Shown piece by piece: positions 1-64,000 of a stretch of DNA of 64,000 nt. The position numbers were made by a program, and so were the translations under genes. The stretch comes from Arcobacter sp. CECT 8985 (lineage in GTDB: Bacteria > Campylobacterota > Campylobacteria > Campylobacterales > Arcobacteraceae). The notes under the pieces were generated by a model. It saw only the letters and a program-made list of their open reading frames with translations. It was not told the origin of the DNA and ran no database searches. Where the stretch lies: assembly GCF_004116495.1 (NCBI RefSeq), contig NZ_PDKC01000002.1, forward strand, positions 124,001 through 188,000, written 5' to 3'. The stretch's first letter is position 1. The number at the start of each line of letters is the position of its first letter.

Positions 1-1
1 A

Positions 2-301
2 GCAGATATTGATAATGCTAAAGTAAATCATATAGAAAAATCTCAAAAAGTTGCAGAAGTTGACAATAAAGAAAAAATTGTTGCTGATGATAAATATAAA
101 AATGCTCAAAATAAGAATGTTTCTGATAAACAAGAAGTTATATTAGATAACGTTAGATTCGGTTATAATAGAAATTCAAAAGATTTCTTTGTAAAAGTTA
201 CTAGAGGTGAAACAGAATATAAGTATCCAACAGAAGATATGATGAGAATAAAAGCTCAATTGCTTCATCAACTAGAACAACAAATACAAGAATCTAAATA
301 A
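2..301 (+). CDS. C-terminal end of a FlaG-like flagellar protein (partial, cut by window start)
   Basis: An open frame runs from the window edge to TAA at 299-301; the start lies outside. The visible 99 residues begin with a Lys/Asn/Asp-rich linker. They end in a compact region containing VRFGYN, FFVKV, a YPTEDMM motif and a final amphipathic helix. That layout (Phe-rich strand, VKV strand, then a Pro followed by an acidic residue and Met) is like the C-terminal part of FlaG-family proteins, which influence filament length. It lies 12 bases upstream of the fliY-type gene, consistent with the first visible member of the flagellar operon. The family call rests on short similarity only. Confidence 0.5.
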   Translation, partial: ADIDNAKVNHIEKSQKVAEVDNKEKIVADDKYKNAQNKNVSDKQEVILDNVRFGYNRNSKDFFVKVTRGETEYKYPTEDMMRIKAQLLHQLEQQIQESK

Positions 302-313
302 AGGTAATTTTAA

Positions 314-1219
314 TTGGCATCAGATTTATCAAATATATTAAAAGAAGAGTTAAGTAACACATTAGAGCAATTATTATCAAAAAGTTCTTCAATTGATAAT
401 ATCTCTTTATTATCTGGGGAATTACCAGAGCAAACTCAATGCATAGAAGTAGATGTAAAATTTGAATTTAGTGCAGGAACTACTAATTGGAGTTTTTTTA
501 TTCCCACTATTTCTGCAACTAAATTTGAATACTTCATGTTAGGTGGAATGGGTGATTTAAAAGAGCATATTGATGATGAAATAGCAGATGCAGTAAATGA
601 GATAATCTCAAATGTATGTGGAAGTTTTACAACTTCAGTAAATGCGCAAAATTTTGCAGATATAGGTTCTATAAAATTTGAATTAGAAAACTCTTCAATT
701 GTAGAATCATCTTCTATTGCTTCAAAAGAGAATTCATATGAATTTGCATTGTCAATGGATTCAGAAAAATTACCAGTTATTATTAGTTTTGATAATATTA
801 TTTTACCATATATTAGTTCCATTACTGGAGTAGAGGAAAATGAAAATGAAGGTGTTACTTTAGCTCCAAGTAAACCAGTGAAAAATGAACAAAAAAATAC
901 AGATGTACCTAAAGATGAATTAAGTATTAGTTCTTTGCTTTCTGAAAATTCTGCTCACAATTTACAATTATTATTTAATATTAAATTAAAATTGAGTGTA
1001 AGACTAGGAACAAAAAACTTTTTATTAAAAGATATACTTAGATGGGATATAGGTGAAATTATTGAGCTAGATCAAATGGTAAATGAACCTTTGGAAATTT
1101 TAGTTAATGGAATAAAAATAGGTGAAGGTGAAGCTGTAATAGTTGAAGGAAAATTTGGATTAAAAGTAAAAAGTATTGGCAATGAGTCTTTGCGACTTAA
1201 CCAGTTAGGATTAGAGTAA
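314..1219 (+). CDS. fliY: Flagellar motor switch protein, FliY/FliN type
   Basis: This is a C-ring component that helps set rotation direction at the cytoplasmic face of the motor. Of 301 residues, about 1-160 look like a CheC/CheX-type domain, with the segment DEIADAVNEIISNVCG near residue 87. An acidic linker follows, and residues about 218-288 form a FliN/SpoA domain (LSVRLGTKNF, then EPLEILVNG and GEGEAVIVEG). The extra N-terminal domain makes it FliY-like rather than the short FliN. The start is TTG, supported by AAGGT at 301-305 about eight bases upstream. It directly abuts motA, so it belongs to the same transcription unit. Confidence 0.85.
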   Translation: MASDLSNILKEELSNTLEQLLSKSSSIDNISLLSGELPEQTQCIEVDVKFEFSAGTTNWSFFIPTISATKFEYFMLGGMGDLKEHIDDEIADAVNEIISNVCGSFTTSVNAQNFADIGSIKFELENSSIVESSSIASKENSYEFALSMDSEKLPVIISFDNIILPYISSITGVEENENEGVTLAPSKPVKNEQKNTDVPKDELSISSLLSENSAHNLQLLFNIKLKLSVRLGTKNFLLKDILRWDIGEIIELDQMVNEPLEILVNGIKIGEGEAVIVEGKFGLKVKSIGNESLRLNQLGLE

Positions 1220-1975
1220 ATGGATAAAAGTACAATTGGTGGATTAGTAGCAGGTTGGTCATTTGTTTGTTTAGCCATTGCATTAGGTGGAGCTGGGTTT
1301 GGTGCTTATATTGATATACCATCTGTTATTATTGTATTAGGTGGTACTTTAGCTGTAACTGCTGGTCAGTTTGAAATTTCTGAGTTAAAAAGAATTACAC
1401 CAGCAATGAAAATTGCTTTTAATGAAGTAAAAACTGAACCTCTTCCTGAATTAGTTGAAAAGATTACTTTTTATGCTACTGAAGTAAAAAAACATGGTGT
1501 AATGCAAATAGAACAAAAAGTTTTAGCAGAAAACAATCCTTTTTTTAAAGAGGCTTTTCAATTAATTGTTGATGGTACAAAACCAGAAGTATTGGAGCCT
1601 TTGTTAGAATTAAAGCAAGAGCATATAGATAAAAGACATAGTACAATAATTAGTATGTTTGGAAATATTGGTGGGACTGCTGGTTCAATGGGTATGATAG
1701 GTACTTTGGTTGGTCTTGTTGCAATGCTTGCAAATTTATCAGATCCTTCTGCTGTTGGTCCTGCAATGGCTGTTGCTTTAATTACTACACTTTATGGTGC
1801 ATTAATAGGTACTTTGTTTGCTGGTATTATGGAAAATAAACTTTCAAGAAAACATCAAATAGAAATGACTGCATGTGAAGTTATAATTTCAGGAGCATCA
1901 ATGATAGCAGCTGAAGAATCAATAGGTAATATTAAAATGAAACTAAATGCAATTTTAGTTGAACTTCCAGAGTAG
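1220..1975 (+). CDS. motA: Flagellar stator protein MotA, PomA-like
   Basis: This inner-membrane ion-channel subunit surrounds the rotor together with MotB. Four membrane segments are visible at about residues 8-30, 33-51, 150-172 and 183-205, with the large cytoplasmic loop between segments 2 and 3. The N-terminus, with ALGGAG followed by an Asp and a VLGGT stretch, resembles sodium-type PomA more than proton-type MotA. Length (251) is normal for the PomA group. The ATG follows the fliY stop with no gap and motB starts six bases after its end, so all three are probably translationally coupled. Confidence 0.93.
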   Translation: MDKSTIGGLVAGWSFVCLAIALGGAGFGAYIDIPSVIIVLGGTLAVTAGQFEISELKRITPAMKIAFNEVKTEPLPELVEKITFYATEVKKHGVMQIEQKVLAENNPFFKEAFQLIVDGTKPEVLEPLLELKQEHIDKRHSTIISMFGNIGGTAGSMGMIGTLVGLVAMLANLSDPSAVGPAMAVALITTLYGALIGTLFAGIMENKLSRKHQIEMTACEVIISGASMIAAEESIGNIKMKLNAILVELPE

Positions 1976-1981
1976 AAAATT

Positions 1982-2758
1982 ATGGCTAAAAAAAAGTGTC
2001 CAGAATGTCCTAAATGTTTGCCAGGTTGGCTTGTACAATTTGGGGATTTAATGTCTTTGTTATTGACTTTTTTTATTCTACTTTTATCTATGGCTGTAAT
2101 GGATAAGAAAAAAGTTGAAGAGTATTTTGATATTATGAAAAAGGCAATGGGCTTTTTAGATCAAAGTTCTGATGTTAGAGAACAAACTGATGAATATTCT
2201 GACAGTAAAAGTAATAATGATAGTGATGATAATATGACTTCTGCAGAAGAAGGAGTTCAGCAAGCTAGTGAGCAAATACAAGAACTTGTTCAAAGTCAAA
2301 ATGATTCAGCAGCAGACCAAACTCAAGTTATGCAAATAACTAAAGGTAAAAATGAATTTACATTAGATATACCATCAACAATTATGTTTAAGCCTGGTGA
2401 GTATAAGATTTCTGAGGCTGCTTCTAAGAGATTTATTGCTAAAATAGCAAGAGTAATTAGATCAATGCCTCAAACTTTTTCTATAGAAGTTATAGGTTAT
2501 ACAGATAATAGGGCATATAAAAGTAAACAAATACCAAGAGATGATTGGGATCTTTCAGCACTGCGATCGATTGAGGTTGTAAAAGAGTTGATTAAAAATA
2601 GAATTGAACCTGCACAGTTAAAAGTATCTGCATATGGTTCATATCATCCAAAGAGTGAAGTTGCTTCTGATAACAGAAGGGTTGAAATTAGATTTTTCTC
2701 TGATAATGATCAATCTGATATTCTAAATCAAGACAATTTTTTTGATAGGTTGGAATAA
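1982..2758 (+). CDS. motB: Flagellar stator protein MotB, PomB-like
   Basis: This subunit anchors the stator to peptidoglycan and carries the ion-binding residue. The short N-terminus holds three Cys (6, 9, 12) and a Pro-Gly-Trp stretch. Then comes one membrane helix at about 21-40 containing DLMSLLL, in which Asp22 is the expected ion-binding Asp. A polar linker precedes an OmpA-type peptidoglycan-binding domain (about 125-250, with VIGYTDN and the NRRVEIRF ending). The LPGW..F.DLMSLLL pattern is close to PomB, suggesting sodium drive. Its stop overlaps the start of the next gene (TAATG at 2756-2760). Confidence 0.93.
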   Translation: MAKKKCPECPKCLPGWLVQFGDLMSLLLTFFILLLSMAVMDKKKVEEYFDIMKKAMGFLDQSSDVREQTDEYSDSKSNNDSDDNMTSAEEGVQQASEQIQELVQSQNDSAADQTQVMQITKGKNEFTLDIPSTIMFKPGEYKISEAASKRFIAKIARVIRSMPQTFSIEVIGYTDNRAYKSKQIPRDDWDLSALRSIEVVKELIKNRIEPAQLKVSAYGSYHPKSEVASDNRRVEIRFFSDNDQSDILNQDNFFDRLE

Positions 2759-3048
2759 TGATAGAATTAAGCAAACCCATAGTTACTTATAATAAATATG
2801 ATGATAATAAAATAAAAAATATTGACGTTGATAAGTTGCAAGATGAGAACTTAAAAAAAGTGTGTGATGATTTTGAATCTTTTTTTGCCCAACAGTTAAT
2901 GGATATATCACTGAAAAATACAAATGTAGCAGGAGAAGGTACAGGTTCTGATATTATTAAAGGTATGTATACAGAAACTTTATCAAAGAATACTGAAGGT
3001 ACTTTAGGTATTAGTAATATGTTATATGAATTTTTAAGTAAAAAGTAA
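2758..3048 (+). CDS. flgJ: FlgJ-type rod-binding protein (rod domain only)
   Basis: This 96-residue protein has the conserved core of the FlgJ N-terminal rod-binding domain: a helix with DDFESFFAQQLM, then a Gly-rich loop, then IIKGMYTETLSK and a GISNMLYE helix. In the FlgJ family this part caps or chaperones the periplasmic rod. The muramidase domain found in enterobacterial FlgJ is absent, as is common in Campylobacterota. It overlaps the motB stop by one base and precedes a FlgN-like chaperone gene. The symbol reflects domain identity; a separate hydrolase would have to supply the cell-wall cutting activity. Confidence 0.72.
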   Translation: MIELSKPIVTYNKYDDNKIKNIDVDKLQDENLKKVCDDFESFFAQQLMDISLKNTNVAGEGTGSDIIKGMYTETLSKNTEGTLGISNMLYEFLSKK

Positions 3049-3061
3049 GTGGGAAAATAAG

Positions 3062-3442
3062 ATGAATATAGAACAAATTATTGATAAAATGTTGCAGCTT
3101 ACTAAATTAATGCAAGAGTTGCTTCTTCTTGATATAGAAGATATAAAAAATGCAAAGCATGAAAAATTATTAGATAGAAATGATAAAAAAGAAGAAACTA
3201 TTGTAGAAATTACAGACCTTAAGTCTGAATTGAATGAAAAATTTATTGAATTGATGCAAAATGATGGTGATGTTAATAAATATAAACAACAAGTTGATTA
3301 TTTAGAAGAAGAGTTAAGAAATTTATATAAATTAAATAAACAATTGGCTTCAATTGTTTTGCCAGTTCAACAAATGTATAAAGAGATTGTTGATGAGATA
3401 GCTAAAGAAAATGGAGGAAATATACTTGATCTTAAGGCTTAG
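3062..3442 (+). CDS. Coiled-coil flagellar chaperone, FlgN-like
   Basis: This is a 126-residue, almost wholly helical, charged protein with heptad-like stretches (LMQELLLLDIEDIKNAKHEKLL and LEEELRNLYKLNKQLASIVLPV split by a polar hinge). FlgN chaperones, which hold the hook-associated proteins FlgK and FlgL before export, have this size and layout and often end in such a helix. Position between a rod gene and an flgA-like gene matches common flgJ/flgN neighbourhoods. There is no diagnostic catalytic motif, so the identity is inferred from size, composition and context. Confidence 0.5.
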   Translation: MNIEQIIDKMLQLTKLMQELLLLDIEDIKNAKHEKLLDRNDKKEETIVEITDLKSELNEKFIELMQNDGDVNKYKQQVDYLEEELRNLYKLNKQLASIVLPVQQMYKEIVDEIAKENGGNILDLKA

Positions 3443-3824
3443 TTTAATAACTCTTTTATTTGTATTAAATGTGAATGCAATAGAATTAATCATTACAAAA
3501 AAAGCTATAAATTATAAAGCTAAATTAAATGTAAAAGATTTGATGATAAGAAATGTTGATAGCTTTAAAAAAGGTTATTGTACTCCACTTAAGCTTTCTG
3601 ATTTAAGTGGAACAGTATATGAAACAACTCATTATATAAAAAAAGGTTCTGTTCTTTGTACTAAAGATATTAAAGAGTTCAAAAAAAAAGCAGTTGTATT
3701 TAAATTTGGAGCATTAGAAATAGAGACAGATGGAGAGATTATTTATCAAAATGACAAATATATCAGAATTAAAAAAAGAGATGGTAAAGTTGAAAAAATT
3801 TATAAAGATGGGCGTGTAGAATGA
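3426..3824 (+). CDS. flgA: Secreted FlgA-like P-ring assembly chaperone
   Basis: The product starts with a signal peptide (hydrophobic LSLITLLFVLNVNA). Then comes a SAF-like region: the LKLSDLSG stretch, a hydrophobic KKGSVLCTKDI segment, and a repeat of short strands (ALEIETDGEI, DKYIRIKKRDGKVEKI). This is the FlgA arrangement, a periplasmic chaperone for P-ring subunits. I place the start at TTG 3426, with GGAGG at 3413-3417 eight bases upstream. An upstream in-frame ATG at 3411 lies within the previous gene and lacks a ribosome site. It is shorter than enterobacterial FlgA. It overlaps flhF by four bases. Confidence 0.62.
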   Translation: MILRLSLITLLFVLNVNAIELIITKKAINYKAKLNVKDLMIRNVDSFKKGYCTPLKLSDLSGTVYETTHYIKKGSVLCTKDIKEFKKKAVVFKFGALEIETDGEIIYQNDKYIRIKKRDGKVEKIYKDGRVE

Positions 3825-4975
3825 ATATGCTCTCATTTCTTGGTGAAACGCCAACTGTAGCATTAAAAAAAGCTCAAGAAGAGTGTGGTGAAGAAGCAAT
3901 TGTAATCTCTACAAAAAAAATATCTAGTGCAAAAGATGGAAATAAGGATATGTATGAAGTAGTAGTTGCTTTAGAAGATGATAATGCTCCTACACAGAAA
4001 AAAAATTATACTAAAAAAATTATAACAAAAGATCCAAAAAAAGATGAAAAATTTCAAGCTTCAGTTTATGATTTTAGAGCTGAAATTTTAAAAATGCAAG
4101 ATGCAATTGGGCAAGTACAAAAAACTTTATGGGATCCCAAAAGTCAACTTTATGATTTGACTATTCCACCAGAATTTGCAGATATGTATAATCTTTTTGA
4201 ACAAAATGAATTTGATCAAGAAATGACATATACTATAATGAAAAAAACAATAAGACAATTGCCTGTTTCATTAAAAGCAAATCCTAAAAAAGTAAATGAT
4301 TTTTTTAAATTGATTCTTAGACGAATCATTCCAGTGAAACATGAAATCCCTTTAAGAAAACATCAACGTAAAATTACTATGATGGTTGGGCCAACTGGTG
4401 TTGGTAAAACTACAACAATTGCAAAGTTAGCAGCTAGATATGCTTATAAATTAGGACAAAACTATAAAGTTGGCATTGTTACATTAGATTCTTTTAGAGT
4501 TGGCGCAATAGAACAACTACAAGCATATACAAATATAATGAGACTTCCCCTTGAAGTAGTGAAAAACCCAGAAGATTTAATTGAAGCACTATTAAGATTA
4601 AAAGATTGTAATTATATATTTATAGATACAGCTGGTTCAAGTCAATATGATGTTGATAAAATTGAGCTAATAAATGAATATCAAAATAGAGTAGAGGATT
4701 TACCAATTGAAAAAATTCTTGTTTTACCAGCAAATGTAAAACAAAGTGATTTAACAGATATATATGCAAACTACTCAAGATTAAATATTGATTATTTGAC
4801 TTTTACAAAGTTAGATGAAACAAAAAGTTTTGGAAATTTAATTTCATTTGCCCATAAAACTAAAAAATCTATAACATATTTTTCAGTAGGACAAAATGTT
4901 CCTGATGATTTAATTGTATCTGATGCTTCTTTTTTGATTGATTGTTTTATGAATAACTCTTGTCCAAGGAGATAA
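3821..4975 (+). CDS. flhF: Flagellar GTPase FlhF
   Basis: This SRP-family GTPase controls where and how many polar flagella are built. Residues 1-130 form the basic FlhF-specific N-terminal region. The NG domain follows, with a P-loop GPTGVGKTTT near residue 190, the LDSFRVGAIEQL segment, an IDTAG motif and TKLDE near residue 336. Length (384) fits the family. It overlaps the preceding flgA-like gene by four bases (ATGA) and is followed two bases later by flhG, the usual pair. In polar flagellates FlhF recruits early flagellar parts and is balanced by FlhG. Confidence 0.95.
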   Translation: MNMLSFLGETPTVALKKAQEECGEEAIVISTKKISSAKDGNKDMYEVVVALEDDNAPTQKKNYTKKIITKDPKKDEKFQASVYDFRAEILKMQDAIGQVQKTLWDPKSQLYDLTIPPEFADMYNLFEQNEFDQEMTYTIMKKTIRQLPVSLKANPKKVNDFFKLILRRIIPVKHEIPLRKHQRKITMMVGPTGVGKTTTIAKLAARYAYKLGQNYKVGIVTLDSFRVGAIEQLQAYTNIMRLPLEVVKNPEDLIEALLRLKDCNYIFIDTAGSSQYDVDKIELINEYQNRVEDLPIEKILVLPANVKQSDLTDIYANYSRLNIDYLTFTKLDETKSFGNLISFAHKTKKSITYFSVGQNVPDDLIVSDASFLIDCFMNNSCPRR

Positions 4976-4977
4976 GA

Positions 4978-5793
4978 GTGTTTAATTCTATATCAAATCA
5001 AGCTAGCAAGCTTATTAAACTAACAAAAAATAGCACTCAAAAATCAAAAACTAAACTTATTACAGTTACTTCAGGAAAAGGTGGAGTAGGTAAATCTACA
5101 TTTGTTGGAAATATTGCATATTTATTATCATCTAGGGGTTTTAAAGTAGCTGTAGTTGATGCAGATATTGGCTTGGCAAATATGCAAGTACTCTTTGATA
5201 TAAAGCCTAAATTTACACTTTTTGATTATATTGATGGTAAAGTTACAATAGAAGAAGTTTTATCTAAAACAGCTTATAAAGATGTCTCTTTAGTTGCTGG
5301 TAAAAGTGGATATAGATACTCTAATTATTCAAACTCTTTTGTTTTTGCAAGAATTGTTCAAGATATAATAAATCTTAATAAATTTGATATTGTGCTTGTT
5401 GATACAGGTGCAGGATTAAATGATTATGTAAAAGAGTTTTTATCAATTTCTAATAATATACTTGCTGTTACAACAACCGATCCTAGTGCACTTACTGACC
5501 TTTATGCATTGATGAAAATGTTATCCAAAGATAAAGAACAGCTTATGCTATGTTTTAATCATACTAAAAATCATCAAATAGGCGATACAATTTCAAATTC
5601 TTTAATAAATTTAGCAAAAAAAAATAGATTAAATGAAAAATTTATGGTAAAATATATAGGTAATGTATCGACATCCGCAAATATTTCTACAACTGGCCGG
5701 TTAAGAAAATTATTTAGTTTTGAGTTTAAAGATGATGACTCAACTAGACAACTGCAATTAATAATAGATGCATTACTAAGAAATATTAAATAA
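4978..5793 (+). CDS. flhG: MinD-like ATPase FlhG (flagellar number regulator)
   Basis: This ParA/MinD-type ATPase acts with FlhF to limit flagellar number. The deviant Walker A SGKGGVGKST sits near residue 32, followed by VVDADIGLANM and the DTGAGL segment. The tail contains basic and hydrophobic residues expected to contact the membrane. I start it at GTG 4978, because AAGGAG at 4966-4971 is correctly spaced for it. The longer in-frame TTG at 4960 overlaps flhF and has no ribosome site. In many relatives fliA follows here; in this window a small membrane-protein gene occupies that place. Confidence 0.93.
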   Translation: MFNSISNQASKLIKLTKNSTQKSKTKLITVTSGKGGVGKSTFVGNIAYLLSSRGFKVAVVDADIGLANMQVLFDIKPKFTLFDYIDGKVTIEEVLSKTAYKDVSLVAGKSGYRYSNYSNSFVFARIVQDIINLNKFDIVLVDTGAGLNDYVKEFLSISNNILAVTTTDPSALTDLYALMKMLSKDKEQLMLCFNHTKNHQIGDTISNSLINLAKKNRLNEKFMVKYIGNVSTSANISTTGRLRKLFSFEFKDDDSTRQLQLIIDALLRNIK

Positions 5794-5871
5794 TAAGGTA
5801 GTTAGAGTGTCTGTTACTTACAGAAATAGAGTATGTTTTATTATTGTTTTAAATAAAGAGCTATAGATACT

Positions 5872-6195
5872 ATGATAGTAGAAAAGTTCTCGCAAAACGT
5901 AATAAATAGCGGAATCTTTAGGCTATATATTGCCACGGGATTTTTTGCAACATTAATATTTTTTGTAGTAAATGCAGAATTATTTACTCCATTAGAGATG
6001 GTATTTGGAATAGTTGGAGTGACAGTTGTTTTAAAAGGCGTCTCTAATATGATGCTTTCTTTAATAATTTTATTGTTTAATTTAGATAATAAAAGAACAG
6101 AGTTAGATTTTAAATATAACTCTGAAAAGATCGATGCAATGTTGGCAGAATTAAGTATAAAAGATGCAGCTTCTGCTGGTGAAAAAAAAGAGTGA
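5872..6195 (+). CDS. Small two-helix membrane protein in the flagellar operon, unknown function
   Basis: I do not recognise this 107-residue protein. Two hydrophobic helices are visible at about 18-37 (LYIATGFFATLIFFVV) and 45-72, with a charged C-terminal tail rich in Lys, Asp and Glu that should face the cytoplasm. It lies between flhG and fliE in the same direction, preceded by 78 bases without a good ribosome site. Its position replaces the fliA-fliM segment found after flhG in several relatives. A role in motor or export assembly is plausible only by context. Confidence 0.7.
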   Translation: MIVEKFSQNVINSGIFRLYIATGFFATLIFFVVNAELFTPLEMVFGIVGVTVVLKGVSNMMLSLIILLFNLDNKRTELDFKYNSEKIDAMLAELSIKDAASAGEKKE

Positions 6196-6203
6196 GGTAA
6201 AAG

Positions 6204-6503
6204 ATGAATATTTCTTCAATAAAAGATTCAATTAGTTCTTTAGGTTTAACAAAAAATGGTGTTGATAAACAAGATGATAATAAAAATTCTTTTTCTGATT
6301 TATTAAAAAATGCAGTTGAAGATGTTAATGATAGACAAATTGATGGTTATAATGCTATGCAAGATATTGCAACTGGAAAAGTTACAAATCTTCAAGAAGC
6401 TGCTGAAAAAATTGAAGTAGCTGATTTATCTTTAAGATTAGGTTTAGAAGTTAAAAATAAGGCAATTGCTGCATATAAAGAAATTTCTAGAATGCAAGCT
6501 TAA
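6204..6503 (+). CDS. fliE: Flagellar MS-ring/rod junction protein FliE
   Basis: FliE connects the MS ring to the rod and is the first rod-type protein exported. The 99 residues show the family pattern: a variable N-terminus, FSDLLKNAVEDVN, the ATGKVTNLQEA stretch, and a final helix with EVKNKAIAAYKEI. Length is normal. A ribosome site GAGG at 6193-6196 precedes the ATG. It is followed 12 bases later by flgC; the usual partner flgB is not in this window. Confidence 0.92.
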   Translation: MNISSIKDSISSLGLTKNGVDKQDDNKNSFSDLLKNAVEDVNDRQIDGYNAMQDIATGKVTNLQEAAEKIEVADLSLRLGLEVKNKAIAAYKEISRMQA

Positions 6504-6515
6504 TAGGGAGTAGTT

Positions 6516-6980
6516 ATGGGTTTTTTTGATGGTTATAATATTGCAACTTCAGGAATGAGTGCACAAAGAACAAGAATCAATATAGTAAGTGCTAATATTG
6601 CAAATGCACAAACTACTCACACAAAAGATGGTGGTCCATATAAAAAACAAGATGTTGTTTTTCAAGATGTTTTAATGGATAAATCAAAAAAAAGTGCTGA
6701 TTCTTTTGATGAAAACAGTGATAATAATGTGTCTGAGGCAAGATTATTAAGAGGAGTAGGTGTTAAATCTATTGTTCAAGATGATGCAGATCCAATTATG
6801 AGATATGAACCTGCACATCCAGATGCAAATGAAGATGGATATGTTGCTTATCCAAATATTAATCCTGTAATTGAAATGGTTAATTTAATAGAGGCTCAAA
6901 GATCTTATGAAGCAAATATTGCTTCTTTTAATACACATAAAAGTATTGATACAAAAACATTGGATATTATAAAAGGCTAA
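6516..6980 (+). CDS. flgC: Flagellar proximal rod protein FlgC
   Basis: This is one of the proximal rod subunits, exported through the flagellar type III apparatus. The N-terminal rod signature (YNIATSGMSAQRTRINIVSA followed by NIAN) and the C-terminal helix with NLIEAQRSYEANI are clear and typical of the FlgB/FlgC/FlgF/FlgG family. Length 154 fits FlgC. It sits between fliE and fliK, with only three bases to the latter. Ribosome site AGGGAG lies at 6504-6509. Confidence 0.95.
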   Translation: MGFFDGYNIATSGMSAQRTRINIVSANIANAQTTHTKDGGPYKKQDVVFQDVLMDKSKKSADSFDENSDNNVSEARLLRGVGVKSIVQDDADPIMRYEPAHPDANEDGYVAYPNINPVIEMVNLIEAQRSYEANIASFNTHKSIDTKTLDIIKG

Positions 6981-6983
6981 ATT

Positions 6984-9599
6984 ATGGCACAAGTTGATTT
7001 ATTATCTACATCAAAAACAAAATCTGATGTTAGCTCAAATACAAAAGAGTCTAGTTCTACAAAAAAAGAAGGAATATCTTTATTTGATTCTTTATTAGAA
7101 AAAAGCTCTAAAAAAGTTGAAACTAAAAGTGAAGAAAAAAGTACAGATACAAAATCACAAAATAATATTGATAATTCAAACTTAAAAAATGAAAATGAAA
7201 CTGTAGATACAAAAGATAATAAAGAAATTGATGTTGATAGCAAAAATAAATCAAAAGATGACAAAAATTTAGACCAAACACAAAAAACTACTAATGAATC
7301 TATTGAAAAAAATAAAAATGAAAAACCATTATCAATGTTAGATAGAATGGTTTTAGAAGCTAAAAAAAATATAGAAAAATCAAAAGAGAATTCAATAGAA
7401 AAAAGTGATACTACAAAAGTATCTGGTGAAAATATTGAAGATAAAATTATAAAAAATGACACTACAAAAAATATAGATAATAGTAATCAAGTTATTAATT
7501 CCAAAAATGAAAAAGAACAAAGTGGTGATAAATCTACTAATAATGATTCTACTAAAGAAAAAGATTCAAATGATAAAACTTCAAGTGAAAAAAAAGTATT
7601 AAACAGTAAAGATGATTTAATACAATCAAAACAAAAAGAAGAGATAAAAACAAAAAATGAAGATGAAAATGGTGAAATCTTAAAAAAAGCTATAAAAAAT
7701 AGTACTGATACTTCTTCTTTAGTAGAAAATGAAAATAAAAAAGATTTAACTTCTGAAATAGAAGTAAAACAAGATGATAATAAGACAAACGATGAAAATT
7801 CTTTGAAAAAAGATACAGAATTAAAAAATGTTAATAAAAACATCGTTGATACAAAGAACTCTTCAGAATTAATTTCAAATATCAAACAAAATGAAAAAGT
7901 TGGTAGTAATGTTAAAAATGAAGTTGAGAAAGAAACTAATGTTATAAATAAACAAGCTAATGTATCTAATAATAAAAATATTGTAGATAATATTAATAAT
8001 AAAGAAAATGTGATAAATAGTGAAGATAAAATAAATAAAAAAGATAATAGTACTTTAACTACAGAAACTGACACTAAACAAAATAAAAATAGTGATGCAA
8101 AAGTAGATTTAGTAAATAATAATAAAACTGTTCAAAGTGTAGATTCAAAAGTAAATATACAAGAAAGTGAAATTGCACCAAAAAAAGATATTGAATCAAC
8201 AAAACAACAAAATTTAAATAGTGCAAAAACTGTTGATACAAATGTAACAAAATCAGATCAAACATTGACGAATACTGTTTTAACAGATAATTCAAAAACA
8301 AAAATAATTGATGATAAAGTTAATAGTAATATCACTTCAGATAATAATGAAAAACCAAATAATAATTCAACTAAAGACTTTGATAAAAAAAATTTAGAAA
8401 ATAGTAATCAAAATTTGAATAAAGATATATCTAAAGTTAATAAAAAACTAGAACAATCAACTGAATCTTCAACATTAAATAATACTAATACTAAAAATGA
8501 AAAAGTTGCAACTGAATTATCTAAACTAGGTGCAAATATAGAAGAAAAAGTTGATTTAACAAATAAAAATAGTGAAAAATCAATATCTTCAATAAATGAT
8601 AAAAATCTTAATGTAAAAATGAAAGATGAAAATAAATCTTTAATTGACAAACTTGTAGAAGATAGTATAGTTGATGATAAAAAAGTTAAAATAGAAAAAA
8701 CAGTTTTAGATCAACAAACACAAATTCAAGATAAAACAACACTTAAGAATAATCTATTAACTAATATTTATTTAAGTTCACAAAAAAGTAGTATTGAAAA
8801 TAATTCTTTGTTCGTTAAACAAGAAGGAATAAAAATAGCAAAAAATGGTTCTAATATTTCTGATATTAAAAAATCTGCAGAAAAACTTGATTTAAATCTT
8901 ACAGAAGCAAAAGTTGAAGTTTTAGAAAAAAATATAATAAAAGAGTTTAATCAAGACAAGTTTATTGAGAAAATGACATTAAATAAAGATTTAATGGATG
9001 ATTTAACAAAAAGTAAATTAACTACACAAGCTATTGAGAATGCAAAAAATACTCAAAATCAACAACAAGTTGCAGCACAACAACAAGCACAAACAATTTC
9101 ACCTGATGTTAATGTTAATGTTCCTTCTGCTTTAGCAATGAGTATTCAAAGTAGGATAATTGGAGCACACCAACAAATGTCATCTATGATGTCAGATATT
9201 GCAAGAAGAATGTATGAAAATTACAAACCACCAGTTACAGCATTTAGAATAAATCTTGTTCCTGCTCAATTGGGTCATATTGCAATTATGATGAAAAAAG
9301 GTGATAGAGAGAACAACAGTTTAAATATTAGTTTAAATATTTCAAATTCTGCAACTCTTGATGCTTTTACAAATAATGAGTCTGGATTAAGAAATGCATT
9401 GCAAAAAACATTTGATTCTGATACTGAATTTAATTTAGATTTTAATTCAGATGATGGTAGCAATGGAAATAGCAACAATCAACAACAAGAGCAAAATTCT
9501 CAAAGACAAGGTTCTTCTTCAAGTGATATTTTAAATTCACTTGCAAATATGAATAAAAATTCTACTACAAATGAAGATGACATCTCAAATTATATGTAA
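6984..9599 (+). CDS. fliK: Flagellar hook-length control protein FliK, with an expanded low-complexity N-terminus
   Basis: FliK is a secreted ruler that ends hook growth and switches export specificity. The last quarter carries the Flg_hook-type domain (about residues 741-805, with FRINLVPAQLGHIAIMM and a downstream helix FTNNESGLRNALQKTF), followed by a Gln/Asn/Ser-rich tail. The first ~600 residues are almost entirely Lys, Asn, Asp, Ser, Thr and Glu, with no hydrophobic core, so probably extended. At 871 residues it is about twice the length of enterobacterial FliK. Its stop overlaps the fliR start (TAATG). Several long frames on the opposite strand here are composition artefacts. Confidence 0.86.
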   Translation: MAQVDLLSTSKTKSDVSSNTKESSSTKKEGISLFDSLLEKSSKKVETKSEEKSTDTKSQNNIDNSNLKNENETVDTKDNKEIDVDSKNKSKDDKNLDQTQKTTNESIEKNKNEKPLSMLDRMVLEAKKNIEKSKENSIEKSDTTKVSGENIEDKIIKNDTTKNIDNSNQVINSKNEKEQSGDKSTNNDSTKEKDSNDKTSSEKKVLNSKDDLIQSKQKEEIKTKNEDENGEILKKAIKNSTDTSSLVENENKKDLTSEIEVKQDDNKTNDENSLKKDTELKNVNKNIVDTKNSSELISNIKQNEKVGSNVKNEVEKETNVINKQANVSNNKNIVDNINNKENVINSEDKINKKDNSTLTTETDTKQNKNSDAKVDLVNNNKTVQSVDSKVNIQESEIAPKKDIESTKQQNLNSAKTVDTNVTKSDQTLTNTVLTDNSKTKIIDDKVNSNITSDNNEKPNNNSTKDFDKKNLENSNQNLNKDISKVNKKLEQSTESSTLNNTNTKNEKVATELSKLGANIEEKVDLTNKNSEKSISSINDKNLNVKMKDENKSLIDKLVEDSIVDDKKVKIEKTVLDQQTQIQDKTTLKNNLLTNIYLSSQKSSIENNSLFVKQEGIKIAKNGSNISDIKKSAEKLDLNLTEAKVEVLEKNIIKEFNQDKFIEKMTLNKDLMDDLTKSKLTTQAIENAKNTQNQQQVAAQQQAQTISPDVNVNVPSALAMSIQSRIIGAHQQMSSMMSDIARRMYENYKPPVTAFRINLVPAQLGHIAIMMKKGDRENNSLNISLNISNSATLDAFTNNESGLRNALQKTFDSDTEFNLDFNSDDGSNGNSNNQQQEQNSQRQGSSSSDILNSLANMNKNSTTNEDDISNYM

Positions 9600-10348
9600 T
9601 GGAAGCATTTTTATCCCTATTAAATCAAGATGTACTTTTTAAATTTTCACTTCTTTTTGCAAGAATTTTAGCATTTGTTGCATTTATGCCTGTGTATGGT
9701 CATACATCAGTAAGCCCTAGAGTTAGAGTAACTTTTGCTTTTTTTATTACAACATTTCTTTTTCCTATCGTCGATGTTGAAAATAAAATTACAGAGAATA
9801 TGTTTGTTTTATCTTTAATTACAGAAATAACACTTGGCTTAGTAGCATCATTTTTTGTGCAAATGATTTTTTCAGCTGTTAGAATTATTGGGGAGTTAAT
9901 TGAGTATTCAACTGCATTATCAATGGCGAATATGTTTGATCCTTCAACTGGTTCTCAACAAGGGATTGTAAATAGATTTTTATATATGGTAGCTTTAGTT
10001 TTATTTTTTGAGACAGGAATGTATGAAATGACTTTTACTATTTTAGTTAAAAGTTTTTCAATGATTCATTTAGGAGAGTTTAATATTTTTTCATATGATG
10101 GAGTTAAAATAGTTATAGATGAAATAAATAGACTTTTTGCTTTTGCTTTTTCATTTGCATTGCCACTATTTTTCATATCTTTTATTCTTGATATTTATTA
10201 TGGGTATGGCACTAGATCTATGCCTGCTTTTTCTCCATTTGTAATTACATTTCAACTTAAATTTGGAATTATATTTTTATTTTTGATGTTTGGTATGCAA
10301 ATATTTGCAGATTCATTTACTAACTTTTTTATTGATAAGTTTCAGTAG
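9599..10348 (+). CDS. fliR: Flagellar export apparatus protein FliR
   Basis: FliR is one of the core membrane subunits (with FliP and FliQ) of the flagellar type III export gate. The 249-residue product is very hydrophobic, with about six membrane segments. It shows the typical RILAFVAFMPVYG beginning, the SALSMANMFDPSTG-like middle (here TALSMANMFDPSTG), and a PALPL-like turn. It overlaps fliK by one base and is followed nine bases later by flhB, the usual pairing. Confidence 0.95.
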   Translation: MEAFLSLLNQDVLFKFSLLFARILAFVAFMPVYGHTSVSPRVRVTFAFFITTFLFPIVDVENKITENMFVLSLITEITLGLVASFFVQMIFSAVRIIGELIEYSTALSMANMFDPSTGSQQGIVNRFLYMVALVLFFETGMYEMTFTILVKSFSMIHLGEFNIFSYDGVKIVIDEINRLFAFAFSFALPLFFISFILDIYYGYGTRSMPAFSPFVITFQLKFGIIFLFLMFGMQIFADSFTNFFIDKFQ

Positions 10349-10357
10349 GAGTATTTT

Positions 10358-11410
10358 ATGGCAGATGATGACGACAAAACAGAAGAACCCACGCCCAAGA
10401 AAATAGAAGATGCCAAAAAGGAAGGTAATGTCAACAAATCTATGGAGGTTACCGGAGCTGCAATTCTTTTTTTTGGAACTATATATTTGATATTTTTTTC
10501 TGGTCATTTTTGGCTAGAAATTGAAAAAATGATGCGTTATATATATGGTTTCATTGGTCAAGATTTAAGTGGGAAAGTTTTTTATTCAATTACATATACC
10601 GTAGTTTTAACAGTTATTAAGGCTTTAGCTCCACTTTTTGCTTTGGTTTTATTATTAACATTAATTACAAACTGGACTCAATTTGGTTTTGTTTCAACTC
10701 CTTTAAAATTTGATTTACAAAAACTTGATCCAATTAAAGGTTTTGGTAATATGTTTGGAGTTAAAAAAGCAGTTGAGTCTTTAAAATTAGCTTTGAAACT
10801 TATAATTATTATGTCTGTTATGACAATAGTTATGCTTTTTACAGGTGAAGATTTTCTGCGTATGATGAATATGACTCTTCATGCTGCACTAAGTAATATG
10901 ATAAATTTAATTATTTATTATTTAGGTGCAATACTATTAATTATAATAATTTTTGCTATAATTGATTTTTATTTTACAAGATTTTATTATATGAAATCTT
11001 TAAGAATGAGTAAGCAAGATATAAAAGATGAATTTAAGAATATGGATGGAGATCCTCAAGTAAAAGCAAGAATTCGTAAAATTCAGATGCAAATGTCAAT
11101 GAAGAGAATGATGGCAGATGTACCTGATGCAGATGTTGTAATCACAAATCCCACTCATTATGCAGTTGCTTTGAAATACGATAATAAGGTTGATCAAGCA
11201 CCTAAAATGATTGCAAAGGGTGTTGATTTTATTGCATTAAGAATTAAGGATATTGCAAAAGATAATGATATTCCTATTATAGAAAATCCTGCATTAGCAA
11301 GGTCTTTACATGATCAAATAGAAATTTCGCAAGAAATTCCAGGTGAATTTTATAAAGCAATTGCTGAAATATTTGCATATGTATTTGAATTAAAAAAGAA
11401 TAAAAGGTAA
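10358..11410 (+). CDS. flhB: Flagellar export switch protein FlhB
   Basis: FlhB controls the switch from rod/hook to filament export. The start DKTEEPTPKKIEDAKKEG is the family hallmark. Four membrane helices follow, and then the cytoplasmic domain with the autocleavage motif NPTH near residue 264 (ITNPTHYAVAL). Length (350) is normal. It lies directly after fliR and before a TPR-protein gene that begins three bases after its stop. Cleavage between Asn and Pro would be expected because all four motif residues are present. Confidence 0.96.
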   Translation: MADDDDKTEEPTPKKIEDAKKEGNVNKSMEVTGAAILFFGTIYLIFFSGHFWLEIEKMMRYIYGFIGQDLSGKVFYSITYTVVLTVIKALAPLFALVLLLTLITNWTQFGFVSTPLKFDLQKLDPIKGFGNMFGVKKAVESLKLALKLIIIMSVMTIVMLFTGEDFLRMMNMTLHAALSNMINLIIYYLGAILLIIIIFAIIDFYFTRFYYMKSLRMSKQDIKDEFKNMDGDPQVKARIRKIQMQMSMKRMMADVPDADVVITNPTHYAVALKYDNKVDQAPKMIAKGVDFIALRIKDIAKDNDIPIIENPALARSLHDQIEISQEIPGEFYKAIAEIFAYVFELKKNKR

Positions 11411-11413
11411 AAG

Positions 11414-13408
11414 TTGAAAGTTATTGTTTTATTATGTTTTTTTACTATTTTTTCCTTTGCAAAAAAAGATTTTTATTATAGTTTTATAAACTCAGCAAAT
11501 GAGCAGATTTCACAAGAGAAAAAGCAAGAAATAACAAATGGTTTTGAAATAATTAATAATGTTAAAAAACTTGCAAGAGAAGGAAAGATAGATGAAGCTT
11601 ATAAAGAAATTACAGATTTTAAAAATAAAAACAAAGTTAAACTTTTAGAATCAGATATTTATATATTATATGCAGAATTATCTTTAAAAAGAAAATCAAA
11701 AAGATCTATTTTAGAAGCTACAAAAGAGTTAGAAGATGCTATTAATAGCTCAAAAATAAGAGAAGACCAATTAGCAAAAGCTTATATGTTTTTGGTTGAT
11801 TTAAAATTAAGATCAAATAAGATTAATGAAGCAAAATATTTTGCAGATATTATTATTAATAACTTTAATGATAAAGTAACTAAAGCATATGGTAAAATTC
11901 ATCTTGCAAAAGTTTATAAATATGAATATAAGTATGCAAAAGCAGAGAGAATTTTATATGAAGTACTTACTAAAACAACTGATATTTTAGTGGCAACAAT
12001 AGTTGCAAATGAACTTTTTGATGTTTATATCTCAGATAATAAATATGATAGAGCATATGAATTAATTAAAAAAGTTTTAGATAAAAATATTGATTATTAT
12101 GCTACAGATTCTTATTTGGCTTTAGAACAAGTTGATAAATTAATAAAAGCTAAGATGCCAGAATTTGCAGTTAAAATTTTAACTGAATTAATAAAAAGAA
12201 CTAAAGATAAAGATGCAGTAGAGAGTTTTATTTATAAATTAGCAAATACGTATATGCTAATGTATGAAGGTACTCCAAAATATTTATTAAAAGCAAAAAG
12301 GCTATATGAGGAGTTGTTAGCTAAATATCCTGATGGAATGTATATAGATAAAGCAAAAATGTATATTGATGAAATATTTATGAGAGAAGGAAAAATTAAA
12401 CCTAGTATTATTTCAAATAAATATATAGATTCAGAATCAATGCAACAAAAAGTTCTATTGCAAGAACTTTTAAATGAAAAAAGAAATAAAGATTATGAAA
12501 CAATACTAAAAAAGAAAAGAGTTTATTCTAAAATATCAACTAAAATAGCAAGACGATTTGGTTTTGATAGTATGAATGATATTTTTGATGTAGTAAGTAT
12601 TGAAATGATTAAGAATTTTTTGAATAAGGGTGAGTGCTCTAGATTAAAAGAGACATTAAAAACATCAAGAAGAGAGACTTTACAAAAATTAATTGAAGAT
12701 GAAGATACAAAAGATAAATTTTTTAAATGTATGATTCAAGAACCATATGAAAGAGCATATTTATTGGCAAAAGAGGCATTTAATTCAAGTAGAAATGCAC
12801 AGCTATATCTGTATTTAGAACGAATGGCTTATAAATTAAATAAATTAAAAGAGGCAATTACATTTTCAGCAAAAGTTGAAATGGTAAATAATAAAGAAGT
12901 ATTAAAAAAAGAGTTTTTAGATAGATTTTTAATTTTAAATGCATTAAATGAACCTCATTCAATTGAACGATTTTATAAATATGCACAAAAACATAAAGAT
13001 TATATAAAAGCAAATGAAGATAATCCTGTAATTATAGATTTTTATTATCAATTCTATATATATTTATTAGGACAAAATAAAAATAAAGAAGCATTTGAAA
13101 TTTTAAATAAATTATATAAAAAGCAAAAAGATTTTAAGGCTAGAGTTTATTCTCCTTTTGTAGAAGAAGAGTTAGCAAAAGATGCAAAAAATAATAATAA
13201 ACCTCAAAAAGCTATTGATTATTTGCTTGAAGGGCTAAATTTGAATAGAAAAATAAAGCCAAACGATTTAGCAAGAACATATTACGAATTAATAAAATCT
13301 TACGAGTCTTTGGGAAATAAACAAAAACAAGATGAATATATTAAAAAATGTAAAGATGTACAGGGTGCAACTGGCAGTTTATATAAAAAAATGTGTGATG
13401 CAATGTGA
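11414..13408 (+). CDS. Exported TPR-repeat protein in the flagellar operon, possibly PflA-like
   Basis: This 664-residue protein starts with a short signal peptide (KVIVLLCFFTIFSFA). It then consists of helical pairs typical of tetratricopeptide repeats, with clear examples such as AKAYGKIHLAKVYKYEYKYA and AKRLYEELLAKYPDG. No catalytic motif is seen. Campylobacterota motors contain a periplasmic TPR scaffold protein, PflA, that helps position stators. The signal peptide, repeats and location between flhB and fliI suggest a comparable role, but PflA itself is not established by motif. The start is TTG with AAGG five bases before. Its TGA overlaps the fliI start. Confidence 0.7.
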   Translation: MKVIVLLCFFTIFSFAKKDFYYSFINSANEQISQEKKQEITNGFEIINNVKKLAREGKIDEAYKEITDFKNKNKVKLLESDIYILYAELSLKRKSKRSILEATKELEDAINSSKIREDQLAKAYMFLVDLKLRSNKINEAKYFADIIINNFNDKVTKAYGKIHLAKVYKYEYKYAKAERILYEVLTKTTDILVATIVANELFDVYISDNKYDRAYELIKKVLDKNIDYYATDSYLALEQVDKLIKAKMPEFAVKILTELIKRTKDKDAVESFIYKLANTYMLMYEGTPKYLLKAKRLYEELLAKYPDGMYIDKAKMYIDEIFMREGKIKPSIISNKYIDSESMQQKVLLQELLNEKRNKDYETILKKKRVYSKISTKIARRFGFDSMNDIFDVVSIEMIKNFLNKGECSRLKETLKTSRRETLQKLIEDEDTKDKFFKCMIQEPYERAYLLAKEAFNSSRNAQLYLYLERMAYKLNKLKEAITFSAKVEMVNNKEVLKKEFLDRFLILNALNEPHSIERFYKYAQKHKDYIKANEDNPVIIDFYYQFYIYLLGQNKNKEAFEILNKLYKKQKDFKARVYSPFVEEELAKDAKNNNKPQKAIDYLLEGLNLNRKIKPNDLARTYYELIKSYESLGNKQKQDEYIKKCKDVQGATGSLYKKMCDAM

Positions 13409-14715
13409 TGATAGATATAGATGCATTTTTAAATAATATAGATAGCAGTAGCTTATCAATTCCATTTGGTCGAATAAAACATATAAGCAGTACAACTATT
13501 GTTGCAATAGGAATTGAAGTTGCTGTTGGTGATATAGTAAAGATAGAATCAACTCAAAGTCTATCTACAGTTTTAGGTATGGTAGCTTCAATTGATAAAA
13601 ACGATTTTACAATTGTTCCTTTTTCATTTATTGAAGGATTTAGAATAAATGATAAGGTCTATTTACAAAAAGAGGGTCTTAGTGTTAAAACAGGGTATGG
13701 ACTTGTTGGAAGAGTTGTAAATGCCCTTGGTGAACCAATAGATGAAAAAGGTAAAATAAAAGATATTAATGAAAGTTCAGCTATTAATAAAATATCAATG
13801 CCTGCACTTCAAAGAACAATAATTAATCAAAGATTTTCAACAGGAGTTAAGGCTATTGATTCTATGCTTACTTCAGGAAAAGGTCAAAAAGTTGGTATTT
13901 TTGCAGGAAGTGGAGTGGGAAAATCAACTTTAATGGGAATGATTGTAAAAGGGTGCGAAGCTCAAATTAAAGTTATTGCCTTAATTGGGGAAAGAGGAAG
14001 AGAAATCCCTGAATTTATTCACTTTAATTTAGGCAATAATTTAGATAATACAATTATTGTTGCAGCAACTTCAGATGAATCTGCATTAATGCGTAAGTAT
14101 GGTGCTTTTACTGCAATGGCAATTGCTGAATTTTTTAGAGACAAAGGTCATGATGTTCTTTTAATGATGGATTCTGTTACAAGATTTGCAATGGCACAAA
14201 GGGAAATTGGATTAAGTACTGGGGAACCGCCAGTTAGTAGAGGTTATCCACCCTCAGTGTTTGCATTATTGCCACAACTAATGGAGCGAGCAGGTAGTAA
14301 TTCAAAAGGGTCAATTACTGCATTTTTTACTGTATTAGTTGATGGTGATGATATGAATGATCCAATTGCTGATCAAAGTAGGTCAATTTTAGATGGACAT
14401 ATTGTTCTTACTAGAGATTTAACAGAACAAGGATTTTATCCTCCAATTGATCTTTTAAAATCAGCTTCAAGGGTAATGGATAAAGTTGTTAATGATCAAC
14501 ATTATAATTACTTTTTAAAGTTAAAAAGGGTATTATCTCTTATAAAAGAGAATGAAGTATTGGTTAGAGTAGGTGCATATAAAGCGGGGATGGATCCAGA
14601 GCTTGATGCAGCATTGGCTAAAAAAGAGAAAATTCGTGAATTTTTAACTCAAGGCACTAAAGAACAGTACTCATTTGAAGAGATTGTTCAAAAACTTAAG
14701 GAGGTGCTACAATGA
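13408..14715 (+). CDS. fliI: Flagellum-specific ATPase FliI
   Basis: This is the hexameric ATPase that supplies the flagellar export gate, related to the F1 beta subunit. The P-loop GSGVGKST is near residue 167, followed by IGERGREIPEF and a Walker B region DVLLMMDSVTRFA. The length (435) and the C-terminal helical part are normal. I start at ATG 13408 within the overlap TGATG with the previous stop; a GTG one codon earlier is equally possible. The partner FliH is not beside it. The end carries a strong AAGGAGGTG ribosome site for flgL. Confidence 0.95.
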   Translation: MIDIDAFLNNIDSSSLSIPFGRIKHISSTTIVAIGIEVAVGDIVKIESTQSLSTVLGMVASIDKNDFTIVPFSFIEGFRINDKVYLQKEGLSVKTGYGLVGRVVNALGEPIDEKGKIKDINESSAINKISMPALQRTIINQRFSTGVKAIDSMLTSGKGQKVGIFAGSGVGKSTLMGMIVKGCEAQIKVIALIGERGREIPEFIHFNLGNNLDNTIIVAATSDESALMRKYGAFTAMAIAEFFRDKGHDVLLMMDSVTRFAMAQREIGLSTGEPPVSRGYPPSVFALLPQLMERAGSNSKGSITAFFTVLVDGDDMNDPIADQSRSILDGHIVLTRDLTEQGFYPPIDLLKSASRVMDKVVNDQHYNYFLKLKRVLSLIKENEVLVRVGAYKAGMDPELDAALAKKEKIREFLTQGTKEQYSFEEIVQKLKEVLQ

Positions 14716-15857
14716 TTAATACATTAAGTGAGTCTATGTATAGACTAGATTTATTAAATGAAAAGCAAGAAAAGCTAACATATCAATCAAGTACTAGAAA
14801 AAAGATTGATGATGGAAGTGATGACTCTTTAACTTTTACAAGACAAATTTATTTAGAAAATAAAGTAAGTACATTTGAAAATTTGAAATCTCAAATTGAA
14901 ATTACTACTGCACAAAATGATACAGCAGATACAGCAGTTGGTTCAATAAAAGATAAAATAGAAATTGCAAAAAATGAGATTTTAAGAGCTTTAAATGGCA
15001 CTGAGCAAGAAACTTCAAGAAGTACTATTGCAATTAATGTAAGTGGTCTTAAAAAAAGTATAATGCTTTTTGCAAATGAAAAAACAAATGGAGAGTATCT
15101 TTTTGCTGGTACAAATGGATCTCAAGCACCTTTTGAACAAGACCCTATTTCAGGCAAAGTTTCGTATACAGGTAATGGATATTTAAAAAGAGTTGCAGTA
15201 GAAGAAGGTTCTTATAGAGAAAGAGGAGTTACAGGCTTTGATTTGATGATGAATACAACAGACAAAGCAAACTTTGGTCAAAAGTTGACAGTTTCAGCTA
15301 ATGAAAGAGTTATTGATAATGAAGGTAATGAGTGGGTATTAAATGATGCCGTTCCAGAACTTGTTAAACATAATGTAAATGGTGCAACAAATGAAACAAT
15401 GCCTTTAACAGAGGTTCTACCTGCAACAACACCAAAAACATATGAAACAACAAATGCTATATCAACACAAGGACGTTCATTAGAGTCTAAAGAAAATATT
15501 TTTGATGTTTTAGATAAAGTAATTAATGCATTAAACCAAGTAGATGAAACTGGTGCACCTATTACAAAAGATCAAGCGGATAGTATATTAAAAGAGGGAT
15601 TGGAAAAAATGAATACATCTTTTGATACAGTAAACAAAGCCCATTCTGATTTAGGTGTTAGAAATAAAATTTTTGAAGTTTCATATGAAAAATTATCTTC
15701 AAAACTTACACACTTTAATGTTTTATATGAAAATACATCAGGTGCAGATTTAGCAAAAGTAGCAATGGAATCAAAAGCATTAGAATTAACATTTACTTCA
15801 CTGTATTCGACAATTAATAAAATGAATCAATTGTCTTTAGTTAATTTTATTAAATAG
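14712..15857 (+). CDS. flgL: Hook-filament junction protein FlgL (HAP3)
   Basis: FlgL joins the hook to the filament. The N-terminal flagellin-like helix (SMYRLDLLNEKQEKLTYQSS, then KKIDDGSDD) and the C-terminal helix (LAKVAMESKALELTFTSLYS) match the FlgL/flagellin fold, with a variable middle of about 150 residues. The 381-residue length is somewhat larger than enterobacterial FlgL. It overlaps fliI by four bases and has an excellent ribosome site, AAGGAGGTG, just upstream. The secreted protein would use the flagellar export route together with the FlgN-like chaperone encoded earlier. Confidence 0.88.
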   Translation: MINTLSESMYRLDLLNEKQEKLTYQSSTRKKIDDGSDDSLTFTRQIYLENKVSTFENLKSQIEITTAQNDTADTAVGSIKDKIEIAKNEILRALNGTEQETSRSTIAINVSGLKKSIMLFANEKTNGEYLFAGTNGSQAPFEQDPISGKVSYTGNGYLKRVAVEEGSYRERGVTGFDLMMNTTDKANFGQKLTVSANERVIDNEGNEWVLNDAVPELVKHNVNGATNETMPLTEVLPATTPKTYETTNAISTQGRSLESKENIFDVLDKVINALNQVDETGAPITKDQADSILKEGLEKMNTSFDTVNKAHSDLGVRNKIFEVSYEKLSSKLTHFNVLYENTSGADLAKVAMESKALELTFTSLYSTINKMNQLSLVNFIK

Positions 15858-15869
15858 TTTTAGGTTTAA

Positions 15870-17981
15870 ATGAACATAAAAAAGATACTATCAAAAGATT
15901 TAGTTGTTGTAGCACTTTTTGTTGCAATATTGATGATTATTATTGTTCCTTTACCAAAAGGAATTTTAGATTTTTTCTTGGTAGTATCTTTATCTTTGGC
16001 ACTTCTTATTTTATTAATTTCTTTATATATTCAAAGACCTTCAGATTTAACTACCTTTCCTACAATAATACTTATTCTTGCACTGTTTAGATTATCCTTA
16101 AATATTGCAACAACAAGATCTATTTTGAGTGAAGGTCACAATGGACCAGAAGCAGTAAGCTCCATTATTGCAGCCTTTGGAGAATTTGTTGTAGGTGGTA
16201 ATATGGTAATTGGTGTTATTGTATTTATTATATTAGTACTTATTAACTTCATGGTTGTAACAAAAGGTGCAACTAGGGTTGCTGAGGTTACTGCAAGGTT
16301 TACTCTTGATTCTATGCCTGGTAAACAAATGGCAATTGATGCTGATTTAAATGCAGGTTTCATTGATGATAAAGAAGCACAAATAAGAAGAAAAGAGCTT
16401 ATCTCTGATGCAAACTTTTATGGAGCAATGGATGGTTCTTCTAAGTTTGTAAAAGGTGATGCTGTTGCTGGTATTATTATTACTTTAGTTAATTTAATTG
16501 GTGGATTATTAATTGGTCTTTTTCAACATGATATGACTGTTTCTGAAAGTGGTCAAATTTATACAATATTAACAATTGGTGATGGTCTTGTTGCTCAAAT
16601 TCCTGCACTTATTTTATCAACTGCAACGGCAATTATTATTACTCGTTCTAATATGGATGAAGACAAATTTGCAAATCAATCTGTGCTTCAACTTGTAAAA
16701 GATAGTAAATCATTAATTCTAGTTGGTATTGGAATGATTTTATTTGCTTTTGTTCCCGGTTTTCCAAGTGGAATCTTAGTGTTAATGGGTCTTTTAATGA
16801 TGTTTGTTGGATATACTATTTATATGATTGAAGATAAACAAGATAATGTAGTTACAAGATTTTTCAAAACCGAAGAGAAAAAAGTTGCAAAAACATCAAA
16901 ATCTATAGATGAACTCAAAGAGATGAAAAAACAAAAAGCTCCTGATGAAAGTCAAGCTATTGAAAATATTATGAAGCTTGAAGTTCTTGAGTTGAAATTA
17001 GGTTTTAGACTTTTACAACTTGTTCAAGGAGATTCTGAATTATTAGATAAAATTAAAGGTATTAGAAAAACAATTGCTTCAGATTTAGGTTTTATTATTC
17101 CTCAAATTAGAATTTCAGATGATGGAAGTCTAATGCAAAATGAATATCAACTTTATTTAAAAAGAATTCCTTTAGTAAAAGGTAAAGTTGAAACTGAAAA
17201 ATTACTTGCAATGGGTGGAATTGGAAATGACAAATTAAAAGGCTTACATGTAAAAGAGCCTGTATTTGGTCTTGATGCAACTTGGATTAATAAAGATTTA
17301 AAAGAAGATGCACTAATGAAAGGTTATACTGTAGTTGATGCACCTACAATTATCTCAACTCATATTTCTGAAGTTATTAAAAAACATGCAGAAGATATAA
17401 TTACAAGACAGGATATTGTTGATATAATTGATGGATTGAAAAAAGATTTCCCTATTGTTGTAGAAGAGGCAATGAAAGTTACTTCATATGGTTCTTTATT
17501 AAAAGTTTGTAGAGATTTATTGCACGAAAAAATTCCAATTGTTGATATGTTAACAATTGTTGAGTCAATTGCAGATATTGCAGAGTTTACAAAAGCTCCT
17601 GATGTCCTTTTAGAACATGTAAGAAGCAAACTTTATAGATTAATTACACAAAGATTTAAAGATAATGATGGAGTTCTTCATATCGTCACAATTAAACCTG
17701 AAATAGAGCAACAATTCATAGGGAAACTTCAAGAGCAGCATGGTGTCTCTCAATTGATGTTATCAATTTCAGAGATAAATAACTTAGTTACTAAAACAAA
17801 AGAGCTACTTGATCAAGTGGAAGCTAAAGGCTTTGGAAAAGTTGCAATGGTTGTTGATCCATTACTTAGAAAAAGAGTTGCTGAAATATATGAAAAATTT
17901 GGTTTACAAATTGCTGTATTATCCCATGCAGAACTTGACTCAAGAGCAAACTTCTCAATAGAAGGAACTGTAGAATTTTAA
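15870..17981 (+). CDS. flhA: Flagellar export apparatus protein FlhA
   Basis: FlhA forms the nonameric ring and proton channel of the export gate. About the first 310 residues hold eight membrane helices. The FHIPEP-family signature region with DLNAGFIDDKEAQIRRKE is near residues 158-175. The large cytoplasmic domain then runs to the end (ITRQDIVDIIDGLKKDFP, VEEAMK). Length (703) is normal. It is the last recognisable flagellar gene of the operon; a BatD-like gene begins one base after its stop. Confidence 0.96.
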   Translation: MNIKKILSKDLVVVALFVAILMIIIVPLPKGILDFFLVVSLSLALLILLISLYIQRPSDLTTFPTIILILALFRLSLNIATTRSILSEGHNGPEAVSSIIAAFGEFVVGGNMVIGVIVFIILVLINFMVVTKGATRVAEVTARFTLDSMPGKQMAIDADLNAGFIDDKEAQIRRKELISDANFYGAMDGSSKFVKGDAVAGIIITLVNLIGGLLIGLFQHDMTVSESGQIYTILTIGDGLVAQIPALILSTATAIIITRSNMDEDKFANQSVLQLVKDSKSLILVGIGMILFAFVPGFPSGILVLMGLLMMFVGYTIYMIEDKQDNVVTRFFKTEEKKVAKTSKSIDELKEMKKQKAPDESQAIENIMKLEVLELKLGFRLLQLVQGDSELLDKIKGIRKTIASDLGFIIPQIRISDDGSLMQNEYQLYLKRIPLVKGKVETEKLLAMGGIGNDKLKGLHVKEPVFGLDATWINKDLKEDALMKGYTVVDAPTIISTHISEVIKKHAEDIITRQDIVDIIDGLKKDFPIVVEEAMKVTSYGSLLKVCRDLLHEKIPIVDMLTIVESIADIAEFTKAPDVLLEHVRSKLYRLITQRFKDNDGVLHIVTIKPEIEQQFIGKLQEQHGVSQLMLSISEINNLVTKTKELLDQVEAKGFGKVAMVVDPLLRKRVAEIYEKFGLQIAVLSHAELDSRANFSIEGTVEF

Positions 17982-17982
17982 A

Positions 17983-19458
17983 ATGAAACTATATAGAGCA
18001 TTATTAATTATATTTATTTTTATAAATACACTTTTAGCTGATGTATCAATTAATGCACCAACTACTTATTTTCAAAATGAGGCATATGTTTTTACAATTA
18101 AAGCAACTGGTTCAGATGTTGTTTTTCCCAAAATCGATAAGATATCTAATCAAAAAGTACAAACTATATCAACATCAAAATCTATTCAAATAGTAAACTC
18201 TTCAATGAAAAAATCAATTATTAGAAAGTATAGATTTTTTCCAAAAAATGATTTTGTTCTTCCAAGTTTTACTATAAAAATTGATGGTAAAGATGAAAAA
18301 ACAAAACAAATTAAAGTAAAAAAAACACAAGTAAAAAAATCAAACTTTAAATATGCAAATTTAGAAGTAAGTACTTCAAAAACTGATCTTTATGTAGGAG
18401 AAGCATTTAAATTAAAATTAAAATTTAAATATTTATCTTCTTTAAATATTTCAAATTTAAGTGTATCAAATGTTGATCTTAAAGATATTTGGTTTAAACA
18501 ATTAAAAGGTGAAAAACATTATAAAGAAGGTGATTTTGATGTTCATGAATTGACTTATTTAATGTTTGCTCAAAAAAGTGGTCATTTAAAGATTGAACCT
18601 TTTAGAGTAAATATGAGTTTAGTAGCTCAAAATTCAGATCCTTTTTTTGGGTTTGTACAACAAAATGCTAATATAAAAAGAGTTTATTCAAATTCTATAA
18701 ATATTAATGTAAAAAAACTTCCTGATAATTTAAATTTAATTGGTCATTTTGATATTAAAACATCTGTTGATAAAACTACAATAAATCAAGGTGATTCAAT
18801 CACTTATAAGGTTAAAATTTCAGGAATTGGAAATATTGATGATATAAAAGATATAAAATTAAATATTAAAAATGCACAAGTTTTTGAAAATAAACCTAAA
18901 ATCAGTACAAATATAAAAGATTCTAAATATTATGGAGAATATGAAAAAGTATTTTCTATTATTCCTTTAAAAAATATAAATATTGATTCTATAAAATTAA
19001 GATATTTAGATGAAAAAACTAAAAAAGTTGTAGTAAAATCAAGTGATTCTTTTTCAATTAAAGTTAAAAAAATAAAAAAACAAGAACATAAACTTTATGT
19101 TCCTACTAAAAAAAATGATGACAAAACAAAAGTTGTAGTAAAAGAAGTGCAAGTGTCATCTGTAAAACAGAATATAATATATTTTCTTTTAGGTTCTATT
19201 TTTACATTTTTGATTATTTTCTTGGTGAAATATTTTGAAAAGAAAAGAAAAAATAGCAAAAAAGATAGTACAATTATACAAAAAATTAAAAAATCTAAAA
19301 CAAAAGATAATTTAATTAAAATCCTTGCTGTTTATATAAAAAAAGATGAGCAATTAGATAAAATGATTTATAAACTTCAAGATGAAAATGAAGATTTTAA
19401 ATCATTAAAAAAACAGATAGTTGATTTAATTAAACAGTTAGAAAAAGGCAAAAAGTGA
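17983..19458 (+). CDS. BatD-like periplasmic protein with C-terminal membrane anchor
   Basis: The product has a signal peptide (ALLIIFIFINTLLA) and several beta-rich segments typical of BatD: an N-terminal domain ending in a FPKNDFVLPSF motif, then a second domain with VDKTTINQGDSITYKVKISG. A membrane helix lies near residues 391-412, followed by a basic cytoplasmic tail. BatD proteins usually accompany MoxR and BatA/B in envelope-stress or aerotolerance operons. None of those partners is visible here; the gene instead follows flhA and overlaps an envelope lipoyl-like gene by four bases. Function in this setting is open. Confidence 0.75.
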   Translation: MKLYRALLIIFIFINTLLADVSINAPTTYFQNEAYVFTIKATGSDVVFPKIDKISNQKVQTISTSKSIQIVNSSMKKSIIRKYRFFPKNDFVLPSFTIKIDGKDEKTKQIKVKKTQVKKSNFKYANLEVSTSKTDLYVGEAFKLKLKFKYLSSLNISNLSVSNVDLKDIWFKQLKGEKHYKEGDFDVHELTYLMFAQKSGHLKIEPFRVNMSLVAQNSDPFFGFVQQNANIKRVYSNSININVKKLPDNLNLIGHFDIKTSVDKTTINQGDSITYKVKISGIGNIDDIKDIKLNIKNAQVFENKPKISTNIKDSKYYGEYEKVFSIIPLKNINIDSIKLRYLDEKTKKVVVKSSDSFSIKVKKIKKQEHKLYVPTKKNDDKTKVVVKEVQVSSVKQNIIYFLLGSIFTFLIIFLVKYFEKKRKNSKKDSTIIQKIKKSKTKDNLIKILAVYIKKDEQLDKMIYKLQDENEDFKSLKKQIVDLIKQLEKGKK

Positions 19459-20162
19459 AATATATAATATTATTATTGATTTCAATTAATTTTATGTTTG
19501 CTTCTGTATTTTATTCAAAATTAGAGCCAGTAAATAGTTATAAAATTAAAGCAGCTGTTAGTGGAAAAGTTATTTTTTCAAATGAGAGTGTTGAAGGTAA
19601 AAGAGCTAATAATTCTTTGATTATTAAGTTGGATTCATATGTTGATGAAGTTGATTTAAAACAGACTCAAAACAAGTTAAATGCAATACAATCAATGATT
19701 GATATTGAAAATAATAATTATAAAAGAATGAAAAAAGTATCTTCAAAATCAGATTTTGAAAAAGATACACAAAAATTAAAAGTTATAAATTTAAAAACTT
19801 CAAAAGCTGATGCTTTAATTAAAATTGCAAATTTGAAAGATAGTATAAAAAATAAGAAATTAATGGAAAAAGATAATTATATTTATAATATTAATGTAAA
19901 AAAAGGAGATTATGTAACTCCTGGTACTTTGCTATATGAATCAAAAGATTTAAGTCAAGGAAAACTTACAATATTTGTTCCAATTGCAGATATAAATAGT
20001 ATAAAAAATAAAAAAATATATCTTGATGATAAAAAAAGTAATTTAAAAATAACAAAGATTTATGATGTAGCAGATAGTGAACATATATCATCTTATAAAG
20101 TAGAGATTTATGTTCCAAAAGTTAAAAAATTTTCAAGGTTAGTAAAAATTGAGTTCAAATAA
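19455..20162 (+). CDS. Secreted HlyD-like protein (lipoyl-type hairpin), unknown role
   Basis: A 235-residue protein with a signal peptide (YIILLLISINFMFA). It shows a split biotinyl/lipoyl-like domain: AAVSGKVIFSNESVEG before, and INVKKGDYVTPGTLLYES after, a long coiled-coil insertion. This is the layout of periplasmic adaptor (HlyD/RND membrane-fusion) proteins, but it is shorter than most and no transporter pair is adjacent. The start is GTG inside the end of the BatD-like gene. It overlaps the following oxidoreductase gene by 14 bases, implying co-translation. Confidence 0.65.
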   Translation: MKYIILLLISINFMFASVFYSKLEPVNSYKIKAAVSGKVIFSNESVEGKRANNSLIIKLDSYVDEVDLKQTQNKLNAIQSMIDIENNNYKRMKKVSSKSDFEKDTQKLKVINLKTSKADALIKIANLKDSIKNKKLMEKDNYIYNINVKKGDYVTPGTLLYESKDLSQGKLTIFVPIADINSIKNKKIYLDDKKSNLKITKIYDVADSEHISSYKVEIYVPKVKKFSRLVKIEFK

Positions 20163-21855
20163 AACAGTAGCATGCCCTTTAGACTGTTATGATGCTTGTG
20201 AAGCAGTAGTTGTAAATGGTAAAATTAGAGGAAGTAAACAACACTTTCCTACAAATGGTAATTTATGTGCAAATTTTATATCTTGTACAAAAGAAGAGTA
20301 TTTAAACACGGCATATTTCAATAATGAAAAAATATCTTTAGATAGTGCTTTAGATATATTAGTTTCTAAATTAGAAAATAATAAATCAAATGAATCACTT
20401 TTTTATAAAGGTAGTGGAAATATTGGAGTTATGCAAAAAAGTTTGAAAAGTTTTTTTGCAAAATATGGTTCAATATTAACAGAAGGTAGCCTTTGTGATG
20501 GTGGTGGAAGTGTTGGAATTGAAAGAAATAGAAAACAGACAGTAAATCCTCCAATTGAACAACTACTTAAAGCAGATGTTATTATTGTTTGGGGAAGAAA
20601 TTTTTCTGTAACATCATCACATATGTATGAATTAGTAAAAGATAAAACATTTATTACAATTGATCCAGTTAAAACACATATTGCTAAAAATTCAGATTTA
20701 CACCTTGCATTAAATCCTAAAACAGATTATGAATTAGCACTTTTATTGACTAGGTTTGCACATATGCAAGATATGGAAGATGAAGAATTTTGTGAAAAAT
20801 TTAATACAAGTGAAGATTTTTTTGATTTGGCAAAAAGTAGACCTGTTATTTCATATGAAGAAGCAACGGGAGTTAGTTTAGAAGATATAAATAGATTTTT
20901 TGAAATTATAGAAAATAAAAAAGTTGCAATGGTTTTAGGCCTTGGAGTACAAAAATATTATGAAGGTGCAAATATTACAAGATGTATAGACTCTTTTGCT
21001 GCTTTTTTAGGTCTTCATAATAATAAAAAACATTGTGGTGTTTGGTATTTGAGTAACTCTCATTATGGGTATGAACAACAATTTATTACTAAAAGTGAAC
21101 ATAAAAAAGAAAAAGTAACTGAAGTAGATTTCTCAAAATATAAATTAGTATTTATTCAAGGTGGAAATCCTGTTGTAAGTGCTCCTAATACAAAAAGAGT
21201 TATAGATGGATTAAAAAATACTTTTGTTGTTTTTATGGGTACAACTTATAATGATACTTGTGAATATGCAGACTTGATAATTCCTTCATGCTCTTTTTTA
21301 CAAAAACAAGATGTTAGGTTATCTTATGGTCATCAATATAAAGCAGTTTCACAAAAAATTCAAGAAGTAAATGAAAACTCAATAAGTGAATACGATTTAA
21401 CTAAGTATTTATTTGATAAATTTAATTTTGATGGATTAAAAGATGAAAATGAAATTATTGATTATTATAAAAACAAAGAAGTAAAACCATTTGAATTTGA
21501 TAATTTTGAATTTATTGATGAGCTTGATATTGAGCATCTTTATGAACAAAAGTTAGATAATGAATTTTATTTTATTACTGCAAAAAAGAAAAAGAGTTTA
21601 AACTCTTCTTTTAAAATAGATAATAGTTTATATTTAAATCCAAAGTGTGGATTTGATAATGGACAAGAGGTTATATTAAAATCAAAATATGGCAAAGCAA
21701 AGTTTTTAGTTAAATTAACTGATGATGTAAAAGATAATTGTGTTTTATGTTATGCAGGAAACAAAAATGCAAACTATATAACTCCATATTATAGTGATGA
21801 ATCTTCATCTAGTGCTATGTATCAAGAGGTTTTAGTATCTATTGAATTACCGTAA
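20149..21855 (+). CDS. Molybdopterin-dependent oxidoreductase with an N-terminal [4Fe-4S] site
   Basis: The N-terminus has the cluster motif CPLDCYDAC, then NGNLCANF as the fourth Cys region, typical of the molybdopterin (bis-MGD) oxidoreductase superfamily. Further on are SGNIGVMQ, VWGRNFSVTSSH, a Gly-rich IQGGNPVVSAPNTKR and a C-terminal beta-barrel region. At 568 residues it is much shorter than formate or nitrate reductases. There is no Tat signal, so it should be cytoplasmic. The substrate is not predictable. Start TTG 20149, with AAGG at 20135-20138. It overlaps the next MFS gene by 14 bases. No dedicated electron-transfer partner is adjacent. Confidence 0.85.
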   Translation: MSSNKTVACPLDCYDACEAVVVNGKIRGSKQHFPTNGNLCANFISCTKEEYLNTAYFNNEKISLDSALDILVSKLENNKSNESLFYKGSGNIGVMQKSLKSFFAKYGSILTEGSLCDGGGSVGIERNRKQTVNPPIEQLLKADVIIVWGRNFSVTSSHMYELVKDKTFITIDPVKTHIAKNSDLHLALNPKTDYELALLLTRFAHMQDMEDEEFCEKFNTSEDFFDLAKSRPVISYEEATGVSLEDINRFFEIIENKKVAMVLGLGVQKYYEGANITRCIDSFAAFLGLHNNKKHCGVWYLSNSHYGYEQQFITKSEHKKEKVTEVDFSKYKLVFIQGGNPVVSAPNTKRVIDGLKNTFVVFMGTTYNDTCEYADLIIPSCSFLQKQDVRLSYGHQYKAVSQKIQEVNENSISEYDLTKYLFDKFNFDGLKDENEIIDYYKNKEVKPFEFDNFEFIDELDIEHLYEQKLDNEFYFITAKKKKSLNSSFKIDNSLYLNPKCGFDNGQEVILKSKYGKAKFLVKLTDDVKDNCVLCYAGNKNANYITPYYSDESSSSAMYQEVLVSIELP

Positions 21856-23023
21856 ACTTTTTAAAGAGCATAAAGTAATAAGAGATTTATCTCTTGTTCA
21901 ATTCATTTCATATTTTGGTGCATGGTTTTCAAATGTTGCAATTTATACAATGCTTGTAAAATTTGGAAGTAGTCCTTTTGCAATAGCAATTGTTACAGCC
22001 ATGCATTTTCTTCCAGCAATAATTATTGCTCCTTTTGCAGGGGCAATAATTGATAGATTTAAGATAAAAAAGTTGATGATGACTCTTCTTTTTACTGAAT
22101 TTGTTATGACTTTATGTTTTTTATTTATAGATAATAAAGAACAAATTTGGCTTTTACTTATTTTTATTTTTATTCGTATGAGTAGTGCTTCTATGTTCTT
22201 TTCAACAGAGATGTCTTTATTAGCTAAACTTGTAAAAGGTAAAGCTTTACAAAAAGCAAATGAAATACATTCAATTATTTGGTCGTTTTGTTACTCTTTT
22301 GGAATGGCAGTAAGTGGTTTTGTAGTAAGTTCTGTTGGTATTAAAACCGCTTTTATTATAGATGCTTCCTTTTTCTTAGTTGCTATAGTGGTATTTTTTA
22401 AAATAAATTTTGTTGTAAAAGACTCAGAAATAACTGATAAGTTTTTCAAAATTATTAAAGATGGATTTTTTTATATAAAAAATCATAAAATATTATTTCA
22501 TTTGATTATTTTACATGCAAGTGTTGGTTTAACATCATTTGATACATTAATTACTTTACTTGCCAAAAATGAATATAAATTTGTAATTGCAACTGCACTA
22601 TCTATTGGTATATCAAATGCTGTAAGAGCTCTTGCATTGATGATAGGACCATATTTTATAGGTAGATTTGCAAATGATAAAAGTTTTTTTTATATTTTAA
22701 TTCTTCAAGGAATTAGTATTTGGATATGGGGACTTTTACAATTTAATTTTTATTATGCTTTATTAGGTCTATTTATTACAGGTTTTTTTACTACTACAAT
22801 TTGGTCTTATACATATGCATTAATTCAAGAAAATTGTGAACATAAATATTTAGGAAGAGTAATTGCTTATAATGATATGATTTTTATGCTATCAAATATT
22901 ATTACTACGCTTTTTATAGGTTTAATGACAAGTTTAATTTCTCTTGATATAATTACATATTGTCTTGGCTTTGGATTTATCCTATTTGCTTTTTATTTTA
23001 AAAAAGTTTTACAATGGTTATAA
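21842..23023 (+). CDS. MFS transporter
   Basis: This is a twelve-helix inner-membrane transporter of 393 residues. The start is followed by LSLVQFISYFGAWFSNVAIY and by a PFAGAIIDRFKIKKLM loop, which matches the conserved loop between helices 2 and 3 in the major facilitator superfamily, especially the EntS/MFS_3 group of exporters. The substrate is unknown. The TTG start lies inside the oxidoreductase gene, so the two are probably translated together; a link between transporter substrate and the enzyme is possible but unsupported by sequence. Confidence 0.85.
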   Translation: MNYRKLFKEHKVIRDLSLVQFISYFGAWFSNVAIYTMLVKFGSSPFAIAIVTAMHFLPAIIIAPFAGAIIDRFKIKKLMMTLLFTEFVMTLCFLFIDNKEQIWLLLIFIFIRMSSASMFFSTEMSLLAKLVKGKALQKANEIHSIIWSFCYSFGMAVSGFVVSSVGIKTAFIIDASFFLVAIVVFFKINFVVKDSEITDKFFKIIKDGFFYIKNHKILFHLIILHASVGLTSFDTLITLLAKNEYKFVIATALSIGISNAVRALALMIGPYFIGRFANDKSFFYILILQGISIWIWGLLQFNFYYALLGLFITGFFTTTIWSYTYALIQENCEHKYLGRVIAYNDMIFMLSNIITTLFIGLMTSLISLDIITYCLGFGFILFAFYFKKVLQWL

Positions 23024-23045
23024 TTCTTTTATATGTGGAGTTTAA

Positions 23046-25034
23046 ATGTTTCATGAAAAATATTTATCAAAATTAATAATATTTACTCCAATAATACTAA
23101 TTATATTAGTTACTACATTAGTTACCTTTACTCAAATAAAAAAACTTGAAAGTAAATTTATAGAAGATAGTACTAAATTAAAAGCAAAATTGATAAAAGA
23201 AGAAAAAAATAAACTTTCTCAAAAAATAAATACTCTTGATGAATATATAACTTACCAAAAATCAACAACAAAAAAACTTCTAAATACTGAAATAAAACAA
23301 AGAGTAGATTTAATATATGAGATTATATTAAATAAATATAATGAAAATACTGGAATTGAAAAAGAAAAAAAAATTAAAAAAGATTTGATTGATATTATAA
23401 AAGTAATGGAATTTAAGGATAATGGATATTTCTTTTTGATAGAAAAAAAGAATAATAAACTAATTCCTATTATATATCCTGCTTATAGAGAGTATGAAAA
23501 TAAAGATATTCTAAAAATAGAAAATAAAGAACAAATGGAATTTGTTAAACAAATAAAAAATATGACTAAAGATAAATATATTACATATAATTTAAAAACA
23601 GCTATTTCAAATATTGATAGTTATAAAAAAATATCATTTATTAAAATATTTAAACCTTATAATTGGTTAATAGGTCATGGTAATTATTTTGAGATAATTG
23701 ATACTATATTAAAACAAAAAGTTTTAAACAGAATTGATTCTTTTGACCCCAAAAGTGATCAAAAAATATTTGTAATAGATAAAAATAACGTAATACTTAA
23801 TACAAATTATAAAAAAATAACTGATAATAGTGATAATGAATTCATAAAAAAAATTAATAAAACAAGAAAAGAGAAAAACTATAATAAAACATACTATTTT
23901 TGGACAAAAAGTTATAAAAATTTAATTGCATATAAATATGTAAAAGATTGGGATTGGGTATTAGTTGATAAAATTGATTTAAAAAGTTTAGAAAAAACAA
24001 TTATTGATATTATTGGGAATAAGAAGCAAGATGAAAAAAACTTAATTCAATTTAGTATAAAAATTGCATTATTTGTTATCTTATTTGGAAGTTTACTTAC
24101 TTTTTTTATATCAAAAAGAATAGAACTTATTTTTAAATCTTATAAAAATAATATTGAAAGCCAAAAAAATGTATTGAAAAATATAAATGCTACACTTGAA
24201 TCAAAAGTAAAATATAAAACAAAAGAGTTAGAAAAGTTAAATGAACAATTAAAAGATGAAGTTAAAAAAGAAGTATTAAAAAATAGAAAAAAAGATCAAA
24301 TGTTATTCAATCAATCAAAAATGGCATCAATGGGTGAAATGATTGGTAATATTGCACATCAATGGAGGCAACCTTTAAGTACTATTAGTACAGCAGCAAG
24401 TGGAATTGCAATAAAATATGATTATGGTATGTTAAGTAAAGAAGAGGTAAAAAAAGATTTAAAAGCAATAGTAAATACTACTCAATATCTTTCTCAAACT
24501 ATAGAAGATTTTAGAAATTTCTTTAAAGAAAATAAAGAAAAAGAAGGCTTTTTATTGGATGATTGTATAGATGATTCTTTGAAAATTTTAGATGCAGCAT
24601 TTAAAAATAATTATATTGAAGTTATAAGAGAAAAAAATAATATAAAAGTATATTCAATAAAAAGTGAATTAACTCAAGCAATATTAAATATTTTAACTAA
24701 TGCAAAAGATATTTTGACTCAAGATGCAAAAATAGAAGATGATAAACGTTTTATAAAAATTAGTATAACAAATGATGAAAAATTCGCATATATTGTCATT
24801 TGTGATAGTGGTGGAGGAATAAAAAAAGATATTATAAATAAAGTATTTGAGCCTTACTTTACAACAAAGCATCAAAGCCAAGGAACTGGAATTGGTCTTT
24901 ATATGACTCGTGAAATTATTATAAAGCATTTAAATGGAAATATTTTAGTAGAAAATAAAGAGTTTGAGCACCAAAATAACTCTTATTTTGGTGCAAGTTT
25001 TAAAATCATAATTCCTGTAGATAGTTTATCTTAG
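23046..25034 (+). CDS. Membrane histidine kinase with extracellular Cache-type sensor
   Basis: A membrane helix near residues 10-27 is followed by a long periplasmic region (about 28-340). This has the Cache features DNGYFFLIEK and PYNWLIGHGNYFE, then a second, smaller module including YKYVKDWDWVLV. A second membrane helix at about 341-357 leads into a coiled coil. The HisKA region IGNIAHQWRQPLS holds the phospho-acceptor His438. The HATPase domain then shows ILTNAKD, DSGGGI and GTGIGLYM. No response regulator is adjacent, so it is an orphan sensor here. Its 3' end overlaps convergent bioD by 29 bases. Confidence 0.92.
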   Translation: MFHEKYLSKLIIFTPIILIILVTTLVTFTQIKKLESKFIEDSTKLKAKLIKEEKNKLSQKINTLDEYITYQKSTTKKLLNTEIKQRVDLIYEIILNKYNENTGIEKEKKIKKDLIDIIKVMEFKDNGYFFLIEKKNNKLIPIIYPAYREYENKDILKIENKEQMEFVKQIKNMTKDKYITYNLKTAISNIDSYKKISFIKIFKPYNWLIGHGNYFEIIDTILKQKVLNRIDSFDPKSDQKIFVIDKNNVILNTNYKKITDNSDNEFIKKINKTRKEKNYNKTYYFWTKSYKNLIAYKYVKDWDWVLVDKIDLKSLEKTIIDIIGNKKQDEKNLIQFSIKIALFVILFGSLLTFFISKRIELIFKSYKNNIESQKNVLKNINATLESKVKYKTKELEKLNEQLKDEVKKEVLKNRKKDQMLFNQSKMASMGEMIGNIAHQWRQPLSTISTAASGIAIKYDYGMLSKEEVKKDLKAIVNTTQYLSQTIEDFRNFFKENKEKEGFLLDDCIDDSLKILDAAFKNNYIEVIREKNNIKVYSIKSELTQAILNILTNAKDILTQDAKIEDDKRFIKISITNDEKFAYIVICDSGGGIKKDIINKVFEPYFTTKHQSQGTGIGLYMTREIIIKHLNGNILVENKEFEHQNNSYFGASFKIIIPVDSLS

Positions 25035-25638
25035 GAAAATAATCTTTTAAAAATGGTAAGGATACATCTTCAAAAGTATCTTTATCTTGATATAAATTAA
25101 TATAAAAATCAAATTTTATATCTCTATTTTTTAAAGCTTCAATACTTAATAAAGTATCATTTATACAGCCTAATTTACTTGGTGTAATTAAAATAGCTTC
25201 ACAATCAAATTTTTTTATTAAATCTATTATGAACATATTTTTTTGTATAGGAACCATAAGTCCTCCAGCACCTTCAATAATTAATACATCACATTTTTTT
25301 TGAAGTTTCTTCTTTTGATTTAATAAAAATTCAAAATCAAGTTTTGTATCTTTTTTTGCAACATATGGAGCTGCTGGAAGTTTAAATTGATAGGGAACAA
25401 CTTCATTTATATCAAAATCAAATTGTGGATTTAACTGTTTTATTAAATCTAACATATATGATCCATCAATAGGTTTATCAATAACTCCTGTTTCAAAAGG
25501 TTTAAAATAACCAACTTTTAATCCTAAATTTGTAAGTGCAATTGCAAATTTCTCACATCCATAAGTTTTGCCTACATCGGTATTTGTTGCACTTATAAAT
25601 AAGCTTTTGTTTAAATAGTAATTTTTTTCTTTTATCAT
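25006..25638 (-). CDS. bioD: Dethiobiotin synthetase BioD
   Basis: BioD closes the ureido ring of dethiobiotin from 7,8-diaminopelargonate, CO2 and ATP. The P-loop-like SATNTDVGKTYG near residue 17, the FKPFETGV lysine segment, the PAAPYVA motif and EGAGGLMVP are all present. The length (210) is slightly short but complete. It stands alone, without other bio genes in the window, and converges with the histidine kinase, overlapping by 29 bases. It shares its upstream gap with the divergent clpS. Confidence 0.93.
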   Translation of the reverse strand: MIKEKNYYLNKSLFISATNTDVGKTYGCEKFAIALTNLGLKVGYFKPFETGVIDKPIDGSYMLDLIKQLNPQFDFDINEVVPYQFKLPAAPYVAKKDTKLDFEFLLNQKKKLQKKCDVLIIEGAGGLMVPIQKNMFIIDLIKKFDCEAILITPSKLGCINDTLLSIEALKNRDIKFDFYINLYQDKDTFEDVSLPFLKDYFPKINYLQEL

Positions 25639-25655
25639 TGTAATTTCTTTTTTGG

Positions 25656-25661
25656 TATAAT
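25656..25661 (+). promoter_or_regulatory. Probable -10 box for the clpS-clpA unit
   Basis: TATAAT preceded by TTTTTTGG lies in the 60-base gap between bioD and clpS and points toward clpS. No convincing -35 hexamer is visible, which is usual for vegetative promoters of Campylobacterota. Confidence 0.5.
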
Positions 25662-25698
25662 ATTTTATATTGAGTATTTTATCGAAAAAAGGTTTGAA

Positions 25699-25998
25699 GT
25701 GGCTAATGAATTTGAAGTAGAATTAGATAATGATATAAAACTAGAAGAACCAAAAAAATATAAAGTGTTCTTACTAAATGATGATTATTCTACAATGGAT
25801 TTTGTAATAGAGGTTTTAGTTAATATATTTAGAAAAAAACAAGATGATGCTGCACAGATTATGTTGAACATCCATAATAAAGGCAAGGAAGTTTGTGGTG
25901 TTTATACACATGAAATTGCAGCTACAAAAGTTGCCCAAGTGACAACATTAGCAAGGGAAAGAGGTTTTCCTTTGAAAGCAATAATGGAAGAAGAGTAA
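25699..25998 (+). CDS. clpS: ATP-dependent Clp protease adaptor ClpS
   Basis: ClpS recognises N-degron residues and passes substrates to ClpA. The 99-residue protein has the acidic N-terminal extension, then KVFLLNDDYSTMDFVIEVL, whose NDD(Y)-type residues line the N-degron pocket. HNKGKEVCGVYTHEIA follows, including the conserved His of the pocket. The start is GTG, with AAAAGG at 25687-25692 as ribosome site. clpA begins four bases downstream, the standard pair. Confidence 0.95.
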   Translation: MANEFEVELDNDIKLEEPKKYKVFLLNDDYSTMDFVIEVLVNIFRKKQDDAAQIMLNIHNKGKEVCGVYTHEIAATKVAQVTTLARERGFPLKAIMEEE

Positions 25999-26002
25999 GA
26001 TT

Positions 26003-28216
26003 ATGATTAGCAATGAATTAAGAGGTATTTTCGCGCAAGCAGTAAGTTATGCAAAATCATGCAAGCATGAATATTTGACATTAGAGCATATATTTTTGAT
26101 GACTTTACATGATGAAGTTATAGAGAGTTTGCTTACTAATTTAGGTTTAAATGGTGATGAACTATTTGAAAAGACAAAAAACTATATAGACCAAAATACT
26201 CCTATTTTGCCAGAGAATATAGAAGATGAGCCAATTGAAAGCATATCTTTAACAAGAACTATTGAACAGATGGTTGCCCACACTCAAGCAAGTGGAAAAA
26301 GAGATGCAAATGTTGAGGATATGTTTGTTGCTATAATAAAAGATGAAAATTCATATGGTTCTTATCTTTTAAAATCAAATGGAATACAAAAAGTTGATAT
26401 TTTAGAAGAGATTTCTCATAACATAAATGATGAATTAGAAGATGAAGATGCAATGAAGTCTGATAGTAAATCAAGTGTATTAGAGAAAAATACACTAGAA
26501 CTTGTATCTTTAGCACAAAAAGGCGAGATTGATCCTGTAATAGGAAGAGAAGCTGAAATTGCAAGAGTTATTCAAGTATTAAGTAGAAGAAAAAAGAATA
26601 ATCCAATTTTAGTTGGTGAACCAGGAGTGGGTAAAACAGCAATTGCTGAAGGCTTAGCTCTTGAAATATCAAAAGATAATATTCCAGATACTTTAAAAAA
26701 TGCAAAAATTTTCTCATTAGATTTAGGCTCTTTATTAGCTGGAACAAAATATAGAGGTGATTTTGAAAAGAAATTAAAAGCACTATTAAAAGAGATTGGA
26801 GAAATAGAAAACTCTATTTTGTTTATAGATGAAATTCATACAATTGTTGGTGCAGGAAGTGTTGGTGGAAGTGCAATGGATGCTTCAAATATTTTAAAAC
26901 CAATGCTTTCAAATGGAAAACTAAGATGTATTGGTGCTACAACATTTGCTGAGTTTAGAAATGATTTTTCTAAAGATAAAGCATTAAGTAGAAGATTTGC
27001 AAAAGTTGATATCAATGAACCTTCAATTGAAGATACTGTAAGTATTTTAGAAGGATTAAAATCAAAATATGAAGATTTTCATAATGTAAAATATAGTAAA
27101 ACTTCAATTGAATTAGCTGTAGAATTAAGTAAAAAATACATAAATGATAGATTTTTACCAGATAGTGCAATTGATGTTATTGATGAGGTTGGTTCATTAA
27201 AGAAAATTGAGAAAAATCTAGCTAAAAAAGCTGCAAATATTACAAAAGAAGATATAGAAAATGTAGTTGCAAAAATGGCACATATTCCTCCAAAATCTGC
27301 TACTAAATCAGATATTGGACTGTTGAAAACACTTGAAAAAAATATGCAAAAAAGAGTATTTGGACAAGATGATGCAATTGGAACTATTGTGAAATCCATT
27401 AAAAGAAATAAAGCTGGACTTGGTCTTGATAAAAAACCAATTGGAAGTTTTTTATTTACAGGACCAACAGGTGTTGGTAAAACTGAAGTAGCAAAAGAGC
27501 TATCAACTCAACTTGGAATTCATTTTGAAAGATTTGATATGAGTGAATATATGGAAGCTCATACAATTTCAAGACTTATAGGAGCACCTGCAGGGTATGT
27601 TGGTTTTGAAAATGGTGGATTATTAACTGAAGCTATTAGAAAACACCCACATTGTGTACTTTTATTAGATGAGATAGAAAAAGCACATCCAGATTTAATG
27701 TCTGTATTACTTCAAGTTATGGATAATGCACAATTGACAGATAATAGTGGAAATAAAGCAGATTTTCAAAATGTAGTTTTAATAATGACTTCAAATCTTG
27801 GAGCAACTGAAGCAAATGTTATGGGATTTGCAAAAGATGAGAATTTAAATGAAAATAAAGCCATTAATAAATTCTTTGCGCCAGAATTTAGAAATAGACT
27901 TGATTCAACAGTTAATTTTAACCCATTAAGTATTGATGTTGTTACTCAAGTAGTTGCTAAATTTATTGAAGATTTAGAAAAACAACTAGAAAGTAAAAAA
28001 GTTAAAATTAGTATTACTTTAAAAGCTAAGAAAGAACTTGCATCTTTAGGATATGATAAGGCTATGGGAGCAAGACCACTTTCAAGAGTTATCAGTGATA
28101 AAATCAAAGATGAATTAACAGATGAGATACTATTTGGTAAGCTTAAAAAAGGTGGAAAAGTAAAAATTGATTTTGTTCAAGGTGAATTTACTTTTAAATA
28201 TGAGGCTTTAAGTTAA
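26003..28216 (+). CDS. clpA: Clp protease ATPase subunit ClpA
   Basis: ClpA is the unfoldase that feeds ClpP. The Clp_N domain is at residues 1-140. The first AAA+ module has its P-loop GEPGVGKTA near residue 205 and the DEIHT Walker B. The second module has its P-loop GPTGVGKTE near residue 488, LLDEIEKAHP, and a C-terminal D2-small domain. Length (737) and absence of the middle coiled-coil of ClpB fit ClpA. It is coupled with clpS. ClpP is not in the window. Confidence 0.95.
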   Translation: MISNELRGIFAQAVSYAKSCKHEYLTLEHIFLMTLHDEVIESLLTNLGLNGDELFEKTKNYIDQNTPILPENIEDEPIESISLTRTIEQMVAHTQASGKRDANVEDMFVAIIKDENSYGSYLLKSNGIQKVDILEEISHNINDELEDEDAMKSDSKSSVLEKNTLELVSLAQKGEIDPVIGREAEIARVIQVLSRRKKNNPILVGEPGVGKTAIAEGLALEISKDNIPDTLKNAKIFSLDLGSLLAGTKYRGDFEKKLKALLKEIGEIENSILFIDEIHTIVGAGSVGGSAMDASNILKPMLSNGKLRCIGATTFAEFRNDFSKDKALSRRFAKVDINEPSIEDTVSILEGLKSKYEDFHNVKYSKTSIELAVELSKKYINDRFLPDSAIDVIDEVGSLKKIEKNLAKKAANITKEDIENVVAKMAHIPPKSATKSDIGLLKTLEKNMQKRVFGQDDAIGTIVKSIKRNKAGLGLDKKPIGSFLFTGPTGVGKTEVAKELSTQLGIHFERFDMSEYMEAHTISRLIGAPAGYVGFENGGLLTEAIRKHPHCVLLLDEIEKAHPDLMSVLLQVMDNAQLTDNSGNKADFQNVVLIMTSNLGATEANVMGFAKDENLNENKAINKFFAPEFRNRLDSTVNFNPLSIDVVTQVVAKFIEDLEKQLESKKVKISITLKAKKELASLGYDKAMGARPLSRVISDKIKDELTDEILFGKLKKGGKVKIDFVQGEFTFKYEALS

Positions 28217-28246
28217 TATTTAGAAATGGAGTTTAATGTTAGTTTA

Positions 28247-28261
28247 ATCCTATTATAGGAT
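28247..28261. repeat. Short inverted repeat between clpA and the cytochrome gene
   Basis: ATCCTATTATAGGAT is a perfect 7-1-7 palindrome in the 77-base gap. It could be an operator or a weak terminator; it lacks a clear T run. A TATAAT-like stretch follows at 28269-28275. Confidence 0.35.
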
Positions 28262-28293
28262 AATATATTTATAATTTATGATGAGGTTATTTT

Positions 28294-28920
28294 ATGAAAA
28301 AAATTTTAGTTAGTTCATTTGTTGCAATTTTATTATTAAGTGGTTGTGGTGAAGAAAAAACAACACAAAAAGTTGATGATAAAAGTGTAAGTGTAAATAC
28401 AACTGATACAAACGCAGAAGTTAAAAAAGATGATGAGCTTGTAAATAGACTTAGTGATTCAAGTGAAAAAATATCAAAAAAAGTTCAAGAAGCTTCTAAG
28501 CAAATAGGAGAAATCGTATCTACAACTTCAAAAGAAGTAGGTGTTGAGGCATCTAAAGTAGTTGATGATTTATCAAAAAAAAGTAGTGAAATAACAGAAA
28601 AAGTAAAAGAAGAAGTAAAATCATCAAGTCAAAAAATTCAAGATAGTATGAACAATATAATATCAAGTAGTAAATCAACACAAGTAGGTAAACAACTATT
28701 TTTAAAATGTTCTGGATGTCATGGGTTAAATGGTGAAAAACAAGCTTTAGGAAAATCTCAAATTATTAAAGGTTGGGATAAACAAAAAGTAATTGATGCA
28801 TTAAATGGATATAAAAATGGAACATACGGTTCTGCTATGAAAGGTGTGATGAAAAGCCAAGTACTATCTTTAAGTGATGATGAAATTAGTCAATTAGGAG
28901 AGTATATCTCTTCTTTATAA
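28294..28920 (+). CDS. Lipoprotein with coiled-coil linker and C-terminal cytochrome c domain
   Basis: The lipoprotein signal ends in LLLSGC with Cys18 as the lipidation residue. Residues about 40-125 are a Ser/Lys/Val-rich amphipathic helix with repeated KVQEASK, KVVDDLSKK and EKVKEEVK units, an apolipoprotein-like coiled coil. The C-terminal ~80 residues are a class I cytochrome c domain with CSGCH (Cys139, Cys142, His143). A Met-containing SAMKGVM loop may give the distal ligand. The domain would sit on a long helical tether at the inner or outer membrane. The redox partner is unknown. It ends 30 bases before a flagellin gene. Confidence 0.85.
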   Translation: MKKILVSSFVAILLLSGCGEEKTTQKVDDKSVSVNTTDTNAEVKKDDELVNRLSDSSEKISKKVQEASKQIGEIVSTTSKEVGVEASKVVDDLSKKSSEITEKVKEEVKSSSQKIQDSMNNIISSSKSTQVGKQLFLKCSGCHGLNGEKQALGKSQIIKGWDKQKVIDALNGYKNGTYGSAMKGVMKSQVLSLSDDEISQLGEYISSL

Positions 28921-28950
28921 TATAAATAGTAACTTACATAGGAGTTTATT

Positions 28951-29799
28951 ATGACTTTATTTACTAATACCGCTGCATTAATAGCGTATGAAAATTATAG
29001 TTATAATAATAGACTTCTCTCTCGTTCTTTATTAAGATTATCAAGTGGACTTAGAATTAATAGTGCAAGTGATGATCCTTCTGGACTTGCAATTGCAGAT
29101 AAACTTAGAACTCAAGCAAGTAGCATATCCCAAAGTATTGAAAATGCAAATTCTGCAATCGCTTTGACACAAATTGCAGATAAAGCAATAAGTGAACAAT
29201 CTAATATAATTGATACAGTAAAAACAAAATTAATACAAGCTAGTAGTGATACGACAAGTGATGATGGAAGAGAAGCAATAAGAAAAGATATTGTTAAACT
29301 TCTTCAACAACTTGATAATATAGCTTCTCAAACAAATTATAATGGAAATACACTTTTACAAAATAATCAAAATGATACATCAAACTCAAGTATAAAAGAT
29401 TTTTTTATTGGTGAAAAATCAAGTGATATAATAAAATTATCCTCTGTTCAATCAAATACAGTTGGCTTAGGATTGGATACTTTAAAAGCATTAACTAAAG
29501 ACACATTGACACCAATCTTAGCAAGTGATTCTTTTAGTGTATTAGATATAGCATTAAATAAGTTAAATAACTTTAGATCAGAGTTTGGTTCTACTCAAAA
29601 TCAATTAGAATCTTCTGTAAGATATATGCTTACAATGAAAACAAATCTAAAAGCTAGTGAATCTGTTATTAGAGATGTAGATTATGCAAAAGAGAGTGCA
29701 AATTTAAGTAAATACAAATTATTAGCACAAGCAGGAATGTTTGCTATGGTTCAAGCTAATAAAATACAAGAACTTATATTAAGATATCTATTTAGATAA
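28951..29799 (+). CDS. Flagellin-family protein (282 residues)
   Basis: The N-terminal half has the flagellin D0/D1 signature: LLRLSSGLRINSASDDPSGL, then IADKLRTQASSI and SALTQ-like NSAIALTQIADK. The centre is short and variable. The C-terminal helix carries RDVDYAKESANLSK and MFAMVQANK, but then ends in IQELILRYLFR rather than the usual ASQQNVLxLL. It is encoded far from the flagellar operon, between the cytochrome lipoprotein and aat. It could be a minor or diverged flagellin. Ribosome site AGGAG at 28940-28944. Confidence 0.87.
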   Translation: MTLFTNTAALIAYENYSYNNRLLSRSLLRLSSGLRINSASDDPSGLAIADKLRTQASSISQSIENANSAIALTQIADKAISEQSNIIDTVKTKLIQASSDTTSDDGREAIRKDIVKLLQQLDNIASQTNYNGNTLLQNNQNDTSNSSIKDFFIGEKSSDIIKLSSVQSNTVGLGLDTLKALTKDTLTPILASDSFSVLDIALNKLNNFRSEFGSTQNQLESSVRYMLTMKTNLKASESVIRDVDYAKESANLSKYKLLAQAGMFAMVQANKIQELILRYLFR

Positions 29800-29833
29800 G
29801 ATTGTTATAATCACGCAAAAATAAAGGATTATT

Positions 29834-30502
29834 TTGCAAATACCCCCTTTAACTGACGATGTTTATACTTTTCCAAATCCTAGATATGCATGTGATGAAG
29901 GAATATTAGCCTATGGAGGTGATTTAACACCAGCAAGATTAATATCAGCATATGCTAATGGAATATTTCCTTGGTACAATGAAGATGAACCGATATTATG
30001 GTGGAGTCCAAATCCAAGATTAATTATGGAATTAGATGAATTTAAAGTATCAAAAAATCTTGCAAAAACAATAAGAAAAAATAAATTTGAAGTAAAATTT
30101 GATACAAACTTTACTCAAGTAATGATAGAGTGTAAAAATATATATAGACCAGATCAAGATGGAACATGGTTGCAAGATGAACTAATTGAAGCTTATACAA
30201 ATTTACATAATTTAGGATATGCACACTCTTTTGAATCATACCATGATGGAGAACTAGTTGGTGGAGGTTATGGCCTAGTAATTGGTGATATGTTTTGTGG
30301 AGAATCAATGTTTGCAAAAAAAAGTGATGCATCAAAAGTAGCTTTATATCATCTTGTACAAAGATTGAAACAAAATAATTTTAGCTTACTTGACTGCCAA
30401 ACTCCTACAAATCACTTACAATCACTTGGTGCAAAGTGTATAAGTAGAGATGAATTTTTGGATAGATTATCAAAAGCAATTGAGAATTTTCCTAAGTTTT
30501 AA
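29834..30502 (+). CDS. aat: Leucyl/phenylalanyl-tRNA-protein transferase Aat
   Basis: Aat adds Leu or Phe to proteins with N-terminal Arg or Lys and so makes them ClpS substrates. The family motifs are plain: GGDLTPARLISAYANGIFPWY near residue 30 (split by short changes), WWSPNPR, GYAHSFE and LLDCQTPTNHLQSLGA. The start is TTG with AAAGGA about ten bases upstream. Length (222) is normal. Promoter-like TATAAT occurs at 29806-29811. The presence of clpS-clpA 4 kb upstream gives it a local functional partner. Confidence 0.95.
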   Translation: MQIPPLTDDVYTFPNPRYACDEGILAYGGDLTPARLISAYANGIFPWYNEDEPILWWSPNPRLIMELDEFKVSKNLAKTIRKNKFEVKFDTNFTQVMIECKNIYRPDQDGTWLQDELIEAYTNLHNLGYAHSFESYHDGELVGGGYGLVIGDMFCGESMFAKKSDASKVALYHLVQRLKQNNFSLLDCQTPTNHLQSLGAKCISRDEFLDRLSKAIENFPKF

Positions 30503-30586
30503 AATATGTTAAAAAAGAGTCACTTTTAATAGATTATAAATATACTTGCAGTACAATTGTTATATTACAATTTTATTGGAGAGTAT

Positions 30587-31333
30587 ATGAAATACTTTGA
30601 ACTAAAATGCACGGCATATATAAAGAAAAATATTGAACTAAATAATAGTTTTGATATCTTATCAAGTTATATAAATTTCTCTTTTACAAAAGATGAAAAC
30701 TTAAAAAAGTTACATGAAAAAAAAGACTTTAAAAACTATTGTTTTGGAAACTTTTACCCAATAGAAAAAGACAAAATTTATAAATCAGGTAATACTTATG
30801 AGTTTGTGATACGTTCCTTAGATGAAGAGTTTATTTATAAACTACAAAGAGTTTTGAGAGAAAATATAAACAATAGTTACCTTCAAGTTTTGCAAGCAAC
30901 AAAAAAAGTGGTAAAACAATTTTTTGTAAGTGAACTATATACAATAACCCCAACCATCACAACAGTAAAAGATGAAAATGACAAATCAATATTTTGGACT
31001 TTACATAAAGATGGAGAAATCTTAAAACTGCAAGAACAACTTCAAAAAAATCTTTTAAAAAAATACGAAAACTTTTATAATGAAAAACTAGAACCAACAC
31101 AAAACTTTATCCAACTGCTAGAAATCAAAAATCAAAAACCACAATCAATATATTTTATGAAAAAGATAAATGATGATAAAAGTATAAGAGTAAGACTCTT
31201 TGGAAATAAGTTTAAAATAGTACCAAATGAAGATGAAATAAGTCAGAAGTTAGCTTTTGTTGCTTTAGCTTGTGGGCTGGGTGAAAAACAAAGTTATGGT
31301 GGAGGGTTTGTTCTTGGGAAGGGATTTAAATAA
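30587..31333 (+). CDS. cas6: CRISPR RNA endonuclease Cas6
   Basis: Cas6 cuts the repeat transcript to make mature crRNAs. The 248-residue protein has a ferredoxin-like repeat layout and ends in the glycine-rich loop GLGEKQSYGGGFV, the family signature. It begins at ATG 30587, which has TTGGAGAG just upstream; a longer frame from 30557 lacks a ribosome site. The likely catalytic His is not assigned with confidence. It is the first gene of the CRISPR operon, with a gap of 116 bases before the next gene. Confidence 0.88.
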   Translation: MKYFELKCTAYIKKNIELNNSFDILSSYINFSFTKDENLKKLHEKKDFKNYCFGNFYPIEKDKIYKSGNTYEFVIRSLDEEFIYKLQRVLRENINNSYLQVLQATKKVVKQFFVSELYTITPTITTVKDENDKSIFWTLHKDGEILKLQEQLQKNLLKKYENFYNEKLEPTQNFIQLLEIKNQKPQSIYFMKKINDDKSIRVRLFGNKFKIVPNEDEISQKLAFVALACGLGEKQSYGGGFVLGKGFK

Positions 31334-31347
31334 GAGATAATTCATCT

Positions 31348-31395
31348 CCTAGGTTCATCACTGTAAATAAATTTACAGGAGAGGATTTACCTAGG
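31348..31395. repeat. Nested inverted repeat between cas6 and the HEPN/Abi-like gene
   Basis: Outer arms CCTAGGT (31348-31354) and ACCTAGG (31389-31395) enclose inner arms CTGTAAAT (31361-31368) and ATTTACAG (31371-31378). The RNA could fold as a two-tier hairpin. No T run follows, so it looks more like an RNA-processing, attenuation or protein-binding element than a simple terminator. It lies 55 bases before the next start. Confidence 0.5.
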
Positions 31396-31449
31396 AACTA
31401 CGGCTATATTATATATAAAAAGTGAAAAAAAATCAAGGAGGGGAAAATA

Positions 31450-32126
31450 GTGAATGATGAATTTTATAAAAATCTAGAAAAATCTGTATCTACTGAAAGA
31501 TTAAGTCATTATGTTACTATTTTTCAAACAAAAGATAAAAAAACAATTATTATAAAATATCTATTAAATATTGAACTATCTAAATCATTTTATTTGCCAT
31601 TGCAAAAACTTGAAACAACTCTTAGAAATAATATACATACTACACTATCAAATCAATTAGAAAATGATAATTGGTTTGAAATATCTGATTTTTTAACAAA
31701 TGATTCATATAAAAAAATAAGTGAAGCAAAAAATAATATAAATAAAGAATTGACTCCTGGAAGAATAATCTCAGAACTAAATTTTGGATTTTGGTGTGCA
31801 CTTTTTAGTAAACCTTATGACCAAAAAGTATGGAATAAGTATACTAAATTGATATTCCCCAATATTCCAAGAAAATATGCAACTAGAAAAGTATTAATGA
31901 AAAAAATAAATTTAATAAGAAAATTTAGAAATAAGATTTTTCATTTTGATACGATTATTAATATAAAAAATCTATTTGAAATTCATAAAGAGATATCGGA
32001 AATTATTTATTGGCTAAATAAAGATGTTTATAAATTGACTATAGCCTTTGATGAATTTGAATATATATACAACAATGAAGAGAAGATAATAAAAGAAAAA
32101 CTAGATGAATTAAGTAAGGATAATCA

Positions 32127-32130
<4 letters not shown>
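31450..32130 (+). CDS. Abi-like HEPN-domain protein inside the cas operon
   Basis: This 226-residue protein matches the Abi_2/Abi-like family pattern. LPLQKLETTLRNNIH is near residue 50 and LNFGFWCALFSKPYDQ near residue 110. It has an IRKFRNKIFHFDTI segment near 156-169 with the R-x4-H motif (Arg160, His165) that forms the RNase site in HEPN domains. Members of this family act in phage-abortive infection or as toxins. The start is GTG with AAGGAGGGG at 31435-31443. Its stop overlaps the cas8b start (ATGA), so it is built into the CRISPR operon. No antitoxin gene is visible beside it. Confidence 0.8.
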
Positions 32131-34726
<2,596 letters not shown>

Positions 34727-34727
34727 G

Positions 34728-35504
34728 ATGAAGGCTTTAAGCTTTGAGATAAGTGGTAAAAGTGCCATTTTTAAAAAGCCTGATGTAAATTCTTATACAT
34801 ATTTTACATATAACAATATTCATAAACCTGCACTTTTAGGGATACTTGGTGCAATTATTGGACTTGATGGATATATAAAACTTTATGATGAAAATATCGA
34901 AAATAAGAGAAATAAAAAACCTTTAAATGATGGTTTCCCTGAGTATTATGAAAAATTAAAAGATTTAAAGATAAGTATAATTCCAAAAAATGGTAAAGAA
35001 CCAAATACAGGATATTTTACAAAAAAAATCCAAACTTTTAATAACTCTGTAGGATATGCAAGTAAAGAATTGGGTGGAAATTTAATCGTGAGAGAGCAAT
35101 GGCTTGAAAATCCAAAATGGCAAATATTTATTCTAGATAATGAAACTGAAATATATGAAAAAATAAAAGAAGATTTATTAAATAAAAAGACTGTATTTAT
35201 TCCATATTTAGGTAAAAATGATCATCCTGCCAATATAGATTTTGTAGAAGAGATAAATTTAGAAAGTTCAAAAAATTTTGAAAAAATTGATTCATTATTT
35301 GTAGATGATTATTTTGAAATCAAAGATAGCGCAGGAAGAAGAGTATTGCCTTTTATTTTTAAAGAGGTTTCTCCTGTATCTTTACAAAAAGATTTTCATT
35401 TTTATGAATATAAAAATTTGATTTTTACAAATCAAAAGTTAAGTTTAAAAAGTGAATATAAAAATATATATTCTTTTGAAGATAAGAATTATTTCTTTTT
35501 TTAG
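34728..35504 (+). CDS. cas5: Type I-B Cascade subunit Cas5
   Basis: Cas5 binds the 5' repeat handle of the crRNA. The start MKALSFEISGKSAIFKKPD and the following HKPALLGILGAIIGLDGY are the Cas5 N-terminal RAMP signature. The C-terminal half is beta-rich and variable. Length (258) is usual for Cas5b. It lies between cas7 and cas3 with tight spacing (1 and 12 bases). Confidence 0.9.
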   Translation: MKALSFEISGKSAIFKKPDVNSYTYFTYNNIHKPALLGILGAIIGLDGYIKLYDENIENKRNKKPLNDGFPEYYEKLKDLKISIIPKNGKEPNTGYFTKKIQTFNNSVGYASKELGGNLIVREQWLENPKWQIFILDNETEIYEKIKEDLLNKKTVFIPYLGKNDHPANIDFVEEINLESSKNFEKIDSLFVDDYFEIKDSAGRRVLPFIFKEVSPVSLQKDFHFYEYKNLIFTNQKLSLKSEYKNIYSFEDKNYFFF

Positions 35505-35516
35505 AAAGGTTATTTT

Positions 35517-37964
35517 ATGTATATTTATTTAGATGAGCAAAAATATGAAAATTATTTTGCTCATACTTGTGGAAATAAGCCTAAAGAGAAATTAATTGAT
35601 CATTGTAATCTAACAAAGTTTTATCTTGAAAAAATCATAAAAGAAAAAAACTTATCCTCTTTAATTGATAAAATGATTATTGATTTAGATAAAGATAATT
35701 TTATTTTAATAAAGAAACTTTTTTATAATGCTATTTTTTTGCATGACTTAGGTAAAACAAATAATTCTTTTCAAGCAAATAAGATGGATAATGAATTATT
35801 TGAAAAAACTACATTATCTTCTGAACATTCAAGTTACTCAGCTAAAGAGTTTGTATCTTTATTTATAGAAGAAATTGATAAGATAGAAGATGATGAAATT
35901 TTTTATAAAATTAATTATATTTTAAATACATTCTCTTATTTGATTATGAAACATCATGGTAAGCTTGATAGTATTGAAGATTATAATATAGAAGAAGATG
36001 GTTCTTATGAACTTGTGAAAAAAAAGAGTGAAAAGTATATAAATAATCCCTTTGAGTTTTATATATTAAATAAACTTCTTTTTTCTCTTTTAGTTTCAAG
36101 TGATTATTATGCAACAACACATTATATGGCTGATTTACCAACCACTAATTTTGGTACTATAAAAGATAAGCAAAAAATCATAAACAAATTTGAAGAGTAT
36201 AAAATTATCAGAAATATTAGAAGTAATGAAAATATAAAAGGGATAAATAAACTTCGTTCAAAAATGTTTTTAGAAGCAGAAGAGAATCTTCTTAAAAATT
36301 TAGATAAAAACATATTTTATCTTGAAGCACCAACAGGCAGTGGTAAAACGCTGACTTCTATAAATCTTGCAATGAATCTGATAAAACAAGAAGATATTAA
36401 TAAAATATTTTATGTATTTCCTTTCAATACTTTAGTTGAACAAACAAAAAAACAACTTGATGATATATTTGATGAAGATTTAAATATTGAAGTGATTAAC
36501 TCTATTACTCCTATAAAAGAGATAACTGATCAAGAACAAGAAGATGAAGAGAGTAAATATCAAAAGTCATATATGAGTAGACTTTTTTTTCATAATGAGT
36601 TGATTCTTATGACACATATTGCATTTTTTAATATACTTTTTGGAACAACAAAAGAAGATAACTTTCCACTTTGGCAACTTGCAAATAGTGTGATAATACT
36701 TGATGAAATACAAAGTTATGATAATAAACTTTGGTCATATATGATTAAGTTTTTTTCTATTTATGCAAAAGCATTAAATATGAAGATTATTATTATGTCT
36801 GCAACCCTACCAAAACTTGATAATTTAATAGATAGTGAAGAAAATAAAGATATTTTTGTAGAACTTATCAAAAACAAAAATGACTATTTTCAAAGTAAAT
36901 ATTTTAAAAATAGAGTAGAAATCGATTTTTCATTATTAGAGCTATATAAAGAGATTGAATATGATATTTTGATAGAGAAATTAAATATAGAAAAAGAAAA
37001 CTATTCAAAGATAGTATTTGAGTTTATAAAAAAAGATAGTGCAAGAGAATTTTTTGAGAGAATTGAAGAAGATATAAGATTTAGAGATTTTGAGATTTTT
37101 GAATTGAGTGGTGATGATAATAAAGCTACTAGGGAACATATAATACAAAAAATAAAAGATAAAAAAGAATTGAAAATCATATTAGTTGCAACACAAGTTA
37201 TAGAAGCTGGTGTTGATATAGATATGGATTTGGGTTTTAAAGATATTTCAACTATAGATAGTGAAGAACAATTTTTAGGTCGGATAAATAGGTCTTGCTT
37301 AAAAGTTGAAAATAGATATAAACCAAAAGTGTATTTTTTTAATAAAGATGAAGAGAATAAGATTTATAAAGAGGACAATCGTATAGAAGATAACTTGCGA
37401 AAAGATGAATTTAGACAAGTTTTATTAGATAAAAATTTCGAGAATTTTTATAAAAATGTATTTAGAAGAATAAAAAGTAATGATTCAAAAATAAAAGATG
37501 GAATACTTGGAAATTTTGAAAAGTTTAATGAAAAAGTTCAAAAATTAAACTATAAAGAGATACAAGAAAAAATGAGACTTATTAATTCACAAAGTTTTAG
37601 ATTATACTTCCCTTTTAAGTTTGATATTTCAAAATATAAAATTGATGAGTTTAAAGATAAAAAAATAATAGCAAAATATTTAGATGAAGATGAGAATTTG
37701 GATGGATTACTTATTTGGAAAGAGTTTGAAAAATTAAATGATATAAAGAACTATGCTCAAAAAGAAGTAAAAAGAAGTGAATTAAACTCTTTAATGCAGT
37801 TTTTTACCTTTAATATAACAAAGTATACAGATAAGCAATCATTACCATATTTTGATTATATATGTGGTTCTTATCATTTTATTTCTAATTATGATGATTT
37901 TATAAAAAATGGTAAGTTTAATAGAAAAGTATATCAAGATAAAAGTAAGGATATATTTTGGTAA
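35517..37964 (+). CDS. cas3: CRISPR nuclease-helicase Cas3 (HD + DExD helicase)
   Basis: Cas3 unwinds and degrades the target after Cascade binding. The N-terminal HD nuclease shows HDLGK (His76-Asp77), a later EHSSYSA His and KHHGK. The helicase has its P-loop EAPTGSGKT near residue 271, ILDEIQSYD as Walker B (DEIQ here rather than DEVH), MSATLP, and the C-terminal VATQVIEAGVDIDMD and GRINRS motifs. All domains are intact in 815 residues. It overlaps cas4 by seven bases. Confidence 0.95.
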   Translation: MYIYLDEQKYENYFAHTCGNKPKEKLIDHCNLTKFYLEKIIKEKNLSSLIDKMIIDLDKDNFILIKKLFYNAIFLHDLGKTNNSFQANKMDNELFEKTTLSSEHSSYSAKEFVSLFIEEIDKIEDDEIFYKINYILNTFSYLIMKHHGKLDSIEDYNIEEDGSYELVKKKSEKYINNPFEFYILNKLLFSLLVSSDYYATTHYMADLPTTNFGTIKDKQKIINKFEEYKIIRNIRSNENIKGINKLRSKMFLEAEENLLKNLDKNIFYLEAPTGSGKTLTSINLAMNLIKQEDINKIFYVFPFNTLVEQTKKQLDDIFDEDLNIEVINSITPIKEITDQEQEDEESKYQKSYMSRLFFHNELILMTHIAFFNILFGTTKEDNFPLWQLANSVIILDEIQSYDNKLWSYMIKFFSIYAKALNMKIIIMSATLPKLDNLIDSEENKDIFVELIKNKNDYFQSKYFKNRVEIDFSLLELYKEIEYDILIEKLNIEKENYSKIVFEFIKKDSAREFFERIEEDIRFRDFEIFELSGDDNKATREHIIQKIKDKKELKIILVATQVIEAGVDIDMDLGFKDISTIDSEEQFLGRINRSCLKVENRYKPKVYFFNKDEENKIYKEDNRIEDNLRKDEFRQVLLDKNFENFYKNVFRRIKSNDSKIKDGILGNFEKFNEKVQKLNYKEIQEKMRLINSQSFRLYFPFKFDISKYKIDEFKDKKIIAKYLDEDENLDGLLIWKEFEKLNDIKNYAQKEVKRSELNSLMQFFTFNITKYTDKQSLPYFDYICGSYHFISNYDDFIKNGKFNRKVYQDKSKDIFW

Positions 37965-38449
37965 ATGGCACACTCATAAACTATTATTTTCATTGCAAAA
38001 GGCAGTGTTATCTTCACGCCAATCGCATAAACCTAGAAGATAATAGCGAAGATGTACGAATCGGTAAAATCTTGCATGAGATAAGTGAGGAAAAGTCAAA
38101 AAAGAGTGAGATAAGTATTGATAATATCAAGATTGATAAACTTACTCGTGATTATTTAGTGGAGATAAAAAAGAGTGATAGTGACCCCGTAGCTGTAAAA
38201 TGGCAAGTTTTACTTTATCTTTATAAATTAAAACAAAAAGGTGTTGAGAAAAAAGGGAAGATTGAGTTTATAGAAAAAAATAAACAAAATAAAAAGATAC
38301 ATTATATTGACTTAGATGAGGTAAATGCAAAAGAGCTTTTAAAAATATGTGATGAGATAGAAACTCTTATAAATGCACCAGTACCACCAACAGCAAAATT
38401 TGAAAACAAGTGTAAAAAGTGTGCTTATTATGAGTATTGTTTTATATAA
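37958..38449 (+). CDS. cas4: CRISPR adaptation nuclease Cas4
   Basis: Cas4 trims prespacers and selects the PAM during spacer acquisition. It is a RecB-type nuclease with four Cys for an iron-sulfur cluster: CKRQC at the N-terminus counts one or two, and CKKCAYYEYC at the end gives the rest. Catalytic features are a His in GKILHEI, Asp near residue 60, the VEIKK motif and QVLLYLY. The start is TTG with TAAGGA seven bases before. Length (163) is normal. It overlaps the end of cas3; cas1 begins nine bases beyond its stop. Confidence 0.9.
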   Translation: MVNGTLINYYFHCKRQCYLHANRINLEDNSEDVRIGKILHEISEEKSKKSEISIDNIKIDKLTRDYLVEIKKSDSDPVAVKWQVLLYLYKLKQKGVEKKGKIEFIEKNKQNKKIHYIDLDEVNAKELLKICDEIETLINAPVPPTAKFENKCKKCAYYEYCFI

Positions 38450-38457
38450 GGATTAAA

Positions 38458-39777
<1,320 letters not shown>

Positions 39778-39940
39778 TTTTCCAACCTACTTAAAAACAA
39801 TATCATCTAAAAACAGCTATAATAAGGCACTTTTAAAAAGTTCTTTCACAACTTATTGTTTTAAAATAATCGTTTGGAAAAACTTCTTTAAAGAACCAAT
39901 TAAAGGGAAAGTGTATTTTAGAAATGCCTAAATCATCTTC
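39778..39940 (+). promoter_or_regulatory. CRISPR leader
   Basis: This 163-base AT-rich gap separates cas2 from the first repeat. It should hold the array promoter and the integration-guiding leader. Polarity is supported by the repeat ending in ATTGAAAT (a type I-B crRNA handle) reading away from this side, and by variant repeats gathering at the far end. A short frame across the region is not a convincing gene. Confidence 0.7.
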
Positions 39941-42900
39941 CTTGAACCAAAACATATAATGTATTGAAATACAGACACTATTCTGAACACAAGATTATTC
40001 ACAACTTCTTGAACCAAAACATATAATGTATTGAAATCAAGTTAATCAAATTGGAGAAATTAACACATTAACTTGAACCAAAACATATAATGTATTGAAA
40101 TATTAGTTATTTCTATACTATTCCTTCCTTTTTTTCCTCTCTTGAACCAAAACATATAATGTATTGAAATCAAGAGCCTACTTATAATCCTCAAATTGAG
40201 GATTACTTGAACCAAAACATATAATGTATTGAAATAATATAATTGAAACAATAAATGCTTTTGTAGAAACTTGAACCAAAACATATAATGTATTGAAATT
40301 TTACTTATTTTAACGCCGATTAACATTTTTTCTCTTGAACCAAAACATATAATGTATTGAAATAGAGAATTTTTAAAAGAAGAAGATTCACAAATTTCTT
40401 GAACCAAAACATATAATGTATTGAAATAAGTGAAGCAGTTCACTTTGTCAACAAGTCGGTAGCTCTTGAACCAAAACATATAATGTATTGAAATAAAGAT
40501 AAAAGATTTGGTAGACCTAAATTAGATATCTTGAACCAAAACATATAATGTATTGAAATCGAAGAAGAATTTGACGGAACAATAGACATTAAACTTGAAC
40601 CAAAACATATAATGTATTGAAATTAGAATGAGCATGAAGCACACCAAAACTTATTAACTTGAACCAAAACATATAATGTATTGAAATTGTCATAAACTAA
40701 GTTATCTTCATAAGTAAACCTATCCTTGAACCAAAACATATAATGTATTGAAATATTATCTACAACTATGTTTTAGAAAATAAGCTACACTTGAACCAAA
40801 ACATATAATGTATTGAAATATTAAAGTAGATTTTGCAATAGATGACAACGACAACTTGAACCAAAACATATAATGTATTGAAATACTCCTAAAGCTCCTG
40901 AGTCAAATAGTGACTATTGGGCTTGAACCAAAACATATAATGTATTGAAATGACATTGTAAACAGAGGATTTCCATATCGAAGATATGCTTGAACCAAAA
41001 CATATAATGTATTGAAATTTAGTTATTTCTATACTATTCCTTCCTTTTTTTCCTCCTTGAACCAAAACATATAATGTATTGAAATTTCAATGTTGTTGTA
41101 AGTTCCACACACAAAACAAGGACTTGAACCAAAACATATAATGTATTGAAATAATATTATTTGTAATGGTGGTACGCACATTCAAACAAATCTTGAACCA
41201 AAACATATAATGTATTGAAATACAGTTGAGTATCAAAATAATATTCCAGAAATTGACTTGAACCAAAACATATAATGTATTGAAATAAAGGTGCTTTAAC
41301 TACTTTAGATGACAAAGAGTATCTTGAACCAAAACATATAATGTATTGAAATAGGAGATACAAAAATAGTAAATGGCTATGAAGATGACTTGAACCAAAA
41401 CATATAATGTATTGAAATGATGAAAAGTCTGCACTTGATTTTTCTTTAATTTCTTGAACCAAAACATATAATGTATTGAAATCCTATAAAAAGTTTTTTT
41501 TATAGAGTCTTTTTTTGTCTTGAACCAAAACATATAATGTATTGAAATTGACTAAAGAAGTTGAAAAAGAACTTAAAAAGCTATTCTTGAACCAAAACAT
41601 ATAATGTATTGAAATCAAAGAAAAAATAAGGATCACTTCGAAAACTTAACTTGAACCAAAACATATAATGTATTGAAATCCTGCATTTGCATAACAAGCA
41701 TAAGAACTATTTGAGCTTGAACCAAAACATATAATGTATTGAAATCTTCAAAAAGATTTTGATAATCTAAAAAAAGCCATTCTTGAACCAAAACATATAA
41801 TGTATTGAAATACCTCTTGATACCTTTTATCGCCCTTTGATTTGATGCTTGAACCAAAACATATAATGTATTGAAATATAGATCAAAGTCTTATGGTGTA
41901 GCAGAAGACATTCTTGAACCAAAACATATAATGTATTGAAATTTTTCTATATTTGCTCTTGTAAAAAGAAATGTTTGCTTGAACCAAAACATATAATGTA
42001 TTGAAATATAATAGAATCAAAATATAAGCAAGGAATGTATGCCTTGAACCAAAACATATAATGTATTGAAATTGTGTATAAACCCAAACATTTAAAGGTT
42101 TAACTTCTCTTGAACCAAAACATATAATGTATTGAAATTAGTATCACTACCTTCCCACTTATGCCCACCACTTTCCTTGAACCAAAACATATAATGTATT
42201 GAAATTTTGTCAAATGGAATATATGCATCTGCTGCATTGGTCCATCTTGAACCAAAACATATAATGTATTGAAATGAAATAAATATTTTTCCGCTATGTC
42301 TCATGTATTCCTTGAACCAAAACATATAATGTATTGAAATCTGTAAAGGCTTTGTGATGTGCTTGTTTTGTAAGCTTGAACCAAAACATATAATGTATTG
42401 AAATAAAACAAAACAGCAGCTATGGAGAGAGTTAAAGTTTCTTGAACCAAAACATATAATGTATTGAAATAAGCTTTTTTGGTTCTTAAGCCTTGCATCA
42501 CATTCTTGAACCCAAACATATAATGTATTGAAATTTATAGGGTACCCCTCGAAACTAGTTTGTGTAAAACTTGAACCAAAACATATAATGTATTGAAATA
42601 ATAGAAGAAGATATACAAGAAATACGCAAAAAGCTTGAACCAAAACATATGATGTATTGAAATGGATTAAAATCTCCTGTGTCAGTATCTTCAATATACT
42701 TGAACCAAAACATATGATGTATTGAAATGATGTTAAAAAAAGAATATGAAATAGATTTTAATTACTTGAACCAAAACATATGATGTATTGAAATACAGAA
42801 GTTTTAAATGATTTAGGCTATGAAATAGCTTGAACCAAAACATATGATGTATTGAAATTTTGAAAAATAGGCATTTGAATATTTTTTTCCATCTTCTTAA

Positions 42901-43055
42901 ACCAAAACATATGATGTATTGAAATTAGTGTTCAAATACAACTTTATCTAGTGTTAGATTTTCCTTGAACCAAAACATATGATGTATTGAAATAGGTGTT
43001 TTTATTAAAGTTACTCTATCACTTCCTTGAACCAAAACATATAATGTATTGAAAT
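39941..43055 (+). CRISPR. CRISPR array, 48 repeats and 47 spacers, type I-B
   Basis: The repeat is 30 bases, starting CTTGAACC and ending ATTGAAAT, with a weak internal ACAT/ATGT dyad. I counted 48 copies: the first at 39941-39970, the last at 43026-43055. Spacers run from 32 to 40 bases, mostly 34-37. Copies are identical up to the repeat at 42505 (one A-to-C change). The six repeats at 42634-42993 carry A-to-G in the centre (CATATGATG); the one at 42896 also has CTTAAACC. The last copy is canonical again. Spacers at 40102-40140 and 41019-41055 share 37 bases. Confidence 0.99.
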
Positions 43056-43160
43056 TTTATTTTTAGTTTTTTTGATGAGTTTATTTATATACTTTAAATA
43101 AAAAGTAAATTAAGAAAAACTTATAATTAAATACTTCAAATAAATTAAACAAAACTTGTT

Positions 43161-43166
43161 TATAAT
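43161..43166 (+). promoter_or_regulatory. Probable -10 box after the CRISPR array
   Basis: TATAAT preceded by AACTTGTT lies 30 bases upstream of the next start, in the AT-rich 140-base stretch after the last repeat. It most likely drives the FTR-rhodanese gene; no other feature is seen in this stretch. Confidence 0.5.
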
Positions 43167-43195
43167 ACGATAAAAAGTATTGTTTAAGGGTAATT

Positions 43196-43942
43196 ATGAT
43201 TAAAAAAATTGATATGAATTCTGAAGAATTTGAAACAGAATTTGAACTTACAAAAAAATATACTGAAGATGTTTTAGATAAATATGGTTTTGTTTTTAAT
43301 CCAAATGAAGAGATAAATGAATCAATTCAGCAAGGTCTGACAAGAAATCAGATGATTTATGGTACAAGATTTTGTCCATGTTTTATGGTTATTGGAAACA
43401 CTTTAGAAGAACAAAGAAAAAATGAAGAAAATAGACTTTGTCCATGTACTCCTGCATTGGAAAATGAGATTCCAAATACAGGTTCATGTCACTGTGGTAT
43501 TTATTGTACTAAAGAATATGCCAATAAATTAAAAAAAGATGAAGAGTTAAAAGAAGTATCTCACTCTCACTCAAGAGGTTTATCAAAGCAAGAGTGTGAA
43601 GAGTTATTAAAAAAAGAGCTTATTGATTCAGATGAGCTTGAATCGCTGCTTGAAGCAAGAGAATTAGGATATGTAGATTTTAATCTTGTTGATAACAGAG
43701 AATGGATGGAGTGGGTAGGTCAAAGAATTAAAGGTGTTGATTATTTAGTTCCTACAACTTCATTTTATCAAAGTTTAGAACAAATAGAAAATCAAAAAGA
43801 TAAACCTACTATTGTTTATTGTCTTAGTGGAAGTAGAAGTGCATATTGTAAAAAAATCATGCAAGATATGGGATTTAAATCAGTAACAAATTTAAATAGT
43901 GGGGTGATGGGATATAAAGGAGAGATGCTATCTGGAGAATAG
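43196..43942 (+). CDS. Ferredoxin-thioredoxin-reductase-like domain fused to a rhodanese domain
   Basis: Residues about 15-110 resemble the catalytic beta chain of ferredoxin:thioredoxin reductase, with CPC (60-62), CPC (82-84) and CHC (98-100), the ligand and redox Cys set, and one more Cys at 104. A His/Ser-rich linker leads to a rhodanese domain (about 145-245) with active-site Cys209 in CLSGSRS. The likely role is iron-sulfur-dependent disulfide reduction combined with sulfur transfer in the cytoplasm. It is transcribed away from the CRISPR array and converges with the response-regulator gene 14 bases from its end. Confidence 0.88.
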   Translation: MIKKIDMNSEEFETEFELTKKYTEDVLDKYGFVFNPNEEINESIQQGLTRNQMIYGTRFCPCFMVIGNTLEEQRKNEENRLCPCTPALENEIPNTGSCHCGIYCTKEYANKLKKDEELKEVSHSHSRGLSKQECEELLKKELIDSDELESLLEARELGYVDFNLVDNREWMEWVGQRIKGVDYLVPTTSFYQSLEQIENQKDKPTIVYCLSGSRSAYCKKIMQDMGFKSVTNLNSGVMGYKGEMLSGE

Positions 43943-43955
43943 ATAGCTTTAAAAT

Positions 43956-44798
43956 TTACATATCCAAAGCTTGATAAATTATATATCCGCTTGCATATAA
44001 ATCATTGTTTTCATAAAGTGGGTATATAATATTATTGAATTTTATCTCTTGGTTATCAGCAGTGATAAAACTCTCTTCAAACTCAATTGGTTCTTTATTT
44101 TTTAAAGATTCAAGCATTTTCTTTTGAATATTTGAAGCATTATTTGTTAAGCTATGTATTTGTTTACCTCTTAAATCTTCAGTTTTGTATTTATAAATAT
44201 TTTTAAATTGATTAGAAATATCTGTGATAATTCCTAAATTATCAAGTTTTATACACGGTATAAAATGTTCAGAAAGAAACATATAAAATTCTAATTTTCT
44301 TTTATTAAAATCAAATTCTTCTTTTAATTGATCATAATCTTTCTTTGTTGTAATCATCTCATTTGCTAAGGCTTTTGTTGTTTTATAAAGATTCTTATTT
44401 TCTCTATATTTTTTTACAGAAGTTAAGATTGAGTTAGTTAAATCTTTTATTTTTACAGGTTTTGTTATATAGCTATCAACATTTAAAGAGATTGCTTTTA
44501 ATAAACTCTCTTCATCTGTATATGCAGTAGTAAAGATAATAGGAATAGTTTTTGATACTTTATGAATCTCTTCTGCCATTTTTAATCCATTCATTTTGGG
44601 CATATTTAAATCCGTTACAATAATATCAAGTTCATCTTTGTATTCATTGAATAAATTAAGACCTTCTTCACCATTAGTTGCAATTAAAGTTTGTTTAAAA
44701 ACTTTTTCAAAAATATTTAAAGTTTGTGTCCTTAAAATATCATCATCTTCTACATATAGTAAAGTTATTGTTTTTAACTCTTTTAAATCGATATTCAT
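43956..44798 (-). CDS. Response regulator with REC and PAS domains
   Basis: The receiver domain (residues 1-125) has LLYVEDDD, the phospho-acceptor Asp in VTDLNMPKMNG, TTAYTDEES and the conserved Lys in ITKPVK. A helical linker leads to a PAS-like domain (about 170-270, CIKLDNLGIITDISNQFK). There is no DNA-binding or GGDEF output, so signalling is presumably by protein contact. No kinase is next to it; the orphan kinase at 23046-25034 is one possible partner by inference only. Confidence 0.88.
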   Translation of the reverse strand: MNIDLKELKTITLLYVEDDDILRTQTLNIFEKVFKQTLIATNGEEGLNLFNEYKDELDIIVTDLNMPKMNGLKMAEEIHKVSKTIPIIFTTAYTDEESLLKAISLNVDSYITKPVKIKDLTNSILTSVKKYRENKNLYKTTKALANEMITTKKDYDQLKEEFDFNKRKLEFYMFLSEHFIPCIKLDNLGIITDISNQFKNIYKYKTEDLRGKQIHSLTNNASNIQKKMLESLKNKEPIEFEESFITADNQEIKFNNIIYPLYENNDLYASGYIIYQALDM

Positions 44799-44823
44799 TA
44801 ATCTCCCACTTTTAATTATTTTT

Positions 44824-45858
44824 TTATATTATATCGGAACTATACTTTTTTAAAAGTTGAACAATTGATATAAAAAATGTTACCATTGCTGGACCAATAA
44901 TCATTCCCCAAAATCCAAAAGTCGAAAGTCCTGCTACTATTGAGAAAAATATTAATAATTCATTTATTTTTGTTGGTGTTTTTACTATTCTTTGATTTAT
45001 ATATTTTATAATAATTGGCTTAATAAATGTATCTGCAATAATTGAAATTACAATAATTGAATAACTAATTATTACAAGAGCATCATATAAATTACCTTTT
45101 ATGATTTCATAAATACCCAATGGCAACCACATAAGTAAACCTCCAACAACAGGAACTAAAGAAGCAAAGCCATATAAAACTCCTAATAAAAAGCCATTAT
45201 ATCCATATAGAGATATAAAAAATCCAAATAACATACCTTCTAATATAGCTGTTATTAATATTGAGTATAAAACTATACTCATTACATTTGTTGATTCATA
45301 AAAAAGTGTATTTGCATCTTCTTTTTTTAAAGGAAGAATATCTTTTACATAATGAGAAATATTTGTTCCATATAATGTAAAGAAAAAATAAAATACTAAT
45401 ATTAATATCATATCCATCATAAATGAAGCTGAATTTTTTCCTAAATATGCACCAATAGAAAGCATATCTTTAATACTCTCTGCTATGTCAAATTTATCAA
45501 GTAATAAACTTAATTGCTGTTTTATAAAGTCATATTTATTTGGAATATTCATTATCCAGTTTTCAATTTCTTTATAGTTTTTTATTATAGCTTGTTGATC
45601 TAGTTGATTAAGATAGTTTGCAAAAGAAAATATACAATACATCACTGGAACAAAAAATATTACAGCCAATAAAATAGTCATTATTATTGAGCTTAATGTT
45701 TCACTTTTTAGTTTGTTTGTAAGTGAAATATCCAATGTATTTGTAGCTACAGTTAATAATAATGCAACAAAAATTGCTTTTAGAAAAGGATTAAATAGTT
45801 GTATTAAGAAAAATAAAACTGCAATTCCTATTGCAATTAAAAAATGTTGTGGTTTCAA
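44824..45858 (-). CDS. AI-2E/PerM family permease
   Basis: This is a 344-residue inner-membrane protein with about seven to eight hydrophobic helices. It has the conserved cytoplasmic loop and C-terminal segment of the AI-2E transporter (UPF0118) family, including [13 protein letters not shown] and [12 protein letters not shown]. Family members export or exchange small molecules or ions; the substrate here is unknown. Its start overlaps the stop of ruvB by four bases, so it is translated with it. Confidence 0.88.
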
Positions 45859-46880
45859 AATAATGTTCCTTTTGTAGCATCATCATCAGTTGGGTATGAT
45901 AATCTAAACATTTCATATGTTTTTATACTTGCAACTCTTCCTCTTGCTGTTCTTTCAATAAATCCATTTGCTAATAAGTATGGTTCAATTGCATCTTCAA
46001 TTGTTCCTTCATCTTCACTAAGTGCAGCAGCAATAGTTGATAATCCCATTGGCTTACCTTTATTTGAAACTAGAAGTTCTAGAAGATTAATATCCATTTC
46101 ATCAAAACCACTATCATTTACTCCAAGTTCATCTAATGCATATTTACATCTACTTCTTATAATTGTTTGCTCATTTTCTACTTCTGCAAAGTCTCTTACT
46201 CTTCTTAGTAATCTTAAAGCTACCCTTGGAGTTCCTCTACTTCTTCTTGAAATCTCTAATGCAGCATCATCTTCACAAGTTTTATTTAGTTTTTCTGCTG
46301 CAATTTTTATAATTTTTGCTAACTCTTCATTTGTATAAAACTGCATTCTAAAGTGCATACCAAATCTTTCTCTTAAAGGATTTGATAACATACCAGCTCT
46401 TGTAGTTGCACCAATTAGTGTAAACCTTGGCAAATCAATTTTTACAGTTTGAGCTGCTGGCCCTGAACCTATTATAATATCAAGTCTATAATCTTCCATT
46501 GCAGGATATAAAATCTCTTCAACTGCTGGGCTTAATCTATGAATTTCATCAATAAATAAAATATCACCTTCTTCAAGATTAGTTAAAATTGCAGCCAAGT
46601 CTCCACTTTTTTCTATCATTGGTCCAGCAGTGATTTTTATATTTGAATTCATCTCATTTGAAATAAGGTAAGATAGGGTAGTTTTACCTAATCCAGGAGG
46701 TCCATAAAAAAGAATATGATCTAAAGCTTCTTCTCTTTTTCTTGAAGCTTCAATAAATACTTTTAGGTTCTTTTTTATTTTTTCTTGTCCAATATAATCA
46801 TCCCAAGAAGAGGGTCTTAAATTTACTTCGCTTTTGTCCTCTTCAAAAGATACTTGTTCTACTTCGACTAATCTTTCCAT
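45855..46880 (-). CDS. ruvB: Holliday junction helicase motor RuvB
   Basis: RuvB drives branch migration with RuvA. The AAA+ core shows [16 protein letters not shown], the P-loop [10 protein letters not shown] near residue 60, [12 protein letters not shown], the sensor [10 protein letters not shown], and the winged-helix end with [14 protein letters not shown]. Length (341) is normal. It sits in a minus-strand run with panB upstream and the permease downstream; ruvA is not in the window. Confidence 0.97.
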
Positions 46881-46883
46881 TTT

Positions 46884-47693
46884 TTAATACTCTTCCTCTT
46901 TACTTGGAAAAGATGCATTTTGAACATCATTTCTATATTGATTTACTGCTTGTTTTACTAAGTTTGCACCATCTAAGTATCGTCTTACAAATTTTGGTTT
47001 AAACTCATCAAAGAAACCTAACATATCAGACCAAACTAGAACTTGGCCATCTGTTACATTTCCTGCACCAATTCCAATAACTGGAACATCTACGCATTTA
47101 GTTATTTTTTGTGCTACATTACTTAATACACCTTCAACAACAATACAAAATGCACCTGCATTTTCAATGGCAATTGCATCTTTTATTAGTTGTTCTTCAT
47201 CCTCTTTTGTTTTTCCTCTTACTTTATATCCACCTTCACTTCTTACATATTGAGGCATTAAACCAATATGTCCAACTACTGCAATTGAGTTAGATGTTAG
47301 GTGTTTAACTATATGTGCTTTATCTTCTCCACCTTCAACTTTAACTGCTGAAGCGTTAGTTTGTTGATAAATTTTTATTGCATTTTCTAAAGCTTGTTCT
47401 TTTGTATTATAAGTTCCAAAAGGCATGTCTGTAATTACAAATGCTTGTGGTGCACCAGTACAAACTGCATTTGTATGATAAATCATTTGTTCTAGTGTTG
47501 CAGATAAAGTATCATTTTTTCCTGCAAAACTCATATTTAGACTATCTCCTACTAATATAAAATCAGCTATATCTTTAAACAGATTTGAAAATAGTGCATC
47601 ATATGCCGTTATCATCGTAAGTTTCTTACTATTTTTTGATTTTTTGATTTTTGTTATTGTCATTTTTTCAAAGTCATTTTTTATTATACTCAT
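46884..47693 (-). CDS. panB: Ketopantoate hydroxymethyltransferase PanB
   Basis: PanB makes ketopantoate from alpha-ketoisovalerate and a folate one-carbon unit, the first step to pantothenate and CoA. Motifs include MITAYDALFSNLF, LVGDSLNM, TDMPFGTY, VKVEGGED, GHIGLMPQ and GIGAGNVTDGQVLVWSD. Length (269) is normal. It is transcribed away from trpA and starts a minus-strand unit with ruvB, with three bases between. Confidence 0.96.
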   Translation of the reverse strand: MSIIKNDFEKMTITKIKKSKNSKKLTMITAYDALFSNLFKDIADFILVGDSLNMSFAGKNDTLSATLEQMIYHTNAVCTGAPQAFVITDMPFGTYNTKEQALENAIKIYQQTNASAVKVEGGEDKAHIVKHLTSNSIAVVGHIGLMPQYVRSEGGYKVRGKTKEDEEQLIKDAIAIENAGAFCIVVEGVLSNVAQKITKCVDVPVIGIGAGNVTDGQVLVWSDMLGFFDEFKPKFVRRYLDGANLVKQAVNQYRNDVQNASFPSKEEEY

Positions 47694-47798
47694 AAAATAT
47701 CTTCCTTAAAATAAACTATTTTTTAATTTTTATTAATCTGTTATCTTGTTATTTTATGTTACTATTATAACTAAAATAGTTAAATATAGGATTTTATT

Positions 47799-48539
47799 TT
47801 GAAAAAACTTGTAGGTTATATAACAGCTAGTTACCCTGAAAATAGCTTTACAGTCGATTTAGCATTAAGCATGAAAGAAGCTGGAGTTGATACATTAGAA
47901 TTAGGAATTCCATTTTCAGATCCAGTTGCTGATGGACCAGTTATTGAAAAAGCGAATTTGCTAGCATTGAAAAATGGCTTTTCTTTAGAAGATTTATTTG
48001 ATGTATCTTCTAAAATTGCACCACAAATGGATACATTGTGGATGGGATATTTAAACCCATTTTTTCACTATGGAATGGAAAAATTTTTTAAAAAAGCAAA
48101 AGAGTTTAATATCCAAGGTGAAATAATTCCTGATTTACCATTTGGTGAAGCTCAAAAGTATAAAGAGTTAGCAAAAAAATATGAACAATCTATTATAAGT
48201 TTTGTTGCTCCAACTCACTCAAAAGAAAGAATTGAAAAAGTTGTAAAAGATTCTGAAAAATTTATTTATATGGTTGCTTATGCTGGGATAACAGGAAGTG
48301 GTAAAAATGAAGATTTATCAAATATTATAAAAACTGTAAAACAGTATTCAAATACACCTTTATATATTGGCTTTGGAGTTGATGAAAAAAGTTGTAAAGA
48401 AAAAGCCGTTGGAGTTGATGGAGTTATAGTAGGAAGTGCTTTTGTTAAGCATATAATTGATGATTCGTTATCTAATAATGAAAAAATTGATAAAATAACT
48501 AAAATAGCAAAAGAAATAAAAGAGAAAATCAACGAGTAA
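47799..48539 (+). CDS. trpA: Tryptophan synthase alpha subunit TrpA
   Basis: TrpA cleaves indole-glycerol phosphate and passes indole to TrpB. The TIM-barrel motifs are clear: LELGIPFSDPVADGPVIEKA with the catalytic Glu and Asp, MGYLNPFFHYG, and the phosphate loop GFGVDEK...GVDGVIVGSAFV. Length (246) is slightly short. The start is TTG with TATAGGAT upstream. trpB and the rest of the pathway are elsewhere. It is followed two bases later by bpt. Confidence 0.95.
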   Translation: MKKLVGYITASYPENSFTVDLALSMKEAGVDTLELGIPFSDPVADGPVIEKANLLALKNGFSLEDLFDVSSKIAPQMDTLWMGYLNPFFHYGMEKFFKKAKEFNIQGEIIPDLPFGEAQKYKELAKKYEQSIISFVAPTHSKERIEKVVKDSEKFIYMVAYAGITGSGKNEDLSNIIKTVKQYSNTPLYIGFGVDEKSCKEKAVGVDGVIVGSAFVKHIIDDSLSNNEKIDKITKIAKEIKEKINE

Positions 48540-48541
48540 TT

Positions 48542-49279
48542 ATGCATATATTAAATGAAGATTTAGAGTTTGTAGAAGAGAATAGACAGTGCTCATATTT
48601 TGATGATGAAATATCAGATATGAGATATAGATATATGAACCACTGCAGTGTAGAAGAGTATCAAAATATGCTTGAACATGGGTGGAGAAGATTTGGGAAA
48701 ATGCATTTTGTTCCAGAGTGTGCAAATTGTACAAAATGTATAAGTATGAGAATTGATGCTAAAAATTATAAATTTTCAAAATCTGAAAAAAGAGTAATTA
48801 GTAAAAATAAAGATACAAAATTATATATACAAACTCCAAGTATTACAAAAGATCATTTAAATTTATATGATAAATATCATAAATATATGCATGATAAAAA
48901 GCAGTGGCCTTATCAACCAATAACACCTGATGATTATGTAAGATCATATGTTCAAGGAAAAGATAAGTTCACAAAAGAGTTTTTATATTTTAGAGATGAA
49001 AAACTAATAGCAGTTGCTTTAGTTGATATTTTACCAAAGTCAATTTCAGCTATTTATTGTTTTTATGACCATGATTATGAAAATTTATCTTTAGGTAAAT
49101 TTTCTATATTAGCACAAATTAAAATTGCAAAAGAGTTAGATATTCCTTATATTTATTTAGGTTATTGGATAAAAGATCATTTTTCCATGGGATATAAAGA
49201 ATTATATAAACCATTTGAAATACTAACAAATCGAGCTTCATTAAAAGAAGATACAATTTGGAAAAAATATGAGCTATAA
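48542..49279 (+). CDS. bpt: Aspartate/glutamate leucyltransferase Bpt (ATE family)
   Basis: Bpt adds Leu to proteins starting with Asp or Glu, producing a ClpS-recognised N-degron. The N-terminal Cys-containing part (QCSYF, then VPECANCTKCISMRIDA) and the C-terminal ATE domain (YFRDEKLIAVALVDILP, SAIYCFYDHD, and YLGYWIKDHFSMGYKELYKP) match the family. Length (245) is normal. It works with the Aat and ClpS/ClpA products encoded at 25699-30502. It overlaps the next small gene by 11 bases. Confidence 0.93.
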   Translation: MHILNEDLEFVEENRQCSYFDDEISDMRYRYMNHCSVEEYQNMLEHGWRRFGKMHFVPECANCTKCISMRIDAKNYKFSKSEKRVISKNKDTKLYIQTPSITKDHLNLYDKYHKYMHDKKQWPYQPITPDDYVRSYVQGKDKFTKEFLYFRDEKLIAVALVDILPKSISAIYCFYDHDYENLSLGKFSILAQIKIAKELDIPYIYLGYWIKDHFSMGYKELYKPFEILTNRASLKEDTIWKKYEL

Positions 49280-49481
49280 TATAGTTTCAATAATCTCTAT
49301 TGTGATTACAACTGTAATTGCATTATTAATAAGTCATTATTTAAGTTTGGTCTTTTTTGAAGATACAAATAATTTAAGAAAAGTTGTTCAATTAATAATT
49401 GCAGTAGTTATATTAACTACATTTTACGCACCCATTAAATATATTTTATTAAAATATATGAATATAAATGATAAGGAATAG
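49269..49481 (+). CDS. Small two-helix membrane protein, unknown
   Basis: A 70-residue protein with hydrophobic helices at about 5-29 and 38-61 and a short acidic end (NINDKE). It overlaps bpt by 11 bases, suggesting translational coupling. I do not recognise the family, and nothing in the sequence assigns a role. Confidence 0.72.
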   Translation: MSYNIVSIISIVITTVIALLISHYLSLVFFEDTNNLRKVVQLIIAVVILTTFYAPIKYILLKYMNINDKE

Positions 49482-49484
49482 TCT

Positions 49485-49814
49485 ATGAAAAAGCTAGTTT
49501 TACTTATGTTTTTAATTTTTACTTACACTTTTGCACAAGAAGAGAAACAAGAGCATGTTGATTGTGTTATTCTTGAAGATGAAAATTCTATAATTTGCAA
49601 ATATCTACAAACAAGAGTAGATTATGAAAAAAAAGTTATATTTGAGTGGATTGACCCTGATAATGAAATATCAAGAAAAAGGGAGATGATTATTCCCCCT
49701 GAACATGGCTCTATTTATGATTTTAGATATAAAGACGGAAGAAAAAAAGGTGAGTGGATATTTAAAGTAATCGATGGTAAGAAAACTTACCAAACAAAAT
49801 TTGAAATAAAATGA
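49485..49814 (+). CDS. Small secreted protein, unknown
   Basis: A 109-residue protein with a clear signal peptide (KLVLLMFLIFTYTFA followed by QEE). The mature part is short and polar, with two Cys (in HVDCVIL and SIICKYL) that might form a disulfide, and beta-type segments rich in Lys and Glu. It follows the small membrane gene by three bases, so it belongs to the trpA-bpt unit by spacing. The family is not recognised. Confidence 0.75.
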   Translation: MKKLVLLMFLIFTYTFAQEEKQEHVDCVILEDENSIICKYLQTRVDYEKKVIFEWIDPDNEISRKREMIIPPEHGSIYDFRYKDGRKKGEWIFKVIDGKKTYQTKFEIK

Positions 49815-50231
49815 TTATATTTTTTTCAAATTTTTGTTTAAATTCATAACTAAATCAATACCTTTTTTATCTAATATTTGTTTCATATCTTTACTTCTGT
49901 CATCTGAAGTTTTATTTAAATTTATAAGGTTTGTTAAATAATCTTCTATTTGATTCATAAGTTTTTTATCTTCTAATAAAAGTATTGTTTTTGCACTATA
50001 CTCTTTTATGGATCTAGTATTTTCATCTTTTAAATTGTTTAAATCTATAGATAGTATCTCTTGTGATAATTTTGAAAATGCTTCTAATTTTGTTGTTCTT
50101 AGCCATTTTTTTTGATCATTTTTATTGTTAACTTTTGTTGTTATAAATGTATCAACTACTTTTGTTGCAATTGCACCAACTAGTGCATTTCTAGCAACTT
50201 GACTTGCTAAAGCTAAACTAATATTTAACAT
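49815..50231 (-). CDS. Helical protein of unknown function
   Basis: A 138-residue, mostly helical protein with a hydrophobic N-terminal stretch (LALASQVARNALVGAIATKVV) and a charged remainder rich in Lys, Asp and Leu. I start it at ATG 50231, because AAGGAG is correctly spaced for it; a GTG two codons earlier overlaps that ribosome site. It converges with the preceding gene with no gap. It faces the iron-response island across a 135-base gap, and may share regulation through the Fur box there. Confidence 0.7.
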   Translation of the reverse strand: MLNISLALASQVARNALVGAIATKVVDTFITTKVNNKNDQKKWLRTTKLEAFSKLSQEILSIDLNNLKDENTRSIKEYSAKTILLLEDKKLMNQIEDYLTNLINLNKTSDDRSKDMKQILDKKGIDLVMNLNKNLKKI

Positions 50232-50288
50232 ATTCACTCCTTAAATATATAAAATTCTATACTTAATAAACTTAATATTATATTAAAA

Positions 50289-50303
50289 CGATAATTATTA
50301 TCA
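50289..50303. promoter_or_regulatory. Fur box upstream of the small ORF-fur unit
   Basis: CGATAATTATTATCA matches the 7-1-7 Fur consensus TGATAATnATTATCA at 14 of 15 positions. It is placed between two divergent units: the helical unknown gene (minus) and the 42-residue ORF plus Fur-family gene (plus). Confidence 0.75.
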
Positions 50304-50366
50304 AGATTAATACATGATTAAGTTTTAATTCAGTAATATTTAAAAAATTAATAAACTAGGATACAT

Positions 50367-50495
50367 ATGAAAAAGAATTGCCCACAACAGGGGTTTTTAA
50401 ATAAACATAATAAAAAAATTCATAGTAATTTATGGAAGTTCTATGCAGTTGGGCTTTCTCTTGGGGTATTAATAATTACTCTAAAAGGATTTTAA
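50367..50495 (+). CDS. 42-residue membrane-tethered microprotein upstream of a fur gene
   Basis: ATG 50367 (ribosome site CTAGGA) opens a 42-codon frame ending at TAA 50495. The product starts MKKNCPQQGF, is basic in the middle, and ends in one hydrophobic helix (FYAVGLSLGVLIITL) followed by KGF. It is two bases upstream of the Fur-family start and carries that gene's ribosome site at its end, so the two are coupled. Position and Fur box suggest an iron-related role; the family is not recognised. Confidence 0.62.
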   Translation: MKKNCPQQGFLNKHNKKIHSNLWKFYAVGLSLGVLIITLKGF

Positions 50496-50497
50496 TC

Positions 50498-50944
50498 GTG
50501 GAAAAGCATGAACAAAGTTTTGATTCATTCTTAGAAAATTTCAAGAAAACAGTTTCTAAATTGGGTTTCAAAAATTCAACACAAAAAGATTACCTTTTAA
50601 AAATATTATATTTTACTGATAAGCATTTAAGTGCAGAAGAACTTGTAAAAATATCAAAAGATAAATATAAAATTGATATGGGAATTGCTACAGTTTATAG
50701 AGCAGTTAAATTTTTTGAAGAATTAAATATTATTAAATCACTTGATGTGGGTGATGGAGCAAAAAGGTATGAATTAAATTTATCTTTGCATCATGATCAT
50801 ATGATTTGTACTTCATGTAGTAAGATTATAGAGTTTAATGATGATGTAATAGAAGAACAACAAGAAGTCGTAGCAAAAAGTAATAAATTTGTATTAAAAG
50901 ATCATATTATGACAATTTACGGTATTTGCGAAGACTGTCAATAA
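50498..50944 (+). CDS. Fur-family transcription regulator (first copy)
   Basis: A winged-helix N-terminal domain (STQKDYLLKILYFTDKHLSAEEL, then ATVYRAVKFFEELN) is followed by a dimer domain with HHDHMICTSC and CEDC. These are the His and Cys sets that bind regulatory and structural metal. Length is 148. I start it at GTG 50498 with AAAGGA upstream; a longer frame from 50432 overlaps the microprotein and lacks a ribosome site. A second, similar regulator is encoded at 58170. Which one is the true Fur and which PerR or Zur cannot be told here. Confidence 0.9.
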   Translation: MEKHEQSFDSFLENFKKTVSKLGFKNSTQKDYLLKILYFTDKHLSAEELVKISKDKYKIDMGIATVYRAVKFFEELNIIKSLDVGDGAKRYELNLSLHHDHMICTSCSKIIEFNDDVIEEQQEVVAKSNKFVLKDHIMTIYGICEDCQ

Positions 50945-50973
50945 TAGCATAAGTTTTAACTTATGCTATTATT
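50940..50973. terminator. Bidirectional terminator between fur and feoB
   Basis: A perfect 16-base inverted repeat (AATAATAGCATAAGTT against its complement, TT loop) spans the two convergent stops. It can serve transcripts from both sides. Confidence 0.8.
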
Positions 50974-53069
50974 AATGAAATGACATTATATGTTATATAA
51001 GATAATATCCAAGCAGTACCTGTTGTAAATACAAATAGATATCCAAGATATTTCCATCCTCCAGCTTCTCTTGTAAAGACCATCGATGCAGCTAAACAAG
51101 GTAAATAAATCATTACAAATACTATAAATGCCATTGCAGCAGGGAAAGTTATATTATTTTTGATTTTATCTATTAAGCTTTCTGAATTTTCATCACTTTG
51201 ATCACCTAATCCATATAATATACCTAAAGTAGAAACAACGATCTCTTTTGCAGCAAGTCCAGTTTCAAGTGCAACTGACATTCTCCAATCAAATCCTAAA
51301 GGTGCAAATAATGGTTCTGAAAATTTCCCAATATATCCTAAATATGAGTTTTCTAAGTTATAAAGAGATAATTCATTTTGTAAAGCATTTTTTTCTTCAT
51401 CTGTTGCAGCTAATTCAATTTTTTGATTAAATGATGCTTCAACTTCAGGATGTTTTGGATAATTACTTGCTATCCAAATTAAAAGAGATGCTGCTAAAAT
51501 AAATGTACCCGCTTTTTTTAGATACATCATCGCTTGATTTGATACAGTATGCCAAACTAACTTACTTGAAGGAAGTCTGTATTTAGGCATCTCCATAACA
51601 AAAGGTTCATCTTCACTTTTAAATACTACAATTTTTAATACTTTTGCAGCAATTAAACCTAAAATTGCACCACCTATATATATTAAAAATAAAATATTAC
51701 CAGCGTTTTCTTTACTAAAAAATGCACCTGTAAAAAGTACATATATTGGAAGCCTTGCTCCGCAAGACATAAAACCTATAATAAATAGTGTAAGTAGTCT
51801 ATCTCTTTCATTCTTTAGTGTTCTTGCAGCCATATATGCAGGAACTGAGCATCCAAAACCTGTAACTAAAGGAATAAATGATTTTCCATGAAGTCCAAAT
51901 TTGTGAAAGAAACCATCAAGTAAAAATGCTACTCTACTCATATATCCAGTTGTTTCAAGTAGTGCAATACCAAAAAATAAAATTACAATATTTGGAATAA
52001 ATAAAACAACTGCACCAACACCAGCAATTGCACCATCTGCAATTAAAGATGAGATTTGGTTATCTCCAAGAAGTTCTTTTGTTCCATCAATTAGTTTTGC
52101 AAAAAATGCATCAATCATGTCCATTGGAATATTACCAATATCAAATGTTAATTGAAATAATCCCCACATTAAAAATAGGAAAATTGGCAATCCAAATATT
52201 TTATGAATTAATATTGCATCAATCTTTTCTGTAATTGTTTTTTTTTCTATTTTATCTTGTGTAACTGTTTCTGTTACAATACCTTTTGCAAATGCAAATT
52301 TTGCATCATTAAAAATATCTTCCATATCTTTTGTATCATAATGAATAGATATATGATTAAAAGCTTCATTTAAAATTGGTTGTAGTTTTGTCCATATTGG
52401 TTCTTCATGAAAAAATTTATAAGTTTTTTTATCTTCTCTTAAAAGTTTTATTGCAATTTCTCTATATGAAAAATTTGTATCGTATTTTATTTCATTAAAA
52501 AATTTAACAATATTAGAGATCTCTTCTTCAATAACATTTGAAAAGATAAGTTTAGTAGGAAGTTTTTCATTTTCATATTTATTAACAATTTGCTCAATTA
52601 AATTATCAATTCCTTCTTTATTAGCTGCACTTGTTTTTATGCAAGGCTTACCAATAATTTTACTTAATTGTTTTTCATCTATATTTATTTTCTCTTTTTT
52701 TGCTTCATCATTCATATTTAAAGCAAGAATCATTTTTTTATCAAAAGCTAATAATTCAGATGTAAGATATAGATTTCTTTCTAAGTTTGTAGAGTCAAGT
52801 ACATTTAATATAATGTGATAATCTTCATTTTCCAAAAATTCTTTTGTAACTCTTTCTTCTAATGTATAGTCATTTAATGAATAAGCACCAGGTAAATCAA
52901 CTATTTCAATTCTATAATCTTTATATTTAAATATTACTTCTTCTTTTGCAACTGTAACTCCTGAAAAGTTACCAACTTTTAGTTTTGCATTTGAAATTGA
53001 ATTGATAAGCATACTTTTACCAACATTTGGTTGACCAACGAGGGCAATCTTTATAATTTTTTTATTCAT
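50961..53069 (-). CDS. feoB: Ferrous iron transporter FeoB
   Basis: FeoB imports Fe2+ through the inner membrane. The N-terminal GTPase has G1 GQPNVGKSM (residues 12-20), the G3 DLPGAYSL and G4 LNMNDEAK. Then come a helical spacer and eight or more membrane helices with two Gate-type regions, including GFGCSVPAYMAARTL and SCGARLPIYVLF. Length (702) is normal. Its start overlaps the feoA stop by four bases, so both are translated together under the shared Fur-box promoter. Confidence 0.96.
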   Translation of the reverse strand: MNKKIIKIALVGQPNVGKSMLINSISNAKLKVGNFSGVTVAKEEVIFKYKDYRIEIVDLPGAYSLNDYTLEERVTKEFLENEDYHIILNVLDSTNLERNLYLTSELLAFDKKMILALNMNDEAKKEKINIDEKQLSKIIGKPCIKTSAANKEGIDNLIEQIVNKYENEKLPTKLIFSNVIEEEISNIVKFFNEIKYDTNFSYREIAIKLLREDKKTYKFFHEEPIWTKLQPILNEAFNHISIHYDTKDMEDIFNDAKFAFAKGIVTETVTQDKIEKKTITEKIDAILIHKIFGLPIFLFLMWGLFQLTFDIGNIPMDMIDAFFAKLIDGTKELLGDNQISSLIADGAIAGVGAVVLFIPNIVILFFGIALLETTGYMSRVAFLLDGFFHKFGLHGKSFIPLVTGFGCSVPAYMAARTLKNERDRLLTLFIIGFMSCGARLPIYVLFTGAFFSKENAGNILFLIYIGGAILGLIAAKVLKIVVFKSEDEPFVMEMPKYRLPSSKLVWHTVSNQAMMYLKKAGTFILAASLLIWIASNYPKHPEVEASFNQKIELAATDEEKNALQNELSLYNLENSYLGYIGKFSEPLFAPLGFDWRMSVALETGLAAKEIVVSTLGILYGLGDQSDENSESLIDKIKNNITFPAAMAFIVFVMIYLPCLAASMVFTREAGGWKYLGYLFVFTTGTAWILSYITYNVISLIIA

Positions 53070-53287
53070 TTTGTTACCTCAATCTTATTTGCTTCTGTTA
53101 ATCTTATAGCAATTTTAGTTGTATTTATTCTAACTTCAATTGTATTTTTTGCTAATGTTACTTCTTCTATTATTACTTTTGTATTTTTTGTTAAACCAAA
53201 AGAATAAAATCTATTTTTTAAAGAGCTATCACAATTTAATGCCAATATTGTGGCTTCTTCTCCTTTATTAAGTTCACTTAATCTCAT
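53066..53287 (-). CDS. feoA: Ferrous iron transport protein FeoA
   Basis: FeoA is a small SH3-like cytoplasmic partner of FeoB. The 73-residue product has the family pattern LSELNKGEEATILAL, LKNRFYSFGLTKNTKVI and a terminal AIRLTEANKIEV strand. It starts the minus-strand feoAB operon. Upstream it faces the 53574 operon across a 286-base gap with Fur boxes. That gap shows no other gene. Confidence 0.9.
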   Translation of the reverse strand: MRLSELNKGEEATILALNCDSSLKNRFYSFGLTKNTKVIIEEVTLAKNTIEVRINTTKIAIRLTEANKIEVTK

Positions 53288-53355
53288 AAAAATCCTTTGA
53301 AATATTTAATATTTTTAAAATTATAATAGACTTAAAATTTAAAACTACTTAATAA

Positions 53356-53423
53356 TGATAATAATTTTCAAATAATTTTCAAATTTGATAATAATTCTTA
53401 ATTTATAATGATAATTAATAACA
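53356..53423. promoter_or_regulatory. Fur-box cluster between feoA and the P-type ATPase cluster
   Basis: Three copies resemble TGATAATnATTATCA: 53356-53370 (14 of 15), 53386-53400 (13 of 15) and 53409-53423 (13 of 15). Further half-sites follow at about 53497-53505 and 53553-53561. A TATAAT at 53469-53474 can serve the plus-strand cluster. Both divergent operons are likely repressed by iron-loaded Fur. Confidence 0.75.
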
Positions 53424-53573
53424 TTTTAGTTAAAAAATATTTTTATATGTAAAATAGTTTTTTTATTATATAATTAATTATCAAAATAGAACTCTAATTG
53501 ATAATGAGTTTAAATTTATATTAAGGTAAGCTTAAAACTTATTTAGCAAAACTATCATTATTAAAGGATTACA

Positions 53574-53888
53574 GTGATTAAAACAGAAGATATTATAAAT
53601 ATTGCAGGGTATTTTACTATTATTGCTCATACTCCAGGAAGATTAAGAGTTAGAGTAAATCCTAAGATTAAAAATGAGAGTGAAAATATATCCATAGAAG
53701 ATATTGAAAATTTACCTTCAAAAATAAATGGTATTAAAAATATAAAAATAAATAAGATTGTTGCATCAGTTACAATTACTTATGATCCACATGTTTTTAA
53801 GCCACAAGTTTGGGAAGATTTAATTAATAAACAAAATTTAGATGAAATTACAGAAATCATAAATAATTTAGCTAAGGAGGTGATGTAG
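53574..53888 (+). CDS. HMA-like protein without CxxC, first gene of the iron cluster
   Basis: A 104-residue ferredoxin-fold protein. It has the turn HTPGRLRVRV near residues 19-28, then a helix and strand ending in VASVTITYDPH, like heavy-metal-associated (HMA_2-type) domains, but no metal-binding CxxC. The P-type ATPase at 55571 starts with a related HETPNRLRYKY region, which suggests the two domains share an origin or interact. GTG start with AAAGGA. It heads an operon of tightly spaced genes. Confidence 0.78.
   Translation: MIKTEDIINIAGYFTIIAHTPGRLRVRVNPKIKNESENISIEDIENLPSKINGIKNIKINKIVASVTITYDPHVFKPQVWEDLINKQNLDEITEIINNLAKEVM
53874..53884 (+). promoter_or_regulatory. Full-length Shine-Dalgarno before the ferritin-like gene
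   Basis: AAGGAGGTGAT complements the usual 16S rRNA 3' end over its whole length. It lies at the end of the HMA-like gene, just before the GTG at 53888, fixing that start and implying strong translation. Confidence 0.75.
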
Positions 53889-54565
53889 TGGTTAACCTTG
53901 ATGAAAATATACTTCTTTCTCAAAGAGTTGATTTAAATAGTGAACAAGCTGTTGAATCACAAGTATTAAGAATAGCTGTATATGATGAGTTTAAAGCTTA
54001 TGAAACATATTCAAAAATAATTGAAAAGTTTGGGGCAATTAAGCCTTTTATAAATATAAAAGAAGCAGAGGCTGTTCATTATAGTGCATTAATGCCTTTA
54101 TTACAAAAGTATAATGTTGAAGTTCCAATAAATGATTGGCAAGAAAAAATAAAAGTACCAAATTCATATATTGAGTGTTGTGAACTTGGTGTTGCAAGTG
54201 AAATAAATAATATTGCAATGTATGATAATTTGATTGCAAATACAAAGCAACCAGATATTAAAGATATACTATTTAAGTTACAAGCAGCATCATATAACAA
54301 TCATCTTCCTGCATTTAGAAAGTGTGTATTAAATCATTATAATGGATTAAATCAATCAACAAGTTTAAATAGTGTTGAAGATATGATGAGTAAAGCAAAT
54401 GAATATCAAATGCTTTTAGAAGATGTTGCTTCTGGAAATATAGATCAAAATAAAATAACTGAAATTTTAAGTAAGTTAAATATCTCTATGATAAGTGGAG
54501 CAGGTCTTGGTGCAGCATTAGTTGCTTTTTTAAATAATTATTCACAAGAAAATAACAAGGAGTAA
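53888..54565 (+). CDS. Ferritin-like (DUF2202-type) protein with C-terminal hydrophobic tail
   Basis: A four-helix-bundle type protein of 225 residues. Likely di-iron ligands are the Glu in YDEFKAYETY, EAEAVHYSAL (Glu and His), the Glu in ASEINNIAMYD and the His in NNHLPAF. The end has a hydrophobic, Gly/Ala-rich helix (ISGAGLGAALVAFL) that could insert in a membrane, which is unusual for free ferritin-like enzymes. The GTG start is preceded by an excellent ribosome site. It may oxidise or hold iron on a membrane surface. Confidence 0.75.
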   Translation: MVNLDENILLSQRVDLNSEQAVESQVLRIAVYDEFKAYETYSKIIEKFGAIKPFINIKEAEAVHYSALMPLLQKYNVEVPINDWQEKIKVPNSYIECCELGVASEINNIAMYDNLIANTKQPDIKDILFKLQAASYNNHLPAFRKCVLNHYNGLNQSTSLNSVEDMMSKANEYQMLLEDVASGNIDQNKITEILSKLNISMISGAGLGAALVAFLNNYSQENNKE

Positions 54566-54568
54566 GTT

Positions 54569-54859
54569 ATGGCATTACCATTTGTAGCAGGTCTTGCAAT
54601 CGGGGCAGGGGCAGTTTTAGCATTTAGAAAAAGTTCTTTTATCAAAGAAAAAACACAAGAAGTAATTGATAGATCAAAAGAGTACACATGCTCTAAAGTA
54701 GAACAAGGTAAAGAAGTAGTATCAGATGTAAAAGATACTATTGATGCAACAAAAGAGTGCATAAAAGAGAAAAAACAAGCAAAAAAATTACAAGCTAAAG
54801 AACAAGAAAATATAGAAAAAATTGAGGCAAAGGATGAAAAAGAATGCAAAGCGGAGTAA
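54569..54859 (+). CDS. Small membrane protein with YtxH-like helix and Lys/Glu-rich tail
   Basis: 96 residues. The N-terminal helix FVAGLAIGAGAVLAF is a glycine-zipper type membrane segment. The rest is a charged coiled coil with two or three Cys (TCSK, KECIKEK, KECKAE). YtxH-like or gas-vesicle-like small proteins have the same layout. It follows the ferritin-like gene by three bases and overlaps the next gene by 16 bases. Role unknown; by context it may shape or coat a membrane. Confidence 0.72.
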   Translation: MALPFVAGLAIGAGAVLAFRKSSFIKEKTQEVIDRSKEYTCSKVEQGKEVVSDVKDTIDATKECIKEKKQAKKLQAKEQENIEKIEAKDEKECKAE

Positions 54860-55215
54860 TTAATACAGGTACACCAAGAAATGTTATAGGACATATAGTA
54901 AGTGGAGCAGTGGCAAGTGCAGTTGTATCAGGAACAATTAATTATAAAAAAGCAAAAGAGCAAAAAATTTCTTCAAGAGATGCGATTAAAGATACAGTTA
55001 AAAAGACAACACAAGGTGCAATTGCAACAGGTACAGCAATATCTACAGCTAATTACTTAGGACAACAAGGTGGCTTTTTAAAAGCGTTAACTGCACTTAG
55101 TGTAGGAATGGCAGGAATTTATGCTGTTGAAGTAATTGATGAAAAGCTAGATGAAAAATATGAAGAAGTAGATAATCAAAATGAAGAGATCTTAATACAA
55201 GAGGATAATTTATAA
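54844..55215 (+). CDS. Small membrane protein with two Gly/Ala-rich helices
   Basis: 123 residues. The first hydrophobic region is near 15-32 (IGHIVSGAVASAVVSGTI), a second near 57-72 (GAIATGTAISTANYLG) and a third near 78-96 (FLKALTALSVGMAGIYAV); an acidic tail follows. Small-residue packing suggests close helix association in a membrane. The ATG lies inside the previous gene, with AAAGGA nine bases upstream. The family is not recognised. Confidence 0.72.
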   Translation: MQSGVINTGTPRNVIGHIVSGAVASAVVSGTINYKKAKEQKISSRDAIKDTVKKTTQGAIATGTAISTANYLGQQGGFLKALTALSVGMAGIYAVEVIDEKLDEKYEEVDNQNEEILIQEDNL

Positions 55216-55559
55216 TGAATGAAAATAACAATCAAAATATGTATGATATGAATATAGAGAATACAAGAGCAGCTCAAAACCAAAATGTAAATGTAAATCA
55301 AAATCCATATGTTAATCAGCCTACAAATACAATTAATCCAATGCAACAAGTGCAAGTACAAGACGGCTTTAATACAGGAGATTTTGTAAAAGGAGCATTA
55401 ATTGGTGCAGCAGTTACGTATCTTCTTACAAATAAAGGTGCTCAAGATAATATAATGAAAGCAGTATCAAAAGGAACTCAACTTTTTCAAGCCGGTATGG
55501 AAGAGATGAAAGAGAGAATGGAAGATGCTAAAGCTGCAATGGAAGCAAATCAAGAATAA
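55215..55559 (+). CDS. Small Asn/Gln-rich membrane protein
   Basis: 114 residues. The first 50 are rich in Asn and Gln (for example NQNVNVNQNPY). A single membrane helix DFVKGALIGAAVTYLL follows, then an amphipathic Met/Glu/Lys helix (GMEEMKERMEDAKAAME). The ATG overlaps the previous TAA by one base. The helix with KGALIGAA recalls YtxH and some organelle-membrane proteins. Function unknown. Confidence 0.72.
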   Translation: MNENNNQNMYDMNIENTRAAQNQNVNVNQNPYVNQPTNTINPMQQVQVQDGFNTGDFVKGALIGAAVTYLLTNKGAQDNIMKAVSKGTQLFQAGMEEMKERMEDAKAAMEANQE

Positions 55560-55570
55560 AAGATATTATA

Positions 55571-57676
55571 ATGAATAAATATTTTAAAAAAGTACATGAA
55601 ACACCTAATAGATTAAGATATAAATACTTCTTATTAAAAGAAGATTATATTGATGAAAATATTTTGAAATCATATTTACAAAATATTGAAGGTGTTTCAG
55701 ATGTAAGAATAAATAAAAAAGCATTTAGTGTTATTTTTTATATACAAGAAGATATAAAAGAAAATATTGAAAATGTTTTAAAAAAACTTACATTGGATGA
55801 TTTATTATCTACTAATTGTGAAGAAAATGCAGTTTGTGTAAATTGCGTAAGTGATGAAAAACCAAGTTTATCAGGTGTTGTAAGAGCAAGTAGTGCATTA
55901 GTAGCAGAAAGATTCATAAGAAATAATCTAGCTAAAGCTACAGTTACAACAGCAGCTGCTATTCCTATGTTAACACAAGGAACAAAAGAACTTTTTAGTG
56001 AAGGTTTAACTTCAAAAGTTTTAGAAAGTGCAGCTGTTGGGATTTCTGTATATAGAAAAGATTATCTTGCAGCAAATTCTACAAATGCAATGTTAGAGTT
56101 AGGTGAGTATATAGAAGAGACGACTGTACATAAAAGTGATGATTTATTAAAAGAGTTATCAAAACCTAATGTAAAAGAAGCTTGGATTGAAAAGAAAGAA
56201 AATGAAAAAACAGTTGAAGTTTTAGTAGCTACAGAAGATATTGAAGTTGGAGATATTGTAATTGTTTCTGCGGGAAGTACAATTCCTGTTGATGGTCATA
56301 TTATGCATGGAGATGCAAGTGTAAATCAAGTTTCAATGACAGGAGAAGCTGAACCTGTAAAGAAACAAAGAGGTGATAGAGTTATCTCTGGAACTGTTTT
56401 AGAAGAGGGTAGATTAAAAATATGGGCTGAACATGTTGGAGCAAATACTGCAACACAAAGAATAAAACATTATATAGAAAGCTCATTAAATGAAAAATCA
56501 TCAGTACAATTAAAAGCAACAAAATTAGCTGATAAATTAGTTCCTGTTACACTTGGATTGGCAAGTATATCTTATTTGTTTACTAAAGATTTTGAAAGAG
56601 TGGCTTCGATTTTACAAGCAGATTACTCTTGTGCTTTAAAACTTGCAACTCCTGTGGCTTTTAAATCAACAATTTCAAAAGCTGGACATGAAGGAATTAT
56701 GATTAAGGGTGCAAAATCTATTGAAGCATTATCAAATGTTGATACATTTATTTTTGATAAAACAGGAACTTTAACGCAAGGGGATTTAGAAGTTATTGAT
56801 GTTTGTTCATTTGATGATGAATGGACAGCAGAAGAATTATTAAACCTTACAGCAAGTACAGAAGAACACTATTTCCATCCAGTAGCAGAAGCTGTAGTTA
56901 AAGCTGCTAAACAAAGAGGCTTTGTACATATGCACCATGAAGAAGTAGAATTTATTGTTGCACATGGTGTAAAAACTGAAGTTGAAGGTAAATCTGTAGT
57001 AATTGGAAGTAGACATTTTTTAGAAGATGATGAAAAAATAGATTTTTCTGTTCATAAAGATAAAATTGAAAAAAGTATAGATGAAGGTAAAACTTTATTA
57101 TATATTGGTTTTGATGGTACACTTTTAGGGACAATTGCATTAGCAGATAAAATAAGAGATAACTCAAAATCAGCAATTGAAAAATTGAGACAATTAGGTG
57201 TAAAACATACTGTTATGCTTACAGGTGATGTTGATAAGAAAGCCAAAATGGTAGCTCAAGAATTAGGAATTGATGAGGTTTATTCAGAACTTTTACCTAC
57301 GCATAAGGCTTCAATAGTTAAAAAAATGATTGATGAAGGTAGAAACGTTGCTTTTGTTGGTGATGGGATAAATGATGCCCCTGCATTAATTTCTGCAAAT
57401 GTAGGAATTTCAATGAGTAAAGGTGCTGATATTGCAAAGGCAACTGCAGATGTGAGTTTATTAAAAGATGATATTGATGCGGTAGTTTATTCAAAAGAAC
57501 TTGCAAATAAAACTATGAATTTGATAAATACAAACTTTAAAGCAACAGTTGGAATTAATTCAGCAATTTTAGGTGGAGCAACATTAGGAGCATTTTCTCC
57601 TATTGTAACAGCAGTATTACATAATGGTACTACTATTGGTTTACTTTTAAACTCTATAAGAGGTGTGAAAAAATAG
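55571..57676 (+). CDS. P1B-type metal ATPase with SCALKLATP motif (FezB-like candidate)
   Basis: The transporter core is intact: TGEAEP near residue 257, DKTGTLTQGD near 396, the HP motif FHPVAEA near 435, and GDGINDAPAL near 597. The metal-path motif in the fourth core helix is SCALKLATP near 353, without the Pro and second Cys of the usual CPC. The N-terminus is not a CxxC HMA domain but a HETPNRLRYKY-type fold, with CVNC near residue 88. The first pair of membrane helices is weak. P1B-6 ATPases, which include FezB of ferrosomes, are atypical in this same region. The likely job is moving iron across an internal or inner membrane. It is Fur-box linked. Confidence 0.85.
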   Translation: MNKYFKKVHETPNRLRYKYFLLKEDYIDENILKSYLQNIEGVSDVRINKKAFSVIFYIQEDIKENIENVLKKLTLDDLLSTNCEENAVCVNCVSDEKPSLSGVVRASSALVAERFIRNNLAKATVTTAAAIPMLTQGTKELFSEGLTSKVLESAAVGISVYRKDYLAANSTNAMLELGEYIEETTVHKSDDLLKELSKPNVKEAWIEKKENEKTVEVLVATEDIEVGDIVIVSAGSTIPVDGHIMHGDASVNQVSMTGEAEPVKKQRGDRVISGTVLEEGRLKIWAEHVGANTATQRIKHYIESSLNEKSSVQLKATKLADKLVPVTLGLASISYLFTKDFERVASILQADYSCALKLATPVAFKSTISKAGHEGIMIKGAKSIEALSNVDTFIFDKTGTLTQGDLEVIDVCSFDDEWTAEELLNLTASTEEHYFHPVAEAVVKAAKQRGFVHMHHEEVEFIVAHGVKTEVEGKSVVIGSRHFLEDDEKIDFSVHKDKIEKSIDEGKTLLYIGFDGTLLGTIALADKIRDNSKSAIEKLRQLGVKHTVMLTGDVDKKAKMVAQELGIDEVYSELLPTHKASIVKKMIDEGRNVAFVGDGINDAPALISANVGISMSKGADIAKATADVSLLKDDIDAVVYSKELANKTMNLINTNFKATVGINSAILGGATLGAFSPIVTAVLHNGTTIGLLLNSIRGVKK

Positions 57677-57692
57677 CTTATAAATATTATTA

Positions 57693-57707
57693 TGATAATT
57701 AGTATCA
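57693..57707. promoter_or_regulatory. Fur box upstream of the 39- and 69-residue genes
   Basis: TGATAATTAGTATCA matches the 7-1-7 Fur consensus at 14 of 15 positions. It lies just after the P-type ATPase gene, making the two following small genes a separate iron-controlled unit. Confidence 0.72.
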
Positions 57708-57767
57708 GTTTTATTTAAACTTAACATAGTTATAATATTGATATACATTATCATAAGGAGTATTTAT

Positions 57768-57887
57768 ATGCCTATTCTTTTACCATTAGCTACTGCATTA
57801 ACAGCAGCTTTAACTTATGAGACTTTTAAAGGTACAAAAAAGACTATTGAAAGAAGACAAAGAAGGAAAAAAAGGAATGAAAGTTGA
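57768..57887 (+). CDS. 39-residue membrane peptide with a strongly basic tail
   Basis: ATG 57768 has the ribosome site ATAAGGAG. The frame ends at TGA 57887. A hydrophobic start (PILLPLATALTAALTY) is followed by the tail KKTIERRQRRKKR. The next gene starts inside its last codons. Its Fur box, strong ribosome site and overlap with the following membrane gene make it likely to be real despite the small size. Confidence 0.62.
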   Translation: MPILLPLATALTAALTYETFKGTKKTIERRQRRKKRNES

Positions 57888-58086
57888 TGCAGAAGTAAAA
57901 AAAGAGGTTGCTAAAATTGGAATGACAGCAACTTTGGGAGCTACAGTTGTTACTTCAATGTTTATGAAAAATAAAATTGCAAAGAAAACACATATAGTAG
58001 CAGGTGCTGCATTTTGTGGTTTTGCACTATGGCATCATATGCTCTATCAACCTGACAAAAATAAAAAGAAACTGAAACAAAAATAA
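57877..58086 (+). CDS. 69-residue membrane protein, end of the iron cluster
   Basis: A start at ATG 57877 (AGAAGG upstream) gives 69 residues. There is a charged beginning, a hydrophobic segment IGMTATLGATVVTSMF, KNKIAKKTH, and a second hydrophobic segment IVAGAAFCGFALWHHMLY with a His pair. It overlaps the 39-residue gene by 11 bases. The longer frame from 57817 is improbable because it lies in the preceding gene. Paired with the basic peptide it could form a two-part membrane element. Confidence 0.66.
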   Translation: MKVDAEVKKEVAKIGMTATLGATVVTSMFMKNKIAKKTHIVAGAAFCGFALWHHMLYQPDKNKKKLKQK

Positions 58087-58169
58087 AAAAAACTTATATA
58101 ACTTATAGTTGAATTTTTTGCTAACTTTAGATATACTATAGTATTTATAAATTTTAAGGGCGTATTTTA

Positions 58170-58619
58170 ATGGCAAATAATGAAGAAGTAATCGAAGAAC
58201 TTAAAAAAATCGTAAAACAAAAAGGTTTGAAATATACTGAACAAAGAGAAATTGTGCTTGATATTCTTATTAATGCAGAAGATCACTTAAGTGCAGAAGA
58301 AGTATATAATCAAATTAAAGAAAAGCATCCAGATTCAAATATTGGTATTGCTACTGTGTATAGAGCCCTAGGTTTTTTGGAAGAGGTTGATTTAATTGCA
58401 TCAATTGCTTTTGGAACTGAAGGTAAAAAATATGAAAGTAATGCTAAGTCTCATCATGATCATTTAATTTGTACAAATTGCGGAAAAATTGTAGAGTTTA
58501 TTGATGATGAAATTGAAAAAAGACAAGAAAAAATAGCTAAGAAAAATAAATTTAAAATTACTAGTCACTCAATGCAATTATATGGTGTTTGTGGTGATTG
58601 TCAAGAAAAATCAAAATAG
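58170..58619 (+). CDS. fur: Fur-family transcription regulator (second copy)
   Basis: A winged-helix domain (KYTEQREIVLDILINAEDHLSAEEVY, then GIATVYRALGFLEE) and a metal-binding domain with HHDHLICTNCGKIVEF and CGDCQ are typical of Fur. The length is 149. It closes the plus-strand part of the iron island and has its own upstream gap of 83 bases. It is more standard in sequence than the regulator at 50498, so I favour it as the classical Fur, with moderate certainty. A terminator hairpin follows. Confidence 0.9.
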   Translation: MANNEEVIEELKKIVKQKGLKYTEQREIVLDILINAEDHLSAEEVYNQIKEKHPDSNIGIATVYRALGFLEEVDLIASIAFGTEGKKYESNAKSHHDHLICTNCGKIVEFIDDEIEKRQEKIAKKNKFKITSHSMQLYGVCGDCQEKSK

Positions 58620-58628
58620 TATTACTAA

Positions 58629-58657
58629 TAAATATTAAGGATAAACCTTAATATTTA
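58629..58657. terminator. Bidirectional terminator between fur and flavodoxin
   Basis: TAAATATTAAGG and its exact complement CCTTAATATTTA form a 12-base stem with loop ATAAA, covering the short gap between two convergent genes. Confidence 0.75.
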
Positions 58658-59158
58658 TAAAATCTCACTTTTAATATCTTCAATCCAGTTTTCAATTCTT
58701 TCATCAGTTAAATCATCTTGATTATCTTCATCAATAACTAAACCAACAAATTTGTCATCTTTAACAGCAGTTGATTCTTCAAAGTCATATCCAGAAGTAG
58801 AAGTAAATCCAATTACATTTGCACCTTGTTCTACTACTTGTTCATACATTGTCCCAAGTGAATTTACAAAAGTATCATCATATCCATCTTGATCTCCAAG
58901 TGCAACTAATGCAACTGTTTTATTTGAAAAATCTATTTGTTTAAAATCTTCCCAACTTTCATCCCAATCATCTTGTAAATCGCCATCTCCCCAAGTAGAA
59001 GTAGCTAAAATTACTTTATCAAAGTTATTAATTTTTTCAATATCTTTTTGATTGTTAGTTATATTAAATGAATCAGTGATACCTAATTTATCTGCAATTT
59101 TTTCTGCAACTTCTTCAGTATTCCCTGTACTACTTGCATAAAATATAGCCGTTGACAT
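58655..59158 (-). CDS. Flavodoxin (first of three)
   Basis: Flavodoxin carries FMN and replaces ferredoxin in low-iron conditions. The phosphate loop is SSTGNTEEVAEKI, the Trp-bearing loop is STWGDGDLQDDWDESW, and the Tyr-side loop has GDQDGYDDTF. Length (167) fits long-chain flavodoxin. It is one of three minus-strand paralogues and ends in a terminator hairpin. Which paralogue is the main electron carrier is not decided by sequence. Confidence 0.93.
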   Translation of the reverse strand: MSTAIFYASSTGNTEEVAEKIADKLGITDSFNITNNQKDIEKINNFDKVILATSTWGDGDLQDDWDESWEDFKQIDFSNKTVALVALGDQDGYDDTFVNSLGTMYEQVVEQGANVIGFTSTSGYDFEESTAVKDDKFVGLVIDEDNQDDLTDERIENWIEDIKSEIL

Positions 59159-59249
59159 ATATCAATCCTTTATTTCTTTTTTGTAATTTTAGTTAAATAG
59201 GATAAATATTGTCTTATTTGAAAGACTTATCAATTTTGTTAATAAAAAT

Positions 59250-59759
59250 TTAAGATGACTCATGTTCTATGTCGTCTTTGATTGCTTCTACCCATTGTTT
59301 AATTCTTTCATCAGTTAATTGTGGTTGATTTATTTCATCTATAACAAGCCCTACAAATTTATTATTTATTACTGCTTTTGAATCTTTGAAATCATAACTA
59401 TCAATATTTGTAAAACCTACAATGATAGCTCCACTTTTTACTAAGTCATCATAAACATATTTCATCGCATCTGCAAATTCATTTGGATATTTAACTTGAT
59501 CGCCTAACCCAAATATTGCAACTGTCTTATCTTTGAAATTTGTTTTTTTAAAATCACTCCAGATTTCTTGCCAATCTTGTTGCATTTGGCCATTATTTGC
59601 TGTTGGTACACCAAATATTATATGCTTAAAATCATTTATATATTCACTACCTGTAACAGCAATATCAAAAATTCGAATATCACCAAATTCTTTTGAAATC
59701 TTTTTTGCAACATCTTCTCCATGTTTGCATTTACTAGTGTAAAATATTGCAGTTGTCAT
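59250..59759 (-). CDS. Flavodoxin-like protein with altered FMN loops (second of three)
   Basis: The fold is flavodoxin-like over its whole 169 residues, including GLGDQVKYPNEF and a KFVGLVIDEINQP ending shared with its neighbours. But the phosphate loop SSTGNTE is replaced by TSKCKHGE, and the Trp loop TPTWGEGDL by VPTANNGQM, which removes the aromatic stacking residue. FMN binding is therefore doubtful or different. It may be a specialised partner protein or a diverging copy. It is separated from its neighbours by about 90 and 120 bases. Confidence 0.85.
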   Translation of the reverse strand: MTTAIFYTSKCKHGEDVAKKISKEFGDIRIFDIAVTGSEYINDFKHIIFGVPTANNGQMQQDWQEIWSDFKKTNFKDKTVAIFGLGDQVKYPNEFADAMKYVYDDLVKSGAIIVGFTNIDSYDFKDSKAVINNKFVGLVIDEINQPQLTDERIKQWVEAIKDDIEHESS

Positions 59760-59854
59760 TGTAAGCTCCTTATAAATTTTTATAATATATATTAAGATAA
59801 TAAAATTTAAAATTAGTATAAATTAAAATGTTAGTAGGGTAAAGTGCGTAGATT

Positions 59855-59880
59855 AACAAGCCTAAGTTCAGGCTTGTTTT
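59855..59880 (+). terminator. Intrinsic terminator on the + strand, next to a minus-strand gene
   Basis: AACAAGCCT, loop AAGTTC and AGGCTTGTT are followed by a run of T on the + strand (59875-59880). The neighbouring genes are both on the minus strand, so this terminator has no known + strand transcript. It can also act weakly as the end of the third flavodoxin gene. Confidence 0.6.
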
Positions 59881-60378
59881 TTATATTATATCTTTTTTTA
59901 TTTGTGCTATCCAGTTTTCTATTCTTTGTTCTGTTAAGTCATCTTGGTTATCTTCATCAAGAACAAGTCCTACAAACTTATCATCTTTTTGTGCTTTAGA
60001 ATATTCAAATTCATAATCTTCAATATCAGTAAATCCAGTAACTTTTGCACCTGCTTTTACTACTTGTTCATACATTATTCCAAGTGCATCACAAAATTCA
60101 TCGCCATAGCTTTCTTGATCTCCTAAACCAAATAATGCGATTGTTTTTCCTTTTAAATCAAAGTTACAAAACTTATCCCATATTTCGTCCCAATCATCTT
60201 GCAAATCCCCTTCTCCCCAAGTAGGAGTGCCCAAAATTAATTTATCATAATTATTTATATTCTCTAAATTATTATCATATATATTAAAAATGTCTATATT
60301 ATCGAGTTTATTTGCTATTGTATTTGCTACTTCTTCAGTATTCCCTGTGCTACTAGCATAAAAAAGTGCAGTTGCCAT
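59881..60378 (-). CDS. Flavodoxin (third of three)
   Basis: 165 residues with complete loops: SSTGNTEEVANTI for the phosphate, PTWGEGDLQDDWDEIW with the FMN-stacking Trp, and GDQESYGDEF for the Tyr side. It is closer to the flavodoxin at 58655 than to the divergent middle copy, consistent with a duplication. It is separated by 13 bases from the upstream hypothetical gene (60392-61156), probably in one transcript. Confidence 0.93.
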   Translation of the reverse strand: MATALFYASSTGNTEEVANTIANKLDNIDIFNIYDNNLENINNYDKLILGTPTWGEGDLQDDWDEIWDKFCNFDLKGKTIALFGLGDQESYGDEFCDALGIMYEQVVKAGAKVTGFTDIEDYEFEYSKAQKDDKFVGLVLDEDNQDDLTEQRIENWIAQIKKDII

Positions 60379-60391
60379 TTATTAAATCTCC

Positions 60392-61156
60392 TTATCTTAT
60401 TGTTGACCTAAGTGAATAAGGAATTGCCTTAATCACATAGTTTTTGTTTTTTAGTTCATCTACATAAACAGGAATATGTCTTTTAAAGTCATTTGCTTTT
60501 GGATAAACTAAATATACTTGCTCATAATTCTCATTTTTTATGCTTTTTATTGCATACTCTAATTCATCTTTTATATTTGGTTTATTTGTTTGAATATCTT
60601 TCCAAGAAGTGTAAATTTTAAGTGAATTTACATTTTTGCCTTTTATTGATATTGCATTGCCTAAATCTTTTACTTCTTTATTTTTATGTAATCTTTTTAC
60701 TTTTTGATAAACAAATTCATGAAAAAGTAAATCTTTATCTAAAAGTAATTGAATCTCATTATTTGTATAACAATATGAGATTAATTTTGCTACATTTAAT
60801 AATTTTACATTTGTCGTACTAATATAAAAACTTTTTTTATTTTTGTACGCATTTATAATCAAAGTAGAGTTTTTGCAAAAGTTGAAACTTTTTATTTTGT
60901 TTGTCTGTTTTAAAATATTACTTGGCAATAGCTGATTTATTTTATAAATAAAAGCTTGCCTAAGATTAAATGAAGATAGTTTTCTTTGTTCATACTTTGA
61001 AAAAAAACATGCATCTTTTAAAATATTATTACTTAAAACTAAGAATAATTGTCTTAATCTTTTTGTTGAAGTAAATTGATCAAAATCTTTTGGTAAAAAT
61101 TCTGTTGTTCCAATAAAACCTAAAAAATCATCTTTTAAATTAAATTGCATATTCAT
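60392..61156 (-). CDS. Protein of unknown function in the DUF2325-peptide operon
   Basis: A 254-residue, Lys- and Asn-rich protein without signal peptide or membrane helix. No family motif is recognised. It has a helical N-terminal half, a mixed central part (YISTTNVKLLNVAKLISYCY) and a C-terminal stretch with VYLVYPKAND. The ATG overlaps the DUF2325 stop by four bases, so the two are coupled, and flavodoxin follows. The unit is under a near-perfect Fur box, suggesting use in iron limitation. Confidence 0.72.
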   Translation of the reverse strand: MNMQFNLKDDFLGFIGTTEFLPKDFDQFTSTKRLRQLFLVLSNNILKDACFFSKYEQRKLSSFNLRQAFIYKINQLLPSNILKQTNKIKSFNFCKNSTLIINAYKNKKSFYISTTNVKLLNVAKLISYCYTNNEIQLLLDKDLLFHEFVYQKVKRLHKNKEVKDLGNAISIKGKNVNSLKIYTSWKDIQTNKPNIKDELEYAIKSIKNENYEQVYLVYPKANDFKRHIPVYVDELKNKNYVIKAIPYSLRSTIR

Positions 61157-61482
61157 CTTTTGTTCTCACAATTTGCATAACACTCACTACAATCTTTTAC
61201 GCCCATAATTTTTACATATTCATCATAAACACAATTTATGCTTCTTTTTGCGCATACAAAAGGAATCTCTTTTTTCTTAGCTTCACTTTTATATTTAAGC
61301 ATTGTATTATGGTTTAAAAATGATGTAAGCATAATAATACAATCAGTATCTTGAGGTATCTTCTTTTTTGGAGCTGAAGATTTCTTCCTTGCATCCCAAT
61401 GATTAATTGTTTTTGCACCTAAACTTTCTAACATAGTTGAAATGTGTGAAATTTTATCACCACCAATTATTAATACACTCAT
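61153..61482 (-). CDS. DUF2325 protein
   Basis: 109 residues with the DUF2325 pattern: SVLIIGGDKISHISTML at the start, INHWDARKKSSAP in the middle, TDCIIMLTSFLNHNTM, and a final ECYANC Cys pair. Family members are small Rossmann-like proteins of unknown role. It is preceded by a 21-residue peptide gene and followed by an overlapping unknown gene. The Cys pair and the Fur box favour a metal link. Confidence 0.82.
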   Translation of the reverse strand: MSVLIIGGDKISHISTMLESLGAKTINHWDARKKSSAPKKKIPQDTDCIIMLTSFLNHNTMLKYKSEAKKKEIPFVCAKRSINCVYDEYVKIMGVKDCSECYANCENKR

Positions 61483-61498
61483 TTTTTTCCCTTTTATT

Positions 61499-61564
61499 TT
61501 AACAAGTACAACCAGTTGGTTCTACTAAGTCTTTTTTATTTTGTAAAACAAATTGTGAAATCAT
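61499..61564 (-). CDS. Very short peptide gene ending in a TGCTC Cys motif
   Basis: A frame of 21 codons (ATG 61564, with AAAGGA spaced six bases before it; a start two codons earlier is also possible) ends at TAA just upstream of the DUF2325 gene. The peptide ends EPTGCTC. The Fur box lies directly upstream. Too short to be found by ordinary gene calling, but ribosome site, position and operon are convincing. Precursor of a modified peptide or a metal-sensing leader are both possible. Confidence 0.55.
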   Translation of the reverse strand: MISQFVLQNKKDLVEPTGCTC

Positions 61565-61575
61565 TTTCATTCCTT

Positions 61576-61593
61576 TAATGATAATCATTATTA
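61576..61593. promoter_or_regulatory. Fur box before the peptide-DUF2325 operon
   Basis: TGATAATCATTATTA at 61579-61593 matches the 7-1-7 consensus at 14 of 15 positions, and TAATGATAATCATTA at 61576-61590 is itself a perfect 7-1-7 palindrome. The ribosome site of the peptide gene is adjacent. Confidence 0.8.
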
Positions 61594-61630
61594 AAATATT
61601 ACAGGAAGTAATCTTAAATTAAGTTTAATA

Positions 61631-61647
61631 TTGATACTTATTATCAA
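61631..61647. promoter_or_regulatory. Fur-like palindrome (second site)
   Basis: TTGATA and TATCAA are perfect arms around CTTAT. It is about 40 bases upstream of the stronger box and may extend Fur binding. Confidence 0.5.
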
Positions 61648-61659
61648 TAAATTTAACAT

Positions 61660-61690
61660 AAAAAAAGGCTGGAGTTTAAACTCTAGCCTT
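61660..61690 (-). terminator. Terminator of the porin gene
   Basis: A hairpin with stem pieces AGGCT/AGCCT and GAGTTT/AAACTC is followed on the minus strand by seven T. It lies 35 bases beyond the porin stop. Confidence 0.8.
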
Positions 61691-61724
61691 TTACCTATAT
61701 ATTTGTTTTAAAAAGAGATTGTTT

Positions 61725-62867
61725 TTAAAAAGTGTAAACTAAATTAGCTACAAATTTTGAGTAGTCTTTACCTTCATTAAGATCAGAATTCTTATCTATA
61801 TTTGAATCTGTATAGATTACTTCTGCTCCTAAATGATCTGTAATAGAATATCCTGCTGCAAGAGTAAGCTCTTTATCATCAACTTGTTTTGAATTGTCAT
61901 TATCATGTTCTGTATGAGTATAAAGTGCAGAAAGTTCTAAGTCTTTAAATGTATAACCAACGCCTAAATAGTAAGATTGTGCATCAACACCATATACAGC
62001 ATCTGTTAATTCTTCAGTTGGATCAATATTATCTCCAAGTGTGTCAAGTGAACCAATTCCTCCCTCACTATCTGTTTTTATATAACCTAAAGTGAAGTTT
62101 ACATCAGCAATATTAAGTCTCGCTTCTAAATTTAAGATATCACCATCTTTATCATTTGAACCATTTGGATTATCTTCATTTGTTTGAGCATAATGAGCAG
62201 TAAAACCATACAAATCATTATCATATGTTGCTTTTAGACCATAGTAATCTGCAATATCATCTGCTGTATAAAAATATGGATTAAATACTAAACCTTTAAG
62301 TGGCTCAATTTTACCATCAATTACAAATCCAGCAGAATCGTCGCCTTTTTTATTTTCAAATCTATGAAAATCATCATGTGTATCTAAAGTAATTTCTGCT
62401 TGTCTATTTGTATAACCAGCAGTTAAAGTAGTATATGGAATTGCTTTTAATACTGCAATTACACCATCATTGTAATCACCTAACCACTCTAAATCCATCT
62501 CTTGTCTACCAGCTTTTAATGTAAAGATGTCATTATCATATTGGATAAATGCTTCAGTTACATCTCCATTATTCATCATAGTATCTTCATAATCACTGTT
62601 ATGTTCTTCAGAAGTTTGTGTATTTCCTCTAAAACCAACAGCTGCACTAAACCCTTTAAATGTGTCAGTTTCAAATCTCAGTCCAATTGAAGGAGTAGAA
62701 AAACCTGAATCTTTTTCTCCACCATTTCTGTCCCAAGTCTCATAGTGAGCAGATATATCTCCACTTACTTTACCATTTTTAAATGCTTCATCAATTGAGT
62801 TAGAATCAGCAAAAACAGAAGTAGAACTTAATAGAGTTAAACTTGCTACTAAACTTAATTTTTTCAT
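61725..62867 (-). CDS. Outer-membrane porin (Opr-type), Fur-box controlled
   Basis: An outer-membrane beta-barrel protein of 380 residues with signal peptide (KLSLVASLTLLSSTSVFA, cut before DSNS). The mature part alternates strands and polar loops (for example GGEKDSGFSTPSIGLRFE and DIFTLKAGRQEMDL) and ends in NLVYTF with the terminal Phe required for barrel assembly. I start at ATG 62867 because of CAAGGAAT. A longer frame to 62924 lacks a ribosome site. The Fur box upstream suggests iron-dependent expression. Similarity is to epsilon-type Opr porins; substrate unknown. Confidence 0.87.
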   Translation of the reverse strand: MKKLSLVASLTLLSSTSVFADSNSIDEAFKNGKVSGDISAHYETWDRNGGEKDSGFSTPSIGLRFETDTFKGFSAAVGFRGNTQTSEEHNSDYEDTMMNNGDVTEAFIQYDNDIFTLKAGRQEMDLEWLGDYNDGVIAVLKAIPYTTLTAGYTNRQAEITLDTHDDFHRFENKKGDDSAGFVIDGKIEPLKGLVFNPYFYTADDIADYYGLKATYDNDLYGFTAHYAQTNEDNPNGSNDKDGDILNLEARLNIADVNFTLGYIKTDSEGGIGSLDTLGDNIDPTEELTDAVYGVDAQSYYLGVGYTFKDLELSALYTHTEHDNDNSKQVDDKELTLAAGYSITDHLGAEVIYTDSNIDKNSDLNEGKDYSKFVANLVYTF

Positions 62868-62948
62868 TTTATTCCTTGTGTATTTTTTAGAAAAACTAAA
62901 TTCGCGTGATGAAATAATAATCAAATAATTATTAAATAAACCTTATAG

Positions 62949-62963
62949 TAATAATTATTATCA
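62949..62963. promoter_or_regulatory. Fur box upstream of the porin
   Basis: On the minus strand TGATAATAATTATTA matches the 7-1-7 consensus at 14 of 15 positions. It is 82 bases upstream of the porin start. Confidence 0.75.
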
Positions 62964-63006
62964 ATATTGTTCTTCTAAAAAATATAAGAATAATAGCAAT
63001 TATATA

Positions 63007-63033
63007 TTTAAATGCAACTTAGTTGCATTTAAA
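63007..63033 (-). terminator. Hairpin after the 75-residue gene
   Basis: TTTAAATGCAA and TTGCATTTAAA make an 11-base stem with loop CTTAG just past the stop at 63044. T run is weak. Confidence 0.5.
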
Positions 63034-63043
63034 AATTCTTGGA

Positions 63044-63271
63044 TTATTCACTGATTTTATGCAGGTTAACATACCAATCTTCAGCAACATCTTCTTGTTC
63101 TAAATTTGAAAGTGTTAATTCTAATTTGTGCTCACCAATTATATTTACACTTTCAATCTTTTCTTCAGGAATATCTAATATATCAATGCAATAATCAATT
63201 GCCATATCATCATATTCTAAATTATTACTATATTCATCTTCACCTAGTTTGATAATAAAAAAGTCTTCCAT
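63044..63271 (-). CDS. Small acidic protein, unknown
   Basis: 75 residues with 20 or more Asp/Glu, mostly polar, no membrane segment, one Cys. It is likely cytoplasmic. A ribosome site (AAGGAG) precedes it at about 63281. No family recognised. Its acidity might suit a small inhibitor or DNA mimic, but nothing in the sequence supports this specially. Confidence 0.65.
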   Translation of the reverse strand: MEDFFIIKLGEDEYSNNLEYDDMAIDYCIDILDIPEEKIESVNIIGEHKLELTLSNLEQEDVAEDWYVNLHKISE

Positions 63272-63370
63272 ATATTATTCTCCTTAAAATTTCGATAAAT
63301 TAGTATCATATTAAACTTAATAAGAAGATTAAATTGACTATAAATTATATATAAAAATATAATTTTTAAA

Positions 63371-63667
63371 TTATTTGTTTTTAGAAGGGATATATTTAAA
63401 CAATATATAAATAATTGCTATCATTGCAAACGAGATAGCTAAAGAGTTAAAATTAAGATCAACTTCTGCTGTTTGTCCTCTTTGATAATTTTTAGGAATA
63501 AACAAAAACATTATTGATAAAAGCATAAATGATGCAGTAACAATTGCTATTAAATGAGCAAAAATTTTATTGAATTTTGTAATATAGAAATCTTTTATTA
63601 CTTTCCATGTTATAAATGCTGAAAAAAATACTATTGTTAAAACTATTATTTTATCTATATTTTCCAT
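63371..63667 (-). CDS. Small three-helix membrane protein, unknown
   Basis: 98 residues with three hydrophobic segments (IIVLTIVFFSAFITW, AHLIAIVTASFMLLSIMFLF and SLAISFAMIAIIYILF). I start it at ATG 63667, because AAAGGA is seven bases before it; a TTG two codons earlier is too close to this site. Family unknown. It is 51 bases downstream of the Nudix gene end, in the same direction. Confidence 0.7.
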   Translation of the reverse strand: MENIDKIIVLTIVFFSAFITWKVIKDFYITKFNKIFAHLIAIVTASFMLLSIMFLFIPKNYQRGQTAEVDLNFNSLAISFAMIAIIYILFKYIPSKNK

Positions 63668-63718
63668 ATACAAATCCTTTTTATTAATTTTATGTATAAA
63701 CTACTTAAGAGAAGCTTT

Positions 63719-64000
63719 CTATTTTATATTTGCTTCTTCTAATAAAAAATCTTTTAATATTTTTGCATGGTCAAATGCAAGGCTTTCAAAAGGAATTTCA
63801 TCAAGTTTATATATTTGTAAATTTTTTGCATCATCATCTGCTTTTGGAGTACCATATGCTTTGCATATATATGTACAAGATACAGTGTGAAATCTTTCAT
63901 CTCTTGTTGGATCTGAATATACACCTAAAAGCTTTTCTATTTTAACATCTAATGTAACTTCTTCTTTCATTTCTCTTTTTAATGCATCTTCTACTTTTTC
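63719..64000 (-). CDS. Nudix hydrolase, C-terminal part (partial, cut by window end)
   Basis: The frame runs open from the window edge to the stop at 63719. The visible part starts with EKVEDALKREMKEEVTL, which holds the REMKEE core of the Nudix box (Arg-Glu, Met, Glu-Glu), then GVYSDPTRDERFHTVSCTYIC, typical of ADP-ribose or NADH pyrophosphatase-like members. About 94 residues are inside; the N-terminus including the Gly of the box lies outside. An internal ATG near 63970 is not the true start. Confidence 0.85.
   Translation of the reverse strand, partial: EKVEDALKREMKEEVTLDVKIEKLLGVYSDPTRDERFHTVSCTYICKAYGTPKADDDAKNLQIYKLDEIPFESLAFDHAKILKDFLLEEANIK

Follow-up and report, generated by a model that had tools for sequence, protein, structure and literature searches.

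The eight-gene operon at positions 53574-58086 of the 64,000-nt stretch of Arcobacter sp. CECT 8985 DNA analysed here (from here: the window) is very probably a fez-type operon, i.e. an operon for ferrosomes. The first-pass annotation had proposed an iron compartment at this place, and the proposal is supported by the clade and motif of the ATPase, by shared partner genes and by small proteins with a weak resemblance to FezC or a distant one to MamC. The analysis provided gene content, conservation, clade, motifs and the predicted fold of the ferritin-like protein B, and from these we infer granule formation, iron cargo, topology, an organelle and electron transfer. An open reading frame check found all eight genes (A to H) present at the following places and on the following strands; the neighbouring features are given as well:

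A, 53574-53888, plus strand: 104 aa, GTG start; HMA_2-domain protein with the motif TPGRLRVRV; PF19991 38 bits (cut-off 30)
B, 53888-54565, plus strand: 225 aa; ferritin-like, predicted membrane-tethered; DUF2202 23.8 bits (cut-off 22)
C, 54569-54859, plus strand: 96 aa; N-terminal Gly-rich membrane segment, then a charged helix; homologous to E
D, 54844-55215, plus strand: 123 aa; two membrane segments; distant MamC homologue (NF038051 25.7 bits)
E, 55215-55559, plus strand: 114 aa; Asn/Pro-rich N-terminus, Gly-rich membrane segment, amphipathic YtxH-like helix
F, 55571-57676, plus strand: 701 aa; FezB-type P1B ATPase; TIGR01525 493.6 bits
G, 57768-57887, plus strand: 39 aa; single membrane segment; homologues in 34 of 61 loci
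H, 57877-58086, plus strand: 69 aa; two-helix hairpin; candidate FezC-type heme b hairpin; DUF4405 E 0.01
feoB (702 aa) and feoA (73 aa), 50961-53287, minus strand: Fe(II) import genes, divergent from the operon
Fur-family regulator gene, 58170-58619, plus strand: 149 aa; PF01475 146.9 bits
Two Fur-box-like sites, 53351-53422: 53351 (16/19) and 53404 (15/19), in the feoA-A intergenic region
Two Fur-box-like sites, 57688-57752: 57688 and 57734 (15/19 each), before G-H

Membrane segments were assigned by hydropathy to B (residues 197-217), C, D (two), G and H (two). Three small membrane proteins had been announced ahead of the ATPase; C and D were recognized as such, while E fell just below the threshold, yet the E family has the same Gly-rich segment.

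The FezB type is a P1B ATPase with an arginine-motif HMA-like N-terminus and without a CPC motif. Both features were found in F, which has an HMA_2-like N-terminus with RxR and the sequence DYSCALKLATP where CPC is expected. The replacement of CPC by SCALKLATP, noticed at first reading, is borne out by the family: among the 58 Campylobacterota ATPases taken from fetched loci, none departs from DYSCALK. In the same 58 proteins RxR lies within the first 45 residues and no CxxC occurs in the first 60; the single CxxC of F (CVNC) belongs to the linker after the HMA_2 domain, where only 16 of the 58 homologues have one. A CPC, CPH or SPC motif was present in none of 138 F homologues. In the tree, F and the ATPases of Shewanella, Vibrio, Azospirillum, Methylocystaceae and Chromatiales formed one clade with a support of 100/100. 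Three Cu- or Zn-type paralogues of the same genome lie outside it, as do E. coli CopA and ZntA, CcoI-like ATPases and the SCPC-type neighbours. A grouping with Cu, Zn or Co exporters had been named beforehand as a sign against the proposal; the ATPase did not group with the Cu and Zn pumps sampled, a typical Co-type SPC pump being absent from the tree. Membership of F among the Cu, Zn or Co exporters was rejected on DYSCALKL in place of CPC/CPH/SPC and on its place in the tree away from CopA and ZntA. A P1B system whose cargo is a different metal, be it Cu, Zn, Co or Mn, would agree with the good score of the general P1B model TIGR01525 on F, iron being a putative cargo, but the missing motifs, the separate clade and the linkage to Fur, Feo and ferritin-like genes make it very improbable.

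A quick tree placed the ATPases of Azospirillum and of one Shewanella species (L212) as sister to those of Campylobacterota. Homologues of F were found in a plasmid search in Azospirillum (48%), Cereibacter (42%) and Vibrio (39.5%). In a scan of named genomes the motif region retrieved 427 relatives, the best 80 of which come from Vibrio, Photobacterium, Shewanella, Ferrimonas, Enterobacterales and Chromatiales, mostly Gammaproteobacteria, and from two alphaproteobacteria. Viral contigs scanned with the ATPase motif yielded no relatives. A Priestia megaterium plasmid (L184) carries a small cluster of another kind, in which a P1B ATPase with the membrane motif DFICGIKL is surrounded by three HMA_2 genes. 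In a minority of Campylobacterota (L064, L067, L069, L072, L073, L081, L082, L094, L195, L196, L198, L206) the operon is directly preceded by a further P1B ATPase gene, whose product has about 700-730 aa; the sequences read carry SCPC and group in a clade of their own.

In a search at E <1e-150 the ATPase was found in 135 of 397 Campylobacterota genomes, always in one copy, and a search of the same 397 genomes with B gave matches in 120. The regions around 60 of the B-positive genomes were fetched and read with profiles made from the window's own proteins, and the gene order A-B-C-D-E-F-(G)-H was found in nearly all of them. Another 20 genomes, positive for the ATPase and without a B match in the first search, were fetched and read with the same profiles; eight of them lack B and the others have it. 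Altogether nearly 80 loci, drawn from several families of Campylobacterota, show this order, a recurrence far beyond chance. Three loci (L192, L193, L194) hold reduced clusters with an ATPase of 613-630 aa that lacks the HMA_2 region; B and H are absent there.

Related clusters exist outside the phylum. On an Azospirillum brasilense plasmid (L099) there are six genes, encoding an HMA_2 domain with a hairpin, an HMA protein, C, D, E and F, and one Shewanella species (L212) has the same set, except that E was not picked up by the scan. These two resemble the window's operon in that HMA, C, D, E and F stand in the same order and the ATPase is 48-50% identical; they differ in that the ferritin-like gene is missing and the hairpin, fused to HMA_2, is placed first. 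Clusters of Vibrio, Photobacterium and other Shewanella comprise HMA, a longer E-like protein, D, E and the ATPase. Common to the proteobacterial clusters of the 100/100 ATPase clade are A, D, E and F.

The description of A as an HMA_2 protein without CxxC holds for the whole family: each of 59 A homologues lacks CxxC and has RxR. The gene is adjacent in nearly all loci, and its counterpart is the free-standing HMA protein of the Azospirillum, Vibrio and Shewanella clusters. In the hairpin H, His59, Gly63 and His73 are invariant in all 62 sequences, across both phyla. H and four homologues match DUF4405 weakly and below threshold (E 0.003-0.05). The ferrosome cytochrome FezC belongs with the DUF4405-like heme b proteins (PMC11334425), and H is a candidate hairpin of this type. 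Its proteobacterial counterparts consist of a hairpin with an HMA_2 domain, whereas the HMA_2 domain is missing from H. An additional C-terminal domain was observed on H in L038, L043, L064, L067, L069 and L072; in L064 it is SpoIIAA-like (PF11964).

Among the small membrane proteins, C and E were found to be homologous in a profile-profile comparison (95%), and the position of C directly after B is conserved. Homologues of E in Arcobacter and Azospirillum are annotated as 'YtxH domain-containing', and E directly precedes the ATPase in the clusters. D matched the MamC model NF038051 over 77 positions with 25.7 bits (E 1e-5), and 37 of 47 D homologues matched it at E <0.01, the best at 6e-10. 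The model found nothing in 14 control genomes; when it was run on 21 relatives of the window it gave eight matches, and seven of these, including the window's own, were short open reading frames of the size of D. Membership of D in the MamC equivalog was rejected, the cut-off being 100 bits, and a magnetosome cluster was considered and rejected as well. By these profile matches D is a distant homologue of MamC. A match of the small proteins to an unrelated family had been named beforehand as a sign against the iron-compartment proposal; the matches obtained were to families related to iron organelles, namely HMA_2 for A, a weak one to DUF4405 for H and a distant one to the magnetosome protein MamC for D, and the proposal stands.

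B had been described as ferritin-like with a hydrophobic tail, and we can confirm this, with a predicted four-helix bundle at residues 22-154 followed by a Gly-rich hydrophobic segment at residues 197-217. At the level of sequence profiles B matched MJ0754 (E 5.8e-10). An AlphaFold model reached a pLDDT >90 over the bundle, with the tail poorly predicted, and a fold search with this model agreed with the profile: the solved structure ranked first was MJ0754, followed by Rv2844, a thioferritin, bacterioferritins and a Dps-like protein. B belongs to DUF2202 (PF09968) by score (23.8 vs. 22 bits), and 26 of 29 homologues match this family at E 0.01. B has its predicted fold in common with the MJ0754/DUF2202 family, as well as E34, E61, H64, E105 and H139 at the iron site; the C-terminal membrane tail is an addition of B. 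The di-iron ligand set is incomplete, with Y136 at the expected helix-4 Glu of ExxH, a position at which Glu is not among the commonest residues of the family. Conservation is 66/69 for E34, 44/69 for E61, 47/69 for H64, 68/69 for E105 and 48/69 for H139, and about one third of the homologues have lost E61/H64. From these counts iron binding is likely in many B homologues, while catalysis is uncertain. With 23.5 bits for NF058679 (cut-off 90), B is not an encapsulin-associated ferritin (EncB) by this model; an encapsulin system was considered and rejected. Apart from B, the genome contains one Dps-like protein and one rubrerythrin as PF00210 proteins, and no further PF00210 ferritin.

The ferritin-like gene had been suggested as a possible addition to the known gene set, a suggestion that is strengthened by its presence in 127 of the 135 Campylobacterota clusters and by its occurrence within or next to gammaproteobacterial and alphaproteobacterial ones. 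The count of 127/135 is free of a selection for B since the genomes were searched via the ATPase; in loci that were not fetched B was read by eye from coordinates, about 1.3-1.7 kb before the ATPase. The eight clusters without B are L192-L194, L197, L199, L204, L207 and L210. It is conceivable that B is a co-transcribed passenger working apart from the compartment, a sub-question that is compatible with the fez reading. These eight clusters are in line with it, as is the absence of B from Azospirillum, Vibrio, the Shewanella species L212 and most gammaproteobacterial clusters. However, B is near-constant in Campylobacterota, and in two Chromatiales clusters a B homologue with a similar tail is located between E and F; further homologues lie inside or close to gamma- and alphaproteobacterial clusters elsewhere. 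Moreover, there is a resemblance between the tail and the membrane segments of C and E: in profile alignments the tail matched the segment of C (94%) and that of E (73%) but not that of H (1%), although these are single-pair comparisons of Gly-rich segments and are to be read with care. We therefore regard a passenger role as unlikely.

feoAB is divergent from the operon, as annotated. Eleven sites in the 64 kb reach at least 15/19 against the E. coli Fur consensus, four of which lie at this operon. Fur boxes had been proposed at 53356-53423 and 57693-57707; the best matches are the sites at 53351, 53404, 57688 and 57734. The assignment of the first two is less certain: they share their gap with the divergent feoA and are nearer to it, and their target may be feoAB, A-F, or both. 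Strong as the sites are in the window, the Fur-box signal ahead of the operon is modest across loci, with a mean best score of 12.9 compared to 12.0 in shuffled sequences. Of 58 loci, 32 have a Fur-family gene within 7 kb of the ATPase, and 9 have FeoB. For the window's gene at 58170-58619 the Helicobacter Fur model gave the best score, yet below the cut-off of that model. Three tandem flavodoxin-like genes stand beside the island on the minus strand (window positions 58655-60378), and some relatives have homologues of them close to the operon. The ATPase is followed, mostly before H, by a gene of 475-487 aa in L081, L085, L086, L088, L089, L200, L201, L202 and L211; two of its sequences, read by eye, resemble a sodium/alanine symporter.

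The nearby feoAB and Fur genes suit storage or efflux alike. Metal export is the usual role of P1B ATPases, and a system known here from its sequence alone could also handle iron at the plasma membrane, with the ATPase exporting Fe(II) and the small proteins as accessory subunits, without any vesicle. Against this, the dedicated proteins C, D, E and G and the tailed B, one of them MamC-like, exceed what an exporter needs, storage is the better fit for a candidate redox hairpin together with a ferritin-like protein, and in R. palustris a set of six fez genes makes ferrosomes (PMC12016538). We regard such a vesicle-free system as quite unlikely.

Compared by description, the operon resembles the fez clusters of D. 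magneticus, R. palustris (RPA2333-2338) and C. difficile (fezAB, CD630_05910-05920) in its FezB-type ATPase without CPC, the candidate FezC-like hairpin with its weak DUF4405 match, HMA_2, small membrane proteins and a putative link to Fur. By the same comparison it differs in the near-constant B, in a candidate FezC that is a bare hairpin with HMA_2 on a separate gene, and in the extra 39-aa protein G. The presumed orthology to the characterised FezB and FezC rests on motif, partner genes and named genera. Counting against the fez reading are the weakness of the DUF4405 match, the missing HMA_2 domain of H, the modest Fur-box signal across loci and the many B proteins in which the iron site is incomplete.

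If the operon is of the fez type, F would take iron, probably as Fe(II), out of the cytosol and pump it into a vesicle that originates from the inner membrane, and C, D, E and G would coat, shape or segregate the vesicle membrane. H may carry electrons across this membrane and so change the redox state of the iron; a heme in the two-His hairpin would need pairing with a second copy of H. A would act as a soluble HMA_2 adaptor with the arginine motif. The ferritin-like domain of B would be held on the membrane by the C-terminal tail and, as this tail is its sole hydrophobic segment, B should face the cytosol. There it would bind iron at the surface of the organelle, and possibly oxidise it where the ligands are intact.

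In the literature searched no report of ferrosome machinery in Campylobacterota was found, nor a description of the ferritin-like member or of the MamC link, either of which may be contained in the main ferrosome papers outside that search. The results would place ferrosome machinery in about one third of the sampled species of a phylum with many animal-associated bacteria. They also name an extra, testable part of the ferrosome, a ferritin-like protein on the organelle membrane, and through the sequence link to MamC a shared ancestry, or shared parts, of two iron organelles becomes testable. We tentatively suggest, at somewhat less than even chances, that ferrosomes and magnetosomes share a homologous membrane protein (D/MamC) and that in Campylobacterota one of the core parts of the ferrosome is a ferritin-like protein, tail-anchored and recruited to the surface of the organelle. 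If this is true, the ferritin fold and the membrane compartment, the two ways in which a cell stores iron, would be joined in one operon.
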